Shown here: positions 1 through 64,000 of the stretch, one piece after another
How the letters are laid out: every line of letters begins with the position of its first letter
Position numbering within the stretch: position 1 is the stretch's first letter
Origin: a virus
Virus record (IMG/VR): IMGVR_UViG_3300042261_002158
Location: 1 to 64,000 of that record
Length of the DNA: 64,000 nucleotides
Direction: 5' to 3' (one strand)
Translations under genes and position numbers: made by a program
The notes under the pieces: generated by a model
What the model was told of the DNA's origin: nothing
Seen by the model: only the letters and a program-made list of their open reading frames with translations
Databases searched by the model: none

Positions 1-59
1 AATTGAGCTAAACTACCTGATGGTTTATATTCGCTGCCGTCTGGATTGTATATTGCCAT
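1..59 (-). CDS. Partial virion-type protein, N-terminus only
   Basis: The first 19 codons of a leftward gene cut by the window edge read MAIYNPDGSEYKPSGSLAQ. The start matches that of the gene at 1945 (MAIKNKDGSVYK), so the two are paralogues at least at the N-terminus. A TAAATA box lies 5 nt before the ATG and there is no Shine-Dalgarno sequence. The function is unknown; a virion structural role is inferred from the neighbours. Confidence 0.6.
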   Translation of the reverse strand, partial: MAIYNPDGSEYKPSGSLAQ

Positions 60-64
60 ATAAC

Positions 65-72
65 TATTTAGT
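65..72 (-). promoter_or_regulatory. Late-type TAAATA box, leftward
   Basis: On the minus strand CACTAAATAGTTAT abuts the ATG at 59 with a 5-nt gap. It matches the core of the T4 late promoter TATAAATA, and similar boxes recur in this window before virion and tagged genes. The gap implies a leaderless transcript. Confidence 0.5.
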
Positions 73-123
73 GTGATAGCAGTATATAATTTTATACACA
101 ACTGCTTTTTGGAGAGTGCCAAT

Positions 124-573
124 ATGGTAGACATCAAAACAAGCGAAGCAAATCCTGTAGGTCAAGTTGTAACCGATGAATCTATTGATACGTTTATTGA
201 AGATGCTAAAGTTCAATGGGACGAATCAAATAAAATAGAACAAGCTCAACCATGGTATAAATTTTGGACTAAGAAAGGAATGATAATTAAAGCAACAAAA
301 TTTATACTGCATTGCTTAGATCAATTTGTTGTTTATGTCGATGAAGCTCTAGATAATAGTGCAGATAAGAAAGCCACCGTGATATACGCCACAGAACAAA
401 TTTATGATCATGTGATTGTTGAAGCAATGCCGATATGGCTCAAGCCATTTGCTCCTAAAATCAAAGATGTAATCTTTAATAGCATTCTGTCGCCATTTAT
501 CGATTGGATAGTGTCCAAATATCGACAAGGTTGGAAAAAACCAAAAAGCCTATTGAAACCTTTAAGCTTCTAA
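124..573 (+). CDS. Hypothetical phage protein, 149 aa
   Basis: An upstream in-frame ATG exists at 73, but the ATG at 124 is preceded by GGAG at 111-114 and is preferred. The protein is mixed alpha-helical with an amphipathic, partly hydrophobic middle (IIKATKFILHCLDQFVVYV) and a basic C-terminus (WKKPKSLLKPL). There is no recognisable catalytic motif. It is followed directly by a strong terminator and so is probably a single-gene unit. Family unknown. Confidence 0.6.
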   Translation: MVDIKTSEANPVGQVVTDESIDTFIEDAKVQWDESNKIEQAQPWYKFWTKKGMIIKATKFILHCLDQFVVYVDEALDNSADKKATVIYATEQIYDHVIVEAMPIWLKPFAPKIKDVIFNSILSPFIDWIVSKYRQGWKKPKSLLKPLSF

Positions 574-582
574 GGCTTTTTG
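543..582 (+). terminator. Rho-independent terminator
   Basis: AAAAAGCC at 543-550 pairs with GGCTTTTT at 573-580 and a T-rich tail follows. The stem overlaps the last codons of the 124-573 gene. Confidence 0.7.
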
Positions 583-597
583 TATATTATTTTTCTA

Positions 598-996
598 TCA
601 ACTCAAGCTTAACTTGCTGGTAATTGAGATACTGCCGCCACCACTGGGAATTTCAAAAGCCGAAGTTCCAAACTTCTCCAACCACAATAATTTGTCAGAA
701 GTGTCTGTTATATAGTAACCATAAGCAATTGCACTTCCGCTAAATGTAAAGGTCTGCTCAGAATAAACAGCCGTGGTCACCCCGCCAACTTGAGTTGTTG
801 TCCAATTGCTAGATAACAATGTGATCGGCACATAACCAGCAGCACTGCATTCAGTTAAATTGGCCTTGACCGTATAGTCGGTAGGCGTGTGATCATTACT
901 GTATAAATGCAATACCGGATTGCCTGCTACTGTCATTCCAACAATATATTGCAACAAAAGAATCTCACCATGAACGTCTGGACACACTATTGTCAT
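598..996 (-). CDS. Virion-type protein, paralogue of the gene at 16292
   Basis: A 132-aa protein preceded by GGAGG (1004-1008 on the + strand) and a CATAAATA box further upstream. It shares a layout with the protein at 16292-16711: an N-terminal helix, a central segment ending in a Thr/Val-rich stretch, a Tyr-rich strand (AYGYYITDTSD against VYGYFVYGSNS), then LLWLEKF or VLWAERF, and a short beta C-terminus. I take the pair to be phage head or tail surface proteins. The role is inferred from the fold pattern and late promoter only. Confidence 0.55.
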   Translation of the reverse strand: MTIVCPDVHGEILLLQYIVGMTVAGNPVLHLYSNDHTPTDYTVKANLTECSAAGYVPITLLSSNWTTTQVGGVTTAVYSEQTFTFSGSAIAYGYYITDTSDKLLWLEKFGTSAFEIPSGGGSISITSKLSLS

Positions 997-1021
997 GAAA
1001 AAACCTCCAAAATTATATGTT

Positions 1022-1029
1022 TATTTATG
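1022..1029 (-). promoter_or_regulatory. Late-type promoter CATAAATA
   Basis: The minus strand reads GCATAAATAAACATAT, then GGAGG 14 nt later and the ATG at 996. Here the TAAATA box is far enough upstream to leave a normal leader with a Shine-Dalgarno site, unlike several other copies in the window. Confidence 0.55.
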
Positions 1030-1073
1030 CACATGCGGGGTAAAAATTCAAATTTTTTTACTCTATATACAGC

Positions 1074-1955
1074 ATGACAAACAAACTTTATGAAATCATG
1101 ATGGGCAGTCTTTTGGGAGATGGTTGTTTATGTCTAAATAGCATTCGTTCAAAAAACGCAATGTTTAAAATAAAACAATGTGAAAAATTCGAAAAATATG
1201 TACATTATCTTTACAAACAATTTGATTCATATGTGTCTTGTGAAGTAAGAATGGGCATATCGAAAAAACCCTCCAGAAGAGATGGAAAAATAATCCATTC
1301 TCTTGAAGAATGGAATGGCGAATATTGCAAACATTATTATTTTTGGACCAAATGCAATCCAGACTTCACCAAAATTTGGGAAAAATGGTACAAAAATAAA
1401 ACTAAATGCGTTCCGTCTGATTTAAAATTGACGCCTCGTATTTTGGCCCATTGGTTTGTACAAGATGGACAAAATAACGTTTGCAGTAAAAAGAGATGCA
1501 AAAGCGTTATTTTACATACTCAAGCTTTTAGTGAAAACGAAACCCAATTTTTGGTTGATTGTCTTAAAAATGAATTCAACATCACAGCTAAAACTTGCAG
1601 AACCAAAAAAGGAATGATAATTAGAATATCGGCAAAATCCTATTTTCATTTTATGAAAATCGTATCAAAATACGTCAAAGAATTTGGCGATTGCTTTGAT
1701 TACAAGATAGATATAAGCTTAGCACCCAAAGACAAACAAGGAAAATATTGGTCAGGACCGATACTAAACAGAGAAAAAGCCAACAATATCAGAAAATTAA
1801 GGTCAGAAGGCTTTTCTCTTAAAAACCTAGCCAATACTTTTAATGTAGGTGTGTCAACTATTAGCAAAATCGTAAATAACCAAATGTACAAAGAGTCTGG
1901 AATAAATATTACAGGCAAAGCTGCGACAAAAGTCGGATATAAATATGGCAATTAA
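1074..1955 (+). CDS. LAGLIDADG-type homing endonuclease with C-terminal HTH
   Basis: A 293-aa protein. Residues 8-20 (IMMGSLLGDGCLC) and about 127-137 (AHWFVQDGQN) are the two LAGLIDADG-type helices with their acidic residues, as in the LAGLIDADG_2 / DNA endonuclease family. The C-terminal 60 residues (REKANNIRKLRSEGFSLKN, then VGVSTISKIV) form a resolvase-type helix-turn-helix, a common DNA-recognition add-on. No intron is visible, so it is free-standing. There is no Shine-Dalgarno; CTATATACAGC abuts the ATG. The last 11 nt contain the start of the next gene (ATGGCAATTAA), which indicates insertion flush against a resident gene. Confidence 0.85.
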   Translation: MTNKLYEIMMGSLLGDGCLCLNSIRSKNAMFKIKQCEKFEKYVHYLYKQFDSYVSCEVRMGISKKPSRRDGKIIHSLEEWNGEYCKHYYFWTKCNPDFTKIWEKWYKNKTKCVPSDLKLTPRILAHWFVQDGQNNVCSKKRCKSVILHTQAFSENETQFLVDCLKNEFNITAKTCRTKKGMIIRISAKSYFHFMKIVSKYVKEFGDCFDYKIDISLAPKDKQGKYWSGPILNREKANNIRKLRSEGFSLKNLANTFNVGVSTISKIVNNQMYKESGINITGKAATKVGYKYGN

Positions 1956-2604
1956 AAATAAGGATGGAAGCGTCTATAAATTAGTAGGTCCCAATCCGAT
2001 AATACAACACCAAGATAATTGGGATATTTCTCAAGTAAGATTGATTAATATGCGATTTGGATCAGAGGTAATTAAAGATAAAAACAATCCAGTTGAGAAA
2101 TTCAAATCTGATTTCAATGTCCTTAATATTTCTGAAAAATTAAACCTTAAAACCAATGATACCTACATTCCAACTAAAGATTTTATCGAAGAAATCAAAC
2201 AACCTGAAATCGTAGAACAACCTGTCGAACAACCTACAGAGCCTATTGTAGAGCAACAGCCCGTCAAACAACCTGTGCAATTAGAAGCATTATTTAAAAA
2301 AGACGGAGTTAAATTCTTCTGTGCCCCAGCAATAGGTACTTTAACACATGTTGATTCTTTATATGGATCAACATACAACACAACTCAATATGGAGACAAG
2401 TTTATTTTTGAAGCAATCGTTGTAGATCAGTCCGATTTACAACTGCAAATATGGTCGTTAAGAGATATTACAATAAACTCCATTATCCACTTGAAAGTAA
2501 AAGAAGGAGCCGAAAGATGGTGGAGAATTAATCAAAAACTACCCAAAACGGGGGGATATCTTCTAACAGCCATTTCATCCGATAGTTGTCCAGATTTTAG
2601 TTAG
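1945..2604 (+). CDS. Virion-type protein with Pro/Glu/Gln linker
   Basis: A 219-aa protein whose N-terminus MAIKNKDGSVYK matches the partial gene at the left edge. A QP/EQP-rich linker (about residues 90-112) separates it from a beta-rich C-terminal domain (about 113-219) with a KVKEGAERWW motif. Start and stop overlap the upstream endonuclease by 11 nt. This layout, a short conserved N-terminus, low-complexity linker and beta domain, is typical of appended virion proteins. The function is not identified. It ends in TAG. Confidence 0.6.
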   Translation: MAIKNKDGSVYKLVGPNPIIQHQDNWDISQVRLINMRFGSEVIKDKNNPVEKFKSDFNVLNISEKLNLKTNDTYIPTKDFIEEIKQPEIVEQPVEQPTEPIVEQQPVKQPVQLEALFKKDGVKFFCAPAIGTLTHVDSLYGSTYNTTQYGDKFIFEAIVVDQSDLQLQIWSLRDITINSIIHLKVKEGAERWWRINQKLPKTGGYLLTAISSDSCPDFS

Positions 2605-2863
2605 ATCTAGGCACAATGTTAATGGTTACACCTAGTTTTTCGAATTCCTCACGGTAATCATCCACTGCTTTCCTATAAGCTCTTTCATAAATCGTGGTTA
2701 TTAACCGTCCACAATCTTGCAAATCTTTTTCTGTAGCTAAAACTGTAGCTAAACGCTCTACAACATCATTAAAAGGAAGATAATCTTCTTTCAATAATTC
2801 ACTAAACCACTTCTTTAGAGTATAAGCTTTGGGATTTGAAGCATATTTGAAAAAATCGCTCAT
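2597..2863 (-). CDS. Small hypothetical protein, 88 aa
   Basis: A mostly helical, charged protein (MSDFFKYASNPKAYTLKKW start) lying 5 nt downstream of the 1025-aa gene and probably co-transcribed with it. Its end overlaps the convergent gene at 1945 by 8 nt. No known domain recognised. Confidence 0.6.
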   Translation of the reverse strand: MSDFFKYASNPKAYTLKKWFSELLKEDYLPFNDVVERLATVLATEKDLQDCGRLITTIYERAYRKAVDDYREEFEKLGVTINIVPRSN

Positions 2864-2867
2864 ATTG

Positions 2868-5800
2868 TCACTTTCTTTTTTTGTGTTTCTTAACTTTTAC
2901 TTCTCCTTCAACGGAAACTCCCATAGGATCGCCTACTGTTCCCCACCAATTATACCCACAACCGTCTTTTACCTTTTTTCCATCATAAACAGCATATGTT
3001 TCTACGGTTTTCTTCCAAGCTTTATAATTCATGAGCCTGTGTTCTTTAACATCATCAAACAAATCCACCCTCTCTTCGTCATCATCAAATAGATCCACTC
3101 GTTCATCTTCATCGTCATCAAATAGATCTACTTTTTCAATCGGAGTTTTTCCAGTAATAGGTACATTCACACTAAAACTCGCTGGTTTTGGAGGAGGAAT
3201 CACAAATTTACTAGGCAAAGTTGTCGTTTTGATTGCACTGGGTAAAGTTGTCGTTTTAGCACTTGGAGGTTTTATTGTTGGAATATTTGGCTTTTCAACC
3301 TTTTCTGTTTTAAACGAATATCCGCAGGCACACTTCCTAGCTTTAGGAGAGTTCTCTGTTTGACAGTTTGGACATTGTTTTTTAGGAAGTTCTTGAACTT
3401 TTCCTGTTTTAAACGAATATCCGCACTTGCATTTAGAAGTTCTCATGCTAAGACTGTTTCCGCAATTGGGACAATCTGATCTTTTCTTCTCTTGTGTGCT
3501 TAAGATTTCTTCAGGATTATTTGCTCTTGATTGCAATATATCTTTAGATTTTGGAGCAATCTGACGTTGAACGTCTTCTTCTCCTGCCGCATCATATGTT
3601 GCAACAAGATTCTGTGTGAGTTGATTGTATTTTTCTTCGTCCCCGCCCGCCATAGAAGAAAATGTAAGTTCTTCAGATCTATCTGTATTGTGTTTTAGTA
3701 CAGTACTTCTAATATAAGCCTTTCTTGCATCAAAAGCATTTTCGCCAACAGCTTTGACTACTTCTGGAGGAAAATCGTTGTTTAAATCTTCCCAAGTGTA
3801 ATCTTTCAAACGGCTTTTTTTAATCAATTCCCTTACATATTGCTCTTGGTCTTCTGGGCTAATACCTTCTTTTTCTAAACAATTAAAAATATTTCTCTTT
3901 GAACCCTTGTTTAAATTACCAAATTTAAAAGCAGGATTGCCAGTAAACCAGTACAAAGCTAATAATCCATCGCTTTTAATCTTTTCTGCGGGTATCAATT
4001 CTTTATTTTTAGTGTATACTCGTATTTGTTGCTTTAATGAGGCAAGATCATTTTCATCATCTACTGGTCCGTTTGGCTCTCCCCAATCTCCTTGCATCAA
4101 GTCCTGTATTAACTGTCTTCGTTCATGTTGTCTTCTAAGCGGAAATATTCCTAAGCGATCACTAGGAAAGCTAGATACAGTCAGTGGTTTTCCTGTTTGA
4201 TTTCTGGAAAGCATAGCAATGCTAGTATCGGAAAATTTTCGTTCAGGATCGTTTTCGTGAACAATCTTATAATTCGGGTACTTCAGTATAAATCGTCCAT
4301 CATCTAAAGCCACCACTTTGATTGCATCATAAACATCCCCTGATCCATATACTAAAGCTCCTTCTTTGCCTTTGACAGGTGGATTGCCAGAATTCCATCG
4401 ATATCCAAGCTTGATCAATTTTTCTTCAATATAATCCAGAGTAACGGGCTCTTTAGTCAGATCTGATAACTGACACTTATAAGTATATGAAGACGAGTCA
4501 ATTCCCAGTACTTTGTGCAAGCTTACTTGACGTACATTTTGTGTAAATTTGGCTTGTAAATCGGGAAATTTAGCCAATGCACCATTAAAGAAATGGTAAA
4601 AATATCCTCTCCAATTGCCTATTTTGGTAGGATTGGCTACTTTTTCTATAGATTCGATGCTTTTTCTTATTTTGAGATCATCTTCAAGCCAATTCCAAGT
4701 AACATACAAAACGCCTTCATCTATGTCTTTAGTAACATAGTTGTACAAATCTTGTTGTTGTTGTTCGGTTAAATACAAAAGATAGCAAGGCTTTTTTCTA
4801 AAAGTAGTTTCTTCTACATTTCTGAAATAGTCGGTACTGCCATAGAAATGGTGATAAAAGTCTTTGCCTATTCTTATGGGAATTTCTTGAATGCCTTTTC
4901 GGAATATTTCCAATATAATGTCTTTGTTTTGCACAAGATCTGGAGTAAGCTCAAATTCCTTTTTCTCTCCTTGCTTGCCTATTATGTTGGTTATATTGTC
5001 TGGCTTAATTTCTTGTGCTGTTTCAGGTTGTGTTTGAAGACTATGAATGATGTTGCTTATTTGGCTTCTGGTTTCTTGATCAATTTCTTTGCTGATATTG
5101 TCGCCCACATAATCATTAAAGGCAGTTCTGGCAGCAGAAGCTAGTCTTTGAAACTTTTTAAGACTTTTTAACATTGTGCCACCATAAAACTCAGCTTGTA
5201 CTTGTCCTGTCTCTTTGCCGCTAGGATCGGTGCGATATGTTATTTGTGCTTGTGACAAATCTGCATAATGTTGCTTATTTCGGTCATGTTCTCCATGTTT
5301 TTCATCGTCTGGTAGCCAATCGCCTTTTTCTACATATTGAAGATAACCATCTACGCCACCATATTTGAATGGCGGAAGATTTTTTGATCTTAGAATGTTA
5401 TTTATCTTTTTGATTTCATACCCTTCATGCTCTCCATTCATAGTGGGAATGTAAATCCATAAAGGTTCTTTAAAAGCAATATCAATCCAACTTGCTGCTG
5501 CGGATAAAATGGGATCTTTTTCTCTGGCAATATTCGAAAACAAATCACATGGGTGAATATCAGCAGGATATGCTGATTCATATTCATCTCCAACAGAAAC
5601 TATTCTTTTGGCCTCTGCTTTAACTTCATCATCATATCCGTATATTCGATTTCTGACCATATTGGCTATATTTTCTGGCAATGGCATCAATTTTCCCAAA
5701 TTTGGATGTGGGTCTTCTTGATCGTTTAACAATGCACAGAGTCTATCTCTATACTGAGAAGCTCTTACCATGCCATCTGTCATTAACCATTGCAATACTT

Positions 5801-5945
5801 TTGCTTGATGTTGGTAAGAACCAGGGATTACAGAGACGAAACAAGCCATTGAATCTGTCATTGGGAAGTTTAATGTATCAACATCCCATAATGCTGCCAT
5901 TTCTAACAATTTTTTATTGTCTAGATAACTTTTGTAATTTATCAT
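2868..5945 (-). CDS. Large phage protein, 1025 aa, with two zinc ribbons and an acidic repeat
   Basis: The N-terminal 800 residues match nothing I recognise. Two zinc ribbons follow at about residues 822-878 (SDCPNCGNSL...CKCGYSF and QCPNCQTENS...CACGYSF). Next comes a Pro/Thr-rich linker with a repeated TTTLPS element, then three copies of an acidic unit (VDLFDDDEDER, VDLFDDDEER, VDLFDDVKEHR). The last 54 residues are basic-ended (KVKKHKKRK). It is divergent from the neck gene, with 36 bp between the start codons. A large virion or core protein is plausible from size and position, but this is inference. Confidence 0.7.
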   Translation of the reverse strand: MINYKSYLDNKKLLEMAALWDVDTLNFPMTDSMACFVSVIPGSYQHQAKVLQWLMTDGMVRASQYRDRLCALLNDQEDPHPNLGKLMPLPENIANMVRNRIYGYDDEVKAEAKRIVSVGDEYESAYPADIHPCDLFSNIAREKDPILSAAASWIDIAFKEPLWIYIPTMNGEHEGYEIKKINNILRSKNLPPFKYGGVDGYLQYVEKGDWLPDDEKHGEHDRNKQHYADLSQAQITYRTDPSGKETGQVQAEFYGGTMLKSLKKFQRLASAARTAFNDYVGDNISKEIDQETRSQISNIIHSLQTQPETAQEIKPDNITNIIGKQGEKKEFELTPDLVQNKDIILEIFRKGIQEIPIRIGKDFYHHFYGSTDYFRNVEETTFRKKPCYLLYLTEQQQQDLYNYVTKDIDEGVLYVTWNWLEDDLKIRKSIESIEKVANPTKIGNWRGYFYHFFNGALAKFPDLQAKFTQNVRQVSLHKVLGIDSSSYTYKCQLSDLTKEPVTLDYIEEKLIKLGYRWNSGNPPVKGKEGALVYGSGDVYDAIKVVALDDGRFILKYPNYKIVHENDPERKFSDTSIAMLSRNQTGKPLTVSSFPSDRLGIFPLRRQHERRQLIQDLMQGDWGEPNGPVDDENDLASLKQQIRVYTKNKELIPAEKIKSDGLLALYWFTGNPAFKFGNLNKGSKRNIFNCLEKEGISPEDQEQYVRELIKKSRLKDYTWEDLNNDFPPEVVKAVGENAFDARKAYIRSTVLKHNTDRSEELTFSSMAGGDEEKYNQLTQNLVATYDAAGEEDVQRQIAPKSKDILQSRANNPEEILSTQEKKRSDCPNCGNSLSMRTSKCKCGYSFKTGKVQELPKKQCPNCQTENSPKARKCACGYSFKTEKVEKPNIPTIKPPSAKTTTLPSAIKTTTLPSKFVIPPPKPASFSVNVPITGKTPIEKVDLFDDDEDERVDLFDDDEERVDLFDDVKEHRLMNYKAWKKTVETYAVYDGKKVKDGCGYNWWGTVGDPMGVSVEGEVKVKKHKKRK

Positions 5946-5971
5946 ATTTCAAACTTCCGCTTTTATCTATA

Positions 5972-5979
5972 TATAAATA
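5972..5979 (+). promoter_or_regulatory. Perfect T4-late-like TATAAATA box abutting the neck gene start
   Basis: TATAAATA ends 2 nt before the ATG at 5982 and no Shine-Dalgarno is present. If it works as in T4 (start about 6-7 nt downstream) the transcript would begin at or just inside the start codon, so the mRNA would be leaderless or the annotated start may be 5' of the true one. Confidence 0.6.
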
Positions 5980-5981
5980 TT

Positions 5982-6899
5982 ATGGCAAATTGTAACAATA
6001 CATTAGCAATTGGAAGACCTTCTCAACAAAGTTACAACAATCTTTGCGGAAGCACCACCAAAACCACCACCGGCTGTGAAACCAGTGGAAATTCATGCAA
6101 ATACGTATCTGCTCATGACCGCAAGTTAGGCAGCAGAAAACACCGTGAAAAAGTCAGAGAAGATATTAAAGATTATGTTTTGCTCATGCTGGGAGCCCCA
6201 GTTGTCAAAGTTGAATTAGATGAACAAAATTTAGATCTAGCAGTCAATCAATCTTTGAAAATTTTTGAAGATTATGCTGGACCAGAGTATTACGACTACT
6301 ATACGTTTCGCAGCATTCCTGGCAAAAGTGTCTATAAATTGCCTGACGACGTAGGCATGGTACGCAATGTATTTTATAAAGAACATGGAACTTTTGCTTT
6401 TCAAGCTTCTGATCTTGATGGATCGATTCCTATTGAGTATTTTTACCCAGGTGGAGCTTATGCCTCCATTCAAGGTGGATTAATTGATCCTATTCAGCCT
6501 ATGTGGGGAAGAATGGGAGAATGGGTATTATACAAACAGTATGAACAAATGTTCAGTAGAGTCAGTTCAAATATTGGTGGTTGGGAGTGGGTATCAGATT
6601 TAGGTTGGATTAAATTGTATCCAACGCCTTGTCGTTCTCAGTTGGTTATTGTTCACTACCTTCAAAAGTGCAAGGATTTCCGTGAGGTGACACAGGCTAT
6701 GCAGGAAGGAGCTTTGGCCCATGCGATGATCATGTTGGGTCATATTCGTGGTAAATTTTCAGCACCTCCTGGTCCTGGCGGGGGCATGGCGTTAGATGGT
6801 GAGTATATGAAGACCAAAGGATGGGAACTTAAAGAGAAATGGCAAGAAGAGCTAATAAATAAGTTCTCAGATTTCCAAGGACCAATTACTCTTGACTAA
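5982..6899 (+). CDS. T4-type neck protein (gp13/gp14 class)
   Basis: A 305-aa protein. After a Cys/Thr/Ser-rich N-terminus (residues 1-45), the segment REKVREDIKDYVLLMLGAP and LDEQNLDLAVNQSL is the conserved N-terminal helix pair of T4-like neck proteins. A beta-rich body follows (YYTFRSIPGKSVYKLPDDV, GWEWVSDLGWIKLYPTP). The C-terminus has LAHAMIMLGHIRGKFS and a helical end. In T4 such proteins close the portal and join head to tail. The N-terminal helix pair recurs in two small genes at 44546 and 45373. Exact gp13 versus gp14 equivalence is uncertain. Confidence 0.75.
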   Translation: MANCNNTLAIGRPSQQSYNNLCGSTTKTTTGCETSGNSCKYVSAHDRKLGSRKHREKVREDIKDYVLLMLGAPVVKVELDEQNLDLAVNQSLKIFEDYAGPEYYDYYTFRSIPGKSVYKLPDDVGMVRNVFYKEHGTFAFQASDLDGSIPIEYFYPGGAYASIQGGLIDPIQPMWGRMGEWVLYKQYEQMFSRVSSNIGGWEWVSDLGWIKLYPTPCRSQLVIVHYLQKCKDFREVTQAMQEGALAHAMIMLGHIRGKFSAPPGPGGGMALDGEYMKTKGWELKEKWQEELINKFSDFQGPITLD

Positions 6900-6907
6900 A
6901 AATAAAA

Positions 6908-6932
6908 CTTCTACATTATATAATTGTAGAGG
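6908..6932 (+). promoter_or_regulatory. Hairpin masking the ribosome-binding site of the HNH gene
   Basis: CTTCTACA (6908-6915) pairs with TGTAGAGG (6925-6932), and the palindrome ATTATATAAT lies between them. The 3' arm contains the AGAGG Shine-Dalgarno for the GTG at 6938, so readthrough mRNA from the neck gene would have a closed ribosome site. T4 homing endonuclease genes use the same design. Confidence 0.6.
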
Positions 6933-6937
6933 TTATT

Positions 6938-7762
6938 GTGTTAAAAACATTAAAAAGAACAACAGAAGAAGTGGCTGAATATTTTCTCCAGCAAGGATGC
7001 GAGTTATTAGATGAATATGTTGGCTGTCAAAAACATATGAAATACAAGTGTTCATGTGGCACAATATCACATATCACATGGAATAATTTTTCACGAGGTA
7101 GACGTTGTGGTTATTGTGGTCTTACTGGTAGAAAGAAAAAATACTCCTTAGAAGAAGTAAGGGAAATATTCCGTGAAAGAGGGTGCGAATTTCTAGATAC
7201 AGAATTTAAAGGAATCCATCATAAGTATCACTATCGTTGTAAATGTGGTCAAGAAGCAGAAATAGATTTTGCTGCTTTCTATCATCAAAAACAAAATTGC
7301 AAAGAATGTGGTTTCGAAAAATTAAGAAAATCAAGATTAAAAACGAATTTCAAACGAGGCTCTGATCACTATTGCTGGCAACCAGATAGAGAACAATTAG
7401 CACTCAATAGAAAATTAAGACAGAAATGTTGTAAGATGTTATCTTCTACTTTAAAAGCAACTGGCAAAAGTAAAATCGGACACACAAGCGATATGTTAGG
7501 TTACGGACCAAAAGAACTTCAAGAACATGTTGTCAGCCATCCTAATTGGAACTCTATTAAAAATGGCAGTTGGCATCTTGATCACATATTTCCTATTCAG
7601 GCGTTTATTGATTATGGAATCACTGATTTGAAGCTAATCAATTCTTTGGATAATTTACAACCACTTACACAAAGTGAAAACAACAAGAAAAAAGACAAAT
7701 ATAATAAAGATGATTTTGAGCAATGGTTAAAGATCAAAAATTACACTGTAAGTACTAAATAA
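6938..7762 (+). CDS. Free-standing HNH homing endonuclease with zinc-binding DNA-recognition repeats
   Basis: A 274-aa protein with a GTG start (AGAGG at 6928-6932). Two tandem Cys-rich modules of about 60 aa (CSCGT...CGYCG and CKCGQ...CKECG) resemble the zinc-finger DNA-binding repeats found next to GIY-YIG and HNH nucleases. The catalytic HNH segment is near residues 210-250: WHLDHIFPIQAF, then LDNLQPLTQSENNKKKDKY. It sits 38 nt after the neck gene and 4 nt before the next gene, a typical invasion site in a structural operon. Expression is probably restrained by the upstream hairpin. Confidence 0.85.
   Translation: MLKTLKRTTEEVAEYFLQQGCELLDEYVGCQKHMKYKCSCGTISHITWNNFSRGRRCGYCGLTGRKKKYSLEEVREIFRERGCEFLDTEFKGIHHKYHYRCKCGQEAEIDFAAFYHQKQNCKECGFEKLRKSRLKTNFKRGSDHYCWQPDREQLALNRKLRQKCCKMLSSTLKATGKSKIGHTSDMLGYGPKELQEHVVSHPNWNSIKNGSWHLDHIFPIQAFIDYGITDLKLINSLDNLQPLTQSENNKKKDKYNKDDFEQWLKIKNYTVSTK
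7756..7761 (+). promoter_or_regulatory. TAAATA box before the tagged gene at 7766
   Basis: TAAATA overlaps the stop codon of the endonuclease and ends 4 nt before the ATG at 7766. No Shine-Dalgarno is visible. Same arrangement as at 5972 and 30390. Confidence 0.4.
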
Positions 7763-7765
7763 AAT

Positions 7766-8242
7766 ATGCGAAGTTTTATTGGTTGGTTAAAAAATGACTT
7801 GTTAACAGAATCCGACACACGATATAGTGTCGAGATTAACTATAGAACCAAAACAAATGAAGTCTTAAAACATGCTGCGAAAATCACCTTGGGATATGCT
7901 TCAGCAGCTTTGAAAAAACAAAATTTTCATGTAAAGCAAGTATTCGAACAAGAACCCTACCGCATCATGGTTTCTTCTAGAAATTGGGATGATGGAGAAT
8001 GGGTCTGTATCGTATCCTGGCACCCAGAGCATCAATGTTATTACATCAGTAAGGGTTTTTACAACAAAGATCGCAAAAGCGTATCGATACCTTCAAAACC
8101 TGAACATGTACAAAAATGCGAAGCCGATAATGCTTCAGAAATTGTAAACAAAGTAAAGAACATTATGCATTCTTTAAAAGATAAGCCAGATCGACATATC
8201 GAAAAACTTAAAAAAGTACCTCTTAAGAGGGGTCCAAAATAA
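7766..8242 (+). CDS. Tagged phage protein, 158 aa (putative internal virion protein)
   Basis: It begins MRSFIGWLKNDLLTESD, which fits the recurrent N-terminal tag of this window (M-x-F-x-x-W-L followed by LLTES, a Leu-x-Glu site). The body is a small alpha/beta domain with WDDGEWVCIVSWHPEHQCYY and a lysine-rich tail. No catalytic motif recognised. I infer packaging in the head from the tag. Confidence 0.6.
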   Translation: MRSFIGWLKNDLLTESDTRYSVEINYRTKTNEVLKHAAKITLGYASAALKKQNFHVKQVFEQEPYRIMVSSRNWDDGEWVCIVSWHPEHQCYYISKGFYNKDRKSVSIPSKPEHVQKCEADNASEIVNKVKNIMHSLKDKPDRHIEKLKKVPLKRGPK

Positions 8243-8243
8243 G

Positions 8244-8522
8244 TTAACTATTTTTAAGTTTATCAAAATCTTCAATAGCCAAGATTAGTCGATTATAAGC
8301 ATCTGGATAATTAGGACAAGTATTAAACCTCAAGAAAAGCATGGTTTCTTTAGCAAGATTCAAGCAATTGCTTTTAAATGTTTGCATTTGCAAGAACTTT
8401 TCCTGTAATCTTACTGCATCTCCCATAGCAAACCAGCCTAATGATTTCTGGGCATATTCTAGTTCATCTCTAATTTTATTGATTTTCTCTTCAAGTTGAG
8501 CTTTTTTAGATTTTTCAGCCAT
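8244..8522 (-). CDS. Hypothetical coiled-coil protein, 92 aa
   Basis: Preceded by AGAGGTG. The first 30 residues are a charged coiled coil (KAQLEEKINKIRDELEYAQK). The remainder is helical with three Cys. It ends 2 nt from the convergent gene. Unknown function. Confidence 0.6.
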   Translation of the reverse strand: MAEKSKKAQLEEKINKIRDELEYAQKSLGWFAMGDAVRLQEKFLQMQTFKSNCLNLAKETMLFLRFNTCPNYPDAYNRLILAIEDFDKLKNS

Positions 8523-8619
8523 TTTGCACCTCTCTTTAAACTATATCAGAAACCTTTTAGATTTCAAATAGAAAATTTACAAATTGACAAAAGAAATAAA
8601 CTTTGTTACAAACACGATT

Positions 8620-9198
8620 ATGACAAATCAACAAAAACTAAATTTAATTGCCGAGAAGATTAAAGCATGTCAAAAGTGCAAAGAGTTGGCTGAAAACAGA
8701 TTGTTGACGGTGCCAGGAAGCGGCAATCCTAATGCTAAAATAGTATTTTGTGGAGAAGCCCCTGGAAAAACCGAATCTGAGCAAGGAGTTCCTTTTTGTG
8801 GAAGAGCAGGGCAACTTTTAGACAAAATCATTCTTTCTTGTAATCTTAAAAGAGAAGATGTTTTTATTTGCAATGTTTTAAAGTGCAGACCTCCCAATAA
8901 TCGACCTCCTACGCTAGAAGAATCTGCAAATTGCAGACCATTTTTTGATTTACAATTAGAAACAATTGCTCCAGATTATATTGTGTGTTTAGGTGCTACG
9001 GCAACAAAACATCTTTTGCAGACAGAAATTTCAATAACTGCGATGAGAGGCAAGTGGCATTATTACAATTTGAAATCCAAAAAAGTAAAGGTTCTTTCGA
9101 CATATCATCCGGCTTATTTGCTAAGAAATCCTTCTGCTAAGGAAGAAGTATGGAAAGATTTACAATTATTGATAGAAGATATTAATAATTTTCAATAA
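8620..9198 (+). CDS. udg: Uracil-DNA glycosylase, family 4 (Fe-S)
   Basis: A 192-aa protein; the ATG at 8620 is preferred over a TTG at 8584. It carries the family 4 motif GEAPGKTESEQGVPFCGRAG (from residue 45) and the C-terminal motif HPAYLLR. Four Cys suit the [4Fe-4S] cluster: C17 and C20 (CQKC), plus the Cys in LKCRPP and in ANCRPF. It removes uracil from DNA. Length is normal. TTGACA lies at 8584-8589. Either DNA repair or policing of uracil in phage DNA would explain its presence. Confidence 0.92.
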   Translation: MTNQQKLNLIAEKIKACQKCKELAENRLLTVPGSGNPNAKIVFCGEAPGKTESEQGVPFCGRAGQLLDKIILSCNLKREDVFICNVLKCRPPNNRPPTLEESANCRPFFDLQLETIAPDYIVCLGATATKHLLQTEISITAMRGKWHYYNLKSKKVKVLSTYHPAYLLRNPSAKEEVWKDLQLLIEDINNFQ

Positions 9199-9201
9199 AT
9201 A
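9194..9201 (+). promoter_or_regulatory. AATAAATA late-type box upstream of 9240
   Basis: CAATAAATA lies within the stop region of the UDG gene, 38 nt before the GTG at 9240, which has its own AAAGGAG. A normal leadered late transcript is possible. Confidence 0.4.
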
Positions 9202-9239
9202 CGACTATATTATAAGGACGCTTTTTAAAGGAGTGCATT

Positions 9240-9683
9240 GTGAAATATAGAAAATTCACGAAATACGAGGCAAAAGAAGTTAGAAAAGAACAATTGGCAA
9301 ATGCCATGCATGGAGAGGGTTTGTATTTATTTAAAAACTCTTTGAATGCAGAATTAACTCTGCCTCGTCCCACTAAAAGTGGGAAAAGAACCGTAGGTCC
9401 TAAACAAGAATTTCAGGGAGACAACTATTACATGCAATTGGTTCAACAAGGACATTTGCGATTAATTAAAGTTCTTCAAACACCAGAACAGGAGAGACAA
9501 ATTATGGAACAAAAACTAATTTTAGATCAGCCAGATACAGTTACTACCAAAGGTAAGGTAGAACATGTTGTTGATGAAGAAACCCCAAAAGCTAAATTGA
9601 ACGAAGCTGATAATCAACCAGATTCCGACGTTCTTCTCAATGAAGGTCCAGTTGATGGCGGTTTTGTAATTTTGGACGAATAG
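9240..9683 (+). CDS. Hypothetical phage protein, 147 aa
   Basis: GTG start with AAAGGAG at 9227-9233. The basic N-terminal half (KYRKFTKYEAKEVRKEQLA, then PRPTKSGKRTVGPKQEFQGD) suggests nucleic-acid or virion contact. The C-terminal half is acidic and disordered, ending GGFVILDE. Conserved-looking but unidentified. Confidence 0.6.
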   Translation: MKYRKFTKYEAKEVRKEQLANAMHGEGLYLFKNSLNAELTLPRPTKSGKRTVGPKQEFQGDNYYMQLVQQGHLRLIKVLQTPEQERQIMEQKLILDQPDTVTTKGKVEHVVDEETPKAKLNEADNQPDSDVLLNEGPVDGGFVILDE

Positions 9684-9735
9684 GCTTGCATATTACAAAA
9701 AGATCATTATAATAATTGTTAGGAGTACAAAAAAA

Positions 9736-10113
9736 ATGAAGCCCAAACGATGGACTGATGTTTATCCTTACGGAACAAAACAGGGAGATGAAGAAGCAAA
9801 GTTTTTCAAAGCTCTTGCTAGGCATCCCAAGTATGACTATCGCAGCACTAGTCAACTCATGAAAGAAACTGGATTATCAAGAGAACGCATTGAAGAAATC
9901 ATTGATAAATACACCAGTTTTTCTCCACCTTTGATTTATAGCCATCCAACCAATGAAGATCACTGGTCTTACTGGGAAAGATGCCAAGATCGATTAGGAA
10001 AAGACAAAAGAAGTCTTAGCCAAAAAGATCAAGATTACAGAGTTGATCGACACTTGAAGGGTTCGCCAAATCTTATTCAAAATGAAGGCGATGACGCAGA
10101 TAGCTCTAAATAA
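9736..10113 (+). CDS. Hypothetical protein with winged-helix-like N-terminus
   Basis: A 125-aa protein with AGGAG upstream. Residues 20-65 (FFKALARHPKYDYRSTSQL, then TGLSRERIEEIIDKY) read as a helix-turn-helix. The C-terminus is charged and disordered. The 3' end overlaps the convergent epimerase gene by 37 nt. A DNA-binding role is possible but not shown. Confidence 0.55.
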   Translation: MKPKRWTDVYPYGTKQGDEEAKFFKALARHPKYDYRSTSQLMKETGLSRERIEEIIDKYTSFSPPLIYSHPTNEDHWSYWERCQDRLGKDKRSLSQKDQDYRVDRHLKGSPNLIQNEGDDADSSK

Positions 10114-10988
10114 TTTAAGTAAGATTTAATCCCATATCTTAAATCAAAGCTCGGAAAGTAACCTAGTTCTTTTCGAGCTTTTTCTATATCACATTCGGTA
10201 TGATTTTGATATTCTTCCGAAAAGGGGCAGTCCACATAAATTGGCTCAATGTTCTGATTCGTCAACTCATTTATTATCCCTACAATTTGATTGAATTGGC
10301 CACTAGAACCACTGCCAATATTGTAGATTCCGCTTTTTTCAGATTCTAAAGCTAATAAATTAGCTTGAACCACATCATCTACATATACCCAGTCTCTTTT
10401 TTGTTCTCCCCATTTAAATAATTTTGGCTGTTTTCCACGAAGCATGGTTCTGATAATTTGCCCTATCATACTCATGCGTTTGCCTTTATCTTCTTCTCCT
10501 GGCCCATAAATGTTGCAGTATCTTAGTCCTATAATCGGAATGTCTGCTTTTTTGTATTTTGCGATATGTTCAAAAGTAATTTTTGATTTACCATAAACAG
10601 TCAGGGGGTTTTCAGGGGTTTTGCCTTCTATATAAGGAGCAGGAGCATCTCCATAAACCGCAGTGCTTGAAGCGAAAATGAACTTCTTGCAACCATATTC
10701 CACAGCCCTATTTAACAAGATTAGTGAATCCTTTGTGTTTGCTCGAAACATTTCCTTATCATCTTGACAACGAGTATCGTTATTTGCCATGAGATGTATG
10801 ACAGCATCTTGATTTTCTAGGGATTTCCAATCAATGCCTGTCAATGTCATGTAGGTGACTTTTTTCACGCCAGGAATTTGAGGTTCGGCACCTGTAGAGA
10901 CAATAGTGACTTCATGACCTTTTTGAATTAAACTGGCAGTAAGATTTCTGCCAACAAAACCGGAGCCTCCAGTTACAAAGATTCTCAC
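10077..10988 (-). CDS. NAD-dependent sugar epimerase/dehydratase (extended SDR)
   Basis: A 303-aa protein; GTG start preceded by AGGAGG. Rossmann motif VTGGSGFVGRNL at residues 5-16. The catalytic region has SSTAVYGD and the YxxxK motif in VYGKSK. LRYCNIYGPGE and RDWVYVDDVV are typical of UDP/GDP/ADP-sugar epimerases (GalE/HldD class). It makes an activated sugar in the cytoplasm and probably feeds the glycosyltransferases encoded nearby. The exact substrate cannot be told from sequence. Confidence 0.85.
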   Translation of the reverse strand: MRIFVTGGSGFVGRNLTASLIQKGHEVTIVSTGAEPQIPGVKKVTYMTLTGIDWKSLENQDAVIHLMANNDTRCQDDKEMFRANTKDSLILLNRAVEYGCKKFIFASSTAVYGDAPAPYIEGKTPENPLTVYGKSKITFEHIAKYKKADIPIIGLRYCNIYGPGEEDKGKRMSMIGQIIRTMLRGKQPKLFKWGEQKRDWVYVDDVVQANLLALESEKSGIYNIGSGSSGQFNQIVGIINELTNQNIEPIYVDCPFSEEYQNHTECDIEKARKELGYFPSFDLRYGIKSYLNYLELSASSPSF

Positions 10989-11021
10989 ATCATCCTCCTA
11001 CATTAAGATAGTAGGGGTGAT

Positions 11022-11055
11022 AAAAAAACCCCTGCTGGTTGTACAACAGGGGGTT
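11022..11055 (-). terminator. Rho-independent terminator, leftward
   Basis: On the minus strand ACCCCCTG and CAGGGGT form a stem around a 12-nt loop, followed by seven T. It ends the 11071-11271 unit. Confidence 0.75.
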
Positions 11056-11070
11056 CGGTTTTGTTAGAAA

Positions 11071-11271
11071 TTAGCCTTTCGACTTAACCGACTTGGCGTT
11101 CTTCAGATCCAAATAGGCTGAGGCTGAAGTTGGAGCAAAATAGGCGTCTGGATATTGGCTACGAACATAACCATCGGGATACTGACCACGAATTCCAGAA
11201 CGTGTCGTGTTTTCGTCCGTTGTCGGAAGTGAAAGATTTTTATCTTGGCACCATTTTACAAAATCTATCAT
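11071..11271 (-). CDS. Small protein, 66 aa, with weak version of the N-terminal tag
   Basis: GAGG Shine-Dalgarno. Begins MIDFVKWCQDKN, a looser match to the window's tag motif. The rest is Tyr/Pro/Asp-rich with a repeated QYPDGYVRSQYPDAYF element and no predicted fold. Monocistronic with its own terminator, which suggests high expression. Function unknown. Confidence 0.6.
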   Translation of the reverse strand: MIDFVKWCQDKNLSLPTTDENTTRSGIRGQYPDGYVRSQYPDAYFAPTSASAYLDLKNAKSVKSKG

Positions 11272-11339
11272 AATTCATTCCTCGATAAAGTAAGCTTACA
11301 CTTTATATAGTGTTTTGTGTTATTTTTTTTCACAATGTT

Positions 11340-11368
11340 TTGACAAAAGATCTGCGATACATTATATT
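11340..11368 (+). promoter_or_regulatory. Sigma-70-type promoter
   Basis: TTGACA (11340-11345), 17-nt spacer, TATATT (11363-11368), 42 nt upstream of the ATG at 11411. It is the best classical -35/-10 pair in the window and implies early transcription by host polymerase. Confidence 0.6.
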
Positions 11369-11410
11369 TACGTTTTTGGGTCAAAATTTTGATCAATTGA
11401 GCAATAATCA

Positions 11411-12067
11411 ATGAAAATCAAAAAAGTAGAAGTGACACTGTTATCGAACGCCAGTGGAGATGATCTCTCTCCCCACATGTATCGCAAATGTATTTTCTGT
11501 CAAAAGACCGTTTTTTTGAATCAAGAAAATCTGTTCTCTTGTGATAAATTGAGTGGAAAGGGCAAATTCTTTTGTCCGTTTTGTATTAGAAATAGTTTCC
11601 ACTTAAGCGAACAACATGTTTTAATATTTTCCTTCAGAGCGATTTTTGGACACTACTATTACACTCATTACAATGGCACGAGTGCAAACAAGCTATATTT
11701 AAATGAAATCAAAAAGATGATTTATCAACATGAAAAAGCAGGACTGAAACACCCTGGTTTTTCATATGATTCTGAAGATTATCTTTGGTTTGTAAATTTC
11801 TCTAAAGTATTGCGATTTGAAGAATCCATTCAAATTTTAACTAAAATCACTCAATCTTTTAGAATCGAAGAAATATACAATGAAGATGTTTACAATACAG
11901 TTCTTGGAAAATTCGCCAATTCATTTAAGATTTTTTACAGAACAAGAAAAAGACCAAACAGCGAAATCCTAATCCCTACCTTCAAAGGGTGTTTCGCTCA
12001 AGAATTTGAAAACAAATATTATGTAGAAACCAGATTATTTTCTCCAAATTTACTCAAAACATATTGA
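11411..12067 (+). CDS. Hypothetical protein with Cys pairs, 218 aa
   Basis: The N-terminal third has CIFCQK, then CDK, then CPFCIR (about residues 27-55), a probable zinc-binding treble clef or ribbon. The rest is helical with aromatic clusters (FGHYYYTHYNG). It sits behind a strong sigma-70 promoter, so an early host-takeover role is possible. No family recognised. Confidence 0.6.
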   Translation: MKIKKVEVTLLSNASGDDLSPHMYRKCIFCQKTVFLNQENLFSCDKLSGKGKFFCPFCIRNSFHLSEQHVLIFSFRAIFGHYYYTHYNGTSANKLYLNEIKKMIYQHEKAGLKHPGFSYDSEDYLWFVNFSKVLRFEESIQILTKITQSFRIEEIYNEDVYNTVLGKFANSFKIFYRTRKRPNSEILIPTFKGCFAQEFENKYYVETRLFSPNLLKTY

Positions 12068-12121
12068 CAGAATACTACATTAAACTAAAATTCTATTTAC
12101 GTCAAATGAAAGGATAATGCC

Positions 12122-12397
12122 ATGACGACATTGAATGTTACTGTTAGATCGAAGAAGGATGCCTTTGAAGGGACCGTTACCATTCCAGGGCTTCAAACAA
12201 TTAAGTTGGTAAACAAGGAAGGCAAGACATTGTTTTCTAATACGAGTTCGTTGAAGAATGTAGCTCGTAGTGTAGGTAAGCGACTAGGCATGGAAGTAAC
12301 TTATGTTGAGCCAGCAAAGGCCACAAAAAAGCCAGTTAAGAAAGTCACGAAGACTAAGACAACTTGCTGCCAAACAACAGAATGTTGCAATAGTTGA
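12122..12397 (+). CDS. Small protein with Lys-rich, Cys-tailed C-terminus
   Basis: A 91-aa protein with AAAGGA upstream. The N-terminal 55 residues form a small beta/alpha domain (NVTVRSKKDAFEGTVTIPGL). The C-terminus is a Lys/Thr tract ending TCCQTTECCNS with five Cys. It looks like a nucleic-acid-associated or metal-binding small protein. It is followed by a strong terminator. A TTGACA at 12064 may promote it. Confidence 0.6.
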   Translation: MTTLNVTVRSKKDAFEGTVTIPGLQTIKLVNKEGKTLFSNTSSLKNVARSVGKRLGMEVTYVEPAKATKKPVKKVTKTKTTCCQTTECCNS

Positions 12398-12411
12398 TGT
12401 TTATACCAACT

Positions 12412-12442
12412 AAAAAGGCGTCTTTCGGGACGCCTTTTTTTT
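12412..12442 (+). terminator. Rho-independent terminator
   Basis: AAAAAGGCGTC / GACGCCTTTTT stem with a TTTCGG loop, then a T run. Confidence 0.85.
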
Positions 12443-12476
12443 ATTGACTTACTAATTTATAATATGGAGGAATAAA

Positions 12477-12785
12477 ATGCATCATAAAGAATCTCACATC
12501 GAAACAAATATTGAAGAAGCAATTGAATTCGGAATGCCTAAAGATATAGGAAAATTTGGCGACAAGGTAATTCTAAGTTACGAAGCTATTGAAGACGCAT
12601 TATTTAATGAAAGAATGCTAAGTTGTGTTAGATCAAAGCCATTTACCGAAGAAGAAATGGAAGAATGGAAAAAAGCAGATGAATATCTTGACAACTTAAA
12701 TTGGGAAGAAGCCAGTAAAAGAGTTCAATTCATTGATAGGCCACAACAACCCGATTATGACCCTTGGGATGACAATGATAGCTAA
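12477..12785 (+). CDS. Acidic hypothetical protein, 102 aa
   Basis: GGAGG Shine-Dalgarno. Strongly acidic (EEEMEEWKKADEYLDNLNWEE) with a DYDPWDDNDS end. It overlaps the convergent gene by 4 nt. No family recognised. Its acidity fits a DNA-mimic or protein-binding role, but nothing specific supports that. Confidence 0.6.
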   Translation: MHHKESHIETNIEEAIEFGMPKDIGKFGDKVILSYEAIEDALFNERMLSCVRSKPFTEEEMEEWKKADEYLDNLNWEEASKRVQFIDRPQQPDYDPWDDNDS

Positions 12786-13591
12786 GAGTTGATTTGTTTC
12801 CAAATAAGATCCAAATATAACAGTTTCTCAGATCCGGTCTTGGTTTGAACCAAATTCCACAATTCCTTTATCTCATTAAATCTGCCACTATTTGCTATTT
12901 TTTGTGATAATTCGCTGTGCATCATACGAATAGCCCAATCTTCAATTGTCATAAAATCTACTAACTTGGAGAATTCTAAATCCACATGACAAGCTCTCCC
13001 AGGAATACAAACAGTTAACGTTCTTTTATGCTCTAAATTCAAATCCGTAAAAATCAATGCATCTTGTGGATGCGAATCCTTTGTGTGTCTATTCCAAATT
13101 TCTATATCTGATCTCAATGTCTTGACTAGTGTTCCAAACGTCATACAGGTAGAACTAGTGTATCTCCAATGAGAACTTCTGGTTCTGACAACTTTAGAAG
13201 ATTCGCCACCATCATAAAAAGCAGTGTACTTGTCAGGATGATCATACAAAGTCACATAATCTGCGTGTTTAATTCCCTCTTGTAAAAATTTAGGAACATC
13301 AGGTAAATGAAGATAGTCATCCTCAACAAAATAAACCAACTCATCATCCTTTTCAGATAATGCTTTTTCTAAAGTAAAACGTAAAGAACCAGCATTGCCT
13401 AAATCTGTTTCTACATAAGGAATATCAAAACCTTTTACAGTTTTCATGGTTTCTTTGCCACAACGATCCGCAATAATCAGACCATTTTCACCAAAAGCTT
13501 CAATAAAGTTGTGTAAACAGGTACGTTTGCTTGCTCCAATCAACTTGTGTTTGACATAACTTTGATCACTTATTCTGTAAAAGAACTTCAT
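12782..13591 (-). CDS. Glycosyltransferase-like protein (GT-A type)
   Basis: A 269-aa protein with AGGGG upstream. VYFVEDDYLHLPD (about residues 84-96) resembles the metal-binding acidic motif of GT-A enzymes acting on nucleotide sugars. SLRFTLEKAL before it and SSTCMTF later fit that fold. It overlaps the end of the upstream TPR-glycosyltransferase by 26 nt, so the two are translated together and may act in sequence. Substrate unknown. Confidence 0.65.
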   Translation of the reverse strand: MKFFYRISDQSYVKHKLIGASKRTCLHNFIEAFGENGLIIADRCGKETMKTVKGFDIPYVETDLGNAGSLRFTLEKALSEKDDELVYFVEDDYLHLPDVPKFLQEGIKHADYVTLYDHPDKYTAFYDGGESSKVVRTRSSHWRYTSSTCMTFGTLVKTLRSDIEIWNRHTKDSHPQDALIFTDLNLEHKRTLTVCIPGRACHVDLEFSKLVDFMTIEDWAIRMMHSELSQKIANSGRFNEIKELWNLVQTKTGSEKLLYLDLIWKQINS

Positions 13592-15110
13592 TTAATTTCC
13601 CCTTTACCAATTCAAAAGCTCCTGCCCAATCGTCTCTCTTTGGCTGTCTGAATAACAACACACTATCATACCAAGGAGTTGTGTCGCCATCTACTTGCCA
13701 TCTCCAATCAGAATTGTACGCATTAACAATCCAACACGGCACACCCATAGCCCCTGCCAGATGAGCAGTGGCTGTATCACATACAATTAAAAGATCTAAC
13801 CCCATCAGCACTGTTGCTGTGTCTTCAAAGTCCTGAATGATATTGGTTAAATCAACCAATTTAAAATCCTCACAATCCTCAATGTAATCTATGATTTCTT
13901 TTTTTGATTTAAAGGCGGTAATGTCTTCTGGAGTGTTTACATAATGTCCATAACACCTACGATTTTGATCAATCTGCAAACTAAACAATTTAACGCCTTC
14001 TATGTCCTTGATAGGACGAAAATACTTAAGAGGAATTGATCGTCTTTTGTCGTGAGGATGAGCAGGACTTCCTGCCCAAACAATGCCAATATTAAATGTA
14101 TCTGAATATTTTTCCATCAATTCCTTGAATTTATCAGTGGATGCTTTGATGTAAGGCTTGCCAGATATTTCATAGTTATTTAATAGATTTGGTAAGCTAA
14201 TAATGGGGACTTGATAGTCGTACTCAGGAAGTGTACTGTTATCATCAGAATTAATGTTAAAATTGATAACTTTTGTTACCTCTTCCAGTCTTTCAAAGAG
14301 CCTATTTAATGAATTGATGCAATGCAGATATATAATGGCTCCACGTTCCTTAAGATGCTTTAGATACCGCACAAAATGAATCGAGTCTCCTAATCCTTGT
14401 TCACAATACACAAGAACTCGTTTGCCATTTAGGTCTGCAACACCATCCCATCGCTTATTTTGATCGTAATTTTTCAAATACCCTTTCATTTGAGGGTAAA
14501 AATCAAATCTCCACTCGTATTCCTTAAATCCAGCTTCCCAATTTCCCTCTAAAAAGTAGTTGTAACTTAGGTCGATATGGGCAGCGATATAGGTTGGAGA
14601 GATTTCCAATGCTCTTTCAAAGCATTCACGAGCTTTTTGAAGCTCTTTCATTTCTCCATAAACCCCACCGAGATTAGAAAGAACACGAGGAACTTCTTCA
14701 ATTTCCAGAGCTTTTTTCAAATACATAACCGCCTTGTCATAATCTCCTATATGTCGATATTGTAAAGCCAAATTGTTATTAAAGAGAAATTGTGTTGGAG
14801 CCAATTCAATGGCTTTTTCAAAACATTCTATAGAACGCTCAAAATTCTCTAAAGCACTGTAGGCCAACCCAAGATTGTTCCAGTTTTCTGCTGAATTTGG
14901 ATCAATTTCAATGGCGGTTTGAATAATTTCAATAGCTTCTTCAGTTTCCTCCAGTCGATATTTACACAATCCTAATAATTGCATTGCAATTTTGTGTTCT
15001 GGATCACATTTCAAAAGTTGTTTTAAAATCAATTCTGCAACTCTCGGCTTGTCTGTGATCATTTGAGAAGCTGTTTCAATGGCTTGATCTATGATTTCTT
15101 TTTCATTCAT
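13566..15110 (-). CDS. TPR-repeat glycosyltransferase
   Basis: A 514-aa protein with AAAGGA upstream. Residues 1-190 hold about five TPR motifs (SAENWNNLGLAYSALENFER and neighbours). The C-terminal half is a GT-B fold: LVYCEQGLGDSIHFVRYL at the N-side, IGIVWAGSPAHPHDKRRSIPL in the donor half and LIVCDTATAHLAGAMGVP near the end. This is the TPR plus GT9/GT41-like architecture of many bacterial and phage proteins. It transfers sugar to protein or glycan in the cytoplasm. Virion glycosylation is inferred from context. Confidence 0.85.
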   Translation of the reverse strand: MNEKEIIDQAIETASQMITDKPRVAELILKQLLKCDPEHKIAMQLLGLCKYRLEETEEAIEIIQTAIEIDPNSAENWNNLGLAYSALENFERSIECFEKAIELAPTQFLFNNNLALQYRHIGDYDKAVMYLKKALEIEEVPRVLSNLGGVYGEMKELQKARECFERALEISPTYIAAHIDLSYNYFLEGNWEAGFKEYEWRFDFYPQMKGYLKNYDQNKRWDGVADLNGKRVLVYCEQGLGDSIHFVRYLKHLKERGAIIYLHCINSLNRLFERLEEVTKVINFNINSDDNSTLPEYDYQVPIISLPNLLNNYEISGKPYIKASTDKFKELMEKYSDTFNIGIVWAGSPAHPHDKRRSIPLKYFRPIKDIEGVKLFSLQIDQNRRCYGHYVNTPEDITAFKSKKEIIDYIEDCEDFKLVDLTNIIQDFEDTATVLMGLDLLIVCDTATAHLAGAMGVPCWIVNAYNSDWRWQVDGDTTPWYDSVLLFRQPKRDDWAGAFELVKGKLNEVLLQNK

Positions 15111-15145
15111 GTGAAATTCCTTTACGATAATATAGCATCCAAAAA

Positions 15146-15153
15146 CATAAATA
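15146..15153 (+). promoter_or_regulatory. CATAAATA late-type box
   Basis: CATAAATA ends 16 nt before the ATG at 15170, with GAGG between them. Confidence 0.45.
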
Positions 15154-15169
15154 TATTAGCGAGGTGTAT

Positions 15170-15409
15170 ATGGGATGTGGATGTGGAAGAAAAAGTGCTC
15201 CCCCAAGAGTTATGGGAAATCGCATAATCAGACCTTCGGTTGGCCCTAAGTCAATTGCAAGAGGAACTGCCGGTCCTTCGCCTGCTACCTTAAGAGCTTT
15301 AGGGCTACAATCAGCCCTTTCTCCTACAGAGAGCGTTAAGCTTGATGAGAAACGAAGAACAATAGAAAAGCTCCGAAGAGAAGCTGTCAAGAAAAAATTC
15401 AATAAGTAG
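15170..15409 (+). CDS. Small basic Gly/Cys N-terminal phage protein
   Basis: A 79-aa protein starting MGCGCGRKSAPPRV; the ATG at 15170 is chosen because GAGG lies 5 nt upstream. The middle is Ser/Pro/Gly-rich and the end is a charged helix (LDEKRRTIEKLRREAVKKKF). Similar short MGCGCG-starting proteins occur among large myovirus structural genes. Function unknown. Confidence 0.6.
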   Translation: MGCGCGRKSAPPRVMGNRIIRPSVGPKSIARGTAGPSPATLRALGLQSALSPTESVKLDEKRRTIEKLRREAVKKKFNK

Positions 15410-16217
15410 AATCCTCTGCCATATTAATCTTAGGTTGTATATTAGGAATTTCCCAATAATCCGTAGAAATTTCTGTGTTAATTAACGGATGTTCTAAACA
15501 TACGAGCAACTTACAATCCTCTTCAAACCAAACATACAAAACCTCTAATGGAATAATATCTGAACTTTTCTTGATTTCTACCAAGGCTATTGGCTTGTTT
15601 TGGATATCTGTTAGGAAATACCCCTTAATTCTTTGAGAATATTTATCCATCATTATAGATTGATGGATTGTGTCTCCTATGCTATTGCGTTTATTGCAAG
15701 TAACTAGCAAATCTTTTTCAGTTTCTGCAAAAATGGCATTTGTCACATCAACAACATCGATTCCTAAAGAAGACTTAATAAAAATGGGATCAAAAGGCGT
15801 TTTTAACCTAGTTTTTTCAAAATCCTCATGTTTTGCAAAATAAAGACTAGGATGTTTATCTCTTCTTGACCAATACCAAAAATATTCTTTGTTAGATCCC
15901 AAATCCAATTCCAAACCAAAGACGGATTTGATAAGCATTCTGAAATTAAGGTCTTTGTCGTAAGCTACTTCTCCTGTTAACTTTACCGTCATTCCGCTTC
16001 TAGTAGTGTAAAATGTGGTTTTCTTACAAATCAAACTATTGATTTTTTGATTCTTTCCATTAATCTGATCGATAATTGGAGGAATGGTTTCTACAGGCTT
16101 TAGTTCGTTGACGTTTATTTCGATTGTAGGGACAGGATTTATGGATTGTTTTTTAATATAAAGGACAATGCCCAAAATATTCACACAAACAATGATAGAA
16201 ATAATGAAGATCTTCAT
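15399..16217 (-). CDS. Membrane-anchored protein of a planctomycete-like type
   Basis: A 272-aa protein. Residues 1-22 (MKIFIISIIVCVNILGIVLY) are a signal anchor. The body contains GLELDLGSNKEYFWYWSRR followed by HPSLYFAKHEDFEK, a pattern I associate with envelope-associated proteins of Planctomycetes in which a LolA-like fold is likely. No Shine-Dalgarno. An auxiliary host gene placed among phage genes, or an envelope-modifying protein, is inferred. Confidence in family is moderate. Confidence 0.55.
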   Translation of the reverse strand: MKIFIISIIVCVNILGIVLYIKKQSINPVPTIEINVNELKPVETIPPIIDQINGKNQKINSLICKKTTFYTTRSGMTVKLTGEVAYDKDLNFRMLIKSVFGLELDLGSNKEYFWYWSRRDKHPSLYFAKHEDFEKTRLKTPFDPIFIKSSLGIDVVDVTNAIFAETEKDLLVTCNKRNSIGDTIHQSIMMDKYSQRIKGYFLTDIQNKPIALVEIKKSSDIIPLEVLYVWFEEDCKLLVCLEHPLINTEISTDYWEIPNIQPKINMAEDSTY

Positions 16218-16240
16218 ATTTTTACAATAATAATTTCCAC

Positions 16241-16273
16241 AAAAAAAGGCAAGGTGAAACCTTGCCTTTTTCA
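16241..16273 (-). terminator. Rho-independent terminator
   Basis: AAAAAGGCAAGG / CCTTGCCTTTTT with a 5-nt loop. It is symmetrical but placed to end the leftward gene at 16292. Confidence 0.8.
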
Positions 16274-16291
16274 GGATTATTCTTATAAATG

Positions 16292-16711
16292 TTAAGATTC
16301 ACTCATTAGGGTAAATTTTGGGGTAATGTTCAAAATATCGTCTTGAGCAACAATACGAGCCGTAGCAAAACGTTCTGCCCATAAAACCTGATTGGAATTG
16401 CTTCCGTAGACAAAGTAACCATAAACAGTGTTACCTACCGTGCCGCATGTCCAAGCTTGTACTGTACCATATGAACTTTCTGCATATGTGTTTGTTAATA
16501 CAGCAGATGTCCAACCAGCACGAGTTAATGTTTTAACCACATAGTTGGTAAAGTCACATTGTGTAAATGATGCAGGAACAGCGTCATTGTCACCAGGAGT
16601 TTTATCGTCTTTATACAAGGCCAAAATGTAATCTTCATTCGTAGACAAAGCGTCCTTTAACAATTTATCAAGAAGTTCAAGTTCTCCCAATGATGGTACT
16701 TTTAGTGCCAT
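16292..16711 (-). CDS. Virion-type protein, paralogue of the gene at 598
   Basis: A 139-aa protein with AAAGGAG upstream. Same layout as the 132-aa protein at 598: an N-terminal helix (LGELELLDKLLKDAL), a region ending in TYAESSYGTVQAW, VYGYFVYGSNSNQVLWAERF, and a short beta end (DILNITPKFTLMSES). A surface or decoration protein of head or tail is inferred. It is monocistronic with its own terminator, which suits high late expression. Confidence 0.55.
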   Translation of the reverse strand: MALKVPSLGELELLDKLLKDALSTNEDYILALYKDDKTPGDNDAVPASFTQCDFTNYVVKTLTRAGWTSAVLTNTYAESSYGTVQAWTCGTVGNTVYGYFVYGSNSNQVLWAERFATARIVAQDDILNITPKFTLMSES

Positions 16712-16891
16712 AGCCTATCTCCTTTAAATTTTTTTGCAAAAATTCAATTTTTAGTCTTATGTATAGTAGTGTAGTAAAACCAATTTTTAAACAATGTTTT
16801 TATGTTTTTTTAACCGTCACTACAATCTAAATTAAAAATATAAAGTATATATACGAATATTGGGTGGTTCTGAAATCACAAGGAGAAATTA

Positions 16892-18025
16892 ATGAAATAT
16901 ACAGAATGGCAATTATTGACAGAATCTTTAGGTTCTAATTTCAATTTGGGTTTGGGCAAGCCCAATGTTGTTGGCGGTTTAATGGGTCGTCATACACCTG
17001 ACGAAGACATGGGTGACGAAGACATGGGTGACGAAGACATGGGTGACGAAGACATGGGTGACGAAGACATGGGTGACGAAGACATGGGTGACGAAGACAT
17101 GGACGACGAAGACATGGACGACGAAGACATGGACGACGAAGACATGGACGACGAAGACATGGGCGACGAAGACATGGGCGACGAAGACATGGGCGACGAA
17201 GACATGGGCGACGAAGACATGGGCGACGAAGACATGGGCGACGATGGAATGAAAGATACTTTAGCCAATATAGACCCATCTTTAGCAGGGCTAGATGACG
17301 AAGACATGGGTGACGAAGACATGGGTGACGAAGACATGGGTGACGAAGACATGGGTGACGAAGACATGGGTGACGAAGACATGGGTGACGAAGACATGGG
17401 CGACGAAGACATGGGTGACGAAGACATGGGTGACGAAGACATGGGTGACGAAGACATGGGCGACGAAGACATGGGCGACGAAGACATGGGCGACGAAGAC
17501 ATGGGCGACGAAGACATGGGCGACGAAGACATGGGTGACGAAGAAGATTATGGCTATGATGATGATGGAGAAGACATGGGTGACGAAGACATGGACGAGA
17601 AAGATCTTAAGGCTCAAGATGTCTTAAAGAAAATTAGTGATTATTGCAACAAATACATGTCTAACGAAAACACTCAAGAGCTAATGAAGCGTGTAAGTGA
17701 ATCTATGTTGCTTAATGACGAGTGCAAGTGTGGCAAAAAAGAATGCAGTAAATGCTGCGACAAGAAAGCGGAAAAATGTGATAAGAAAGCAGAAAAGAAA
17801 TGCGACAAAAAAGCAAAAGATAAATGCGAAGAGAAGGCAGAGGATAAATGCGAAAAGAAATGCAGTAAGGATATTAAAAAAGAAAATGATGATTTTCTAA
17901 ATTCTCTATACAAACAATCAAATGTGCAAAAAACTTTCTATGATGGAGTAGAACCAGCAGGGCCAGGAGATGTTGGATTTGCACCACAAGGCAAACTCGG
18001 CATGTTAGGTGGTTTTTCATCATAG
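16892..18025 (+). CDS. Tagged protein with two arrays of acidic DEDMG pentapeptides
   Basis: A 377-aa protein with AAGGAG upstream. It starts MKYTEWQLLTESLG, matching the window's N-terminal tag with an LLTES site. Two arrays of 16 units each of the pentapeptide DEDM(G/D) follow (from about residues 37 and 136), separated by about 19 residues. Next is a helical segment, then a Cys/Lys-rich stretch (KCGKKECSKCCDKKAEKC and onwards) and a Gly-rich end. Net charge of the arrays is strongly negative. By analogy with acidic prohead core proteins of T4 I infer a head-interior role. Monocistronic, strong terminator. Confidence 0.7.
   Translation: MKYTEWQLLTESLGSNFNLGLGKPNVVGGLMGRHTPDEDMGDEDMGDEDMGDEDMGDEDMGDEDMGDEDMDDEDMDDEDMDDEDMDDEDMGDEDMGDEDMGDEDMGDEDMGDEDMGDDGMKDTLANIDPSLAGLDDEDMGDEDMGDEDMGDEDMGDEDMGDEDMGDEDMGDEDMGDEDMGDEDMGDEDMGDEDMGDEDMGDEDMGDEDMGDEDMGDEEDYGYDDDGEDMGDEDMDEKDLKAQDVLKKISDYCNKYMSNENTQELMKRVSESMLLNDECKCGKKECSKCCDKKAEKCDKKAEKKCDKKAKDKCEEKAEDKCEKKCSKDIKKENDDFLNSLYKQSNVQKTFYDGVEPAGPGDVGFAPQGKLGMLGGFSS
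17000..17536 (+). repeat. Two 15-bp tandem repeat arrays, 16 units each
   Basis: The unit GACGAAGACATGGGT/C repeats from 17000 to about 17239 and from 17297 to about 17536, 16 perfect-phase copies in each. Variants (GGT, GGC, GAC at the fifth codon) are grouped in runs, showing expansion by slippage or unequal exchange. The arrays are open in all six frames. Confidence 0.95.
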
Positions 18026-18041
18026 TAAAACCCTACCTTTG

Positions 18042-18072
18042 AAAAAGAGCCGGAATCCGGCTCTTTTTTTTT
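18042..18072 (+). terminator. Rho-independent terminator
   Basis: AAAAAGAGCCGG / CCGGCTCTTTTT with a 3-nt loop and a long T run. Confidence 0.85.
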
Positions 18073-18081
18073 CTAAATTTT

Positions 18082-18091
18082 TTGCTATAAT
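18082..18091 (+). promoter_or_regulatory. Extended -10 promoter TTGCTATAAT
   Basis: TTGCTATAAT ends 6 nt before the ATG at 18098. The same 10-mer stands before 33361 and 25446. There is no Shine-Dalgarno, so the transcript should be leaderless. Confidence 0.6.
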
Positions 18092-18097
18092 CACAAC

Positions 18098-18775
18098 ATG
18101 TCTACACTCGACTACTTTGACATGTACTATTTAATGGGCTTACGTCCCGTTCCGTTGATTATCAACAGCAAACGACCCTATGCTAAGCGTTGGTCTAAAT
18201 ATTGGAACCTGCAAGAATCGAGAATGAAAATTCGCACGATGCCAAGTTCCAATCTTGGACTGCTTCTTGGAGATATAATCGATGTAGAGAGTGATACCGA
18301 AAAAGCCGAAGAATTACTTGAAAAATTGATCGGCAATTATCCTCATCCTTGTTATAGAAGCATTAGAGGAAAACACCACCTTTTCAAATCTCCCGATAAT
18401 AAATTAAGACTTTTGAAATACAAAGGGATAGAATTTAGAGGAAATGGGCATATGTCGGTTGTGCCGCCCAGTTCTTTTCATGGCCATTATTACAAATGGA
18501 TACAAGAAATAAAACTGCCAATTCCAAGTATGCCCAAACAGCTATTAAGACTTTACAAATTTGTCAAAAATGGACAATGCATGTTTGTAAAGCCAGGGCA
18601 CATCAAAATTAAATGTGAAATTTGTGGAGATTATTGTTTACTAAACAAGAAAAGATTGGAAAAAGAAATATTGGCATTCAAATCCATGAACATGAAATGG
18701 CATTGCAAAAAATGCCGAACGGTTGATTTGAGACCATTATGCAGAAAACATGAAATTAGAAGCCATCGAGCATAA
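18098..18775 (+). CDS. Bifunctional primase/polymerase N-terminal-type protein (archaeo-eukaryotic primase)
   Basis: A 225-aa protein. GLRPVPLIINSKRPYAKRW is the usual start of the prim-pol domain. NLGLLLGDIIDVESD supplies the acidic pair (D-x-E), HHLFKSP the conserved His motif, and FRGNGHMSVVPPSSFHG the third motif. The C-terminus has a zinc-binding Cys set (CEICGDYC...CKKC). It lacks a fused helicase and so may be a stand-alone primase or primer-making polymerase. The gene's 3' end lies inside its terminator. Confidence 0.8.
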   Translation: MSTLDYFDMYYLMGLRPVPLIINSKRPYAKRWSKYWNLQESRMKIRTMPSSNLGLLLGDIIDVESDTEKAEELLEKLIGNYPHPCYRSIRGKHHLFKSPDNKLRLLKYKGIEFRGNGHMSVVPPSSFHGHYYKWIQEIKLPIPSMPKQLLRLYKFVKNGQCMFVKPGHIKIKCEICGDYCLLNKKRLEKEILAFKSMNMKWHCKKCRTVDLRPLCRKHEIRSHRA

Positions 18776-18794
18776 TTGCTCGATGGCTTTTTTT
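18760..18794 (+). terminator. Rho-independent terminator
   Basis: AAGCCATCGAGC / GCTCGATGGCTT stem with a 6-nt loop and a T run. It overlaps the last codons of the primase gene. Confidence 0.85.
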
Positions 18795-18797
18795 GAA

Positions 18798-19724
18798 TTA
18801 ATTCAACATCCAATTTGAATAGAATTCAGTATCTTCTTGATTGATCATCTTTCTCAATCGCTTGCTGATACTGATAGGCAAGTAACGGTAGACAATATCC
18901 AGGTATTCGGATGCAATGTTCTTGTCTCCGGTATCGATAGCCTTTCTTAACTGTTCAAAATCATAATTTAAACATTGCCATCCATCAGCCAAACTGTCTC
19001 CTTCATAAGCTTTGTCTTCGTCAAAGCTCCAAAACTCCCAAGCCTTTCCAGATTGTACAAATTCAATAACAAAACCACAGATATCGTAAATCAATTCTGT
19101 ACATTGTGGACTTTTGAGCCAAAAATTGCCTAGTGATCGATATTCAATCCCATAATCTTTCGCTCGATATCTGCCAGCTTGTCCGTATAATTTCCTCCTA
19201 ATACTGGAAGTTTCATCCTTGTCCAGCCATAATGAGGGAATTCCTAAAAATAAATCCAGCATGTAAATCGACAAAATTGGCTCTGCATCATCTGACGACA
19301 ACATGCTATTTCCCAAATGAATATGCCCTCCACAAGATCGCAAATTTCCATCAGAAATCAGTGAAACTGGAGGATCTTTCATTTTCAATTCATAAGCACA
19401 TGAATCTGGAGAACAGCCGACAACTCGTGCCTCTGGATGCTTCAATTGGTCATCAGGATAAATTTGAGAAGCTTGAATGTGCAACTTCAAAGGAGAGACA
19501 ATTTCAGCATATATTTTAAGACATTGCTGAAAATTCTTGATTAATTGAGACTTGTTCTTTACTGGCTTTACAGCACATTCAGCCATTACATTATCGTAAT
19601 AAAACTGATGACCTTCTATGGTGGTTCGGTTGTCACTATCGCCAGACAGCACTCCAATTGCAGAATAGTAATCTCCATCTTTAACCAACATAAATTCTGG
19701 ATCACTTCCAAAACTAAATTTCAT
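18798..19724 (-). CDS. Glutamine-synthetase-like amidoligase (COOH-NH2 ligase type 2)
   Basis: A 308-aa protein with AAGGAG upstream. It starts with GSDPEFMLVKDG, the signature of phage-type COOH-NH2 ligases. SCGGHIHLGN is the second conserved metal/ATP-binding motif and GIEYRSLGNFWL the third. These enzymes are predicted to form amide bonds between a carboxylate and an amine using ATP. The substrate in phages is not established. It lies directly downstream of an unknown gene (12 nt apart), probably one operon. Confidence 0.8.
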   Translation of the reverse strand: MKFSFGSDPEFMLVKDGDYYSAIGVLSGDSDNRTTIEGHQFYYDNVMAECAVKPVKNKSQLIKNFQQCLKIYAEIVSPLKLHIQASQIYPDDQLKHPEARVVGCSPDSCAYELKMKDPPVSLISDGNLRSCGGHIHLGNSMLSSDDAEPILSIYMLDLFLGIPSLWLDKDETSSIRRKLYGQAGRYRAKDYGIEYRSLGNFWLKSPQCTELIYDICGFVIEFVQSGKAWEFWSFDEDKAYEGDSLADGWQCLNYDFEQLRKAIDTGDKNIASEYLDIVYRYLPISISKRLRKMINQEDTEFYSNWMLN

Positions 19725-19735
19725 CGCATAGCTCC

Positions 19736-20530
19736 TTAATTAAATTCTCTGTGCCAATGATCAATCAAGCCTTTTGTGTGATTTTCTGAATATCCACACA
19801 AGCCGCATTTATCATGATAAGTACTAATCGGAATAATGCGTCCATTTCTATCTTTTACAGGAAAATTTTGCTTAATTTCACGATGAAAAACTTTCCTATC
19901 TCCATACCGTAAAATCCGTGAGATTGCTGACTCAGAACGACGTAAAAGAGCAGAATCGTTACTGTAAGAATCTACATGTTTTGAATTGTACGCAGCGGTT
20001 TGTGCTGCTTTTACTTTTTGAATGGTTTCTTCAAATGTGTCGCCCAAATTATGGACTAATCCCACCCGAACCAACAAAGTATACAAAGAAATCATAGGAG
20101 GAGATTTCATCCATCTCCGACTAGCTCTGGCAATAAACACTCCGTTTCGTTGATATCGTTTGGGAGGATTGCAGCATTTAATAAATTGCGTTTTTGTCAT
20201 CCTCAAATGAGATTCAATTTGATTCAAAAATTGCTTGCAATTTACAGTGAGCTTTGTGGCAAAATCTTTATCCCGATAATTTGCCAGCATAATTCTGGTT
20301 TCTCCCATGTAAATGGGAGGATCGGCATAAGGATCGTAAGAAAATCCATAAATAGATCTCTTCTTTTTGTTCAAAAATGAATACAAGGCATCTTGAAGAA
20401 AGTCTTTGCACCAAACTAATTGATGGACTTGAACATAATCTTTGGAGACAAAAGCGTACTCAAGACCTTCACTGGCAACTTGAGCCAACTTTTTAACCTT
20501 AGGATGCCAAACAACTTTTCGACTTCTCAT
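19736..20530 (-). CDS. Unknown protein next to the amidoligase, 264 aa
   Basis: The ATG at 20530 (AAAGG upstream) is preferred over a TTG at 20551. Basic and Tyr/Lys-rich. The C-terminus has YHDKCGLCGYSENHTKGLIDH, a likely zinc site of two Cys and several His. Co-transcription with the amidoligase suggests a partner or substrate role, but no fold is recognised. Confidence 0.6.
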   Translation of the reverse strand: MRSRKVVWHPKVKKLAQVASEGLEYAFVSKDYVQVHQLVWCKDFLQDALYSFLNKKKRSIYGFSYDPYADPPIYMGETRIMLANYRDKDFATKLTVNCKQFLNQIESHLRMTKTQFIKCCNPPKRYQRNGVFIARASRRWMKSPPMISLYTLLVRVGLVHNLGDTFEETIQKVKAAQTAAYNSKHVDSYSNDSALLRRSESAISRILRYGDRKVFHREIKQNFPVKDRNGRIIPISTYHDKCGLCGYSENHTKGLIDHWHREFN

Positions 20531-20625
20531 TGTTTTACCTTTCTTATTCAAGTGATTCTTAAGAGACGAAGAGTATTTAAATTTGAATTCGTCAATCGTA
20601 CTATATTAAACTATGACTGTCAATG

Positions 20626-20633
20626 TCTAAATA
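20626..20633 (+). promoter_or_regulatory. TCTAAATA late-type box
   Basis: TCTAAATA ends 18 nt before the ATG at 20652, with TTGAGGT between them. Confidence 0.45.
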
Positions 20634-20651
20634 TTGTATTGAGGTATAACC

Positions 20652-21461
20652 ATGACAGATTATTCAAATGCCATTTCCTTTGTTCTAACAGGAGGATCTT
20701 CTAATATCGATCCAGATAGCTCTTTGGGAGGAAATCCCTCCAACCGTTCAATTGCCAGCGGACTATTAAACAATCTTTTTTCTGATGTCAGTACAGATCA
20801 AAACGAGTCAGGTTATGAAGATTACAGATGTATTTATATTTGGAATGACAGCACAGATTCATTTGAAATTTCATTATGGACAACAGAGGAGCCTGATGTA
20901 GGCTCTAATATTACAGTAGGAATTTTGAGTCAAAATGAAATACAAAGAATTGTTATTTCTCCTATTCCGACAAGCGGATCTTTCATATTGATGTACGGTG
21001 GCGAACAAGCCGTTTGTGAATACGATATTAATTCTCTTGGGCAAAACGTTCAAAATGCTCTCAATGGCTTGTCAAGTCTCAATGGGGTCATAGTAACCCA
21101 AACAAACTCCACCTCGATTGTATTGGATGTGAAATTTGCAGGAGAAGATGGAATCAAAAGTCATCCTCTTCTTACTAGTCTGCAAGATATAAATCACTCC
21201 TTGTTTCCAGATGCAAGCATTGCTATATCTTTAATACAACAAGGATATCCAGTCAATACAATTCCAGAATTACTCAGCGAATCTACCACAGCCCCTGTAA
21301 ATGTTTCTTTTACAGAAACATCTTCCACTTATCCAATAATCATTCCAAAGCTCAATCCTGAAGATGGTTTTCCTTTGTGGGTGAAAAGAAGTACAATAGC
21401 AGGAACAATTTCTAAATCTAACGATGGTTTTGTACTGAAAATTAAAGGAAGAATAATATGA
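20652..21461 (+). CDS. Phage virion structural protein
   Basis: A 269-aa protein. The N-terminal segment FVLTGGSSNIDPDSSLGG, then LLNNLFSDVS and YRCIYIWNDS form a pattern I know from structural proteins of large myoviruses. The rest is beta-rich, Ser/Thr-rich and ends in LKIKGRII. It is translationally coupled to the next gene through an ATGA overlap. A tail or baseplate location is inferred. Confidence 0.65.
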   Translation: MTDYSNAISFVLTGGSSNIDPDSSLGGNPSNRSIASGLLNNLFSDVSTDQNESGYEDYRCIYIWNDSTDSFEISLWTTEEPDVGSNITVGILSQNEIQRIVISPIPTSGSFILMYGGEQAVCEYDINSLGQNVQNALNGLSSLNGVIVTQTNSTSIVLDVKFAGEDGIKSHPLLTSLQDINHSLFPDASIAISLIQQGYPVNTIPELLSESTTAPVNVSFTETSSTYPIIIPKLNPEDGFPLWVKRSTIAGTISKSNDGFVLKIKGRII

Positions 21462-21940
21462 AATTGGTAAAATGCCATTATTGTAAGAAATTTTGCTTTT
21501 GCACTGCACAAGTAACAGAACTTAGTGAAAATGTTATTTCTTACAGTATTTGCAAGAATTGTACAGACGATTTGTATCCAAAAGAAGTCATTAAAACCAC
21601 TGAAGAATTGGTCGGTTTATTAAAAAAACCTGTTTTAAGAGAAATTACATGTATTTGCGGTTTTACAGCAGCCGATTTTGAGAAAACAGGTCGTTTTGGT
21701 TGTCCTAAATGTTATGATGTCTTTCAGTTTTATGTTAAAAAATTCGTAGAACCTTATCACAAAGCCTCAGAACATATAGGAAAGAAACCCAAAAAACAAA
21801 ATGCCATGAAGGAAATTAATGATTTGAAAATCAAATTAAATCAAGCAATTGAGCTAGAACAATACGAAGTAGCATCAGAATTGAAAAAAGAATTAGAAAA
21901 AACCATTGAATTATGGAAAAATATTTTAGGATCAATTTAA
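21458..21940 (+). CDS. McsA-like protein (zinc fingers plus UVR motif)
   Basis: A 160-aa protein. An N-terminal Cys set (CHYCKKFCFC...CKNC) is followed by CICGFTAADFEKTGRFGCPK and then CY, with EHIGKKP after it. This matches the order in McsA, activator of the bacterial protein-arginine kinase McsB. The C-terminal helix (INDLKIKLNQAIELEQYEVA) is a UvrB/UvrC-type motif. No McsB is present here. It may act on a host McsB/Clp system. The start overlaps the upstream gene (ATGA). Confidence 0.75.
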   Translation: MKLVKCHYCKKFCFCTAQVTELSENVISYSICKNCTDDLYPKEVIKTTEELVGLLKKPVLREITCICGFTAADFEKTGRFGCPKCYDVFQFYVKKFVEPYHKASEHIGKKPKKQNAMKEINDLKIKLNQAIELEQYEVASELKKELEKTIELWKNILGSI

Positions 21941-22867
21941 TGCTTCATGTAATTTTCTTGGATCAATAATCCCAAGACCTTCGTAAAATGCCCTATTTTC
22001 ATTTGAGGTATCTGGAATTGGCATTGTGTAATGTCTTAAAATTTCACGATAATCATCTACACAATTAATCTTCAAATTATCTGGCTTTTTATTTCTGATA
22101 TATGATAATAATAATGCGGCCACTCCAGCAGCAAATGGTGCCGCACTAGATGTCCCTGATAATGTGCCATACCAATTATTAGGGAAAGTGCTAATAATGT
22201 TAACGCCTGGAGCCATAAAATCGAGATTTTCTCCAGTATTGGAAAAACTTGCCCGATGAAAATTCTCGTCAATTGCCCCAATAGCAATTGTCTCTGGATA
22301 ATTGGCTGGATAAAATATCTCCTTAGTTTCGCCTTGATTACCAGCAGCCACAAATACAGGAATATTCCTTTCATAAGCAAACTGAATCGCCTTTCTTACC
22401 TCTTGTAATTTATTGGGTGTGCCAAGAGACATACAAATTATATCTGCTTTTTGTTCTACAGCCCAACGAATACCCTTAGCAACATCTAACATATTACCAA
22501 TGCCTTTATCACTTAAAGCTTTGATTGGTAATACTTTAGCCTTAGGACAAACACCTACAACTCCAAAATCATTATTGGATGCTACTAATATTCCTGAAAC
22601 ATGTGATCCATGAGCATTACCATCTATGGGAGGTTTTTTAGAGTCAAGTAAATTAATTCCAGGCAATAAATTATCCACAAGATCAGTATGGGTGATGTCA
22701 ACACCAGTGTCGATTACGGCGATTACCACACCCTCTCCTTGAGTATGCTGCCAAGTTGTTGGAAGATCAAATGCAGTAATATTCCAGCCTGCATTTTGCT
22801 TTACGTCTTGAATTGAAATACATTCTTTTTTTTCAAATGGAAATAATTTACAAGTATATTTGCTCAT
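21932..22867 (-). CDS. Subtilisin-like serine protease (S8)
   Basis: A 311-aa protein. Catalytic triad in the usual order: Asp53 in VIDTGVD, His86 in GNAHGSHVSG, Ser240 in SGTSSAAP. The oxyanion Asn lies in FVAAGNQG. No signal peptide or long propeptide is seen (it starts MSKYTCKLFPFEKKE), so it would act in the cytoplasm or inside the virion. A prohead maturation protease or host-protein degrader are both possible; T4-like prohead proteases belong to another family. Convergent with the McsA-like gene (9-nt overlap). Confidence 0.9.
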   Translation of the reverse strand: MSKYTCKLFPFEKKECISIQDVKQNAGWNITAFDLPTTWQHTQGEGVVIAVIDTGVDITHTDLVDNLLPGINLLDSKKPPIDGNAHGSHVSGILVASNNDFGVVGVCPKAKVLPIKALSDKGIGNMLDVAKGIRWAVEQKADIICMSLGTPNKLQEVRKAIQFAYERNIPVFVAAGNQGETKEIFYPANYPETIAIGAIDENFHRASFSNTGENLDFMAPGVNIISTFPNNWYGTLSGTSSAAPFAAGVAALLLSYIRNKKPDNLKINCVDDYREILRHYTMPIPDTSNENRAFYEGLGIIDPRKLHEALN

Positions 22868-22885
22868 ATTGACCTCTAGAAATAT

Positions 22886-23536
22886 CTAGTGATCAATGGT
22901 TGTATATTCTGGAATAATTAAATCCGCAATAAGCTTTTGATGTTCAGGAGTGGTGTTTATTTCTAAAAATTTAGCTATTCTGGAAGCTTCTTTCCAAGAA
23001 TCTTTCTTGATATCTTCGTAAGTAGTAAATATTTTTTTAGGATATCTGGCCGTATTTTCTACTAATTCGAAATGAGATTTTGAAATGTTTTTAAGAGCTT
23101 CGTTGATAGTGACTTTTTGGCCATAATGATCTTGCATGTGCCTAACCCAAGAAACAGCATTATGATACACATTTCTAAACACAATGACCAAATAAGGATT
23201 GGGCAATTTTGGCACTATCAAATTAGCAAAATGATGCGATAAAGCACTCTTAAATCCCCAAATAGGACTCTTTTGATGTTTTTTAATCGCATCTTCTAAA
23301 GCTTTGCCGTATTTTTGGTTTAATTGCAAACAGGTTTTTCCAGATTTCAAATACAAATGCATGCTCGATGTGATATCGATGAAATCAGGATTTTCAAATG
23401 ATCCTTTAGGATTCTGAGGAGATTGATTGGAAGTTTCTCCCATAAACACCCCTAGAGTAGAGAGAATTCCAGCAGTCATTGAAGTCCCACTGCGTGCTGT
23501 GCCTAAAACCAAAACTGTTTTTAAATTTTCTGCCAT
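22886..23536 (-). CDS. Sulfotransferase-like protein
   Basis: A 216-aa protein; the ATG at 23536 has GGAAG upstream, so the longer frame from 23587 is not used. VLGTARSGTSMTAGIL is the PAPS 5'-phosphosulfate loop, NPKGSFENPDF a family feature, and LVIVFRNVYHNAVSW the 3'-phosphate-binding motif. It transfers sulfate to a glycan or small molecule. It overlaps the upstream glycosyltransferase by 16 nt, so sulfation of the sugar that enzyme adds is likely. A paralogue is at 40166. Confidence 0.75.
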   Translation of the reverse strand: MAENLKTVLVLGTARSGTSMTAGILSTLGVFMGETSNQSPQNPKGSFENPDFIDITSSMHLYLKSGKTCLQLNQKYGKALEDAIKKHQKSPIWGFKSALSHHFANLIVPKLPNPYLVIVFRNVYHNAVSWVRHMQDHYGQKVTINEALKNISKSHFELVENTARYPKKIFTTYEDIKKDSWKEASRIAKFLEINTTPEHQKLIADLIIPEYTTIDH

Positions 23537-25446
23537 AAATCTTCCATTTGTTTTAACATCATTTCTGTGGTGACTTTGTTGATGCAATCCATTGTTTTTG
23601 CTTCACAATTATAATTGTAAGTAAATCCTGGCTTTTTATGATGACAACCCAAACAAGACAACCCCTCGGCAAATACAGGTTTTATGCTTTGTCCAACCAG
23701 TCTTGTTTTAGGATCAATCGATCCGAAAAATGCCACTCCTGGGATGTCAAATGCCTGTGCTATATGCATAGGCAAAGAATCGACCCCTATAAAATAAGCA
23801 CTATTTTTAATAATATGAGCCAATTGATGGATTGTAGTCTTACCGAGCAAGTTTAAATCAGAAATGATTTCATTGTCAATAGAAGTTCCAACATTTATTA
23901 CTGAAACCCCTCTTTCTCTTAAATGTTTAGAAATGATATTGAATTTTTGACTGGGCCAGCTTCTACCTACCCAAGATGAATTAGTCGAATGAATTACGAC
24001 ATATTTATTTGGTAGATTATCGAAAGGCTGAGTGTGAATGAACAGCTTACAATCTTTTACAGAAACTCCAACAACATCTGCGTATGCTTCTAGCATATTG
24101 ATTTGGGGCCGAATTTCATAAGCCATATCTAAGTTGTAATACAAATCAAAACTACGTTCAGAAAGTTGGCTTGAATCTATAACACGATCAATATAAGGAT
24201 TGTTAGTAACTATTTTACTTCTGATAGTGTTGAAGATTATTTCAACGCCAGGATATTTCATTTTTAAAGCGGGGGCAATTGCCGCAGCTATCAAAACATC
24301 TCCATCAGATACATTCCTTTTAATTACGATGCTCTTAACTTGTTTAAAAGGTTCGGGACGAGCACTAGTCACAATCGAATCAATTCTTCCAGAATCTATC
24401 CATTTGTTTTTAAAGAAATTTCTGTTGTGTTTGATGTATTTGTGACCGCCAGAACTTGTGTGTGATACTATATGATAAATCTTTGAATTGGGCTGATAAA
24501 GTATTTTGTACCCTTTTTCTCTTACAGCCATGCACAATTCAGAATCTTCCCAATAAGCAATGCGATAATTAGGATTAAACCCCCCTATTTCATCAAAAAC
24601 TTTTTTACGCATCGCAATACAAGCTCCAGTCACCATTTCTCTTTCTTGAATTTCAAACAAATCTGCGGGAGCATTGTCGATTTTAAAAGGATCTTTTAAA
24701 ACCTTATTTCGATAACTATTCCTTCCAATATGCATAAAAGTCATATACTCCCAATTCCATTCAGAGCCCGCACTGTCAATAGTGTTGTGAAGCGTACCTC
24801 CATGTTTAATCTGCATATTACCCACAATGCCAACTTCTGGTTTTACTAATAATTGAATTATGGGTTTGATCCAATCTGGAGTCAAAATAACATCAGCATT
24901 TAGGAAGATCAAATAATTTCCGGTTGCGTTTTTAGCTCCTATGTTACAAGAACTGCCAAAACCATAATTTTCAGCATTGTAAATGATTTTTCCAATCGGT
25001 CTTTTTATTTCTTGTTTGCGATACGACCATTCAGTAATCAATCTATCTTTAGAGTTTAAAGGACAACAATCATCCACAAAAATGATTTCTGTATTCAAAG
25101 TGTCCAATAAATCCCAGGACTTTACAAAATCTTTCAAAACGTCTTTACTTTTGAATATAGGAACAATTATGGATATTATGGCTTTATCTGTTTTGGTAAA
25201 CCAAGCTGGAGTAGGATATTGAACAAATGTTTGATTGCTAATGCTTGGAATTTCTAATAGTAGATTTGATCCTCTATTGACTAAATTAGAAAAAACCTTT
25301 TTAGGTCTTGTATTTTTAGATTGACGTACTTTTTGATTAGGAGGTTTACTTTGTTCTGTTCTTGGGCTGGTTATTCTTCTAAGGTTTATTCTAGCTAATG
25401 CTTGTGATATTCTTTGATCTTTAGTTAGTTTTTTTCTATTTTCCAT
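23521..25446 (-). CDS. Two-domain glycosyltransferase (GT2 plus GT9-like)
   Basis: A 641-aa protein. A basic N-terminus (1-75) precedes a GT2 domain: IISIIVPIFKS, EIIFVDDCCP, NYLIFLNADV as the metal site, VTGACIAMRKKVFDEIGGF and WEDSELCMAVREKGY. From about residue 370 a GT-B heptosyltransferase-like domain follows (IVIKRNVSDGDVLIAAAIAP, YFIGVDSLPMHIAQAFDIP). Such fusions build complex glycans. A TTGCTATAAT box abuts the start. Virion or host-surface glycan modification is inferred. Confidence 0.85.
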   Translation of the reverse strand: MENRKKLTKDQRISQALARINLRRITSPRTEQSKPPNQKVRQSKNTRPKKVFSNLVNRGSNLLLEIPSISNQTFVQYPTPAWFTKTDKAIISIIVPIFKSKDVLKDFVKSWDLLDTLNTEIIFVDDCCPLNSKDRLITEWSYRKQEIKRPIGKIIYNAENYGFGSSCNIGAKNATGNYLIFLNADVILTPDWIKPIIQLLVKPEVGIVGNMQIKHGGTLHNTIDSAGSEWNWEYMTFMHIGRNSYRNKVLKDPFKIDNAPADLFEIQEREMVTGACIAMRKKVFDEIGGFNPNYRIAYWEDSELCMAVREKGYKILYQPNSKIYHIVSHTSSGGHKYIKHNRNFFKNKWIDSGRIDSIVTSARPEPFKQVKSIVIKRNVSDGDVLIAAAIAPALKMKYPGVEIIFNTIRSKIVTNNPYIDRVIDSSQLSERSFDLYYNLDMAYEIRPQINMLEAYADVVGVSVKDCKLFIHTQPFDNLPNKYVVIHSTNSSWVGRSWPSQKFNIISKHLRERGVSVINVGTSIDNEIISDLNLLGKTTIHQLAHIIKNSAYFIGVDSLPMHIAQAFDIPGVAFFGSIDPKTRLVGQSIKPVFAEGLSCLGCHHKKPGFTYNYNCEAKTMDCINKVTTEMMLKQMEDLWQKI

Positions 25447-25451
25447 GCATT

Positions 25452-25461
25452 ATTATAGCAA
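25452..25461 (-). promoter_or_regulatory. Extended -10 promoter TTGCTATAAT, leftward
   Basis: An exact copy of the 10-mer at 18082 and 33344. TATAAT ends 5 nt before the ATG at 25446, with no Shine-Dalgarno. Confidence 0.6.
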
Positions 25462-25469
25462 AAACAACA

Positions 25470-25799
25470 TCACATTTGTCCTAAATCTGGATCAGTATTT
25501 AAATTATCACCAGTAGGAATTAACGTGGTTTTTCCTTGCTCTTCTTTATCTTTCTGAAGATCTTCCAGGGCATTTTTAATTTTGGCTGGCCAACCAATTA
25601 CTTTTTCAGGACTTACTCCTAAAAGCTGTGCCATTCCATTGGAATTACTGCATAATTTGATGAAGTTTTCCCAAAATTTGCCGTCGCATAAATCTTCTCC
25701 AGTTCTGGCAATAGCAATAGTTTCAGAAGAATCTCCGCTATTCATTAGCGGAGATTTTGCCTTCTCCATTGCTTCCCATACTTGATCAAAACTAATCAT
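25470..25799 (-). CDS. Hypothetical phage protein, 109 aa, with tag-like N-terminus
   Basis: GAGG upstream. The start MISFDQVWEAMEKAK resembles the window's tag loosely. LLGVSPEKVIGWPAKIKNAL suggests a small helical domain. The C-terminus is polar. It follows the 25813 gene in the same direction. Function unknown. Confidence 0.55.
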   Translation of the reverse strand: MISFDQVWEAMEKAKSPLMNSGDSSETIAIARTGEDLCDGKFWENFIKLCSNSNGMAQLLGVSPEKVIGWPAKIKNALEDLQKDKEEQGKTTLIPTGDNLNTDPDLGQM

Positions 25800-25812
25800 T
25801 TTTAAACCTCAA

Positions 25813-26172
25813 TTAGATTACCAATAGCATTGGATTATCAATATCGGCATATTGGGTTTTTAAATAAGTAGCCAATTGACCATAAGCCGTAATGGTGCCA
25901 TCGTCATTACGAACGATATTTTGTCCCCTTAAATAACCAGGAATATATGGAGAAAATTGTGTCTGATGAACAGCAGCATTGGTGCGACCACGATCTGGGC
26001 TATTATCGTGCATATCGGGATGTAAAATTGCTGTTTCTTTGGAATTGGTAATAGGACCAATTGTTTCTTGCGTTCTGCGATTCATCAATACTTGAAATGT
26101 GATAATTGGGTGCTTAATGTTTGTGCAGCCAATTGTAGAAAGATTATCTTCATATTCTGTTGGAATAGCCAT
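25813..26172 (-). CDS. Hypothetical protein, 119 aa
   Basis: AGGAG upstream. His/Asn/Thr-rich without clear helices (LHPDMHDNSPDRGRTNAAVH). The C-terminus is more regular. Placement between tagged genes suggests a virion component, which is inference. Confidence 0.5.
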   Translation of the reverse strand: MAIPTEYEDNLSTIGCTNIKHPIITFQVLMNRRTQETIGPITNSKETAILHPDMHDNSPDRGRTNAAVHQTQFSPYIPGYLRGQNIVRNDDGTITAYGQLATYLKTQYADIDNPMLLVI

Positions 26173-26182
26173 GTTTATACTC

Positions 26183-26461
26183 CTAATAAATAATGTCGGG
26201 ACGATCTATTGAAATTGGTACGTCTCTTCTTCTATCGTCAGGCACAATACTGCCAGTACTTGTATTTATACGTCTTGCTTTTGTTTTTTTATCGATTCCA
26301 TACAAACGATCTGGATTAATTTTCACATCATCATCAGATGAGGGTTTTACACGATCTTTAGTTGTATATTTCGATTGTACAGGCATATTATCATTGGTTG
26401 TGTAAGGAGTGTCAAAAACCCCTCCATGCATTCCTGTTTCAAACCAATATTTAAATCTCAT
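26183..26461 (-). CDS. Tagged small protein, 92 aa
   Basis: Starts MRFKYWFETGMHGG, a close match to the tag (aromatic-x-Glu). The remainder is basic/polar and disordered with many Asp-Asp and Lys-Lys pairs, as expected for a short head-internal protein. Divergent from the peptidase at 26479 with only 17 bp between start codons, all A/T-rich (ATATATATAT). Confidence 0.6.
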   Translation of the reverse strand: MRFKYWFETGMHGGVFDTPYTTNDNMPVQSKYTTKDRVKPSSDDDVKINPDRLYGIDKKTKARRINTSTGSIVPDDRRRDVPISIDRPDIIY

Positions 26462-26478
26462 GAAATATATATATCAAT
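26462..26478. promoter_or_regulatory. 17-bp divergent promoter region
   Basis: GAAATATATATATCAAT is all that separates two divergent ATG codons, so each start codon must lie at or very near its transcription start. No Shine-Dalgarno fits on either side. Confidence 0.5.
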
Positions 26479-27201
26479 ATGAATACTTTATTTCTTTTAT
26501 GCTGTTTCGTTTTAGGAGCAGATTCTCCTGGCGAATTTCCGGTAGTTTTTCACACAAACCAATCTTTACTAAAGGTCTCTGATCCGCAGTACAAAACCAC
26601 TTACACAGAACCTTATACTTGTACTGCTCCAGATCAACCATTAGAAGGAGTTCAATGCCCAATTCCTAAAGAATGCAGAGTTTTTAACAAAACTGGCATT
26701 CAATGCGTCTGGGCATCTATAGAAACACTCGGACGCTGGGCAGAATGTAAAGAATTATTAGAACCAGAAGCTTTAACAGAACGTTCTCGATGCAAAAGTT
26801 TTGCTGGACCTTCTGATGCTTCTGAAGTTTTAAACAAATATAAGGTAAGATTCGAACAATCTGCTCAAGGTCGAGAAAAAGGCATTGCCTTAATTAAAAA
26901 AGCCATGAAAGAAAAACGAGCCTGTCTTTGGTCTATCCCAGGTCATGCTATGGTTATTTGTCATTATGACGAAGAAAAAAATGAATTCATGTGGATTGAC
27001 AATTCAGATCGCTCCCTGAAAATTCAAAAAGGCACAATTCAGACTTTCAATAAAAAATGGGATGGTTGGATTCTGGTGATCTATGCTAATCCAGATCGAT
27101 TTGAAAGAAATATGGTCAATCAAATCCCTATTATAGATCGAAACAACCCCCAAGGCACCTATCCTCCAGATTATATTCCAACTCCAAAGGATAAACAATG
27201 A
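26479..27201 (+). CDS. Secreted papain-like cysteine peptidase
   Basis: A 240-aa protein. Short hydrophobic N-terminus (MNTLFLLCCFVLGADS) resembles a signal peptide. TGIQCVWASIETLGRWAE carries the candidate nucleophile Cys, SIPGHAMVICHYDEE the His, and FMWIDNSDRSL the Asp/Asn partner, in papain order. Proteins with this motif set are frequent in Planctomycetes, in my recollection. Eight or more Cys fit an extracytoplasmic location. A lysis or host-envelope role is possible. The stop overlaps the next ATG (ATGA). Confidence 0.7.
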   Translation: MNTLFLLCCFVLGADSPGEFPVVFHTNQSLLKVSDPQYKTTYTEPYTCTAPDQPLEGVQCPIPKECRVFNKTGIQCVWASIETLGRWAECKELLEPEALTERSRCKSFAGPSDASEVLNKYKVRFEQSAQGREKGIALIKKAMKEKRACLWSIPGHAMVICHYDEEKNEFMWIDNSDRSLKIQKGTIQTFNKKWDGWILVIYANPDRFERNMVNQIPIIDRNNPQGTYPPDYIPTPKDKQ

Positions 27202-27389
27202 AATTTCAAACATGGAAAGAAGCAAAAGGACGATTTGATGATGTAGATCTTGGAAGGAAAAGCATTCCAAATCAAATTTTGATTTATAGACGAAATTTAG
27301 CAAATCAATTAAAAGAATTATTGGAAGAGCCAGAATTTCAAGATGTAACCCTAGTACAAGATCTGATTAATCGTCTTGAAAACAAATAA
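27198..27389 (+). CDS. Tagged small protein, 63 aa
   Basis: Starts MKFQTWKEAKGRFDD (tag type). The rest is a charged helical protein (ANQLKELLEEPEFQDVTLVQ). Translationally coupled to the peptidase gene by a 4-nt overlap. A head-internal protein is inferred from the tag. Confidence 0.6.
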   Translation: MKFQTWKEAKGRFDDVDLGRKSIPNQILIYRRNLANQLKELLEEPEFQDVTLVQDLINRLENK

Positions 27390-27393
27390 ATTA

Positions 27394-28197
27394 TCAAAGG
27401 GATCTCTTACGAAATAACACTAAAATAAATCCCAAACCAATTACTGGTATAAAAACTAAAGGTTCTGGTGTTGGAATCTCAAGCGGCTTTGAAGAACCCA
27501 ATAAAGCTTTTGTATTTTCAACTCCAATACCAATAGCAAATAATGTAGTGCTTAAATCTCCTGGGCACCCAACCAGTAGATATGGATTATCTGCTTGACA
27601 AAAACATACCATTCTGCCCATTGAGCAATCGATAACTTCTGGTTTAGGACCAATGCCTGGACAAGTATTATATCCATCTCTAATAATAATGAAATCTAAT
27701 TTAGAGCCTTTTAACATAGAACCATGACGAGACAAATGTACAAAATCCCCTGGAAACAAAGGATCTGATGCGGTGCGTAATCTATTGTTTAATTTATGAT
27801 CTGCCTGGGCATATTTGACGTTTGTAGACACATTAGCAAAAATTAACTGAGGATTGCCCTCATTAGTTCTAAATCCAAAGGAATCATGAAAATCATTGTC
27901 TTCTCCAACAAAATAAGCCCGAACGTCATAGGATTCTGCTAATGTGATTTTATTAGATATTGGCTTCCATGTGTCTGGAATGGTTTGTTTTAGATTGTTA
28001 CTTCCCACAAGATGTTTAACTGTTGATAAAAAAGGCTTAGGCTCATCGGGACCTTTATTGCTAGCACTCCAAAATGATTGGTCTAAATCCCTATTTTGAA
28101 CATCATTTACTGTGGAATATCCGTAATAAGTATAGGTGTCGGCTTTTAAGATGGAAACATTGATCAGCAATGCTGCAAAAATTAATATTATTTTCAT
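27394..28197 (-). CDS. PEP-CTERM-like surface protein
   Basis: A 267-aa protein. Signal peptide at 1-19 (MKIILIFAALLINVSILKA). The C-terminus has PTPEPLVFIPVIGLGFILVL then FRKRSL, that is Pro-Glu-Pro, one membrane span and a basic end, as in exosortase substrates. The body is beta-type with YGYSTVNDVQNRD and several Cys. PEP-CTERM proteins occur in bacteria with exosortase, including Planctomycetes and Verrucomicrobia. Their presence in a phage suggests alteration of the host surface. No Shine-Dalgarno; CTATATAC abuts the start. Confidence 0.7.
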   Translation of the reverse strand: MKIILIFAALLINVSILKADTYTYYGYSTVNDVQNRDLDQSFWSASNKGPDEPKPFLSTVKHLVGSNNLKQTIPDTWKPISNKITLAESYDVRAYFVGEDNDFHDSFGFRTNEGNPQLIFANVSTNVKYAQADHKLNNRLRTASDPLFPGDFVHLSRHGSMLKGSKLDFIIIRDGYNTCPGIGPKPEVIDCSMGRMVCFCQADNPYLLVGCPGDLSTTLFAIGIGVENTKALLGSSKPLEIPTPEPLVFIPVIGLGFILVLFRKRSL

Positions 28198-28274
28198 GTG
28201 GTATATAGGATTAAAAGTATGGAATTAAAATATATATAAAATACTTGAGCTTTACAATATTATAAGGAGTTTTA

Positions 28275-28721
28275 ATGAAAACTTTTAATGAATGGGCCGA
28301 AGAAAAGCAACTTCTCAACGAACTTTCGCCTGAGTTGTTAAATCGAGCAGCAGATGCTGCTCATGAACGTGGAGATACCTTAAATATGAATCGTGCTGGC
28401 AAATTCAGCAAATTGGCCGATAAAAGAATTAATGAAAAATTTATGTTTCCAATTGTAATAAAGATGAAAGGCACAATGCAGATAACTAATTGTGTGGTTC
28501 GTCGTATTGAACCAAATCATGAGGGTTTTGTTCTTATCCTCACACAAGATCGTCCTTTGTACTTCTTCCCTGAAAGACGCTCCCTGGTTCGTGCGTCTAA
28601 TGGACCTGATGGCGATGAACGCTACGAAATGGACAGACGTTCTGCAAGAGACACAATTGATAAAATTAATCAGGTATTTGGACAACAAATTGGCTATGGT
28701 GCCATGCCTCAATTCAGATAA
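28275..28721 (+). CDS. Tagged phage protein, 148 aa
   Basis: AAGGAG upstream. The start MKTFNEWAEEKQLLNEL is the closest of the set to the T4 capsid-targeting peptide (MKTYQEF...), with LNE as a possible cleavage site. The body has LLNRAADAAHERGDTLNMNR and a small beta domain. Divergent in function from its neighbours. Head packaging inferred. Confidence 0.65.
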   Translation: MKTFNEWAEEKQLLNELSPELLNRAADAAHERGDTLNMNRAGKFSKLADKRINEKFMFPIVIKMKGTMQITNCVVRRIEPNHEGFVLILTQDRPLYFFPERRSLVRASNGPDGDERYEMDRRSARDTIDKINQVFGQQIGYGAMPQFR

Positions 28722-28729
28722 TAATTTTC

Positions 28730-28770
28730 AAAAAAAAAAGCGGCAAGAATTTTTGAGATTCTTGCCGCTT
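28730..28770 (-). terminator. Rho-independent terminator for csrA (may serve both strands)
   Basis: AAGCGGCAAGAAT / ATTCTTGCCGCTT with a 7-nt loop. The long A run at 28730-28739 becomes a T run on the minus strand. Confidence 0.8.
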
Positions 28771-28787
28771 AAAATTTCGCACAATCT

Positions 28788-28970
28788 TTAGTCTTTAGGA
28801 CCATTTTCTATTTTTTTAATTGCTTCGTAAACCTCCCTACGATGCACAGGAATTTCACTGGGACATCTGATTCCAATCCTGACTCGATCCTTCATCGTCT
28901 CGACAACCAAAATTTCAATGTTGTCGCCAATCATGATCGACTCGTCTTTTCTCCGTGTCAAAACCAACAT
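28788..28970 (-). CDS. csrA: CsrA/RsmA carbon storage regulator
   Basis: A 60-aa protein, standard length. MLVLTRRKDESIMIGDNIEI, then RVRIGIRCPSEIPVHRREVY; residues equivalent to Leu4 and Arg44 (in HRREVY) used for RNA binding are present. CsrA binds GGA motifs in mRNA leaders to block or stabilise them. The leader of this gene has GGA in AAGGAG and again just before the ATG, so self-regulation is possible. Phage csrA would reprogram host translation. Confidence 0.93.
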   Translation of the reverse strand: MLVLTRRKDESIMIGDNIEILVVETMKDRVRIGIRCPSEIPVHRREVYEAIKKIENGPKD

Positions 28971-29071
28971 CCTTCGACTCCTTCGCTCTAAAGAAACAGA
29001 CACAATGTCCCAGTATACCAGAAATCTGGTAGAGAACAACGCCTTTTGTGAAAAATTTCTACTCCAAAAAT

Positions 29072-29079
29072 GATAAATA
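29072..29079 (+). promoter_or_regulatory. GATAAATA box abutting the gene at 29086
   Basis: GATAAATA ends 6 nt before the ATG, with no Shine-Dalgarno between. Confidence 0.5.
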
Positions 29080-29085
29080 ATTCAC

Positions 29086-29667
29086 ATGAAATCTTTTAAA
29101 CAATTTGTAGAAATACTGGACATTGATACGTCTAAAGACAAAATCACATTTGATGATTTTACTCATGACATCCAACATTACCCATTTACCGTAAACGGCA
29201 AACAATACGACATTTACTTTAAAAGGATGAGTAAACACGATCTGCTTCCAGGGATAACCAACCAGTACGAGATATCATTTGTGGGTCCAGAAGGTTACAT
29301 GCCAACAAATTACATAATCGGATCTCCTGAAGTTTGCACCACTCTTGTTTCTGCTGTGGTAAAATTCATCCAAGAAAAACAAGTGGAAGCAATTGAATTC
29401 GAAGGAACCAATTCAAAAGTTAGCCGGATGTATCAAATATTTGCAAATAGATTAAACCAAAAATATCCCAAACATCAGCAATTTGTAAGAATAGACCAAT
29501 ATATTTGGATAAAACAAGATGCTCTAGATCATATGAACCCTAATGATAGATATAAAATAGAACAAATGTCTGACATGTGGGATAAAGACGCATATATGCA
29601 GGAACTGAAAAAAGGAAAACGACAACCAAGTCTTATGAATAAATTCATGCAAGGTTTCTTGGGTTGA
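29086..29667 (+). CDS. Tagged phage protein, 193 aa
   Basis: Starts MKSFKQFVEILDIDTS (tag type, FVE). The middle (KQYDIYFKRM, YEISFVGPEGY, TLVSAVVKFIQEKQVEAIEF, SKVSRMYQIFANRL) is a compact alpha/beta domain that I have seen in many large-phage proteins of unknown function, where an N-acetyltransferase-like fold is possible. The C-terminus is Met/Lys-rich. Head packaging inferred from the tag. Confidence 0.65.
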   Translation: MKSFKQFVEILDIDTSKDKITFDDFTHDIQHYPFTVNGKQYDIYFKRMSKHDLLPGITNQYEISFVGPEGYMPTNYIIGSPEVCTTLVSAVVKFIQEKQVEAIEFEGTNSKVSRMYQIFANRLNQKYPKHQQFVRIDQYIWIKQDALDHMNPNDRYKIEQMSDMWDKDAYMQELKKGKRQPSLMNKFMQGFLG

Positions 29668-29669
29668 AG

Positions 29670-29909
29670 TTATTTCCTGTTTTTAAATTCAGACCAAGTC
29701 CATTCATTTCTGTTAGGATACGGTCTTTCTTCCATATTAGGATTCACATTATTAACAGCAGGATCTTCTTTATCTTCAACTGAATTTGTAGGATCTAAAT
29801 ATCCAGCAGCTTTCATTACGTTTTTAATGTTGTTGATACAATTTGGGCAAAATTTACGCCCATCGTTGTTATCAAATGGTTTGTGACATTTCTGACAATT
29901 GTTATCCAT
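29670..29909 (-). CDS. Zinc-ribbon small protein, 79 aa
   Basis: CQKCHKPFDNNDGRKFCPNC is a zinc ribbon (residues 5-24). The rest is disordered and ends in a Trp-rich basic segment. CATAAATA lies upstream. No catalytic function visible. Confidence 0.65.
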   Translation of the reverse strand: MDNNCQKCHKPFDNNDGRKFCPNCINNIKNVMKAAGYLDPTNSVEDKEDPAVNNVNPNMEERPYPNRNEWTWSEFKNRK

Positions 29910-29921
29910 AATACCCCTGAA

Positions 29922-29929
29922 TATTTATG
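29922..29929 (-). promoter_or_regulatory. CATAAATA late-type box, leftward
   Basis: CATAAATATTCAGGGGTATT precedes the ATG at 29909. The distance (12 nt) leaves room for AGGGG. Confidence 0.45.
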
Positions 29930-30320
29930 TCGTTGGCTTTAAATATTCTTTGGCAAGAGCTTCTTCAGTAGTGAATTTTCCGCTTTTATAACGTTTTTGC
30001 AACTTGCTGATGTTATGATCAATAATTTCTTGAATTGAAGAGCCAAGAACATTTCTGGCGATAAACGCAATATACCAACAAACATCGCCACATTCTGCAA
30101 TCAGCCTTTGTCTGATTTCTTCTGTCATTTCCAAATTATGAAACAAAATCTTTTTAACGGTATCTGCAATTTCTCCAGATTCCCCAGCTAAACCCAAGGC
30201 TCCTGTAGTCAATTTACTCTGAAAGTCCTTCATCGATTCTGGTGAGGCCAAGGAAGTCACAAAATCTTCATAGTCCGTTAAGCATGTTATTTTTTCAAAA
30301 TCCCAAGTATCATCGCACAT
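29925..30320 (-). CDS. MazG-like nucleotide pyrophosphohydrolase
   Basis: A 131-aa protein with AGGAG upstream. GLAGESGEIADTVKK supplies ExxE and IAECGDVCWYIA supplies ExxD, the metal-binding helices of the MazG fold. MazG-like enzymes hydrolyse (d)NTPs or alarmones. Phage copies are thought to adjust host nucleotide or ppGpp pools. Normal length for the small all-alpha type. Confidence 0.88.
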   Translation of the reverse strand: MCDDTWDFEKITCLTDYEDFVTSLASPESMKDFQSKLTTGALGLAGESGEIADTVKKILFHNLEMTEEIRQRLIAECGDVCWYIAFIARNVLGSSIQEIIDHNISKLQKRYKSGKFTTEEALAKEYLKPTT

Positions 30321-30389
30321 ATTGATTTCTCCTGAATTAAAAGACTACCAAACTAGCTTAATAAAGTCAATATTTTTTCAAACTTATTC

Positions 30390-30397
30390 AATAAATA
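30390..30397 (+). promoter_or_regulatory. AATAAATA box abutting the gene at 30402
   Basis: CAATAAATA ends 4 nt before the ATG at 30402, with no Shine-Dalgarno. Confidence 0.5.
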
Positions 30398-30401
30398 AGT
30401 T

Positions 30402-31283
30402 ATGAGTTTTAAAATTTGGCTAGAACAAGAAACAACAGCTTGGTGGCGAATACCTGTCGCAGATGTCATAAATTCAGGATTTAAATATCTTGGATCAGCA
30501 AACATTGGCGGTGCTAGCCAAAAATATTTTCTACAATCTAAACTAAACGGCAGAAAATACGTATTTCGACCTGGATCAAAATACGAAGAATTAAGACCGC
30601 ATCAGCCTCATGCCGATACGTTAGCCTCAGATATGGCTTCTGAATTGTTGCATCCAGGAGAATATATCCCAGTCGGAACCATTCGACCTGAAAATATTCA
30701 ACATATCGAAGGTTTGCCTGATAATTTAAAAAATAAATTCAGTAAGGTAGGCGGCTCAGTACAACCTTTTATTGAAGATGCAGAAAATAAAGATTATCGA
30801 CGCAGATCACATCTATTATCTGACGAGGATGTGAAAAAATTACAAAAAGAACATGTTCTAGATTGGATTATCTCTAATCATGATTCTCATGGCAATCAAT
30901 TCATCAGAGTAAATAACAGTTTGATTGGAATAGATAAAAGTCAAGCTATGAAATATTTTGGTTCAGACGTATTATCGCCTGATTACAGCCCTAATCAAGA
31001 TTATGGCGAAGACGATCCTATTTACAATTATATTTACAGAGATGTTCAACAGGGAAAAAGGACAATCGACCCAATGATAATTAAACCATTGTTGGATAAG
31101 ATTGAAAATATGCCAGAGGATCGTTTTATCAATATGTATTTGCCGTTTCTACAGGCATTAAAAACAATCAAAAAAGTAGATATAGACAATGTTGTCAATG
31201 AACTATTGAACAGAAAAAGAAATATAAAACAACATTTTTCAGAGTATTATAGTTCGATGTTAGGAGAAAAAGTTTCTTTTTAG
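30402..31283 (+). CDS. Tagged kinase-fold protein (PI3/4K- or HipA-like)
   Basis: A 293-aa protein. Tag MSFKIWLEQE. GGASQKYFLQSKLNGRKYVF resembles the nucleotide-binding N-lobe. LDWIISNHDSHGNQF (D161, H163, N165) is the catalytic loop and IGIDKSQAMKYF (D178) the metal-binding motif, as in actin-fragmin/PI4K-like families, a type I have seen beside phage head genes. It could phosphorylate host protein or lipid after injection, or act in the head. Lys in the N-lobe is not certain. It is followed 8 nt later by another tagged gene. Confidence 0.65.
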   Translation: MSFKIWLEQETTAWWRIPVADVINSGFKYLGSANIGGASQKYFLQSKLNGRKYVFRPGSKYEELRPHQPHADTLASDMASELLHPGEYIPVGTIRPENIQHIEGLPDNLKNKFSKVGGSVQPFIEDAENKDYRRRSHLLSDEDVKKLQKEHVLDWIISNHDSHGNQFIRVNNSLIGIDKSQAMKYFGSDVLSPDYSPNQDYGEDDPIYNYIYRDVQQGKRTIDPMIIKPLLDKIENMPEDRFINMYLPFLQALKTIKKVDIDNVVNELLNRKRNIKQHFSEYYSSMLGEKVSF

Positions 31284-31291
31284 AGGTTGCG

Positions 31292-33031
31292 ATGGGGTTT
31301 AAAGATTTTTTAAATTTATTTGAAGCTGGATTAGAACATCGACCTTTTAATAAATTCAACACTCTTGAAAAAATACTAGCAGATCAAGTTGCTCAAGGAG
31401 TTCCAGAACAAAATATCTGGGTCCATTATTCCCATGTGCCTAAACTTGGCATCTATCCAGCAACTGCCGGAAAATCCCAAGGAACACCTCACGGATTATT
31501 TGCATATCCAATTCAATTTGTCATTAAAAACAAAGAAAAAGGAAATAACGGATATGATCTTGATTTTGGCGTAGATCGATCCTTCATGATAGTGTTTCGA
31601 GTCGAAGGCAAAGTTCATGATATTGGAGGTAAATCTGCCAATTTTAATAGAATAATTGAAAAATTTGATCAAGAAGGCAACCTCGAAAAAGCAGCGAATA
31701 TAGTCTTCGACAAAATACCTGAAGAACTAATGGACAAATGGAATATTGTTATAGAAGAATTAAAAAAGAATATTTTGGCCTATGATCACTTATTCAATTA
31801 TCAAAGATTTGATTTTTATCAACTCCCTGATTTATTTAATGAGATTATCGAAAATTACATGTATTATGCTTTTAAAAGATTGAAAATATCAGAGACTATT
31901 TTCGCTGATTATGCAGAAAAAGATCAAGAGGATTGGACTGGTTCTAACTTTATTTATACGAATTGTTACTATTCACACCACGCCAAAGAACCTTATGCCA
32001 ATCCTCATGCTGAAATAAGATATGCAACCCAACAAATCATACTTCAACATTTTCCTGAATTGGCCACATACGCCAATAAACAATTCTTAGAAGGAAGAGA
32101 ATTGTATGAATTTGACAGCAAAATAAGAACTAAAACCAAAATAAAACCTTTTGAATTTTTTCAAATTTACTCCAAAGACAAAAGCAAATTATTAAATTTA
32201 TTTAACAGAATCTGTAAAGCCATTCATAAACAGTATCACTCGATCACACGAAAACAAAAAAACATGACTTTTGATTTTCCAAAAAGAAAGATCATTGACA
32301 GAATTGTACAAAAATACCATTTGGATTTACCTAGTGCGTTACATGCTGTTGCACAACAAAATCCTCAAACTGAAGGTCAATTTATCTACAAATTAACTTA
32401 TGAACTGGCCAGACAATGGGCTTCTGATGATCAAAAAGAAAATTATTTTCCATTCAGATGGCGAAAATTACTAAGAGAACTCGGATATTCAAATATGGCC
32501 GATCTGCAACATACAGGGGCAATTCATAGTGGAGAACCAACCCAAGGCGTATTTTTAGATACTACAAAGAACAAACTTACAGTACTTGACGTTATTCGAA
32601 ATAAGCCATATGCAACTTCTAGATTTTATCATAATTCTGAATTGTATGGCAGCGATTTAGGAATAGAAAAAATGAAATGGCCCTCACTCGATCCACATGA
32701 TTACCAGCTAGACCCAAGAGAAAAAACAAAGAAGGGAATGTCGTCATATTTCATGAAATTGATATGGCCCGTAGCTGACGCTATAAGTCGTTTATGCTAT
32801 CACGGCGATTTAGACAATAAATCCTACGAACAATTAGAAAATTCTGTAAACAAACTGATTAAAATGTACATGAAAACAAAAAAGCACCATCCAGATTTTT
32901 TGAAGTATCTGGATGATGCTATTGTCAACACTTTCTATCACGGTAACTTAAAAGAAATCTCTGATCGTGGACCAATTTTTGCAAAATTGTACGATACAAT
33001 CAAGCACTTATTCTTAACTCCTGAACTCTAA
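31292..33031 (+). CDS. Tagged large phage protein with ART-like N-terminal motif, 579 aa
   Basis: GAGG upstream (31283-31286). Tag MGFKDFLNLFEAGLE. Residues about 42-75, WVHYSHVPKLGIYP then GTPHGLFAYPI, match a motif of large-phage proteins thought to carry an ADP-ribosyltransferase-like fold. The remaining 450 residues are helical and unidentified. It could be an internal ejected protein comparable in position to T4 Alt, though no clear NAD-site triad is seen. The end overlaps the convergent 33014 gene by 18 nt. Confidence 0.6.
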   Translation: MGFKDFLNLFEAGLEHRPFNKFNTLEKILADQVAQGVPEQNIWVHYSHVPKLGIYPATAGKSQGTPHGLFAYPIQFVIKNKEKGNNGYDLDFGVDRSFMIVFRVEGKVHDIGGKSANFNRIIEKFDQEGNLEKAANIVFDKIPEELMDKWNIVIEELKKNILAYDHLFNYQRFDFYQLPDLFNEIIENYMYYAFKRLKISETIFADYAEKDQEDWTGSNFIYTNCYYSHHAKEPYANPHAEIRYATQQIILQHFPELATYANKQFLEGRELYEFDSKIRTKTKIKPFEFFQIYSKDKSKLLNLFNRICKAIHKQYHSITRKQKNMTFDFPKRKIIDRIVQKYHLDLPSALHAVAQQNPQTEGQFIYKLTYELARQWASDDQKENYFPFRWRKLLRELGYSNMADLQHTGAIHSGEPTQGVFLDTTKNKLTVLDVIRNKPYATSRFYHNSELYGSDLGIEKMKWPSLDPHDYQLDPREKTKKGMSSYFMKLIWPVADAISRLCYHGDLDNKSYEQLENSVNKLIKMYMKTKKHHPDFLKYLDDAIVNTFYHGNLKEISDRGPIFAKLYDTIKHLFLTPEL

Positions 33032-33214
33032 CATCAAGTCAAATCTGATGTTATGATTCTTGTCTCTAGGATGAAACAAGGGCTTTCCTTGAGCAGCCCT
33101 TTTAGCAAGAATCTCAATTTTTTCATCAGATCCAGGTGTGGCAAGTGTTGGATCGAAATCAATCTTTTCCACAAACTCAAATCGACCGTTCCGGCATTTC
33201 AATTCAATTGACAT
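33014..33214 (-). CDS. Small hypothetical protein, 66 aa
   Basis: A beta-rich start (MSIELKCRNGRFEFVEKIDF) and a charged C-terminus. It overlaps the end of the rightward gene by 18 nt. There is little beyond an intact frame and plausible codon use to support it. Function unknown. Confidence 0.45.
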   Translation of the reverse strand: MSIELKCRNGRFEFVEKIDFDPTLATPGSDEKIEILAKRAAQGKPLFHPRDKNHNIRFDLMLEFRS

Positions 33215-33343
33215 AAACGCTCCAAATTTGAAACAGAAATTGAAGAAAAATTATTAAAACAAAATGTACCAAATCCTCCGGTTTTGTCAAGGTTTTTCAA
33301 ACAAAAATATCCTCTCAAATACACTACTATATAACGAGTTTAC

Positions 33344-33353
33344 TTGCTATAAT
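33344..33353 (+). promoter_or_regulatory. Extended -10 promoter TTGCTATAAT
   Basis: Exact copy of the 10-mer. TATAAT ends 7 nt before the ATG at 33361. No Shine-Dalgarno and no good -35. Confidence 0.6.
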
Positions 33354-33360
33354 CGATCCT

Positions 33361-34785
33361 ATGAGCACAGAATTAAAAATTGAAAACATCTACAGCCAAT
33401 TAATTACAGACGATAAAGAACTAAAAGAATTTCTTCACACCAAATTGCGTTTTCGACCCAAAAATTTCTGGCACAGTTCTGCCTATAAGAAGAAGATCTG
33501 GGACGGTTGGAAGTCTTTCTATGATATCAAAACCGGACGCTTTATGACAGGTCTACTTCCAGAAGTTAGACAGGTTATTAAAAAATTCAATAAAACTCCG
33601 CAAGTTATTGATTGTCGAGAGAAAGTCAAATGGCTGTATGAATCCATTGATGATTCTTTTCTAAACCAATTTCGACCCGAAAATCCAATTAAATTACATG
33701 ATTATCAACCAGATCTAGTAAACCAATGCCTAAAATATGATCGAGGCATTATTCAAGCTCCAACAGGTGCCGGTAAAACCTTTTGTTTGGTTTCTCTTCT
33801 TAAAAGCCTGCCTCCTAAAACCCCTACGCTTTTTATTACAAAAAACAGTTCTTTGGTACATCAAAACTTCTTGGAAATGCAAGAATGGGGAATCGAAAAT
33901 CTAGGCAGATGGTATGGCAACTACAAAGAATTAAATTACATCATGTGCGTCACCTCTCATATCAAAACCTTTGAATCTTTAGAAAAGCTCCTTTCTAAAT
34001 TCAAAGTATTACTGGTAGACGAAATACATGATTGTATGTCAGAAGTTCCTCTGGCAGCTTACAAAAAAATGAGCAGAGCCTATATTAGAGTAGGATTTTC
34101 TGCCACACCCTTCAAATGGAACAAAAAGAAAATAGACGACGTTCACAAATGGACGGTAAAGGGTAACTTTGGTCCTGTTTTTAAGACTACCACCACTGAA
34201 AGCGGGCTTTTAACTACCAAGGATCTTCAAGATCGTGGTATTCTTTCTAAAAGCAGATGCTATTTTCATCCAGTCATACATCCTGATCTAAAGTACGAAC
34301 CCTATCAGGATGCTGTAAAGCTTGGCATTGAACAGAATTTTCATTTCCACAAAATGGTTGTTGATTTAGCCAAGACTTTGCCAGGACGGACCTTGATTAT
34401 AGTAGAACGAATCGAGCAAGGCGAATATCTGAGTCAGTTGATTCCTGATGCCTTCTGGATTCAAGGGAAAAACAACCTCAAAGAAAGACAACCTGTCATC
34501 AATTCTCTGAAAGAAGACGAGAAATGCATTGCCATTATCATGCGTCCCATCATAACCGCAGGCATCAATATCCGATGCCACAATTTAATCAATGCCGCAG
34601 GAGGTGAAAGTGCTCACAACGTCATTCAGCAGATGGGTCGTGGTTTAAGAACTGCTAGAGACAAAGAAGGTCTAGAGTATCATGACTTCTTATTCAAAAT
34701 CAATGAATATCTAGAAAAACATTCTTTGTGGCGAATGAGTGTTTTGGCGAATGAAGGACATTCGGTTAGCCAGATGGATTCTTAA
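33361..34785 (+). CDS. uvsW: UvsW-like SF2 DNA helicase
   Basis: A 474-aa protein. The N-terminal domain (1-110, with FRPKNFWHSSAYKKKIWDGW) is the T4 UvsW DNA-binding type. Walker A is APTGAGKT (133-140), motif II DEIHD, motif III SATPFKW, motif VI QQMGRGLRTA. UvsW remodels recombination intermediates and R-loops during phage replication. Length is close to T4 UvsW. Driven by an extended -10 promoter. Confidence 0.9.
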   Translation: MSTELKIENIYSQLITDDKELKEFLHTKLRFRPKNFWHSSAYKKKIWDGWKSFYDIKTGRFMTGLLPEVRQVIKKFNKTPQVIDCREKVKWLYESIDDSFLNQFRPENPIKLHDYQPDLVNQCLKYDRGIIQAPTGAGKTFCLVSLLKSLPPKTPTLFITKNSSLVHQNFLEMQEWGIENLGRWYGNYKELNYIMCVTSHIKTFESLEKLLSKFKVLLVDEIHDCMSEVPLAAYKKMSRAYIRVGFSATPFKWNKKKIDDVHKWTVKGNFGPVFKTTTTESGLLTTKDLQDRGILSKSRCYFHPVIHPDLKYEPYQDAVKLGIEQNFHFHKMVVDLAKTLPGRTLIIVERIEQGEYLSQLIPDAFWIQGKNNLKERQPVINSLKEDEKCIAIIMRPIITAGINIRCHNLINAAGGESAHNVIQQMGRGLRTARDKEGLEYHDFLFKINEYLEKHSLWRMSVLANEGHSVSQMDS

Positions 34786-35324
34786 TTCTTTGGAAGTGGA
34801 TAACCTAAAGGTCTTCCTTGAATTCCAACACTATTATCGTATGGATCTTTAACATAAACAATATTTTCTCCATCTTCATCTACAATATCAACAAAATAAT
34901 GTAGATCGATATTAGTATCGACTGGGACCCAATTAAAACCATTCCACATTTGAATTCCTTGAGGAGGAATAATGCGATTAGTGTAATAATCTCCAGAAGT
35001 GCGTTCTTCAGGATCAAGAATGAATTTATTTGGATTTAAACGAAATCTAAGAACTATTGGAATCAATCCATCTTCTAAAATATCATCACTACGATCATTA
35101 GCTTGATGTTCAAGTGTTATAATCCAATATTTAACTCCATCTATATCATCTGAAAAAAAATTGCCAGACATCGAGTGTCTTTGTAGATGAGGTTTTGGAA
35201 AATTAGAACCTCCAAATTCCTGATAATCTAAGCCGCTATCAGAAATGCTGTCCAAATTACAATAATATGTAACGTGATATACCCATTTGGGAGAAACGCC
35301 TTCCAGCCAAGTTTTAAATGACAT
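34782..35324 (-). CDS. Tagged ADP-ribosyltransferase-like protein
   Basis: A 180-aa protein. Tag MSFKTWLEGV. WVYHVTYYCNLDSISDSGLD is the N-terminal signature (H...T, then SI..SGL) of ART-fold proteins such as RNA 2'-phosphotransferase/DarT-like families. YWIITLEHQ and LRFRLNPNKFIL follow. A candidate ejected effector analogous in logic to T4 Alt. The target and activity are not shown. A CTAAATA box lies 5 nt upstream. The end overlaps the convergent uvsW gene by 4 nt. Confidence 0.6.
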   Translation of the reverse strand: MSFKTWLEGVSPKWVYHVTYYCNLDSISDSGLDYQEFGGSNFPKPHLQRHSMSGNFFSDDIDGVKYWIITLEHQANDRSDDILEDGLIPIVLRFRLNPNKFILDPEERTSGDYYTNRIIPPQGIQMWNGFNWVPVDTNIDLHYFVDIVDEDGENIVYVKDPYDNSVGIQGRPLGYPLPKN

Positions 35325-35329
35325 AATTG

Positions 35330-35337
35330 TATTTAGT
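35330..35337 (-). promoter_or_regulatory. ACTAAATA box, leftward
   Basis: ACTAAATACAATT abuts the ATG at 35324 with a 5-nt gap and no Shine-Dalgarno. Confidence 0.5.
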
Positions 35338-36100
35338 CAGAAAGATGCTTAATTCGATCCCATTGATGAACAATAGAATAGGGTTTTCCAGAGGAATGAT
35401 AATAAATTCCGTCTAAATATTTCACTCCATTCACATAAGGATATCCTTCACCAGTCAAGCAAAAGTTGATTATTTCTGGATCAGCGACATAATAATCTGG
35501 ATCGTCTTTTAAGAAATTGTAAACATAATTTAAAACTGCTTGATCAGAATAGCCTGGAGATAAAAATTCAGGGGTAGGATATGGAGGTTTTAGACTGGCA
35601 AACCATATTATTCTGCAATGATATTTGACTGCCTCTGCATCTCCGTACAAGATCCCGCCATTCAATACGAATTCGCCATGATCTCTCAGGAATTTAAGAA
35701 CAATATCTTTTTGATACATATATTGTTCTATCTTATGAAATCTGCTTTTTGCAGGAGGAATGCCTTCCGCCACAAGAACTATCTTGGATTTAAATTCATA
35801 ATCAAAAGGATCTGTTTGGAAGACAACATCCCTGCAATCCGTCAACAACACTTTATCCAGTTTATTTTTTGTTAAATAATTAAAATAATGAAGATGACGA
35901 TCACAGAAAATCTGATTCACTTCACTGGGACTTACAAACTCTACTTTACCTATTTGAGAAAGTTCTTTTTGAACTTTTTCTGGCATATCATGAGTAAAAA
36001 AGACAATATTGGCATTTTTAACTACATTCAAAGATTCTAAGAATTTTTTAAATCCTGCATCATCCCAGAGGCCACTTGCCCATGTCAAAATAGTGTTCAA
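35333..36100 (-). CDS. Glycosyltransferase-like protein (GT-A, DxD)
   Basis: A 255-aa protein. TTG start, supported by AAAGGA 6-7 nt upstream. LTWASGLWDDAGFKKFLESL at the start and VLLTDCRDVVFQTDPF in the middle, where D-C-R-D is the candidate metal site, then FVLNGGILYGDAEAV. This is the pattern of nucleotide-diphospho-sugar transferases of bacterial capsule clusters. It is the last gene of a leftward sugar cassette (35333-38751). Confidence 0.7.
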   Translation of the reverse strand: MNTILTWASGLWDDAGFKKFLESLNVVKNANIVFFTHDMPEKVQKELSQIGKVEFVSPSEVNQIFCDRHLHYFNYLTKNKLDKVLLTDCRDVVFQTDPFDYEFKSKIVLVAEGIPPAKSRFHKIEQYMYQKDIVLKFLRDHGEFVLNGGILYGDAEAVKYHCRIIWFASLKPPYPTPEFLSPGYSDQAVLNYVYNFLKDDPDYYVADPEIINFCLTGEGYPYVNGVKYLDGIYYHSSGKPYSIVHQWDRIKHLSD

Positions 36101-36121
36101 TTTAATTCCTTTCCAAACAAT

Positions 36122-36685
36122 TTAATAAGGCTGAATCCTAGTTAAATCTTTTCTTTCGGAAGCTAAAGCTCCCATCACCAAAGAATCAATATATTCGTCA
36201 TACTTGCGAACAGCTTGTCGTTTTATTCCTTCTTCCACAAATCCAGCTTTAATAGCACACTTGTAAGAAGGAATATTGGTGGATAAAATCTCGGCATTTA
36301 CCCTTCTCATACCCAGGATATCGAAACAAAAGGCCAATCCAGCCCCAACAATAACCTTACCCCATCCTTTGCCTCTAAATTCCTTGAAAATATCCCAGCC
36401 TAATTCGGCAGTTTGGTTAATGTAATCAATATTCAAAATCTTCAAAATACCAAGACGTTCTATTGGACTATCAGAACCATAAGGAGGAAATATTGCCATT
36501 AAAAGTAGATTTTTAGGAGCATGAATATCATTTTTCTGCAAAGATTCAAACCATGCAGATTGATTTTCAAAATTAGCAATCATGACATTATGAGTGTTTA
36601 ACCAAGTTTCTTCACGCAAAGTCAAACAATGAGCCAAATCTCTGCTGTCCAATTTTCTTAAAATTATTTTCTTATACAAAAACAT
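36122..36685 (-). CDS. GNAT-family N-acetyltransferase
   Basis: A 187-aa protein. RimJ/RimL/PseH-like: ELGWDIFKEFRGKGWGKVIV has the acetyl-CoA loop (RGKGWGK), with NIPSYKCAIKAGFVEEG at the C-terminal side. It lies between a sugar aminotransferase and a glycosyltransferase, so acetylation of an amino sugar is the likely job, though protein acetylation cannot be excluded. Confidence 0.78.
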   Translation of the reverse strand: MFLYKKIILRKLDSRDLAHCLTLREETWLNTHNVMIANFENQSAWFESLQKNDIHAPKNLLLMAIFPPYGSDSPIERLGILKILNIDYINQTAELGWDIFKEFRGKGWGKVIVGAGLAFCFDILGMRRVNAEILSTNIPSYKCAIKAGFVEEGIKRQAVRKYDEYIDSLVMGALASERKDLTRIQPY

Positions 36686-36686
36686 C

Positions 36687-37826
36687 CTACCAGCCTTTCT
36701 TAATTACATCTACAATATATTCTCTATCTTCCTTTGTCAACCACCAACCTACTGGAATTGAGATATGAAATTGCTCCAAATAATCCATTCCTGGTAAAAA
36801 TGACTTATATTGACTTACACAACTATGTTTATCACAACGAGCATGTACTGGATTTACATCAATCCCATTCTCTTTCATTTTTCTAGTAAATCCATCTCGA
36901 TCCTGCACCTTTATAGTGTAAAGCCAATACGATGATTCAAAACCTTTAAGTTGTTCTAATAAAGTGACGCCTGAAACAGATTTCAATTGTTCATTATAAA
37001 ATTCAGCATTACTTTTATGAATTGCTACAGTGTCTTTCATATGTCCAAAATTTTCAATACCAATAGTAGCAGCAATATCATTCATTTGATACTTGAAACC
37101 CGATTCAACTATGTCCTGCACACAACGGAATGATGCTCCTTTATCACGATCTAAACCAAACCAGCGTAACAATTTAGCTCGTTCATAAGTTTCACGATCA
37201 GGAAGAATGATGAATCCTCCATCAGCGGTATTGAGAAATTTTATAGCTTGAAGACTAAAGCAAGCAAAATTTCCCCAAGTTCCAATCAATTTATTGTCAA
37301 TTTTGGTATTCCAACAATGAGCACAATCCTCAATAATATATAATTCTCTGCCATATTGTGAATAGTACATTTCCTTTAATAAATTGATTCTATACAAATC
37401 AACAGGAGTTCCACCCCAATGTACAAAAGAAATAGCTCGTGTATTTTTTGTCAATTTCCTTTCTGTATCTAATAAATCAATATTACAGGTATTAGGATCA
37501 GTATCTACCCAACGAACCTTGCAGCCATGTGCCATAATAGCAGAAACAGTGGCAAAACAGGTCAAGGGAGAGACAAGAATTTCATCGTTACAAGACCAAC
37601 CTTCTGGAGGTTTAATCAGGTAATTGGCTAATTGTAGAGCACTGGTACAGGAATTCATAGTGAGAAGGTAATCTGTACCAAAATAATCTTTCAATAATGT
37701 TTCAAATTCTTCAACTTTTGGACCTTGACCTACGTATCCAGAGTTAAGAACAGGCTCTAAGGCTTGAGAAACTGTGTCTGCCATAAATACTTTAAACAGA
37801 GGTATATTCTTTTTTGATGTTTGCAT
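36687..37826 (-). CDS. DegT/DnrJ/EryC1-family sugar aminotransferase
   Basis: A 379-aa protein with AAGGA upstream. NSCTSALQLANYL binds the PLP phosphate, IIEDCAH (165-170) carries the Asp that pairs with the ring, and SLQAIKFLNTADGG has Lys196 for the Schiff base. VHWGGTPVD is typical. It makes amino sugars from keto-sugar nucleotides using glutamate. Together with the next gene (GNAT) it should yield an N-acylated amino sugar. Confidence 0.9.
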   Translation of the reverse strand: MQTSKKNIPLFKVFMADTVSQALEPVLNSGYVGQGPKVEEFETLLKDYFGTDYLLTMNSCTSALQLANYLIKPPEGWSCNDEILVSPLTCFATVSAIMAHGCKVRWVDTDPNTCNIDLLDTERKLTKNTRAISFVHWGGTPVDLYRINLLKEMYYSQYGRELYIIEDCAHCWNTKIDNKLIGTWGNFACFSLQAIKFLNTADGGFIILPDRETYERAKLLRWFGLDRDKGASFRCVQDIVESGFKYQMNDIAATIGIENFGHMKDTVAIHKSNAEFYNEQLKSVSGVTLLEQLKGFESSYWLYTIKVQDRDGFTRKMKENGIDVNPVHARCDKHSCVSQYKSFLPGMDYLEQFHISIPVGWWLTKEDREYIVDVIKKGW

Positions 37827-38751
37827 ATAAATCCTTATTCCATCCTGCTAAATTGCTTATGAATTCATTTGGATTGTCAAATAATTCTTGGTTCCATTTT
37901 CCTGGGTCTGTTTTATCTATTTCAAAAACTCTATCCCAATAATAAGCCGCACGCATGTTATATTTTCTTCCTGTTCCGCAGGCATGATGATAAAACATGT
38001 CGTAATAAACTCCGCACAATAAAGGATGTACTTCGTGTTTGTTAGAACGTAACATCACAAAAGCTTTGTCCCTTCTTTTATCTTGATATTCTCTTATTTT
38101 CACATCTCGTTCGGGATTGCCAACTAGATCTTCTCCAACACCCTCTACTCCCCATTGCAAATGATCTAATGATTTATCAGTCGCAAACAATACCGAAGAA
38201 TGAAGTCTGGTTTCTAAATTTTCACATCGAAGCACTGTAGCGATTTCGTACTTCTTTTCCATTTTGTTTATCAAGATATTCATCCAGTTCTTTTTGATAG
38301 GAAAAGCATCCATGTCGATAAATAGAAAATTGCCGTAATTTTGTCTGCAACTCTTAAAATAAGCCAACAGATTATCTAGGCCCTTAACATGTCCAGGGCT
38401 GGAAAAACCAACTCTTCTGTCTGTTTTGTTAAATAAGATTTGAGTTCTTCCTTTGAATTGTTTTGGTAATTCAGGAGGCAAATCATGAACAAATGTAATG
38501 TGATCAAAAGAATCAGTTGTTTCTTCAAAATACTTCAATTGTAAATCAAGCCATTTTAAATTGTTTTCATCAATTAGATTTACAAATACTGAACCAACCA
38601 ACAGCTTTTTTGATGATTTATTGTTTGAAGGTTGTGCTAATTCAGGCTTAAGAATTAATTGCTGTTTGGCTGCTACTGTTACTTCTTTTTTAAATTGAAT
38701 TTGGGGCTTTACATTAACAGTTCTCTTGTTAGGCAGATTCATTCTTCCCAT
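37792..38751 (-). CDS. Glycosyltransferase-like protein, 319 aa
   Basis: GGAG upstream. A Lys/Gln-rich 50-residue N-terminus precedes a GT-A-like domain with NFLFIDMDAFPIKKNW as the DxD site. HVKGLDNLLAYFKSC and FHITFVHDLPPELPKQ-type strands frame it. It overlaps the aminotransferase start by 35 nt. First gene of the cassette. The sugar transferred is probably the one made by the neighbouring enzymes. Confidence 0.65.
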   Translation of the reverse strand: MGRMNLPNKRTVNVKPQIQFKKEVTVAAKQQLILKPELAQPSNNKSSKKLLVGSVFVNLIDENNLKWLDLQLKYFEETTDSFDHITFVHDLPPELPKQFKGRTQILFNKTDRRVGFSSPGHVKGLDNLLAYFKSCRQNYGNFLFIDMDAFPIKKNWMNILINKMEKKYEIATVLRCENLETRLHSSVLFATDKSLDHLQWGVEGVGEDLVGNPERDVKIREYQDKRRDKAFVMLRSNKHEVHPLLCGVYYDMFYHHACGTGRKYNMRAAYYWDRVFEIDKTDPGKWNQELFDNPNEFISNLAGWNKDLYANIKKEYTSV

Positions 38752-38767
38752 ATAACTCCATTAATAT

Positions 38768-39349
38768 TTAAAATAAACCTTGTTCCGCTCCTGCTGGCAT
38801 CTGCATTTGAGGATTCGTAGGCATTCCAGGCTGTTGAGGCATAGGTTGTTGTTCTGGCATCGGTGTGGTTCCAGGCTGCTCTGGTGGCGGCGTGATGCTT
38901 TGTTGTTCTGGTGATGGTGGAGCACTAGCACTAGGAGGTGTGGTGGCTGGCTCTTTTTCAGTAATATGATCTTTTTTAGAGGAAAAATCCTCAATTCCAA
39001 CCAAGTCATAATAATAGTCGCCAAACATCTTCTGAAACAAAGTCTTCATATCTTTGTCTACACTAGAATCATCCTTTCCAAGCCATTCGGTGGTTTTTTT
39101 GATATTGGATTTAAACTCATCCATTTCTGACATTTTGGCAAAAACGTCTCGCAATACATCTTGAACATAATCCTTAGTTCTGGTTCCTTTAGGCAAATCA
39201 CGAAACACAGCATTCTTCAAGCTTTTTCCCATTGTGTCAGCGGCTTTAGATCCGCTATTCCCCAACGCCCGTAAAGCTTGATCAAAAAAATCTTTAATTT
39301 TTTCTTTTTTGTCTTTATCGATATTTTCTAGCCATAACTTGAATTTCAT
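38768..39349 (-). CDS. Tagged phage protein with Pro/Gln/Met-rich tail
   Basis: A 193-aa protein. The ATG at 39349 has AGGTGG 5 nt upstream; the GTG at 39358 would give MDN- and is rejected. It starts MKFKLWLENIDKDKK (tag type). Helical to about residue 125, then a low-complexity tail rich in Pro, Gln and Met. A head-internal or scaffold-like role is inferred. Confidence 0.65.
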   Translation of the reverse strand: MKFKLWLENIDKDKKEKIKDFFDQALRALGNSGSKAADTMGKSLKNAVFRDLPKGTRTKDYVQDVLRDVFAKMSEMDEFKSNIKKTTEWLGKDDSSVDKDMKTLFQKMFGDYYYDLVGIEDFSSKKDHITEKEPATTPPSASAPPSPEQQSITPPPEQPGTTPMPEQQPMPQQPGMPTNPQMQMPAGAEQGLF

Positions 39350-39389
39350 ATTATCCACCTATACATATATATAGCAGTAGGTGAAAATA

Positions 39390-40172
39390 GTGCAATTTAG
39401 AAATTATTTTGAAATGGTAGATATTTTTGGATTTGATGCCAAAAGAGATACAGAAAGGGCTGATGACAATATGCTCAGCAAGCCTATCAATACATTTAAT
39501 TTAGAGCTAATGATGGATTTGCTGTCTAGAAAAACAGTAGGATTGCAGGAAGCTTATGTGCCATTTGTTAATGAAATTCGCTGGGGTTATCAGCCAGGAG
39601 CTATTAAATTAGAAGTTGACACTGGATATACGTTTTACATCAAAAGATTAGGAATTGACAAACAAGGCAATCCAAGATGGGCTACCAAAAAAATGTTTCA
39701 GCTAAATCGTCAAGGATATGGTGGTCTTGAAGATTCAGTAACCCAGGAAATTTACGATCATATTGTCAGAACATATGATAGCAATTTGGATGCACCAAAA
39801 GAGAACTTTACGAATGAAGATTTGGAAAATCTAGTAATTCATTGTTACAACAAAGCAAAACGGGTCGCCAAAGAAGTCTTTATTCCTATTGGTGTTAAAA
39901 AACTTGGAGAATACAACTACGTCATCATGTTTGAGGTAAAAGGGCATGGTGTTGAAAGCCCAGGACAAAGTCGAGTTGAACAAAATCAGACCATGTTCAG
40001 CTATGACAAAGAACAGGGAACAATCAGAATGTTTAATTATAACATCGAAAGTCCCGTAGGAGGTCCGCACTCTTGGAGCCTAATGGAGAATGATTTAGAT
40101 ATTTATTTCTTCCCCACACAAGATCGTGATGAAATTTCTGAGTGCTTGGCGATTCATTACAAGTATTATTGA
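39390..40172 (+). CDS. Tagged phage protein, 260 aa
   Basis: The GTG at 39390 with AGGTGA 5 nt upstream gives MQFRNYFEMVDIFGF, in line with the tag; the GTG at 39381 is rejected. The body is alpha/beta with GYTFYIKRLGIDKQGNPRW and ends FFPTQDRDEISECLAIHYKYY. No enzyme motif. Divergent from the tagged gene at 39349 with 40 bp between starts, so both are probably controlled together. Confidence 0.6.
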   Translation: MQFRNYFEMVDIFGFDAKRDTERADDNMLSKPINTFNLELMMDLLSRKTVGLQEAYVPFVNEIRWGYQPGAIKLEVDTGYTFYIKRLGIDKQGNPRWATKKMFQLNRQGYGGLEDSVTQEIYDHIVRTYDSNLDAPKENFTNEDLENLVIHCYNKAKRVAKEVFIPIGVKKLGEYNYVIMFEVKGHGVESPGQSRVEQNQTMFSYDKEQGTIRMFNYNIESPVGGPHSWSLMENDLDIYFFPTQDRDEISECLAIHYKYY

Positions 40173-40717
40173 CAAAAAAACTTCAAAGCTGATTCTGTTA
40201 CTGGCATTCCTGCAAATTCTGCAATTTGTTTCACAGCTTTTTCTCTGTTTGCCATAATATCATTAAACTCTAAGTGTAATATTCTTCCAGGGTATTCTGA
40301 AAGATGTATTTTGTTCAAGTCACAATAATAACGAATCAAATATTTATATTCTGTACGCCCAATGGCTTTTTCTAAACTTCTACAAATATCTTCTTCAGGT
40401 CTGGTGATAGAAATCACAGAATTTTCACAAGACAAATTGCTGACAAGTGTAGAAAAGTACATGCAAAGTCTTGGGTCTTTCACTCCCCAAATAGGCAATT
40501 TCTCCCGTTTCCTGATCAGATAGAGATAGCAATCAAAATCAAAATCCGTTTCTTTATGCAATTCTTTAAAATCTAAATCCTCAAAATACCCTTTGGGATT
40601 ATTCTGATTGGGGATGTCAAATCTCTTCCCCATCATTACCCCTAAATGATGAAGAATGCCAGCAACGGCACTACTGCCGGTACGGTAGCATCCCAAAACT
40701 ATAATGCATTTGCTCAT
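40166..40717 (-). CDS. Sulfotransferase-like protein
   Basis: A 183-aa paralogue of the protein at 22886: IIVLGCYRTGSSAVAGILHH (PAPS loop), NPKGYFEDLDF, IWGVKDPRLCMYF, VISITRPEEDICRSL. Shorter than most sulfotransferases. Likely adds sulfate to a glycan made by the neighbouring cassette. Convergent with the tagged gene (7-nt overlap). Confidence 0.72.
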   Translation of the reverse strand: MSKCIIVLGCYRTGSSAVAGILHHLGVMMGKRFDIPNQNNPKGYFEDLDFKELHKETDFDFDCYLYLIRKREKLPIWGVKDPRLCMYFSTLVSNLSCENSVISITRPEEDICRSLEKAIGRTEYKYLIRYYCDLNKIHLSEYPGRILHLEFNDIMANREKAVKQIAEFAGMPVTESALKFFCQ

Positions 40718-40741
40718 GTTTTAATAATAGTACAAACTAAT

Positions 40742-40774
40742 AAAAAAAAAGGGGCCGGTCACTGACCGGCCCCC
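40742..40774 (-). terminator. Strong rho-independent terminator of the vault-like gene
   Basis: On the minus strand GGGGGCCGGTC / GACCGGCCCC with a 3-nt loop, then nine T. Confidence 0.9.
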
Positions 40775-40798
40775 GACAAACACTACCAAAGGCAATTC

Positions 40799-43450
40799 CT
40801 AATTCTTTCCAGCCATACGATTGCCACTTCCATTTCCAGCCTGAATCGTTTCTGCTTTCTCAAAGAATTTCTTCAGAGTTGGAGCAAAACTCAACAGATT
40901 GGAAATGCTACTTCCAAGACTGTCACCTGACAAATATCGCTCAATCGTGCAAGCTTCAGCAAACTTGGTAGCCATTTCGTCTCGACCCAGACTAACCAGA
41001 ACTTCATACAGCCCATCTTTCGCTGCTTGGAATCGCTTCACAGCAGCTTCGGTCTGACTGTTCAACAAAGCAATCGCCTCTTCTTGCTTAACCTTTTCAA
41101 AGTTAAGGAATTGCTCTGTCTTAGTCTTTGTCCGTTGCAGATCGGCTTCAAACGAGATGTTTTGGAGCAATTCATTTGCTTTCAATTGCTCTGCTTGTTT
41201 ATCGATTTTCGATAGTTCAGCCTCAATCTGAGCCAATGACAAAGTCAACTGATCTTCCAGCAATTGCTTCTGGATATCAATTCGCAATTTATTGGTTTCA
41301 TAAACTGCGGTTTCTTTGGCCTGAGAAATTTTCTCCTGCTCAATCGTAGTCTCCAAAGATTTTCGACTTCGATCCAAGGAGATGTTGGATTTTACGACTT
41401 CATGCTGTGCTTCATCCAATAGCTTGGAAATGGCAGCATCACCAATCGTAATGAGAGATCCCTGATCATATGGCAGAATCTCTACCTCAAACACTCTCAT
41501 TCCATTGTCGAATTTGCGACCAGGGCGAGGACTGCCATCTTCTGGTTTTGGACCCAACACCACATCCCGAATCAAACTAACAGAATTAGCTTTGATTTCA
41601 GCAATGGTGTGCTGTTTGGCCATTCCGGCAATCACCGAACGGATATGATCGCAAAGATACTTGACATAGTTGTCTACTGAGAACCACTTCAGTTTATCTT
41701 CAGGAGTTTCGGCTTCAAAATTAACTCGCATCGAGATTTTGACAAAGCCACGGACATGATCTTTTGACTCAAATCCGATAATATCTCCCACCTGATTGTT
41801 GTGGACACAAAGATAACTTGTCCTCATCAACTTATCAGAATTCTTTGGCTTGCCTGTGGAAAGATTCATCTTTCCAAGCTTTTCATCATATTCCAACAGG
41901 AACATGAAATTGCCAGTTTCATTATGCTTTGGACCTTCCACAACACGCCGAGAACCTTCAGATCCTACCACCAACACAGCGTATCCAGGCCAAACCTCGA
42001 TTTTTGGCACACCGCTGTATTTAACATTCAAAGTTAATTGGCGAGGCTCTGTGTAGGTGCCACTACGACTGAGAGATTGAGAAGAACCTCCTGCTTTTCC
42101 AGATTTTTCTGGCACAAAATCATCAGATAGAGCGGCATCATAATTAGCGGCATAACTTGCCAACATCATATTTTGAGGCGTCACTTTGCCTCTGAGGCTT
42201 TTACGAACATCTCCTTCAGAGATCAATCCAGAACGTCCAGAAGGACTTTCCTGCATTGTTCCTGCCAGATCAATATTGTACTGCAAGGCTTCCTGATTGC
42301 CTGGGTACATGCTTTCGCATTCATCAGGCGTAAGAACACGACGTACCAGAATTTCGGTACGAGGATCGGGCAACAGCATTTTTGGACCACGAATCAACTG
42401 GATTTCTCCAGTATTTCGATTGATCAAATAACGTCCTTCGCCCTTAGGAATAGCAGTGGAGAAATGCTTTTTGTTGTGGCCATATTCAATAATAGCCAGT
42501 TCTTCCCTTGGATAATAGATTGCCAAGGTTTTGCCGGTGACAAATAATTCTTCGCCTTCCTGATATTTACGACTTGGCCTTTTACCGTCTGCTCCAACGG
42601 GCTTTTCCAAGTCCTCACCCACGAAATCAGCAGTCACTTTCAAATGAATACCATTAATGGTGTTCAATTCGATAGGCTTAAATTTCCTGTGACCTTCAGA
42701 ATCCTGATCAAATACCTGAGTGGGTCGAGGAAATACGACTTTTGGTCCTTTGGGATAATCTTTCTTGCCGGATTCATCAATTAAGCAGCAATACTCCATC
42801 TGTTCCAGAGTAACCGCTTCTCGTACATATTTGTCGGTTTCAGGATCTTTAAGAACTTCGACCCCAGTGCATGGGATAAAGAAACTTACGTCCGTTCCTT
42901 TAATGATAATACGAGTACCAACTGAAAAACTTTCAGGTCGCAGAAGCCCTTTGACTTCCACGCTTACGTCTTCGGTCTGTGCCTTAACAACCGTACCGGT
43001 CTTCCAATTCTTTTCTGCTTCCTCAGCATTATAAATAATTGCAATGAGGTACTGATTGGATCGGAGGCGATGCCCTTCGATCACATTGGCGATTTGTCCA
43101 GGCCACAGAGCTTCGCTCCAAGGACCTGGGATAACGATTTTGGAACCTTTGTTTAGGTCGATTCCATTTGAAGAGGGGCTTTCGGGAAAGCTTCTGCCAC
43201 CTTTGTCCTTAGAGGGATTTTCAATTACAACGTAATCGCCTTCTCCCGCTCTCGGAAATTGCTGAACAGCATCTTCGATAGAACATTCCCGAAATGTTCT
43301 GTCTTTGGCGTTATATTTGACTGGTTTATCTTGACCAGTCTGTGTGACCACTGTGGGTCCACGACGAACGCTAATTACGCCACCTGAGCCAATATTCTGC
43401 AAGTACAGATAGGCATCTGGGGCAATTGCGAAATCACGATTCTCGGCCAT
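40799..43450 (-). CDS. Major vault protein-like protein, 883 aa
   Basis: The ATG at 43450 (AAGGAG upstream) gives 883 aa, near the 860-895 aa of eukaryotic MVP. Residues 1-470 hold repeated beta modules with MVP-like phrases (YLINRNTGEIQLIRGPKMLL at 341-360; VEGPK at 504; KGPKVVFPRP at 234). Residues about 545-675 match the MVP shoulder (VGDIIGFESKDHVRGFVKIS; KWFSVDNYVKYLCDHIRSVI; FEVEIL). Residues 676-815 form a long Glu/Gln/Lys coiled coil like the cap helix, and a short hydrophobic C-terminus follows. MVP alone self-assembles into vault shells in eukaryotes. Base composition is clearly more GC-rich than the neighbours. Monocistronic with a strong terminator. Confidence 0.8.
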   Translation of the reverse strand: MAENRDFAIAPDAYLYLQNIGSGGVISVRRGPTVVTQTGQDKPVKYNAKDRTFRECSIEDAVQQFPRAGEGDYVVIENPSKDKGGRSFPESPSSNGIDLNKGSKIVIPGPWSEALWPGQIANVIEGHRLRSNQYLIAIIYNAEEAEKNWKTGTVVKAQTEDVSVEVKGLLRPESFSVGTRIIIKGTDVSFFIPCTGVEVLKDPETDKYVREAVTLEQMEYCCLIDESGKKDYPKGPKVVFPRPTQVFDQDSEGHRKFKPIELNTINGIHLKVTADFVGEDLEKPVGADGKRPSRKYQEGEELFVTGKTLAIYYPREELAIIEYGHNKKHFSTAIPKGEGRYLINRNTGEIQLIRGPKMLLPDPRTEILVRRVLTPDECESMYPGNQEALQYNIDLAGTMQESPSGRSGLISEGDVRKSLRGKVTPQNMMLASYAANYDAALSDDFVPEKSGKAGGSSQSLSRSGTYTEPRQLTLNVKYSGVPKIEVWPGYAVLVVGSEGSRRVVEGPKHNETGNFMFLLEYDEKLGKMNLSTGKPKNSDKLMRTSYLCVHNNQVGDIIGFESKDHVRGFVKISMRVNFEAETPEDKLKWFSVDNYVKYLCDHIRSVIAGMAKQHTIAEIKANSVSLIRDVVLGPKPEDGSPRPGRKFDNGMRVFEVEILPYDQGSLITIGDAAISKLLDEAQHEVVKSNISLDRSRKSLETTIEQEKISQAKETAVYETNKLRIDIQKQLLEDQLTLSLAQIEAELSKIDKQAEQLKANELLQNISFEADLQRTKTKTEQFLNFEKVKQEEAIALLNSQTEAAVKRFQAAKDGLYEVLVSLGRDEMATKFAEACTIERYLSGDSLGSSISNLLSFAPTLKKFFEKAETIQAGNGSGNRMAGKN

Positions 43451-43508
43451 TTTGGACTCCTTGCCTGAAAAAACTAGAAAACACTCTGAGCTAGTATACC
43501 ACAAAAAA

Positions 43509-44015
43509 TCAATCTAGGAAATTTTTAACCAAAATTTTGGCAAAAAAATTAGGATCTGCCTCTGAAATTACCTTTTCTTCTGTTGGTATAAGGCCGATCA
43601 AGATTTCGCCTACCGGAGCCAGAATATCTGTAAACAAACGCCAACGAGCATCCACAACTCCTTTAAAGTTCAAAACTTCACTCCCAATATGTTCTATAAA
43701 TAAATCTGTTTGTCGAGTGTTTGGTTTTCGAAAGATTCGCTGGCCAATTTTGTCTTCAAGATCAATTTCGCTAGGTTTGTAGGGAACAAAATCATAAGCA
43801 CAAGTTTCAAAAATTGCAGCAATTTCAGGCCCAGTAATGATTAATTCTGAACCATGAATCGACGTATTGTCTTTGAGTGAACTGCTGACTTCTGCTGTTT
43901 TGTCTAAAAGAGAATCATATTTTTCTCTAATAGTATCTCCCTCTGCTAGCATAAAATCCCATTCCACGATATTGGTTACAGATTTTCTGATTTTTTTAAT
44001 TGTTTCACGATCCAT
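43509..44015 (-). CDS. Capsid-derived paralogue, 168 aa
   Basis: AAGGA upstream. Contains SELIITGPEIAAIFETC and VVDARWRLFTDILAPVGEIL, then IGL, which I read as the 'nwiiaSPeia' and 'w.lY.D...p..eIL.G' segments of T4-type major capsid proteins. The full capsid fold is not present. One of three such proteins in this cluster (see 44546 and 49185). The start overlaps the 44005 gene by 11 nt. Confidence 0.55.
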   Translation of the reverse strand: MDRETIKKIRKSVTNIVEWDFMLAEGDTIREKYDSLLDKTAEVSSSLKDNTSIHGSELIITGPEIAAIFETCAYDFVPYKPSEIDLEDKIGQRIFRKPNTRQTDLFIEHIGSEVLNFKGVVDARWRLFTDILAPVGEILIGLIPTEEKVISEADPNFFAKILVKNFLD

Positions 44016-44199
44016 TTTTTAATCCTTCTTTTAATTTTGTTGTAAATCTAGATACAATCTCCTCTACAGAGATTTCGTTGTTTTCTATTGATTTTTCAAT
44101 ATCACCAAGCATCAATTGTTCATCAGATTTCCTATCATAATATAGGAAATTTGCAATTAAATCATCGACGGCACCTAAGATTAAATCACGTTTACTCAT
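44005..44199 (-). CDS. Small hypothetical protein, 64 aa
   Basis: Helical, acidic (IEKSIENNEISVEEIVSRF). The start overlaps the stop of the gene before it (ATGA) and the end overlaps the next gene, which supports active translation in an operon. Function unknown. Confidence 0.6.
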   Translation of the reverse strand: MSKRDLILGAVDDLIANFLYYDRKSDEQLMLGDIEKSIENNEISVEEIVSRFTTKLKEGLKNGS

Positions 44200-44531
44200 A
44201 ATTCTTGTTCCTCTTTAGGTTCTTCAATTCTATCACTTATAAACGTAAAATTATTATCTCTAAGTGGTTCATTAGAGCCAGTAATAACCCAAGTTCCTGA
44301 AGTACTATAGAAATGGGCTATTTCCCAATCACTCTCCTTATTAAACAGAACCTAATAAAAGCCTGTTTTTCTTTTTTTCTTTGTGCCATCAATCAAAGCT
44401 TTGATAAAAACTTCTGTGTTAAAGCTGGACAATTCCCACACTTTTTTTTGTTCTTCCAGCCATGACAAAGAATCCGTAATGAGTCTTCTATAATTTTCGC
44501 CATAAAACTTCACATATTCTTCAATTGTCAT
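44196..44531 (-). pseudogene. 111-codon frame interrupted by one in-frame TAG
   Basis: From the ATG at 44531 the frame reads 59 codons (MTIEEYVKFYGENYRRLITD... to GTKKKRKTGFY), meets TAG at 44352-44354, and continues open in the same frame for 51 codons (ESDWEIAHFYSTSGTWVITG...) to TGA at 44196-44198, which overlaps the next ATG by 4 nt. The downstream half has no start codon of its own. It is either a recent nonsense mutation or a read-through gene. The 59-aa first part alone would be a short helical protein. Confidence 0.65.
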
Positions 44532-44545
44532 TTTAAATCACTTTC

Positions 44546-45211
44546 TTAAATCTTGTAATAGTTAGCATACGTTCTTTGTATCAATTCACGATAATAACTA
44601 CAATAAAATTTATCAGGCTCACTACAATCTTCTATAGATTGAATAATGGCTTGATCAAGTTGTTCATCAACAGGCGTCCCTAATGTATGCAAAATGTATT
44701 TTTCAACATCTTTCTTGAATTTTTCATAAGCACCTGAAACAACTCCCATTGTAATGCTGCCAAATAAAAGAGTGCGATCTTGATACAATCGCCAATCTGT
44801 CATGTTATAATATGGTGAACCAAAAGAGCCAAAATACCATTGGTTTTTAATAACTCCTAAATACTTGCAAACATTAGAAACCACACCATCATCATGTCCA
44901 TTAGAAGGCACAAAACCATCACATAATTGAAGTATTTCGGCAATTTCTGGACTAGCCATAATATAATTAGTTCCACAAAAGATATAGCTAGTTACAAAAA
45001 CGTCTCTTTCTCTAAATCTATTAGCTCCAAAAAACGCATTGATGCTTACTGCGGGAATAAATCTAGATTGACTACTTTGCAATTCTTCCATAACATGGAA
45101 TGTTTGCGTGGATCTTGGAGATTTTGGAGCAATACCAAGACTTGGCATGAACCCAAGCAAAGGCGATGCCACAATACCCTTCAACAAATCTCTTCGATTT
45201 AAATTACTCAT
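44546..45211 (-). CDS. Mosaic protein: Tat-like signal, capsid-type segment, neck-type segment
   Basis: A 221-aa protein with AAGGG upstream. Residues 4-24 (LNRRDLLKGIVASPLLGFMP) look like a twin-arginine signal. About 75-100 has TNYIMASPEIAEILQLC, and 142-156 DWRLYQDRTLLFGS, both capsid-type. The C-terminal 55 residues (KKDVEKYILHTLGTPVDEQL, then IIQSIEDCSEP) match the N-terminal helix pair of the neck protein at 5982. The same N-terminal signal is on the protein at 49185. Function unknown. Confidence 0.6.
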   Translation of the reverse strand: MSNLNRRDLLKGIVASPLLGFMPSLGIAPKSPRSTQTFHVMEELQSSQSRFIPAVSINAFFGANRFRERDVFVTSYIFCGTNYIMASPEIAEILQLCDGFVPSNGHDDGVVSNVCKYLGVIKNQWYFGSFGSPYYNMTDWRLYQDRTLLFGSITMGVVSGAYEKFKKDVEKYILHTLGTPVDEQLDQAIIQSIEDCSEPDKFYCSYYRELIQRTYANYYKI

Positions 45212-45371
45212 TTTTTGCCCTTCCGTACCATTTTTCTCTATTTGTTACAGACTCGTTCCATGCTTCTAGACATTTTTTCAGAAACATAGCTAATATGAAA
45301 TCTGGAGTGTCTGATCCATTTTCCATAGAGTGCTTGTTAATCAATTCTTTTAATTCTTTTTCAAAATCCAT
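45204..45371 (-). CDS. Small phage protein, 55 aa
   Basis: The ATG at 45371 has AGGGTGG upstream and is preferred to the longer frame from 45452. KHSMENGSDTPDFILAMFL followed by a CLEAWNESVTNREKWYG end is a pattern common in short phage proteins of unknown function. It overlaps the next gene by 8 nt. Confidence 0.7.
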   Translation of the reverse strand: MDFEKELKELINKHSMENGSDTPDFILAMFLKKCLEAWNESVTNREKWYGRAKNE

Positions 45372-45372
45372 A

Positions 45373-45579
45373 TCATCCACCCTTGTCTTTCCACAGAAGT
45401 TTTTTGTAGTTTCTGTACACGTTTTCTTTAAAAGTCTCGTAATCTTGACCACGTTTTTTTAAGGTCTTAACAACAGCCAAATCAAATAAACGCTCATCTA
45501 ATTCGACATGAATAACTGGCACCCCTAACATAATCAAAACAAATTCTTTAATATTACCTAAATTATCATCTTTACACAT
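45373..45579 (-). CDS. Stand-alone neck-type N-terminal segment, 68 aa
   Basis: Start at ATG 45579. NIKEFVLIMLGVPVIHVELD then ERLFDLAVVKTL aligns without gaps with DIKDYVLLMLGAPVVKVELD and EQNLDLAVNQSL of the neck protein at 5982. The rest of the neck protein is absent. The protein could interfere with or modulate neck assembly, or be a decaying duplicate. Confidence 0.6.
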   Translation of the reverse strand: MCKDDNLGNIKEFVLIMLGVPVIHVELDERLFDLAVVKTLKKRGQDYETFKENVYRNYKKLLWKDKGG

Positions 45580-45588
45580 CAATCAATC

Positions 45589-45885
45589 TCAAATTCTAAA
45601 TGGGCCAATTCTATACATCCGTTTACTGCCACAGGCATTCAAAAATCGTCTTATAGGATTGGGGCCTATTACCATTATAATCCTAAAAGAAGATGGAGCA
45701 AAACCTACCTCTTTAATGATATCCTCTTCGTTCATGTTTGCTAATTCTATCATTCTCTTCAGTGCATTCTCCAGATTGTCAAACTTCTTTTTGTCAGGAG
45801 TCATACCAAATTCATAGTGGGCTCTGATAATATCCACACTATACGTCTCAGTTCGCCACCACTTCTTAAATAATTTCATTAACAT
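45589..45885 (-). CDS. Hypothetical protein, 98 aa
   Basis: Helical, basic at both ends (MLMKLFKKWW; GSKRMYRIGPFRI). The start overlaps the stop of the upstream gene (TAATG). Unknown. Confidence 0.5.
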   Translation of the reverse strand: MLMKLFKKWWRTETYSVDIIRAHYEFGMTPDKKKFDNLENALKRMIELANMNEEDIIKEVGFAPSSFRIIMVIGPNPIRRFLNACGSKRMYRIGPFRI

Positions 45886-46253
45886 TAATCAGACCAATAT
45901 TCATAAGAAACCACAAGATAATTATCATCTGGAATTTCATTCCATATCAATACAATTTCCTCTGTAAATTTATCAATATGTCCACTGATACATTTTGTAG
46001 CTGGTTTGCCAATGTCAGTAAATCGAAAAATCCCTTCTTCAGAAGCTACAAAAGTTTGAATGGCATTTTTGCCAGCATAAACTGTACCAGTCATGCTATC
46101 AATAAGAATAGATTTGTGCTCTGTCCTAAAAGAATTTGAAAATGCCGTGGAATATTCTGGTGCAAACAATGGCACCAATGTTTCACTTGCAACAAATTGA
46201 TATTTGTAATATACGCCTCGCACCTCTATCTCCCTAAGTTCTTCATAATGCAT
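45885..46253 (-). CDS. Single beta-sandwich-type domain, paralogue 1
   Basis: ATG 46253 chosen over a TTG at 46277, neither with a clear Shine-Dalgarno. GTVYAGKNAIQTFVASEEGI, then FRFTD, SGHID and EEIVLIWNE, ending VVSYEYW. The same order is in the proteins at 46226 and 47022. The pattern resembles the Ig-like insert of some large-phage capsid proteins. Role unknown. Confidence 0.55.
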   Translation of the reverse strand: MHYEELREIEVRGVYYKYQFVASETLVPLFAPEYSTAFSNSFRTEHKSILIDSMTGTVYAGKNAIQTFVASEEGIFRFTDIGKPATKCISGHIDKFTEEIVLIWNEIPDDNYLVVSYEYWSD

Positions 46254-46564
46254 TCGTAATAAACTACAAGAGTACAATTGTACGGAACTTCAGCCCCATT
46301 CCACTTCAAAGTAATCTCGCCAGTTGCATTTCGGATACGACCCCAAAGACACTTTAAACTTGGTGAATCAAGATCAATAAATTCTAACACATTCTCGTCA
46401 GTTGTAAAAGACTGAATAGGAACATTCCCATTATAAACTGTTCCCATAAGAGTGCTAGACATTACTGGACTGAATTTTAGACGAAATACAGTAGTATCTG
46501 CCTCGATTAAAACCGGAAGTACTTTCTCATCAACGCCTACGAAATTATATTGAATATCTCTCAT
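46226..46564 (-). CDS. Single beta-sandwich-type domain, paralogue 2
   Basis: A 112-aa protein with AGAGGAG upstream. GTVYNGNVPIQSFTTDENVL, EFIDL, WGRIRNATGEITLKWN, VVYYEC. Aligns through its length with the 45885 and 47022 proteins. The end overlaps the next gene. Confidence 0.6.
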   Translation of the reverse strand: MRDIQYNFVGVDEKVLPVLIEADTTVFRLKFSPVMSSTLMGTVYNGNVPIQSFTTDENVLEFIDLDSPSLKCLWGRIRNATGEITLKWNGAEVPYNCTLVVYYECIMKNLGR

Positions 46565-46597
46565 TTTTGCTCCTCTTAAATTTAATTATTCTAACAT

Positions 46598-47011
46598 TTA
46601 CAATGCCACATAATTACTTCTCAAGCTCCCATAGTTTTGAGAAGTAATTCTGAGATAACTAATATTGGATGCCGTCATGGCCATTAAAATGTGAACATTG
46701 TGGAATCTCAGGGTTTCCAAGTAATGATGCCACCGTATAACTAAAGGATGCGTTCGCTGCTGCACGACCCAAAGAAGACCATTCGAATGGGTAGTATAAA
46801 CACCATTCGGCGGCAATTGACCTCCTATAAATTGCGTATATTTTGCAAATAAACTATTTGTAGATTCCAGAGTAATTGCACCGCTCTTATCAGGAATAAT
46901 ATTGACTGTGCAGACAGGTATGTCTGGCACAGAATGTATGTCTGGGTATAGTTCAAACAAAAAAAATGATACTTGCTTCTCTCTATGCTTTTTTAACCAG
47001 TAATTATCCAT
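46598..47011 (-). CDS. Hypothetical protein, 137 aa, paralogue of the gene at 50442
   Basis: AGAGGA upstream. Shares with the 50442 protein YWLKK, FLFELYPDI, IIPDK..GAI.LES, FAKYTQFIG.QL.PNG, GVLWV or GLLWV, ILMAMT.SNISYLRITS, NYGSLRSNYV. It has an insertion of about 12 aa after the GLLWV segment (QRTHPLVIRWHHYL). Beta-rich; function unknown. Confidence 0.6.
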   Translation of the reverse strand: MDNYWLKKHREKQVSFFLFELYPDIHSVPDIPVCTVNIIPDKSGAITLESTNSLFAKYTQFIGGQLPPNGVYTTHSNGLLWVVQQRTHPLVIRWHHYLETLRFHNVHILMAMTASNISYLRITSQNYGSLRSNYVAL

Positions 47012-47021
47012 TCATCCTCTT

Positions 47022-47435
47022 TCAAGTATGATTTTTAGTATTTAAGTGTGCATCGGCATCATATTCATACGAAATTATAAGATGATGTTCAGTATGAACA
47101 TCATTCCAAGTCAATGCGATTTCTCCTGTATCAATATTGATATAACCACTCGTGCATTTTACAGCTTTAGGAACAACATCAGTAAAACTAAAAACTCCGT
47201 CTTCAGATGCTTTAAATGTTTGAATGGTTGTGGCTTCGCCAATATTCGCCCCACATTCAGGACAATGTTTACAAATCTCACAAATTTTACCAGTTAAAGT
47301 CCCAGCAATAACAGGCTTGCGTATGGTAAAGAAAAATGAATTCCAATTTGGTTCAGTGTAATTTGCTGTTCCTTGAGATACTGGCAATAACATTTCGTCT
47401 TTAACTAATTGAGATGCATAATAAAATGTGCCCAT
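47022..47435 (-). CDS. Single beta-sandwich-type domain, paralogue 3, with Cys insert
   Basis: A 137-aa protein with AAAGGA upstream. Same core as 45885 and 46226 (TIQTFKASEDGVFSFTD, SGYINIDTGEIALTWN, IISYEYD) plus an inserted CEICKHCPEC that could bind zinc. Lies directly upstream of the others in transcription order after the tRNA. Confidence 0.6.
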   Translation of the reverse strand: MGTFYYASQLVKDEMLLPVSQGTANYTEPNWNSFFFTIRKPVIAGTLTGKICEICKHCPECGANIGEATTIQTFKASEDGVFSFTDVVPKAVKCTSGYINIDTGEIALTWNDVHTEHHLIISYEYDADAHLNTKNHT

Positions 47436-47463
47436 TTTTTATTCCTTTTAATAATTTCTAAAG

Positions 47464-47548
47464 TGGTAAATGCAGGATTTGAACCTGCGAAGACCTGAGC
47501 CAGCAGATTTACAGTCTGCTTCCTTTGACCGGACTTGGATAATTTACC
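47464..47548 (-). tRNA. tRNA-Tyr (GTA)
   Basis: On the minus strand: acceptor GGTAAAT / ATTTACC, anticodon stem GCAGA-CTGTAAA-TCTGC with anticodon GTA, long type II variable arm, T arm GCAGG-TTCAAAT-CCTGC, discriminator A. No CCA is encoded. Length 85 nt, standard for bacterial tRNA-Tyr. It sits between protein genes of the same direction. Confidence 0.93.
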
Positions 47549-47550
47549 TT

Positions 47551-48096
47551 TTAATGTCCATAATTAAACCCATACAAGACAGTACGACGCCCAACTTTGA
47601 TTTCTACGTCACAAGACTTACAATGTCCACGCCTACGCACTTCTTCGTAAATTGCTTTTTGTACTTTGTTACTTTTAAAAGCAACACGAATATTATCGAT
47701 ATGTTCATATATGTCCCCATCTGGATCGTTATGTTCCCACCATTTATCGATGGCTTTATGAACATCATCGCCAATGGTTTTATAAATAGTGTCCATAGCT
47801 GCATTAAGTTTTGCATCGCTAAAAGAAACGCATTCTTTTATAGACCTTGTTCCTTGTGCAGCGATTGCAGGATCATCAGCCTCGTACCATACATTTTTAC
47901 CTAAATGATATCTCCATTGCGATCCATGCAAGTCAATACTTGGATGATGACCATTTCTAGCATCTTCCGCTGCTATTTGTACTAATTTAGGAATACTCTC
48001 GTTTAAATTTCTAATAATACTATTAGCTCTTTCAACAAGGGTATTCGTGGCATTTAGTTTATTTAAAAGCGAGTAAAACTTTTGAAGATTGTTCAT
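47551..48096 (-). CDS. Hypothetical protein, 181 aa
   Basis: Helical N-terminal half (LVERANSIIRNLNESIPKLV), central HGSQWRYHLGKNVWYEADDP, and a C-terminal CKSCDVEIKVGRRTVLYGF. It overlaps the preceding gene by 4 nt (ATGA). No family recognised. Confidence 0.55.
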   Translation of the reverse strand: MNNLQKFYSLLNKLNATNTLVERANSIIRNLNESIPKLVQIAAEDARNGHHPSIDLHGSQWRYHLGKNVWYEADDPAIAAQGTRSIKECVSFSDAKLNAAMDTIYKTIGDDVHKAIDKWWEHNDPDGDIYEHIDNIRVAFKSNKVQKAIYEEVRRRGHCKSCDVEIKVGRRTVLYGFNYGH

Positions 48097-48314
48097 TTTT
48101 TCACCACAATTCGGACTCCATCCCGAATTGCTTCATCTCCATCTACTAAATAACTTTTGGGTCTATCAAATAAAATAGTCAAAGCCACACATTTATTCCA
48201 GTCAACTTGCCATAATCGTCCAAGAATTTTAGTCTTTTTCCCCATGTAGCTGATTCTACATTTGGATTGACAGTCAAATCTATCAATGATTTCTTGTTGA
48301 GTTAACTCGATCAT
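48093..48314 (-). CDS. Small hypothetical protein, 73 aa
   Basis: IELTQQEIIDRFDCQSKCRI followed by a beta-rich end. It overlaps both neighbours by 4 nt (ATGA junctions), so it is part of a coupled operon. Unknown. Confidence 0.6.
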   Translation of the reverse strand: MIELTQQEIIDRFDCQSKCRISYMGKKTKILGRLWQVDWNKCVALTILFDRPKSYLVDGDEAIRDGVRIVVKK

Positions 48315-48757
48315 GTTAATGCCATTTCTTCATCTTCAAAAGACCTAACAAGATTGCCGTCAAAAGACCTAATAAGTTTAGTGAGTTTTACAGCATCAAC
48401 AAAGACAGTAGAGGGGTGTTGTCGGAGCCAAAGTCGAATTGTTGGCACAAAACCTTCAATCAACATATTTTTCAATTTATCAACAAAATCACGACTATAG
48501 ACGACAGGAATGAACAGATTATATTCTGTGGTAGGATTAAGGACTTCGCATTCCCAGATTTTATAATTATCACAGGATTGATCTTGAGCAAAGTGTAATG
48601 CCTGAGTGTAATCATCGAACACAAACAGTTTGGTTTTTTTATGTTTTGGGTATACCCAGGCATTTAATTCATATGTGACAACAAAATCTTGAGCAAGGCC
48701 GTTTTGAGAAACCGCCAAACTCTCCAGTTTGGCAGTAGTAACTTTGTAATAAATCAT
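48311..48757 (-). CDS. Tandem-duplicate hypothetical protein, copy 2
   Basis: A 148-aa protein very similar to the next upstream gene: YYKVTT.KL.SLAVSQN.LAQ, then DFVVTYELNAWVYPKHK and NYKIWECEVLNPT in both. The C-terminal third has diverged and contains a short RSFDGNLVRSFEDE repeat. It arose by tandem duplication. Function unknown. Confidence 0.65.
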   Translation of the reverse strand: MIYYKVTTAKLESLAVSQNGLAQDFVVTYELNAWVYPKHKKTKLFVFDDYTQALHFAQDQSCDNYKIWECEVLNPTTEYNLFIPVVYSRDFVDKLKNMLIEGFVPTIRLWLRQHPSTVFVDAVKLTKLIRSFDGNLVRSFEDEEMALT

Positions 48758-49167
48758 TCTTCACCTTGGAAAGTAACGAGTTTAGTAAGTTTTACGGTAT
48801 CAGCAAAGACAGTATGGGGTGGAACGTCTTCGTCGTAAAAAAAAGAGGGCAAAGCGGGCGGGCCATATTCCAACATATCTATCAATCTACCAATAAAATC
48901 ACGACTATAGACGCCATCCACGAACAAAGCATATTCTTTAGTAGGATTAAGGACTTCGCATTCCCAGATTTTATAATCATCAGGGGATTGATTTTGGGCA
49001 AAATCTAATGCACACTGGTAATCATTGAACACAAACAGTTTGGTTTGCTTGTGTTTTGGGTATACCCAGGCATTTAATTCATATGTGACAACAAAATCTT
49101 GAGCAAGGTAGTTTTGAGAAACTGCCAAGCTCTTTAGTTTGGTCGTGGTAACTTTGTAATAAGTCAT
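48754..49167 (-). CDS. Tandem-duplicate hypothetical protein, copy 1
   Basis: A 137-aa protein. Same N-terminal two thirds as the 48311 protein. The junction is an ATGA overlap. The divergent segment PPALPSFFYDEDVPPH replaces the other copy's region. Function unknown. Confidence 0.65.
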   Translation of the reverse strand: MTYYKVTTTKLKSLAVSQNYLAQDFVVTYELNAWVYPKHKQTKLFVFNDYQCALDFAQNQSPDDYKIWECEVLNPTKEYALFVDGVYSRDFIGRLIDMLEYGPPALPSFFYDEDVPPHTVFADTVKLTKLVTFQGEE

Positions 49168-49184
49168 TAATTTTCTTCCCTAGA

Positions 49185-50000
49185 TCATCTTGTGATTACA
49201 ATTCTAGCATAATAATCTGGATCGACCATGCTTATGCCATAAGCCAACGAATTGTCTTGCTCCAAGTGTCTTGGGGCAAATACAAGTCCAGAATCCATAT
49301 AATTATCGCCTTTGTATCCGATCAGGATTTCATCAGCAGGAAAGTCATCGAATCTGTAAAGATCAATTTTATCCCCGCCATGTTGCATTCTGTACTCAAA
49401 TATAAATGGCATGCACAATATTATTTCTGATTTAGCTATTATCCAATAATTTTCAGGACGCAATGTTTTCCTGCGAATTACATTACATACTTCTATAATT
49501 TTATCCCAAAGACCACAAAGTTGTGTCCCTACAGTATTACCAGTATTACCATAGGTATCGTGTAAATTCCATTCATGAACTTCCTGCACACGTTGCCGAA
49601 GGTACTCAAAGACCTCACGTTCCATATTTTCTAATTGAATTTTTTGATTGATATTTGTCGTTTCTGAGCTAATAACGGTACAATCATCAGTGTAAGGAGG
49701 AAATTGTCTTGAATTTTTAACAGTTGCGTAATACGCAGTCGCAGTGTCACCAACAGCCGTTTGTACAGAAATCACATCAAACAAACATGTTTTACTGAAG
49801 GTATCCATCAAAATCTTCGTTTTATTTGGAAGATATTTGTCTTGATTTTCCTTCAAAGACGCAAGCATCATCTCTTTTATAGTCGGCTTTTTCTTTGGCG
49901 TTTCTTTAAAAATACGCTCTGGAATTACCACACTGGGCATAAACCCAAGCAACGGAGCCGACAAACATCCCTTCAACAGATCTCTGCGATTTAAACCCAT
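49185..50000 (-). CDS. Capsid-protein paralogue with Tat-like N-terminus
   Basis: A 271-aa protein; ATG 50000 has AAGGA upstream. Residues 3-23 (LNRRDLLKGCLSAPLLGFMP) match the signal on the 44546 protein. The rest follows the order of T4-type major capsid proteins: KIQLENMEREVFEYLRQRVQ, KIIEVCNVIRRKTL, NYWIIAKSEI, IDLYRFDDFPADEILIGYKG, DNYMDSGLVFAPRHL. About half the length of a full capsid protein; the N-arm and insert domain are missing. The presence of an export-type signal on a capsid fold is odd. Confidence 0.65.
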   Translation of the reverse strand: MGLNRRDLLKGCLSAPLLGFMPSVVIPERIFKETPKKKPTIKEMMLASLKENQDKYLPNKTKILMDTFSKTCLFDVISVQTAVGDTATAYYATVKNSRQFPPYTDDCTVISSETTNINQKIQLENMEREVFEYLRQRVQEVHEWNLHDTYGNTGNTVGTQLCGLWDKIIEVCNVIRRKTLRPENYWIIAKSEIILCMPFIFEYRMQHGGDKIDLYRFDDFPADEILIGYKGDNYMDSGLVFAPRHLEQDNSLAYGISMVDPDYYARIVITR

Positions 50001-50014
50001 TACCAAATCCTTTC

Positions 50015-50194
50015 TTACAACCCAAGTTCTGTCCAATCTCCGAAAACAAAATCGTATTCTTCTCTCATTTGTTCTGAATCGAACTCTTGCAACATATCAG
50101 AATAACGTTCGTATTCTTCTTCGGTAATTTCGCCGTCAGAACATTTTTTGAACATACGGCTCTCAAGCCTATTATACATCTGTTCTCGGTTCAT
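50015..50194 (-). CDS. Small acidic protein, 59 aa
   Basis: ATG 50194 with AAGGTG upstream. Strongly acidic helix (CSDGEITEEEYERYSDMLQE). Overlaps the preceding gene. Unknown. Confidence 0.6.
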   Translation of the reverse strand: MNREQMYNRLESRMFKKCSDGEITEEEYERYSDMLQEFDSEQMREEYDFVFGDWTELGL

Positions 50195-50429
50195 AACACC
50201 TTGACTCCTCGGTTCTAGGGTGAGGGTGTTCAACGATAAAAACTATATCTTCCATTAATTTATTAGCAGCGACCGTATCGCCAGTTAACTCTACGGCATA
50301 CCATGGGTCCATTCCTCTGGATGTCAAATCATCATAACTTGCTTGTCTAACATTGTTTGAATTACAAGCAATACAAATGCCATATTCTGCCATCTCATTA
50401 CATTCTAAACATATACCCATTATTCCCAT
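50172..50429 (-). CDS. Small zinc-ribbon protein, 85 aa
   Basis: MGIMGICLECNEMAEYGICI followed by AC gives two CxxC pairs. C-terminal part FIVEHPHPRTEESRCYEP. Overlaps the next gene by 23 nt. Unknown. Confidence 0.6.
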   Translation of the reverse strand: MGIMGICLECNEMAEYGICIACNSNNVRQASYDDLTSRGMDPWYAVELTGDTVAANKLMEDIVFIVEHPHPRTEESRCYEPRTDV

Positions 50430-50441
50430 ATTTCTATTCCT

Positions 50442-50807
50442 TTACAATTCTACATAATTACTTCTCAAACTCCCATAGTTCAAAGAAGTAATTCTGAGGT
50501 AACTAATATTGGACACCGTCATAGCCATTAGAATTTTAACATAATGGAACATGAGGGTTTCGACGGGGCTTGCTTGCTGCATGACCCAAAGAACACCCGT
50601 CGAAAGTGTACCGTAAGAGCCATTCGGTTTTAATTGACTTCCAATAAATTGTGTGTATTTTGCAAATGCACTCGCTCTAGACTCCAGAATAATTGCACCG
50701 CTACCCTTATCAGGAATGATGTGAACTGTGCAGGAAGGTATGTCTGGATACAGTTCAAACAAAAATGAAGTCTCTTTACGCTTTTTCAGCCAATAATTCC
50801 TCATCAA
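50442..50807 (-). CDS. Hypothetical protein, 121 aa, paralogue of the gene at 46598
   Basis: MRNYWLKK, FLFELYPDIPSCTVHIIPDK, FAKYTQFIGSQLKPNG, LMAMTVSNISYLRITSLNYG, SLRSNYVEL align with the 46598 protein. Overlaps the preceding gene by 32 nt. Function unknown. Confidence 0.6.
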   Translation of the reverse strand: MMRNYWLKKRKETSFLFELYPDIPSCTVHIIPDKGSGAIILESRASAFAKYTQFIGSQLKPNGSYGTLSTGVLWVMQQASPVETLMFHYVKILMAMTVSNISYLRITSLNYGSLRSNYVEL

Positions 50808-51063
50808 TATCCTTTTTACAGCCCAATAATCGTAATGCTTCCTCTAATGATAGCGAGTCATCTTCATGTTCTGCCCAATCTTCCATTAATTCTAGAACTT
50901 CTTCTTCAGAAATGGGTTCTAGACATAATTTGAAAGGTTGCCAGCCAACCATTACACAATGACCACCTTCTTGGTAGAAATATTGACCATCCTTTTCGCA
51001 GATGATGATCCAACCATTTTCTTCATAATCTGCCCAATCAGCAAAAAATAATAGGTTTACCAT
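50776..51063 (-). CDS. Acidic hypothetical protein, 95 aa
   Basis: FADWADYEENGWIIICEKDG start and an acidic helical C-terminus (EEEVLELMEDWAEHEDDSLS). Overlaps both neighbours. Unknown. Confidence 0.55.
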   Translation of the reverse strand: MVNLLFFADWADYEENGWIIICEKDGQYFYQEGGHCVMVGWQPFKLCLEPISEEEVLELMEDWAEHEDDSLSLEEALRLLGCKKDIDEELLAEKA

Positions 51064-51515
51064 GAAATTCTCAAATAATGCTCGTCGTAAAAACCCCCAG
51101 CCTCTCTCATTTCGCCATCACCGTAAAATTCGTAATTTTTATGACACTCAGTAATGATTTCTGTGTCAAATCCCTCCTCTTCCAATTTTCTTCTCAATAT
51201 TTTGGTGGCTTCACAGTCAGGTGCTGGTTTGAAATCCAACTCAAATTTTGCATCATACAACTCATCTCTAGATCTGTAGGTTCCTGGCTTCCAACACTTG
51301 TATTCACTGAGGAATACGGTTCTTAATTTTTGTTTATTTGCCCACCGAAGAAATTCGCCCAATTCACCGTCCAAAAGCCCATTTGCACGTTTTTGCTTTT
51401 TTGTGTAATTTTCTTCAGCCTGTTTTTTACAGGCAAGTTTATCAGCAGCTTCTTGAATTTTTTCTTGCTCGATTTGTTGTCTTCTTTCTTCCTTTAGCTG
51501 TGTTCTTGTAACCAT
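51057..51515 (-). CDS. Hypothetical protein, 152 aa
   Basis: Charged coiled-coil N-terminus (LKEERRQQIEQEKIQEAADK), then an alpha/beta region with FLSEYKCWKPGTYRSRDELY. No family recognised. Confidence 0.55.
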   Translation of the reverse strand: MVTRTQLKEERRQQIEQEKIQEAADKLACKKQAEENYTKKQKRANGLLDGELGEFLRWANKQKLRTVFLSEYKCWKPGTYRSRDELYDAKFELDFKPAPDCEATKILRRKLEEEGFDTEIITECHKNYEFYGDGEMREAGGFYDEHYLRISW

Positions 51516-51528
51516 TATTGCCTCTTAA

Positions 51529-51984
51529 TTAATAATTAAATATCGGACACTGTTTCAAAATTTCTACTAACAATGGAATATCGGAAACCGGAAATCGAAT
51601 CGACATTGAAAAATGAAAATCATTATATCCATTAAATGTAGTAATAATCTCATCTCCCACTATCGTTTCTGTCTCACCGTAATTCATCAAATGTGCGTTA
51701 TATCTCCAATTGCAGCTATCTTCCCCTAGACCTGTTACTCTGCCATATAGTGTTTCTGCAAAAGGAATTGAATCATCTTGTGAATAATGATCAATGAGAT
51801 TAAGGAAATTAGTGCAATCACCAGTTGAAATGAATTCAATCCATGCTATGCCAGGGCGATTTTCTTGACAAGAATTCCAAGTATTGAAGCCTAAATTCCA
51901 CATTAACTGAAGCAAATCAGCCAGACCTTCATCTACTAGTACGTCATTACCTAGTCGATTTCTAATTACTTGCTTGTGTCTCAT
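51529..51984 (-). CDS. Conserved-type hypothetical protein, 151 aa
   Basis: LLQLMWNLGFNTWNSCQENR followed by PGIAWIEF resembles a small protein common in phages and bacteria with a 'T..SCeG' motif, of unknown function. Overlaps the upstream gene by 23 nt. Confidence 0.6.
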   Translation of the reverse strand: MRHKQVIRNRLGNDVLVDEGLADLLQLMWNLGFNTWNSCQENRPGIAWIEFISTGDCTNFLNLIDHYSQDDSIPFAETLYGRVTGLGEDSCNWRYNAHLMNYGETETIVGDEIITTFNGYNDFHFSMSIRFPVSDIPLLVEILKQCPIFNY

Positions 51985-52207
51985 TCTCTTTCCCTAACAT
52001 TACGGGCGAATAATCGAGACAATTATTGCCCTCATTTTCGTAGAATTCCAAATGATCATCAACAATTTCCACTTCTATATCTTCTGCAAGTACTTTGTAA
52101 TCCTTGAAGCAAGATTTGTCTTCAAGATCGTAAACTCTGAAGAAATATCGATGCGTGATTGGATTATAAAGCAAAAATCCTTTTGTGCCTTTTGCTGGTT
52201 TGGTCAT
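51962..52207 (-). CDS. Small hypothetical protein, 81 aa
   Basis: ATG 52207 with GGGTGA upstream is preferred to 52219. KGTKGFLLYNPITHRYFFRV forms a compact beta start; the C-terminus is acidic. First gene of the leftward 43.5-52.2 kb run, directly after a terminator, so a promoter should lie at 52208-52275. Confidence 0.6.
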   Translation of the reverse strand: MTKPAKGTKGFLLYNPITHRYFFRVYDLEDKSCFKDYKVLAEDIEVEIVDDHLEFYENEGNNCLDYSPVMLGKENETQASN

Positions 52208-52273
52208 TTTTTCACCCATTTTTTTTGATTCTAGCCTTGTTTTTTGATTTTGTCAATCCGAATTTCAATTGCA

Positions 52274-52318
52274 AAAAAAATCCCACAACACGCAAAGGTG
52301 CGTGTTGTGGGATTTTTG
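52274..52318 (-). terminator. Very strong terminator
   Basis: AAAAATCCCACAACACGC / GCGTGTTGTGGGATTTTT, 18-bp stem, 6-nt loop, T run on the minus strand. Confidence 0.92.
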
Positions 52319-52321
52319 AGC

Positions 52322-54241
52322 CTATCCTTTCATCATTTTATTGTAAATTCTTTTCTGCCTAAGCATAAAGTGCCTTAGAGGATCTCCTGGCTTTAGATTT
52401 TTCAAGCCAATCTTCTGAGCCTCTGCAATCTTTTTGCTCCATTCTTCATCGTTGTTGTTCAAAAACTTGTGCAACTCCTCAAGATCTTTAGTGGTTGCAT
52501 TCCCTATAAAAGGAGAGCGATCTGCAACATATTCTTGATACACCTTATCCCATCCATGCTTGCGAATAAAATCAACAATAATACCTTTCATGCGAAGACT
52601 AGGCTTGTTCGGGTTTTTACGCCTAACAACCTCCTGAAGAAGACGCTGCTTGATTTCCTCTGTCGAGACGTTTTCCAGCATGTCCTCTTCGTATTCATCG
52701 ATAATATCATCGATGATTTCGTCAATTGCTTCCGCAGATTGATGCTCCACAGGAATAGCCATGATTCGTCGCAACATGTCGTCTATCAGTTCATTTCGCA
52801 TACTTCCATATACTTCTTCCAAAGTAACATATTTGATTTCATCTGTTTCATCTTCTATTTCTTCTCCCTCTTCTGTCTTCTTAGGCAAAGTTGGCATTAA
52901 AATAGGATAAAACATATCATCCAGCATAGAAGCTGCGACAACAGCATTGAATCGATCTGAAAGCTTTTCCCGAATGACCTCTGGCTTGTCATCCCATTCT
53001 CCAAAATATTCAATGTAGTTTGTCATCTTGACATCTTCTTTGCCTGGATTTCCCCGTAAGGCCCTACCTAATTTCTGAATTGGCTGCAATACATTAGCAT
53101 CCAAAACAGTGTTATAAACACGAGAACATGCTGGCCAATCTGTTCCTTCTCTCCCAATGGCACAAGTTACTACAGCACAAAAATTTTGCTCTTTTTCAAC
53201 AAGCTTTTTCTTGTGTGACTTTTGCTTGGATTGAGATACCAGATCAAGTACTTTATGCTCACCATAAATATCAGTAAGTCCTTTTACTAATTTCGAAACC
53301 CACTCCCATTTATTAACATGTTTGAAAAACTTTTGCCCGTCCGCAGGAACAATGATAATCGGAGGCTGGTCTGGCTCAGCAGCAACAGCTTTCAAAATCT
53401 GATCCAACAGATCATAAGCATCTGCATAACAATTATAATTCTGATGCAATTCTCGGAGACCAGTGGTCTTCCAATGTTCCAAAAACTGCACACGATATGT
53501 CGTAAACTCTTCCATATAATGATTGGCAAGAATGGCTTGTCGATCACCACGAAAGAATGTTGCTGTTGTCAGATGTAAACTGCCGTTATTATCCAAAACG
53601 AACTTGCAAAATTCCCCCAGTCGGTTAGCATCTACTCCACCTTCATCCACCCCAGAAATATGATGCACTTCATCTGGCCGAAAAGAAGTATTGGCAATTG
53701 CCCGCAACTTCTCTTGCTTGGTCATGCTATTAAACGCAATAAGCAATGCCGAATAACTTACAACAGCAGTACAGCCACCCAGCCTTTTATTGGCCAAGTA
53801 CCCTTTGTAAGTCATATCTTCCAACAAGAATTTCTTGATTCTTTTAACCGATTCGCTGCTGTCTGCACAGCAATTTACAGTTACTTCCCATTCATAAATT
53901 TCTCCATTGATTTTCAGCCTTTTATGTCGAAAATCAGTAAATCCTTCTCCGATATTCAATTGCGGCACGATAAAAACTTGCTTTTGTCTATAGTTGGACT
54001 CCATAATTTCTCTAGCCGCATTAAAAACCTGTACAAGGCTTTTTCCGCTACCAGTCGGAGCGATAAAAATGGTTCTATGTTTTCCTTTAAACTTTTCAAA
54101 GCATCTAACCTGATATTTTCTTCCGCCATATCCAAGTTCTTTAGGATCATCTTCCTTGGGAACCGGAATATTGGTTTTCAAAGGCTTCCACTTAGAATCA
54201 ACGTAATCAAAGTTAGCGGGATGTACATGTAATGTACGCAT
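52322..54241 (-). CDS. SF2 DEAD/DEAH-type helicase, 639 aa
   Basis: Walker A APTGSGKS (61-68), motif II in PDEVHHISG, motif III LTTATFFRGD, motif V GREGTDWP, motif VI LQPIQKLGRALRG. The C-terminal 200 residues are acidic and helical (IDEIIDDIIDEYEEDMLENV). Like UvsW it probably acts on branched or duplex nucleic acid, but it is longer and of a different subfamily. Base composition is somewhat more GC-rich than the surrounding genes. It stands upstream of its own terminator. Confidence 0.88.
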   Translation of the reverse strand: MRTLHVHPANFDYVDSKWKPLKTNIPVPKEDDPKELGYGGRKYQVRCFEKFKGKHRTIFIAPTGSGKSLVQVFNAAREIMESNYRQKQVFIVPQLNIGEGFTDFRHKRLKINGEIYEWEVTVNCCADSSESVKRIKKFLLEDMTYKGYLANKRLGGCTAVVSYSALLIAFNSMTKQEKLRAIANTSFRPDEVHHISGVDEGGVDANRLGEFCKFVLDNNGSLHLTTATFFRGDRQAILANHYMEEFTTYRVQFLEHWKTTGLRELHQNYNCYADAYDLLDQILKAVAAEPDQPPIIIVPADGQKFFKHVNKWEWVSKLVKGLTDIYGEHKVLDLVSQSKQKSHKKKLVEKEQNFCAVVTCAIGREGTDWPACSRVYNTVLDANVLQPIQKLGRALRGNPGKEDVKMTNYIEYFGEWDDKPEVIREKLSDRFNAVVAASMLDDMFYPILMPTLPKKTEEGEEIEDETDEIKYVTLEEVYGSMRNELIDDMLRRIMAIPVEHQSAEAIDEIIDDIIDEYEEDMLENVSTEEIKQRLLQEVVRRKNPNKPSLRMKGIIVDFIRKHGWDKVYQEYVADRSPFIGNATTKDLEELHKFLNNNDEEWSKKIAEAQKIGLKNLKPGDPLRHFMLRQKRIYNKMMKG

Positions 54242-54257
54242 TTGAATTTTCCTTAAG

Positions 54258-54800
54258 TTAGCTTTTTAGCCAATCAGAAACTTTTTTGATTTCTTTGCGA
54301 AACTCTGGATCGTAACATCCATTTCTAGGACTGGTGTAATTTACCAATGCTTGCCCTAATTTGACTTTAAATTTTGGCCTTGGTTCTCCTCTCTTGGCCA
54401 TTTCGAGCAGGAGCTTTTTGTTTTCAGCGGCTGTGTTTACAAACCAATGCGGAGCTAGATTCCTAATTTCTTCATCGAATTCTGGATCATAACTGCCACA
54501 TTTTGGATTGGTATAGCTGCATAATGCCAATCCCACCTTGGATTCTTTTTGTTTTGGTCTAGGCTCTCCTTTTTTAGCCATTTCTAGCAGGAGCTTTTTG
54601 TTTTCGGTGGCTGTATCCACAAACCAATGCGGAGCTAATCTCCTGATTGCTATATTAAAGGTTAAATCACGACATCCTTTTTTTGTATAATTTGTTAAAG
54701 CAATACCCAATTTGGACTTAGCGACGGGCCTTGGTTTTCCTGCTTTGACCATTTCAAGCAGGAGCTTTTTGTTTTCAAAAGCTGTGTCTTTTTTAGACAT
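54258..54800 (-). CDS. Repeat protein A: three copies of a 55-60-aa module
   Basis: ATG 54800 (AGAAAGG upstream, 1 nt after the previous stop TAG). Module: ENKKLLLEMAKRGEPRP, then KLG.AL.NYT, YDPEFD..IR.LAPHWF. The last copy is altered (KKVSDWLKS). The module resembles the helicase-associated (HA) domain by its pattern of Leu, Gly-Glu, Leu-Gly and final Trp-Phe, a DNA-binding unit next to phage and viral helicases. That resemblance is my inference. Confidence 0.65.
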   Translation of the reverse strand: MSKKDTAFENKKLLLEMVKAGKPRPVAKSKLGIALTNYTKKGCRDLTFNIAIRRLAPHWFVDTATENKKLLLEMAKKGEPRPKQKESKVGLALCSYTNPKCGSYDPEFDEEIRNLAPHWFVNTAAENKKLLLEMAKRGEPRPKFKVKLGQALVNYTSPRNGCYDPEFRKEIKKVSDWLKS

Positions 54801-54801
54801 A

Positions 54802-55767
54802 CTATGCCTTTCTGAACCAATGTGGAGCCAATTTTCTGATTTGTTTGTCAAATTCTGGATCGTAACTGCCTGTTTTTGGATTGGTATAGTTGCATAATGC
54901 CAATCCTATCTTAGACTCTCTTTGTTTTGGTCTGGGCTCTCCTCTTCTTGCCATTTCCAATAAGAGCTTTTTGTTTTCCTCAGCCGTATCTACAAACCAA
55001 TGTGGAGCTAACTTCCTGATTTGTTTGTCAAATTCAGGATCATAACTTCTGTTGTTGGTGTAGTTTATTAATGCTTGTCCTAATTTAGTTTTAGCATTTG
55101 GTCTGGGATCTCCTCTTCTTGCCATTTCCAGCAAGAGCTTTTTGTTTTCCTCAGCCGTATCTACAAACCAATGTGAAGCTAACTTCCTGATTTGTTTGTC
55201 AAATTCAGGATCATAGCATTTTTGTTTGATATTGGTATAAGAAACCAATGCTTCTCCTAATTTGTTTCCTCTTTTGCTTGGTCTGGGCTCTCCTCTTTTA
55301 GCCATTTCCAGCAGAAGTCTCTTATTTTCCTCAGCCGTATCTACGAACCAATGTGGAGCCAACTTCCTGATTTGTTTGTCAAATTCTGGATCGTAACATC
55401 CATTTTTCGGATTTGTGTAGTTGCATAAAGTTCGCCCTAATTTGACTTTTTGAGAAGGTCTAGATTCTCCTCTTTTAGCCATTTCCAGCAAGAGCTTTTT
55501 GTTTTCTGCTACTACATCTATAAACCAATTCTCCCTTAAATCTCTGATTTGTCTATCAAATTCCAAATCATAGCATTCATGGTTTGGATTGGTATAATTG
55601 CACAAAGCCAATCCTAACTTATCGCTTCTTTTAGAAGGTCTGGGCTCTCCTCTTTTTGCCATTTCGAGTAGGAGTTTTTTGTTTATAGCTGAAGACGATT
55701 CTTCGTTAGCAAATTCAAGCCAACCGGTCATTTTTTCTAGTGCTTTGAGTTGCCACTTTTTAAGCAT
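54802..55767 (-). CDS. Repeat protein B: five modules
   Basis: A 321-aa protein. Unique N-terminus MLKKWQLKALEKMTGWLEFA (also on proteins C and D and the remnant), then five modules, last ending APHWFRKA. The start overlaps the end of protein C by 8 nt. Best matches are between modules of neighbouring genes. Confidence 0.7.
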   Translation of the reverse strand: MLKKWQLKALEKMTGWLEFANEESSSAINKKLLLEMAKRGEPRPSKRSDKLGLALCNYTNPNHECYDLEFDRQIRDLRENWFIDVVAENKKLLLEMAKRGESRPSQKVKLGRTLCNYTNPKNGCYDPEFDKQIRKLAPHWFVDTAEENKRLLLEMAKRGEPRPSKRGNKLGEALVSYTNIKQKCYDPEFDKQIRKLASHWFVDTAEENKKLLLEMARRGDPRPNAKTKLGQALINYTNNRSYDPEFDKQIRKLAPHWFVDTAEENKKLLLEMARRGEPRPKQRESKIGLALCNYTNPKTGSYDPEFDKQIRKLAPHWFRKA

Positions 55768-56716
55768 GCGGTCCCTTTCTGAACCAATCTGGCCTTAGTT
55801 TTTTGATTTCAGTGTCGAATTCTGAATCATAACAAGTATTTTTTTTATTTGTATAATTACATAAAACCACACCTAATCTTTTGTTTGGTTTTGCTTCGCC
55901 ATTTCGGGCCATTTCCAGCAAGAGTTTTTTGTTTTCATCAGCAGAATTTACAAACCAATCCGGCCTTAGTTCTCTGATTTGCCTACTGAAATCAGCATCA
56001 TAACTATTTCCCTTATTGACATAATTGCACAGCAGTCGTCCTATCTTGGACCGTTTCTGTACTGGTCTGGGATCTCCTCTTCTTGCCATTTCGAGCAGGA
56101 GTTTTTTGTTCTCAGCAGGCATGTCTACGAACCAATCTGGTGTCAAATTTTTGATTTCTCTACAGAAATCTGGATCGTATGTTTGTTTTTTAGAACACAT
56201 ATAAGTGGTTAAAGCTTGGCCTAACTTAGTTTTACAAGTAGGTTTAGGCTCGCCTCTTTTAGCCATTTCGAGTAAGAGTTTTTTATTTTCAGTGGCTGTA
56301 TTCGTAAACCAATGTGGAGCCAATCTCCTAATTTGCTGATCAAATTCAGGATCGTATCCTGCTTGATCTTTATAAATATAGGAAGTCATGGCATTGCCTA
56401 TTTTGGTTTTTTGTGAGGGTTTAGGATCTCCTCTTCTAGCCATTTCGAGCAATTGTTTTTTCTTTTTCGTAGCAGTGCTTTCAAACCAATCCGGTCTTAC
56501 GGATTTGATTTTGGCATCAAACTCTGGGCTATAGCATCCTCCTGTTTTTTTCAGATAGTTTTGGAGTGTTTTACCTAGTTTTGAATCATTATCAGGTCTT
56601 GGTTCTCCATTTTGAGCCATTCTGAGCAACAGGTTTCTTTTGTCGGTAGAGGTTTCGGAAAATTCGAACCAATCAGGGATATTCTCCAATGCTGTGATTT
56701 GCCATGTTTTAAGCAT
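55760..56716 (-). CDS. Repeat protein C: five modules
   Basis: A 318-aa protein. N-terminus MLKTWQITALENIPDWFEFS, modules ending RPDWF or APHWF, C-terminus FRKGPHA. Each module carries the central Leu-Leu-Glu-Met-Ala segment. DNA- or protein-binding by analogy with repeat folds; no catalytic residues. Confidence 0.7.
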   Translation of the reverse strand: MLKTWQITALENIPDWFEFSETSTDKRNLLLRMAQNGEPRPDNDSKLGKTLQNYLKKTGGCYSPEFDAKIKSVRPDWFESTATKKKKQLLEMARRGDPKPSQKTKIGNAMTSYIYKDQAGYDPEFDQQIRRLAPHWFTNTATENKKLLLEMAKRGEPKPTCKTKLGQALTTYMCSKKQTYDPDFCREIKNLTPDWFVDMPAENKKLLLEMARRGDPRPVQKRSKIGRLLCNYVNKGNSYDADFSRQIRELRPDWFVNSADENKKLLLEMARNGEAKPNKRLGVVLCNYTNKKNTCYDSEFDTEIKKLRPDWFRKGPHA

Positions 56717-56717
56717 C

Positions 56718-56847
56718 TTACTTCCTAAACCAGTCAGGTCTCAAAGTTTTAATTTGTTTAGTGAATTCTGGACTAAAACACATTCCTTTATTGATGTATT
56801 TACAAAACGCTCGGTTTAAGTGCTGTAATTTGCCATTTTTTAAGCAT
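56718..56847 (-). pseudogene. Remnant of a further repeat gene
   Basis: From the ATG at 56847 the strand reads MLKKWQITAL, then shifts frame. In the other frame it continues FCKYINKGMCFSPEFTKQIK, then TLRPDWFRK and a stop at 56718. So the start of a repeat gene is fused out of frame to the last half-module by an internal deletion. It lies exactly between two intact copies. Confidence 0.75.
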
Positions 56848-56848
56848 G

Positions 56849-58006
56849 TTACTTCCTAAACCAATGTGGAGCCAACTTTCTGATTTTAGTGTCGAATTCT
56901 GGATCGTAAGTGTTACTTTTTTTATTTGTGTATTTACCCAAAACCAAGCCTAATTTTGTCTTCCAATTTGGTTTTGATTCTCCATTCCTTGCCATCTTCA
57001 AAAGTCGTTCTTTCTTTTCTTTAACAATATCTGATTGGCTAACAAACCAATCTAATCTTAGTTTTCTGATTTTAACATCAAATTCTAGATCATAACAATT
57101 ATTATTTTTATTAACATAATTACACAAGCATGCACCTAATTTTGTACATTGAGAAGGTCTTGATTCTCCTTTTGCAGCCCTCTCCAAAAGCAGTTCTTTA
57201 TTCTCATTGGCGGTATTCGCAAACCAATCCGGTCTTAAATTTCTGACTTTAATATCAAACTCTGAATCGTATGCGCTTTGACCGCTAGTAGTATAACTGC
57301 ATAAAGCTACACCTAACTTATTGTGTTTGTTTGGTCTTGGTTCTCCATTCCTTGCCATCTCCAAAAGTCGTTCTTTCTTTTCATCAGCAATATCTGATTT
57401 ACTAACAAACCAATCTAGCCTTAACTCTCTGATCTTGGCAGTAAATTCTGGATCGTAGGAGCCACTATTTTTATTTGTATAACTACATAAAACTACACCT
57501 AACTTATTGGGTTTGTTTGGTCTTGGTTTTCCATTTCTTGCCATCTCCAAAAGTTGTTCTTTATTTTTATCAGCAGTATTCTCAAGCCAATCTGGTCTTA
57601 ACTTCCGAATTTGTTTGTCAAATTCTGGATCGTAAGAACCATTATTTTTATTTACATAACCAAACAAACGCCCATACAATTTTGTTTTAAAACTTGGTCT
57701 TGGTTTTCCATTCCTCGCCATCTCCAAAAGTTGTTCTTTATTTTTATCGGCAGTATTTGTAAACCAATCTGGCCTTAACTTCCGAATTTGTTTGTCAAAT
57801 TCTGGATCGTAAGAACCTTTATTTTTATTTGTGTATTCAACTAAACATCCCCCTAATTTATTTAATTTACAACTTGGTCTTGGCTCTCCATTCCTTGCCA
57901 TTTCAAGTAATAGTTTTTTATTTTCAGCAGAAGATGATAATTCTTCAACAAAATCAATCCAGCCAGGAATTTTTTCCAGTGCTGTGATTTGCCATTTTTT
58001 AAGCAT
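56849..58006 (-). CDS. Repeat protein D: six modules
   Basis: A 385-aa protein. N-terminus MLKKWQITALEKIPGWIDFV, six modules with SDIADEKKERLLEMA and SDIVKEKKERLLKMA variants in modules 4 and 6, C-terminus APHWFRK. First gene of the four in transcription order, 5 nt after the 58012 gene. Confidence 0.7.
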   Translation of the reverse strand: MLKKWQITALEKIPGWIDFVEELSSSAENKKLLLEMARNGEPRPSCKLNKLGGCLVEYTNKNKGSYDPEFDKQIRKLRPDWFTNTADKNKEQLLEMARNGKPRPSFKTKLYGRLFGYVNKNNGSYDPEFDKQIRKLRPDWLENTADKNKEQLLEMARNGKPRPNKPNKLGVVLCSYTNKNSGSYDPEFTAKIRELRLDWFVSKSDIADEKKERLLEMARNGEPRPNKHNKLGVALCSYTTSGQSAYDSEFDIKVRNLRPDWFANTANENKELLLERAAKGESRPSQCTKLGACLCNYVNKNNNCYDLEFDVKIRKLRLDWFVSQSDIVKEKKERLLKMARNGESKPNWKTKLGLVLGKYTNKKSNTYDPEFDTKIRKLAPHWFRK

Positions 58007-58011
58007 AATCC

Positions 58012-58644
58012 CTATCCATTGTAAAAAAAATAAGTTGCCATCTCAGTTTTGCTGGCCTTATATGTATAAAAGTGATCGTACACTCCCCAACTACTTGGCT
58101 TGCGTAAATACGGCATCAAATACCCCAGAAAACTCTGAGGATCAAATTTGCGATTAGACCGACCGTCAGAAATCATTACGTTCGCAGCCACCACTGTCTC
58201 ATCTGGACAAAAGTTCATGGTTCTTGCCACATACAAATGACTAGCTGGCGTTATAACGGCTCTAGTGTAATCAAAATACACCAAAGAAGGCTTAAATTGA
58301 TCGTAATTCTCACTAATCATTTCGAGCCAGTCCCCTTTAAACCAATGAGCTTCTGGATGGTCCTGGCGATTTTTCTCGATCACTCCTTCCTCATATACAT
58401 CATAATCCACTCCGCAAAACTGATCTTTTTTGAGAAACCCCATATTTACCAACTGAACAATTTCTGCCCCTTCACTATTGGGTTGTCGGTTGCACAACGT
58501 CCAATAGTTACGATCCAAAGGAATGGATTGGTTGCCAGTGATGTCCCGATAAGCCTGGACCAACTGCTTTCTTGCCTCGATCTTCTTGGGCTTTTCATGA
58601 TATACCGGCTGATGCTGAGATTGGCGATACTTGTCAAAAGGCAT
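58012..58644 (-). CDS. Possible SAM-dependent methyltransferase-like protein, 210 aa
   Basis: The ATG at 58644 has AGGAGT 8 nt upstream; the longer frame from 58797 runs through the terminator of the upstream gene and is rejected. EIVQLVNMGFLKKDQFCGVD resembles motif I of Rossmann methyltransferases, SLVYFDYTRAV motif IV and VVAANVMISDGRSN a later strand. The substrate is unknown and the family assignment tentative. Confidence 0.5.
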   Translation of the reverse strand: MPFDKYRQSQHQPVYHEKPKKIEARKQLVQAYRDITGNQSIPLDRNYWTLCNRQPNSEGAEIVQLVNMGFLKKDQFCGVDYDVYEEGVIEKNRQDHPEAHWFKGDWLEMISENYDQFKPSLVYFDYTRAVITPASHLYVARTMNFCPDETVVAANVMISDGRSNRKFDPQSFLGYLMPYLRKPSSWGVYDHFYTYKASKTEMATYFFYNG

Positions 58645-58738
58645 GTGTAGACTCCTATTGCAAGGCCAACTGGTGTCAAATTTTGACAATTTCCTCTGTA
58701 GCAAGTCTACAACAACCGAATTTTTTTGTAAAGTTTGC

Positions 58739-58770
58739 AAAAAAATACCGGCATCTCTGCCGGTATTTAA
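58739..58770 (-). terminator. Rho-independent terminator of the GHKL gene
   Basis: AAATACCGGCA / TGCCGGTATTT with a 4-nt loop; T run on the minus strand. Confidence 0.85.
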
Positions 58771-58793
58771 GAAAAACAATGTGAGGAAAAAAA

Positions 58794-60920
58794 TCAATCT
58801 TTCTCCGCATCCTGATTGATTTTTTTCACATCATTCAATAAAGACAGAGCCTCTTCGCTTTCAAAAACAGCCATCAAATGTGAATTTGCATTCAACTGCT
58901 CTGAAGAACCAAATTTATTCTGTCCTTCTTCTTTTTTCGTCTTATTAAAATCAATTTCCAAATACTCCTGATGAAGAATATGAGCACGACGAGCCACTTT
59001 TGTAGCCTTTTCATAAATAGAAAGCCACTTGCGATAAAGACTGGGATGCATATCATAATTAAAAGAAGCCATCTGCAAAATAGTCGTATTATTTTTATTC
59101 AAAACAAGACGACCGTTACTGTAAACGCCGAATAAATCGGGCTCAAATTCCTGATAAGCTTCATGATCAATTTCAGATGTTCTGTTCTCCATCCCTTTCT
59201 CAGAATTAGGACCGCCATGCCCTCCAGGTCGCTTCGGAATCAACACTCTAAAAGTGAAATTGTACTTGTCAACGCCAATATCACAATGATAATTCTTTTT
59301 GGGCAAATATTGCTTCAAATGCTTGTATTCGTCAACAGAAATCAAAGATTTCTTGCCATTTTCATCAATTCGAATCAATGGAGAGACACTAATAGAATAA
59401 ACATTGTCATATTCAAGCCTAAAATCGACCCCAGGAGTGACATTGAAAATAGCATCCAGTACAGGTTTTCCATTGCCATATTCCAATTTCACAAAATTAA
59501 CATGATCTCCAGGCTCTAAAGTTCTGATAATTTTCCAGCTTTTATTGCCTTCACTATCAGCAACTTCTTTCAAAACATTAATAGTTCGATCTACCGAAGC
59601 ACCTTGATACTTAGGAATAGGAGCCAAATCATCAGTACAATCGTAAGGACAGTGGCTTTTCATCCTCTCTTTGAAATCAACCAAATTAGTCGGATTTTCA
59701 TTGGCAATTTTCTGAAATACTATATTGACAAGCTTTCTGGTTTGATGAGGATCATTAGTTTGGAAAAATTCATTCAATCCTCCCAAGGCAAAAATAGATC
59801 CTGATTGCTTTGGAATTAAATTAACCCGAGCCTTGACAACAGGCAACCAATGAGCAGCTTCAGTAAATTCTGGATAAAACTGTTTAAGTTTAGAGCTAAA
59901 ATCCTTTTTAGGACAGAAAATACCTAAAATAGCCAATAAATCACGAACATTAGAGGATGTGTAATATGGTTCGGTACTTGCCCTGGTTAAATCTTTATTG
60001 CAATATTCACCTTTATAATCACAGGTGACAAACAACAATTCATTAGAGTGTTTGTAGTCATTCCTTCTTAAGCCTTTTTCTTCTCCATTCAACACAATTG
60101 GACGATTAAAACCATCCAAAAGGTTTGGATAAACTACAAGCTGAATATTAACATCAAAATCATATTTCGCATCTCCTTCTTTAATGCTAAAAGATGTGTT
60201 AAAGAACTCCTGATCTACACAAAACTCTTCATCAACTTTATCAATGCTTGGAATATTGAAAGTACGGGAGCTATCTGAAAAATCGATAGTTTTGTATTTG
60301 CACAACTTTCCGTGAATTGTATTTAGCTTGGCACGCAGCCTAATCTTGCCAACCAAAGGAGTGATTTCTGATATCAGTCTTGCATAGGAAGGAACAATCA
60401 GTCCATTGTGCTCCTTGTTTTTGATCGTGTTGGCATTAGAGTATCTGTAGATGTAATAGACATTATATCTTTTATAATTGCTCCCCATTACGCTTTTGAT
60501 TTCATGATTCCACTCATTGGAAACGTCCTTAACAAGGGCATCATTGAAATTTTCACAAGTCAACCTAACGCTATATTCGCAATCTGAACGATTGTGAATA
60601 ACAAATTCAGCCTCCTCATTTGTCTTCGTTGTAAGAAACATATTGGACTTCATGCCGTTACCTTGAATTCCGTCTCCACCGGTAACGCTTGGTCGCATGC
60701 AGGATTTTAGGTCTTCAATGCTTTTAAAAGCATTTCCATTATGGCCAAGTACAAAATATTCTTTGCTGTCCTTTCTTAGATTGAACAGAATCATTTCGTT
60801 TGCTTTTTGAGCATAAGCATTATGAAGCACCTCCCTAACGACTAGAGCAACCCTCTTTTCTTCCGAGACATAATCGTCTCGACGGGTTAACATTGTAATT
60901 GGAAAAGTAGAATTCGGCAT
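58794..60920 (-). CDS. GHKL-type ATPase (MORC/Hsp90-like N-terminus), 708 aa
   Basis: Residues 23-95: VALVVREVLHNAYAQKA is the N box (E30, N34); VLGHNGNAF replaces the usual D-x-G-x-G (His at the Asp position); GIQGNGMKSNMF is the G2 lid. A transducer-like beta domain and a long unidentified region follow, with a polar C-terminus. Relatives such as MORC and MutL bind DNA in an ATP-controlled way. The missing Asp may mean loss of hydrolysis or changed nucleotide use. Monocistronic with a terminator. Confidence 0.75.
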   Translation of the reverse strand: MPNSTFPITMLTRRDDYVSEEKRVALVVREVLHNAYAQKANEMILFNLRKDSKEYFVLGHNGNAFKSIEDLKSCMRPSVTGGDGIQGNGMKSNMFLTTKTNEEAEFVIHNRSDCEYSVRLTCENFNDALVKDVSNEWNHEIKSVMGSNYKRYNVYYIYRYSNANTIKNKEHNGLIVPSYARLISEITPLVGKIRLRAKLNTIHGKLCKYKTIDFSDSSRTFNIPSIDKVDEEFCVDQEFFNTSFSIKEGDAKYDFDVNIQLVVYPNLLDGFNRPIVLNGEEKGLRRNDYKHSNELLFVTCDYKGEYCNKDLTRASTEPYYTSSNVRDLLAILGIFCPKKDFSSKLKQFYPEFTEAAHWLPVVKARVNLIPKQSGSIFALGGLNEFFQTNDPHQTRKLVNIVFQKIANENPTNLVDFKERMKSHCPYDCTDDLAPIPKYQGASVDRTINVLKEVADSEGNKSWKIIRTLEPGDHVNFVKLEYGNGKPVLDAIFNVTPGVDFRLEYDNVYSISVSPLIRIDENGKKSLISVDEYKHLKQYLPKKNYHCDIGVDKYNFTFRVLIPKRPGGHGGPNSEKGMENRTSEIDHEAYQEFEPDLFGVYSNGRLVLNKNNTTILQMASFNYDMHPSLYRKWLSIYEKATKVARRAHILHQEYLEIDFNKTKKEEGQNKFGSSEQLNANSHLMAVFESEEALSLLNDVKKINQDAEKD

Positions 60921-61008
60921 TATTTTTTTCTCTCTTTCTGTAAAATAGTTAGTCTTGCAAGTGAACGGCGCATTCTAATACCATAAGAGTTTATGTCAAT
61001 ATGAAAAG

Positions 61009-61716
61009 TTAAAATTCTTCATGTGAAAATTCTTTTTTAAAATAAGAACGCAACCCTTCAGTAATCTTTTCTTTAATTAAATTTAAATCAAAAAAGCAAC
61101 TGTCGCACATTGCGGTTAAGTCTTTATCAGACATCAATTTAGACATATAGGGCGACAAGGCAACGTAATAACGAGATACTTTCCCTGAGACCAACCACAT
61201 TTTGAATATTTTTGTATCCAAAAATTCCTTGATTTTTTCTAAAGATGGCTCTCCGTCGCATCTTTCAAATAAAAATTTCTTGGTTTTGTCAATTTCGTGA
61301 AAAAGTTTTGGATCGGTATTGTCTAAAACAGGCGTTTTGGAAGCTATTTCGTCTAATTTTCTATTGAACCATCGTTCCCAAACCTTCCAGCGAATCCAAG
61401 CTTTCTCTCCGCAAATGCAGTTGGGAGAAATATTTTCTGAATTATTCATTTTCAAAATGGTCAAATTGGCACGAATGTACAAGCTATTTTGTTCAGGTTT
61501 AAGTAAACCACGAGTTTCTCGCAACATTTTCCAGCAATGTTTAAAAAGAACCGATTTTCGAGGATCTTTTTTACTGGGCAAGGTATTACGTCGATAATCT
61601 ACCCCATGAATATTTCCTTTGAAAATTTTAAGAAATTCCTCTTGATAAAGATCTGCCATTTTGTAAGCATGCACTTCCTCAGGAGTCATAGACGAGATTA
61701 AATTGATGTCTATCAT
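61009..61716 (-). CDS. Hypothetical protein, 235 aa
   Basis: ATG 61716 chosen over a TTG at 61734. ISPNCICGEKAWIRW and TAMCDSCFFDL give a likely zinc site. Helical, basic middle (YRRNTLPSKKDPRKSVLF). Located next to replication genes, so a nucleic-acid role is possible but not shown. Confidence 0.6.
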   Translation of the reverse strand: MIDINLISSMTPEEVHAYKMADLYQEEFLKIFKGNIHGVDYRRNTLPSKKDPRKSVLFKHCWKMLRETRGLLKPEQNSLYIRANLTILKMNNSENISPNCICGEKAWIRWKVWERWFNRKLDEIASKTPVLDNTDPKLFHEIDKTKKFLFERCDGEPSLEKIKEFLDTKIFKMWLVSGKVSRYYVALSPYMSKLMSDKDLTAMCDSCFFDLNLIKEKITEGLRSYFKKEFSHEEF

Positions 61717-61839
61717 GACAGAATTATATAACAAATGCTTATTTTGGTCTAGAAAAAAATTTTCTAAATTTTGTTATTGAAATTTCTAATCGAATGCGCT
61801 ATATTACCCATGTCGAAGAACCTTATTTTTAATTAAATA

Positions 61840-62290
61840 AGTAAGTAGACAGGCTTGTCCAATTGAATGGGAGAAGATACCTCCAAGTCTTTTGGGTAGC
61901 CCAAAACTAGAGCCGAGTACATAAGTTAGTTTTATGTTGAGCCTTGGAGCCGGGCAGGTTTACAGAGACCTAGTGCCTTTCTCGACGTACCGAGGTTTGC
62001 CGTGCTTCTTACTCGCATCCAGAGCGGTGACATTTGCATTAAAAAGCTTGCGAGGGCGCAAATGAAGATGCTACACGGTTAGTAGGTACACAAAAAAGCG
62101 TATCGTCAAAAGTTACAACGAAAGCATTGCTTGTAGTATATGCAGATATATCTAGTTTTTTAGATACTTCTGTAGCAAAAGGACCCTTAAGTACAAAACA
62201 TTAGGGAAAAAAAACTTCCCTCAGTACTTAAGCATTACTTTTGTATTTATTCTATATTACAAGCATTAGCCACCGCCCCCTGGTCTAGAC
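61840..62290 (+). ncRNA. Putative large structured RNA in a gene-free stretch
   Basis: The 61717-62349 stretch has no plausible gene. It holds many consistent helices: CTCCAAG 61881 with CTTGGAG 61943; TTTTGGG 61890 with CCCAAAA 61900; ACATAA 61919 with TTATGT 61932; GCATC 62015 with GATGC 62067; CATTTGC 62031 with GCAAATG 62058; a 13-bp helix TGCTTGTAGTATA 62128 with TATATTACAAGCA 62253; CTTAAGTAC 62186 with GTACTTAAG 62224, enclosing GGGAA/TTCCC. The one G-U pair in the 13-bp helix works only on the + strand. Class unknown. Confidence 0.55.
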
Positions 62291-62349
62291 TTATAAAGAA
62301 ATTTTAGAAAAGACTAGATTTTTAAAAATTAATTTGATAAGATGCAGGG

Positions 62350-63669
62350 ATGGATTCAAGTATCGCTGGCACACAACTTTCTGAGCAGATTTATGATTTA
62401 ATGCAAGGACAAGAATCCTTGTATCTTAGAACTGAGCCCGAAGTCCCTGACTTTACGGCTAATTTACCATTTAGAATTTTTATTTATAATAAAAATCAAA
62501 AGCTAGAGATCGAGGTATTCTCCGAAAATTTGATCTTGATTTTTAATTTATTGAAAATTACAATATTTACAAATGAATTTATTAAATACTTGTACTGTTG
62601 GAACATTAAGTCTCTTTGCTCATATTTTACATTTTTTACATCAAAATTTTTGTTCTCAGATGTAAATATGGTGAATGTGATCGACCTGAAAGTTATTGAA
62701 AACTTTTTAGGTATCAGGAAGAATCACCCTGAAAGTTTACCAGAGGTGATTAACAGAACAAGGATTGTAATTCAAAATAAAAACTGGAAGACTATTTACA
62801 AACAAATACATCTTCCGTTGTCGCTTAAAGTATTACCTTTAATTGAGACAACACCATTAATTAACACTTTGACTAGAAAATCTGAATACCCTTATTATGA
62901 AATTGAAGGCCAACAAAATGGTCGAATGAATTGTGTCAAGAAATTCACCAATGGCTATCTTGCTCATAATATGAGTCCAGATATAAAACGAAATATGAAA
63001 CCTAAAGGTTACAATCTAAGCTTTATTCTGCCCGATTATCGGTATTGTGAAGTCGTTGTCTTGCAATGGCTCACTAAAGACGAAGTGTTAAAAGACATTT
63101 TAGATTCAGGATTAGATGTACATAAGAGAATTTATGAGTTGATCACTAATAATCCCTGTGATACTCCAAACAAGCGAAGCATTTCTAAGAAAATGTTTTT
63201 GCCAGTTATGTTTGGTTGTGGTCCTAAAGGTCTAGCAGATAATTTAAAGATCACAGAGGATGTGGCAAAGGAATTGTATCGTAGGATTTGTATTATTTTT
63301 AAACAATCTGCAAAATGGATGTTTGAGAAACAAAAAGCAGCAGCACAAGGAGTGATTTGCGATTATTTCGGCAGACCTAGACAATATCCGCAAAATGAGA
63401 GCTATCGTGCTCGTAATGGAATGGTTCAAGGTGTTGCTGCTACAGTTTGTCAAGAAAAATTGATTCAATTAAGTGAAAAATTAAACCGTCAGGATGCCAA
63501 GATCGCTTTTAGTGTTCATGACGGTTTTGGTTTGGTGTGTGATACAGAGAAAATTAATCAGGTTAGTGTTTTGGTTAATGAAGTTTTAAGTTCTGAGTCT
63601 GTGTTATGTCCAGGGCTTAAGATGGAGGTAGAGATTAAAACAGGTACTCGTTTAGATGCTTTGGTTTAA
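62350..63669 (+). CDS. Compact family A DNA polymerase
   Basis: A 439-aa protein. EIEGQQNGRMNCVKKF precedes motif A (LPDYRYCEVVVLQWLTKDEV with the catalytic Asp in PDYRY), motif B is KRSISKKMFLPVMFGCGPKG and motif C FSVHDGFGLV (VHDG at about 389-392, where VHDE is usual). The N-terminal 170 residues retain only a faint exonuclease-like layout (YCWNIKSLCSYF; DLKVIENFLGI). At 439 aa it is shorter than T7-type enzymes (about 700). Replicative role likely. The E-to-G change after HD is unusual. Confidence 0.82.
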   Translation: MDSSIAGTQLSEQIYDLMQGQESLYLRTEPEVPDFTANLPFRIFIYNKNQKLEIEVFSENLILIFNLLKITIFTNEFIKYLYCWNIKSLCSYFTFFTSKFLFSDVNMVNVIDLKVIENFLGIRKNHPESLPEVINRTRIVIQNKNWKTIYKQIHLPLSLKVLPLIETTPLINTLTRKSEYPYYEIEGQQNGRMNCVKKFTNGYLAHNMSPDIKRNMKPKGYNLSFILPDYRYCEVVVLQWLTKDEVLKDILDSGLDVHKRIYELITNNPCDTPNKRSISKKMFLPVMFGCGPKGLADNLKITEDVAKELYRRICIIFKQSAKWMFEKQKAAAQGVICDYFGRPRQYPQNESYRARNGMVQGVAATVCQEKLIQLSEKLNRQDAKIAFSVHDGFGLVCDTEKINQVSVLVNEVLSSESVLCPGLKMEVEIKTGTRLDALV

Positions 63670-63678
63670 GGGGGTCTT

Positions 63679-64000
63679 TTGCAAACATTAGAAACAATTG
63701 TAAATAATTTTCCTATTACTGAAAAAGAATATGAAATTTTAGATAAAAAATTTGGTGCTTTAGCTTATTATGCCGCTTGGCAACTCAAAAAGAACAACAT
63801 CAACAATAATCAATTAAATGATCCAGATGATGATGTTCAAGAGCTTCGTATTGCGTTAATACGTGCTGGAAGTTATTATAAAAGACAGATTTACATCGAA
63901 AGCTGTTTTAATATTTTACATAAACATGTCAAAGATAAGTTCAACAGATGTGTTTTGAAGAGATTACAACAACTTTGGATAGATCGTCGTCGTCATGGAG
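63679..64000 (+). CDS. Partial protein at the right edge
   Basis: TTG start 4 nt after AGGGGG, immediately downstream of the polymerase, open to the end (107 codons). LQTLETIVNNFPITEKEYEI, then DDDVQELRIALIRAGSYYKR, QIYIESCFNIL. The segment recalls sigma-factor-like helices of phage transcription proteins, but that is only a guess. An operon with the polymerase is likely. Confidence 0.5.
   Translation, partial: MQTLETIVNNFPITEKEYEILDKKFGALAYYAAWQLKKNNINNNQLNDPDDDVQELRIALIRAGSYYKRQIYIESCFNILHKHVKDKFNRCVLKRLQQLWIDRRRHG

What the first reader, a model, noticed from the sequence alone, without database searches (positions are those of the whole stretch)
40799..43450. A phage gene for a full-length major vault protein-like shell protein
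Length (883 aa), an N-terminal run of beta modules with RGPK-type turns, a shoulder-like region at about 545-675, a 140-residue coiled coil and a short hydrophobic end follow the order and spacing of eukaryotic MVP. SPFH proteins share the shoulder fold, but not the long N-terminal modules. Its base composition is more GC-rich than its neighbours, it is transcribed alone and it has the strongest terminator type in the window. A vault-like nanocompartment in a phage-infected bacterium would be a new system, perhaps for sheltering, storing or exporting something during infection. I know of MVP in eukaryotes and some bacteria, but not in a phage.
Basis: partly seen in the sequence, partly recalled or inferred. 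Interest (0 to 1): 0.95.

Follow-up and report, generated by a model that had tools for sequence, protein, structure and literature searches.

The report
Vault-like shell protein in large phages
A large bacterial virus carries a gene for a full-length relative of the major vault protein, which builds the giant hollow 'vault' particles of our own cells, and at least 178 other virus contigs, many of them large phages, plus a patchy set of bacteria carry it too, although reviews still call vaults a eukaryote-only structure.

Summary
The gene is on the MINUS strand (43450 to 40799; 883 aa). The window lies in a 114-kb IMG/VR phage record with T4-type replication genes. The protein has the full MVP layout: beta modules, shoulder, one ~150-residue helix, short C-terminal cap. 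A family profile hits MVP alone in the PDB (E=2e-39). A profile of the N-terminal half alone also gives only MVP as significant (3e-6). Foldseek with the AlphaFold2 model gives full-length MVP at 1e-30 and the MVP R1-R7 crystal fragment at 3e-12; the best SPFH cage is 4e-7. It is not a one-off: full-length relatives occur in at least 178 viral loci, in published huge phages (735 and 462 kb), and in at least 162 bacterial genome loci. It differs from eukaryotic MVP: about seven beta modules instead of nine, an 80-126-residue insert where MVP has its disordered 429-449 loop, and no DUF4062/TEP1-type partner or vault RNA found. Assembly and function are inferred. A vault-sized lumen is too small for the phage genome, so protein or RNP cargo is likelier. 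I found no published phage vault in the papers held.

The parts
40799..43450 (-). vault-family gene, 883 aa, ATG at 43450, stop at 40801-40799
42335..43450 (-). residues 1-372: about six MVP-type beta modules (count is my reading of sequence and AF2 strands)
   Evidence: Vault_3 in 47/48 members, Vault in 9/48
42011..42334 (-). residues 373-480: variable helical/disordered insert, 80-126 aa across the family, at the position of the disordered MVP loop 429-449
41831..42010 (-). residues 481-540: last beta module, equivalent to MVP R9
41474..41830 (-). residues 541-659: MVP shoulder domain
40991..41437 (-). residues 672-820: single long cap helix; the aligned stretch is 151 aa in most of 85 members (MVP helix-cap 647-814)
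40802..40990 (-). residues 821-883: short C-terminal cap helices and tail
43457..43462 (-). ribosome-binding site AAGGAG, 6 nt before ATG
43493..43501 (-). extended -10 promoter-like element TGG-TATACT in the 58-nt gap to the upstream gene (my reading; not picked up by the scan)
40750..40774 (-). strong intrinsic terminator (11 bp stem, 9 GC pairs, run of T) just downstream

Best explanation
The gene encodes a phage member of the vault (MVP) superfamily. Shown by sequence and predicted fold: stacked MVP beta modules, shoulder, long cap helix, C-terminal cap, no membrane anchor. Inferred: copies pack side by side (beta modules as the wall, shoulder ring, helices as a conical cap) into a half-barrel, and two halves join through the N-terminal R1 modules into a hollow closed particle. 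The wall would be shorter than in eukaryotes (about seven modules), and the insert at the R8-like loop is the natural place for a subgroup-specific cargo or partner contact. In the infected cell the particle most likely encloses or scaffolds protein or ribonucleoprotein cargo. It is unlikely to hold the phage genome: 114 kb of naked DNA already needs about 1.2e5 nm3, against about 3.5e4 nm3 in a full eukaryotic vault.
For: Family profile against PDB: only MVP, E=2.3e-39, aligning last module + shoulder + helix collinearly with MVP 457-802 and profile positions 215-348 with MVP 275-409. N-terminal half alone: MVP 2.8e-6, next hit 0.03. Foldseek: 12 MVP entries at 5.5e-25 to 1.4e-30 over 850+ columns, MVP R1-R7 at 3e-12, best SPFH 4e-7. 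Pfam: MVP_shoulder 48/48, Vault_3 47/48. Helix stretch 151 aa in most of 85 members, as expected if it packs in a ring. R1 is about as conserved as the other modules and has an acidic residue at position 41 in 81 of 85 members near MVP's waist residues D39/R42. No transmembrane-like stretch. Full-length in diverse phages and bacteria, so under long-term selection. Lumen volume of the eukaryotic vault from PMC13347060.
Against: No multimer prediction or microscopy was possible; pTM is 0.63 and TM-scores to MVP are about 0.3-0.5 (an elongated, flexible chain). Identity to MVP in the structural alignments is only about 15-17%. Seven modules and the big insert could change the assembly. No conserved neighbour and no conserved cargo gene. 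DUF4062 in 0/38 records, no vault RNA in the window.
Confidence: 0.65

Rival explanations
1. It works like an SPFH protein: an open half-dome that organises or caps a patch of host membrane, the beta modules only lengthening the wall.
For: The shoulder is an SPFH fold (PMC13347060, PMC13100048); 26 of 48 members show weak Band_7 similarity; genuine flotillin/SPFH genes sit near the vault gene in several phages (L008, L154, L159, L117); eukaryotic vaults also touch membranes (PMC13100048).
Against: P0001 itself has no Band_7 hit; no hydrophobic or transmembrane stretch upstream of the shoulder, which PMC13100048 gives as a shared SPFH feature; R1 is conserved; SPFH structures score far below MVP; about ten of 38 vault-carrying phage records have separate true SPFH genes.
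Confidence: 0.15
2. It is a virion part: a shell protein carried in or on the phage particle, for example injected with the DNA.
For: Genes upstream of it resemble fragments of the T4 Gp23 capsid protein (43509-44015 E=0.006, 49185-50036 E=1.7e-4, both below cut-off); in L002 it lies near a 2690-aa gene that could be a tape measure.
Against: No consistent link to structural genes across phage loci; relatives sit in bacterial chromosomes such as Nannocystis, where there is no virion to serve.
Confidence: 0.1
3. It is a vault-like particle whose main use is counter-defence: its many shoulder pockets bind NAD-derived nucleotides and soak up ADP-ribose or related signals.
For: Human vault shoulders bind NAD+, ADP and ADP-ribose (PMC13174449); many anti-phage systems act through NAD+ (general knowledge); the shoulder is conserved here.
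Against: Pocket residues could not be compared (the source paper is not held); bacteria carry the gene as well; no genetic link to defence or NAD genes was found.
Confidence: 0.06

Closest known systems
Eukaryotic major vault protein (MVP; PDB 4HL8, 7PKZ, 9MXV; Pfam PF11978, PF17795, PF01505)
   Same: Order of domains, shoulder, ~150-residue cap helix, MVP-type beta modules by profile and fold, no membrane anchor, similar length (861-893 vs 883)
   Different: About 15-17% identity; about seven modules instead of nine (my count); large insert at the MVP 429-449 loop; no known partner found; encoded by a phage
SPFH/Band 7 proteins (flotillin, stomatin, prohibitin, HflK/C)
   Same: Shoulder fold followed by a long helix
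   Different: [quoted passage not shown] structure match far weaker
Predicted vault protein of Borgs (PMC12660748)
   Same: Predicted vault-like subunit in a large extrachromosomal element, known only from computation
   Different: Elements of methane-oxidising archaea; sequence relation to this family not tested here
Phage nucleus shell (chimallin)
   Same: A large-phage protein shell inside the infected cell
   Different: Unrelated fold: none among the 50 listed PDB hits; that shell encloses the genome, a vault-sized one could not

Membership tests
Major vault protein (MVP) superfamily | MVP shoulder domain | tested here: met
   PF11978 71 bits vs cut-off 25; 48/48 members
Major vault protein (MVP) superfamily | Repeated MVP beta modules N-terminal to the shoulder (unique to the vault per PMC13100048) | tested here: met
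   N-terminal profile finds MVP only, 2.8e-6; fold match to MVP R1-R7 3e-12; Vault_3 in 47/48. For P0001 alone Vault_3 is 0.021, below cut-off
Major vault protein (MVP) superfamily | Nine modules (R1-R9) | tested here: inconclusive
   About seven by my reading of strands and collinear alignment; no coordinates were available to superpose
Major vault protein (MVP) superfamily | Long cap helix and C-terminal cap after the shoulder | tested here: met
   Helix 672-820, length nearly fixed, aligned to MVP to residue 802
Major vault protein (MVP) superfamily | Self-assembly into two 39-mer halves joined at the N-termini | not testable with these tools
   No multimer prediction; only R1 conservation and an acidic waist-loop residue
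Eukaryotic vault ribonucleoprotein | TEP1, PARP4 and vault RNA as partners | tested here: inconclusive
   DUF4062 0/38 records; TROVE in 6/37 vault-carrying phage records, G000 not included; no vault RNA in the window by Rfam; PARP4 not tested; records may be fragments
SPFH / Band 7 | Band_7 domain by Pfam | tested here: not met
   No Band_7 hit for P0001 at E<=1 or anywhere in G000 at E<=0.001; weak hits in 26/48 relatives
SPFH / Band 7 | Membrane-anchoring motif upstream of the domain | tested here: not met
   Highest 19-residue hydropathy 1.22 in P0001; 2 of 85 members over 1.6; lipidation not tested

The most novel reading that the evidence does not exclude
Large phages build their own vault-like closed compartments inside infected bacteria, and the vault plan (module wall, shoulder, helical cap) is an old prokaryote-and-phage invention of which the eukaryotic vault is one branch, not a eukaryotic novelty.
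Probability: 0.4. Interest if true: 0.93.

Novelty: new variant of a known kind. Interest (0 to 1): 0.82.

Why it matters
The function of vaults has been open since 1986, and recent papers call them exclusive to eukaryotes (PMC11855390) or absent from prokaryotes (PMC9778704). A family with the same full architecture in phages and in culturable bacteria (for example Nannocystis exedens and Thermoflexibacter ruber) would give genetically simpler systems in which to ask what a vault is for, would recast the origin of the eukaryotic particle, and could add a new kind of compartment to phage infection.

Tried and rejected
(1) Only SPFH: rejected. (2) Host fragment or mis-binned bacterial contig: rejected for the window, which has UvsW-type helicase, UvsX, DnaB-type helicase, phage ssDNA-binding protein, DNA polymerase, head maturation protease and head-tail adaptor matches. 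(3) Conserved operon partner: none. (4) TROVE as partner: found in 6/37 vault-carrying phage records, two within about 5 kb, but 0/17 other TROVE-carrying phage records hold MVP, so no systematic link is shown. (5) Pfam terminase (PF17289) and tail sheath (PF04984) as phage markers: too insensitive, they also miss the published huge phages. (6) Canonical MVP repeat model PF01505 in 14 bacterial genomes: nothing over cut-off. (7) A single-protein scan with the window's helicase found one weak relative only. (8) Plasmids: none.

Full report
CHECK OF THE OBSERVATION. The finding's coordinates hold one long frame, but on the minus strand: ATG at 43450, stop ending at 40799, 883 residues. An AAGGAG lies 6 nt before the ATG. 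GC is 0.42-0.445 over the gene and 0.32-0.37 around it. A strong terminator follows at 40774-40750. Two same-strand genes lie upstream, the nearer ending 58 nt before the start, so separate transcription is plausible, not shown; an extended -10 (TGG-TATACT, 43501-43493) lies in the gap (my reading; the scan did not list it).

CONTEXT. The window is part of G000, a 114,152-bp IMG/VR virus record. It carries UvsW-type helicase, DNA polymerase, a head-tail adaptor match, DnaB-type helicase, phage ssDNA-binding protein, UvsX and a head maturation protease, so it is a tailed phage with T4-type replication. It has one vault-type gene.

WHAT THE PROTEIN IS. Pfam gives MVP_shoulder at 1.1e-19 and a weak MVP repeat, Vault_3, at 0.021. 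Phmmer against all PDB chains finds MVP only (1e-12). PHROGs and NCBIfam have no model for it. A profile of 85 relatives (A2) finds only MVP chains in the PDB at E<=0.01, best 2.3e-39, collinear over the last module, shoulder and helix, with a second collinear block 215-348 on MVP 275-409. I therefore built a profile of the N-terminal 372 residues alone (A4): MVP at 2.8e-6, next hit 0.03. Of 48 members, all match MVP_shoulder, 47 Vault_3, 9 Vault, 26 weakly Band_7.

FOLD. AlphaFold2 with the 85-row alignment gives pLDDT 81.9, pTM 0.63. Foldseek against the PDB: twelve MVP entries first (1.4e-30 to 5.5e-25, 850 or more alignment columns), then the MVP R1-R7 crystal fragment (3e-12), then flotillin (4e-7) and other SPFH cages. 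TM-scores to whole MVP are 0.3-0.5, as expected for an elongated, flexing chain. Counting strands and following the collinear alignment I see about seven beta modules, against nine in MVP; this count is mine and was not superposed. Between the sixth and the last module lies an insert of 108 residues (80-126 in relatives), poorly predicted and poorly conserved (0.37 against 0.56-0.73 for the modules). It falls where MVP has a loop that is missing in the published structures, 429-449 (PMC13347060). The stretch aligned to the long helix is 151 residues in most members, a strict length that fits ring packing. No member looks like a membrane protein.

HOW WIDESPREAD. Full-length relatives: LR756500 (462 kb) and LR756501/LR756503 (735,411 bp), uncultured phage records; the 735-kb size matches the largest genome of the huge-phage paper PMC7162821, whose text does not mention vaults; at least 178 IMG/VR loci; at least 162 loci in GTDB genomes, among them Nannocystis, Enhygromyxa, Thermoflexibacter, Eremiobacterota and Riflebacteria; none on plasmids. 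Of 86 listed viral contigs 41 are at least 100 kb. In Myxococcota 11 of 141 sampled genomes have it: patchy. Some hits in metagenome bins may be phage contigs. A 155-row tree needs 8 phage/bacterium label changes, at least 6 forced by well-supported branches; a 33-row mixture-model tree needs 6, at least 3 forced. So the gene has probably moved between phages and bacteria several times, and phages hold most of its divergent diversity. The window's copy is on a long branch and its exact place is unsure.

PARTNERS. No conserved neighbour. DUF4062, the NADase domain of vault-bound TEP1 (PMC13174449), is absent from 38 records. TROVE, another domain of TEP1 (PMC9605863), occurs in 6 of 37 vault-carrying phage records, two close by: about 2 kb away in the L117 record and about 5 kb in the L134 record; but none of 17 further TROVE-carrying phage records holds a vault gene. 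A lead, not a link. True SPFH/flotillin genes occur in about ten of the records and lie near the vault gene in L008, L154, L159 and L117.

MECHANISM. Shown: homology, domain order, absence of a membrane anchor. Inferred: lateral assembly, pairing of halves through R1, hollow lumen, cargo. For pairing speak the conservation of R1 and an acid at position 41 in 81 of 85 members, close to the MVP waist salt-bridge residues D39/R42 (PMC13347060). A genome-storage role is unlikely: 114,152 bp x 0.34 nm x pi x 1 nm2 is about 1.2e5 nm3, while a eukaryotic vault encloses about 3.5e4 nm3. Protein or RNP cargo is the best guess; ribosome-size cargo is known in eukaryotic vaults (PMC13347060).

NOVELTY. 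Held literature calls vaults eukaryote-exclusive or absent from prokaryotes (abstracts of PMC11855390 and PMC9778704), mentions a predicted vault protein in Borgs (PMC12660748), and has no phage vault that I could find. The library misses subscription papers, and bacterial MVP-like entries exist in databases (my knowledge), so priority is not certain. I file it as a new variant of a known kind: a vault-superfamily protein by sequence and fold, distinct in module number, insert and carrier, with assembly untested.

Noticed in passing
window 43509-44015, 44546-45211, 49185-50036 (minus strand): Cluster of small genes just upstream of the vault gene; two have weak, below-cut-off similarity to T4 major capsid protein Gp23 (E=0.006 and 1.7e-4); 44546 and 49185 share a similar 'NRRDLLKG...PLLGFMPS' start. 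Possibly diverged capsid-protein paralogues.
   Followed up: partly
L117 6604-8325 and 12687-14483; L134 16885-18561: Vault gene with a TROVE/Ro60-like gene about 2 kb away and an SPFH gene directly downstream in one phage (L117); a TROVE gene about 5 kb from the vault gene in another (L134).
   Followed up: partly
L008 7708-9213, L154 4144-5682, L159 15334-16716: Flotillin-type SPFH genes within a few kb of the vault gene in related large phages: both cage types in one phage.
   Followed up: partly
L002 and L003 9980-12342: The nearest relative in the first scan (55% identity) lacks a block of roughly 75-90 residues in the N-terminal part and is split into two frames in two contigs: real loss or assembly error.
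   Followed up: no
BFVD A0A3G5A4K1 (Harvfovirus): An 802-aa giant-virus 'prohibitin domain' protein is the best viral fold match over nearly full length (E=9.5e-11); possibly another viral vault-like protein.
   Followed up: no
window 18798-19724 and L184 8690-9724: A COOH-NH2 ligase and an amidoligase-type enzyme in the same phage.
   Followed up: no
window 13566-40717: Many sugar genes: glycosyltransferases, a DegT/DnrJ aminotransferase (36687-37826) and a sulfotransferase next to the vault gene (40166-40717).
   Followed up: no
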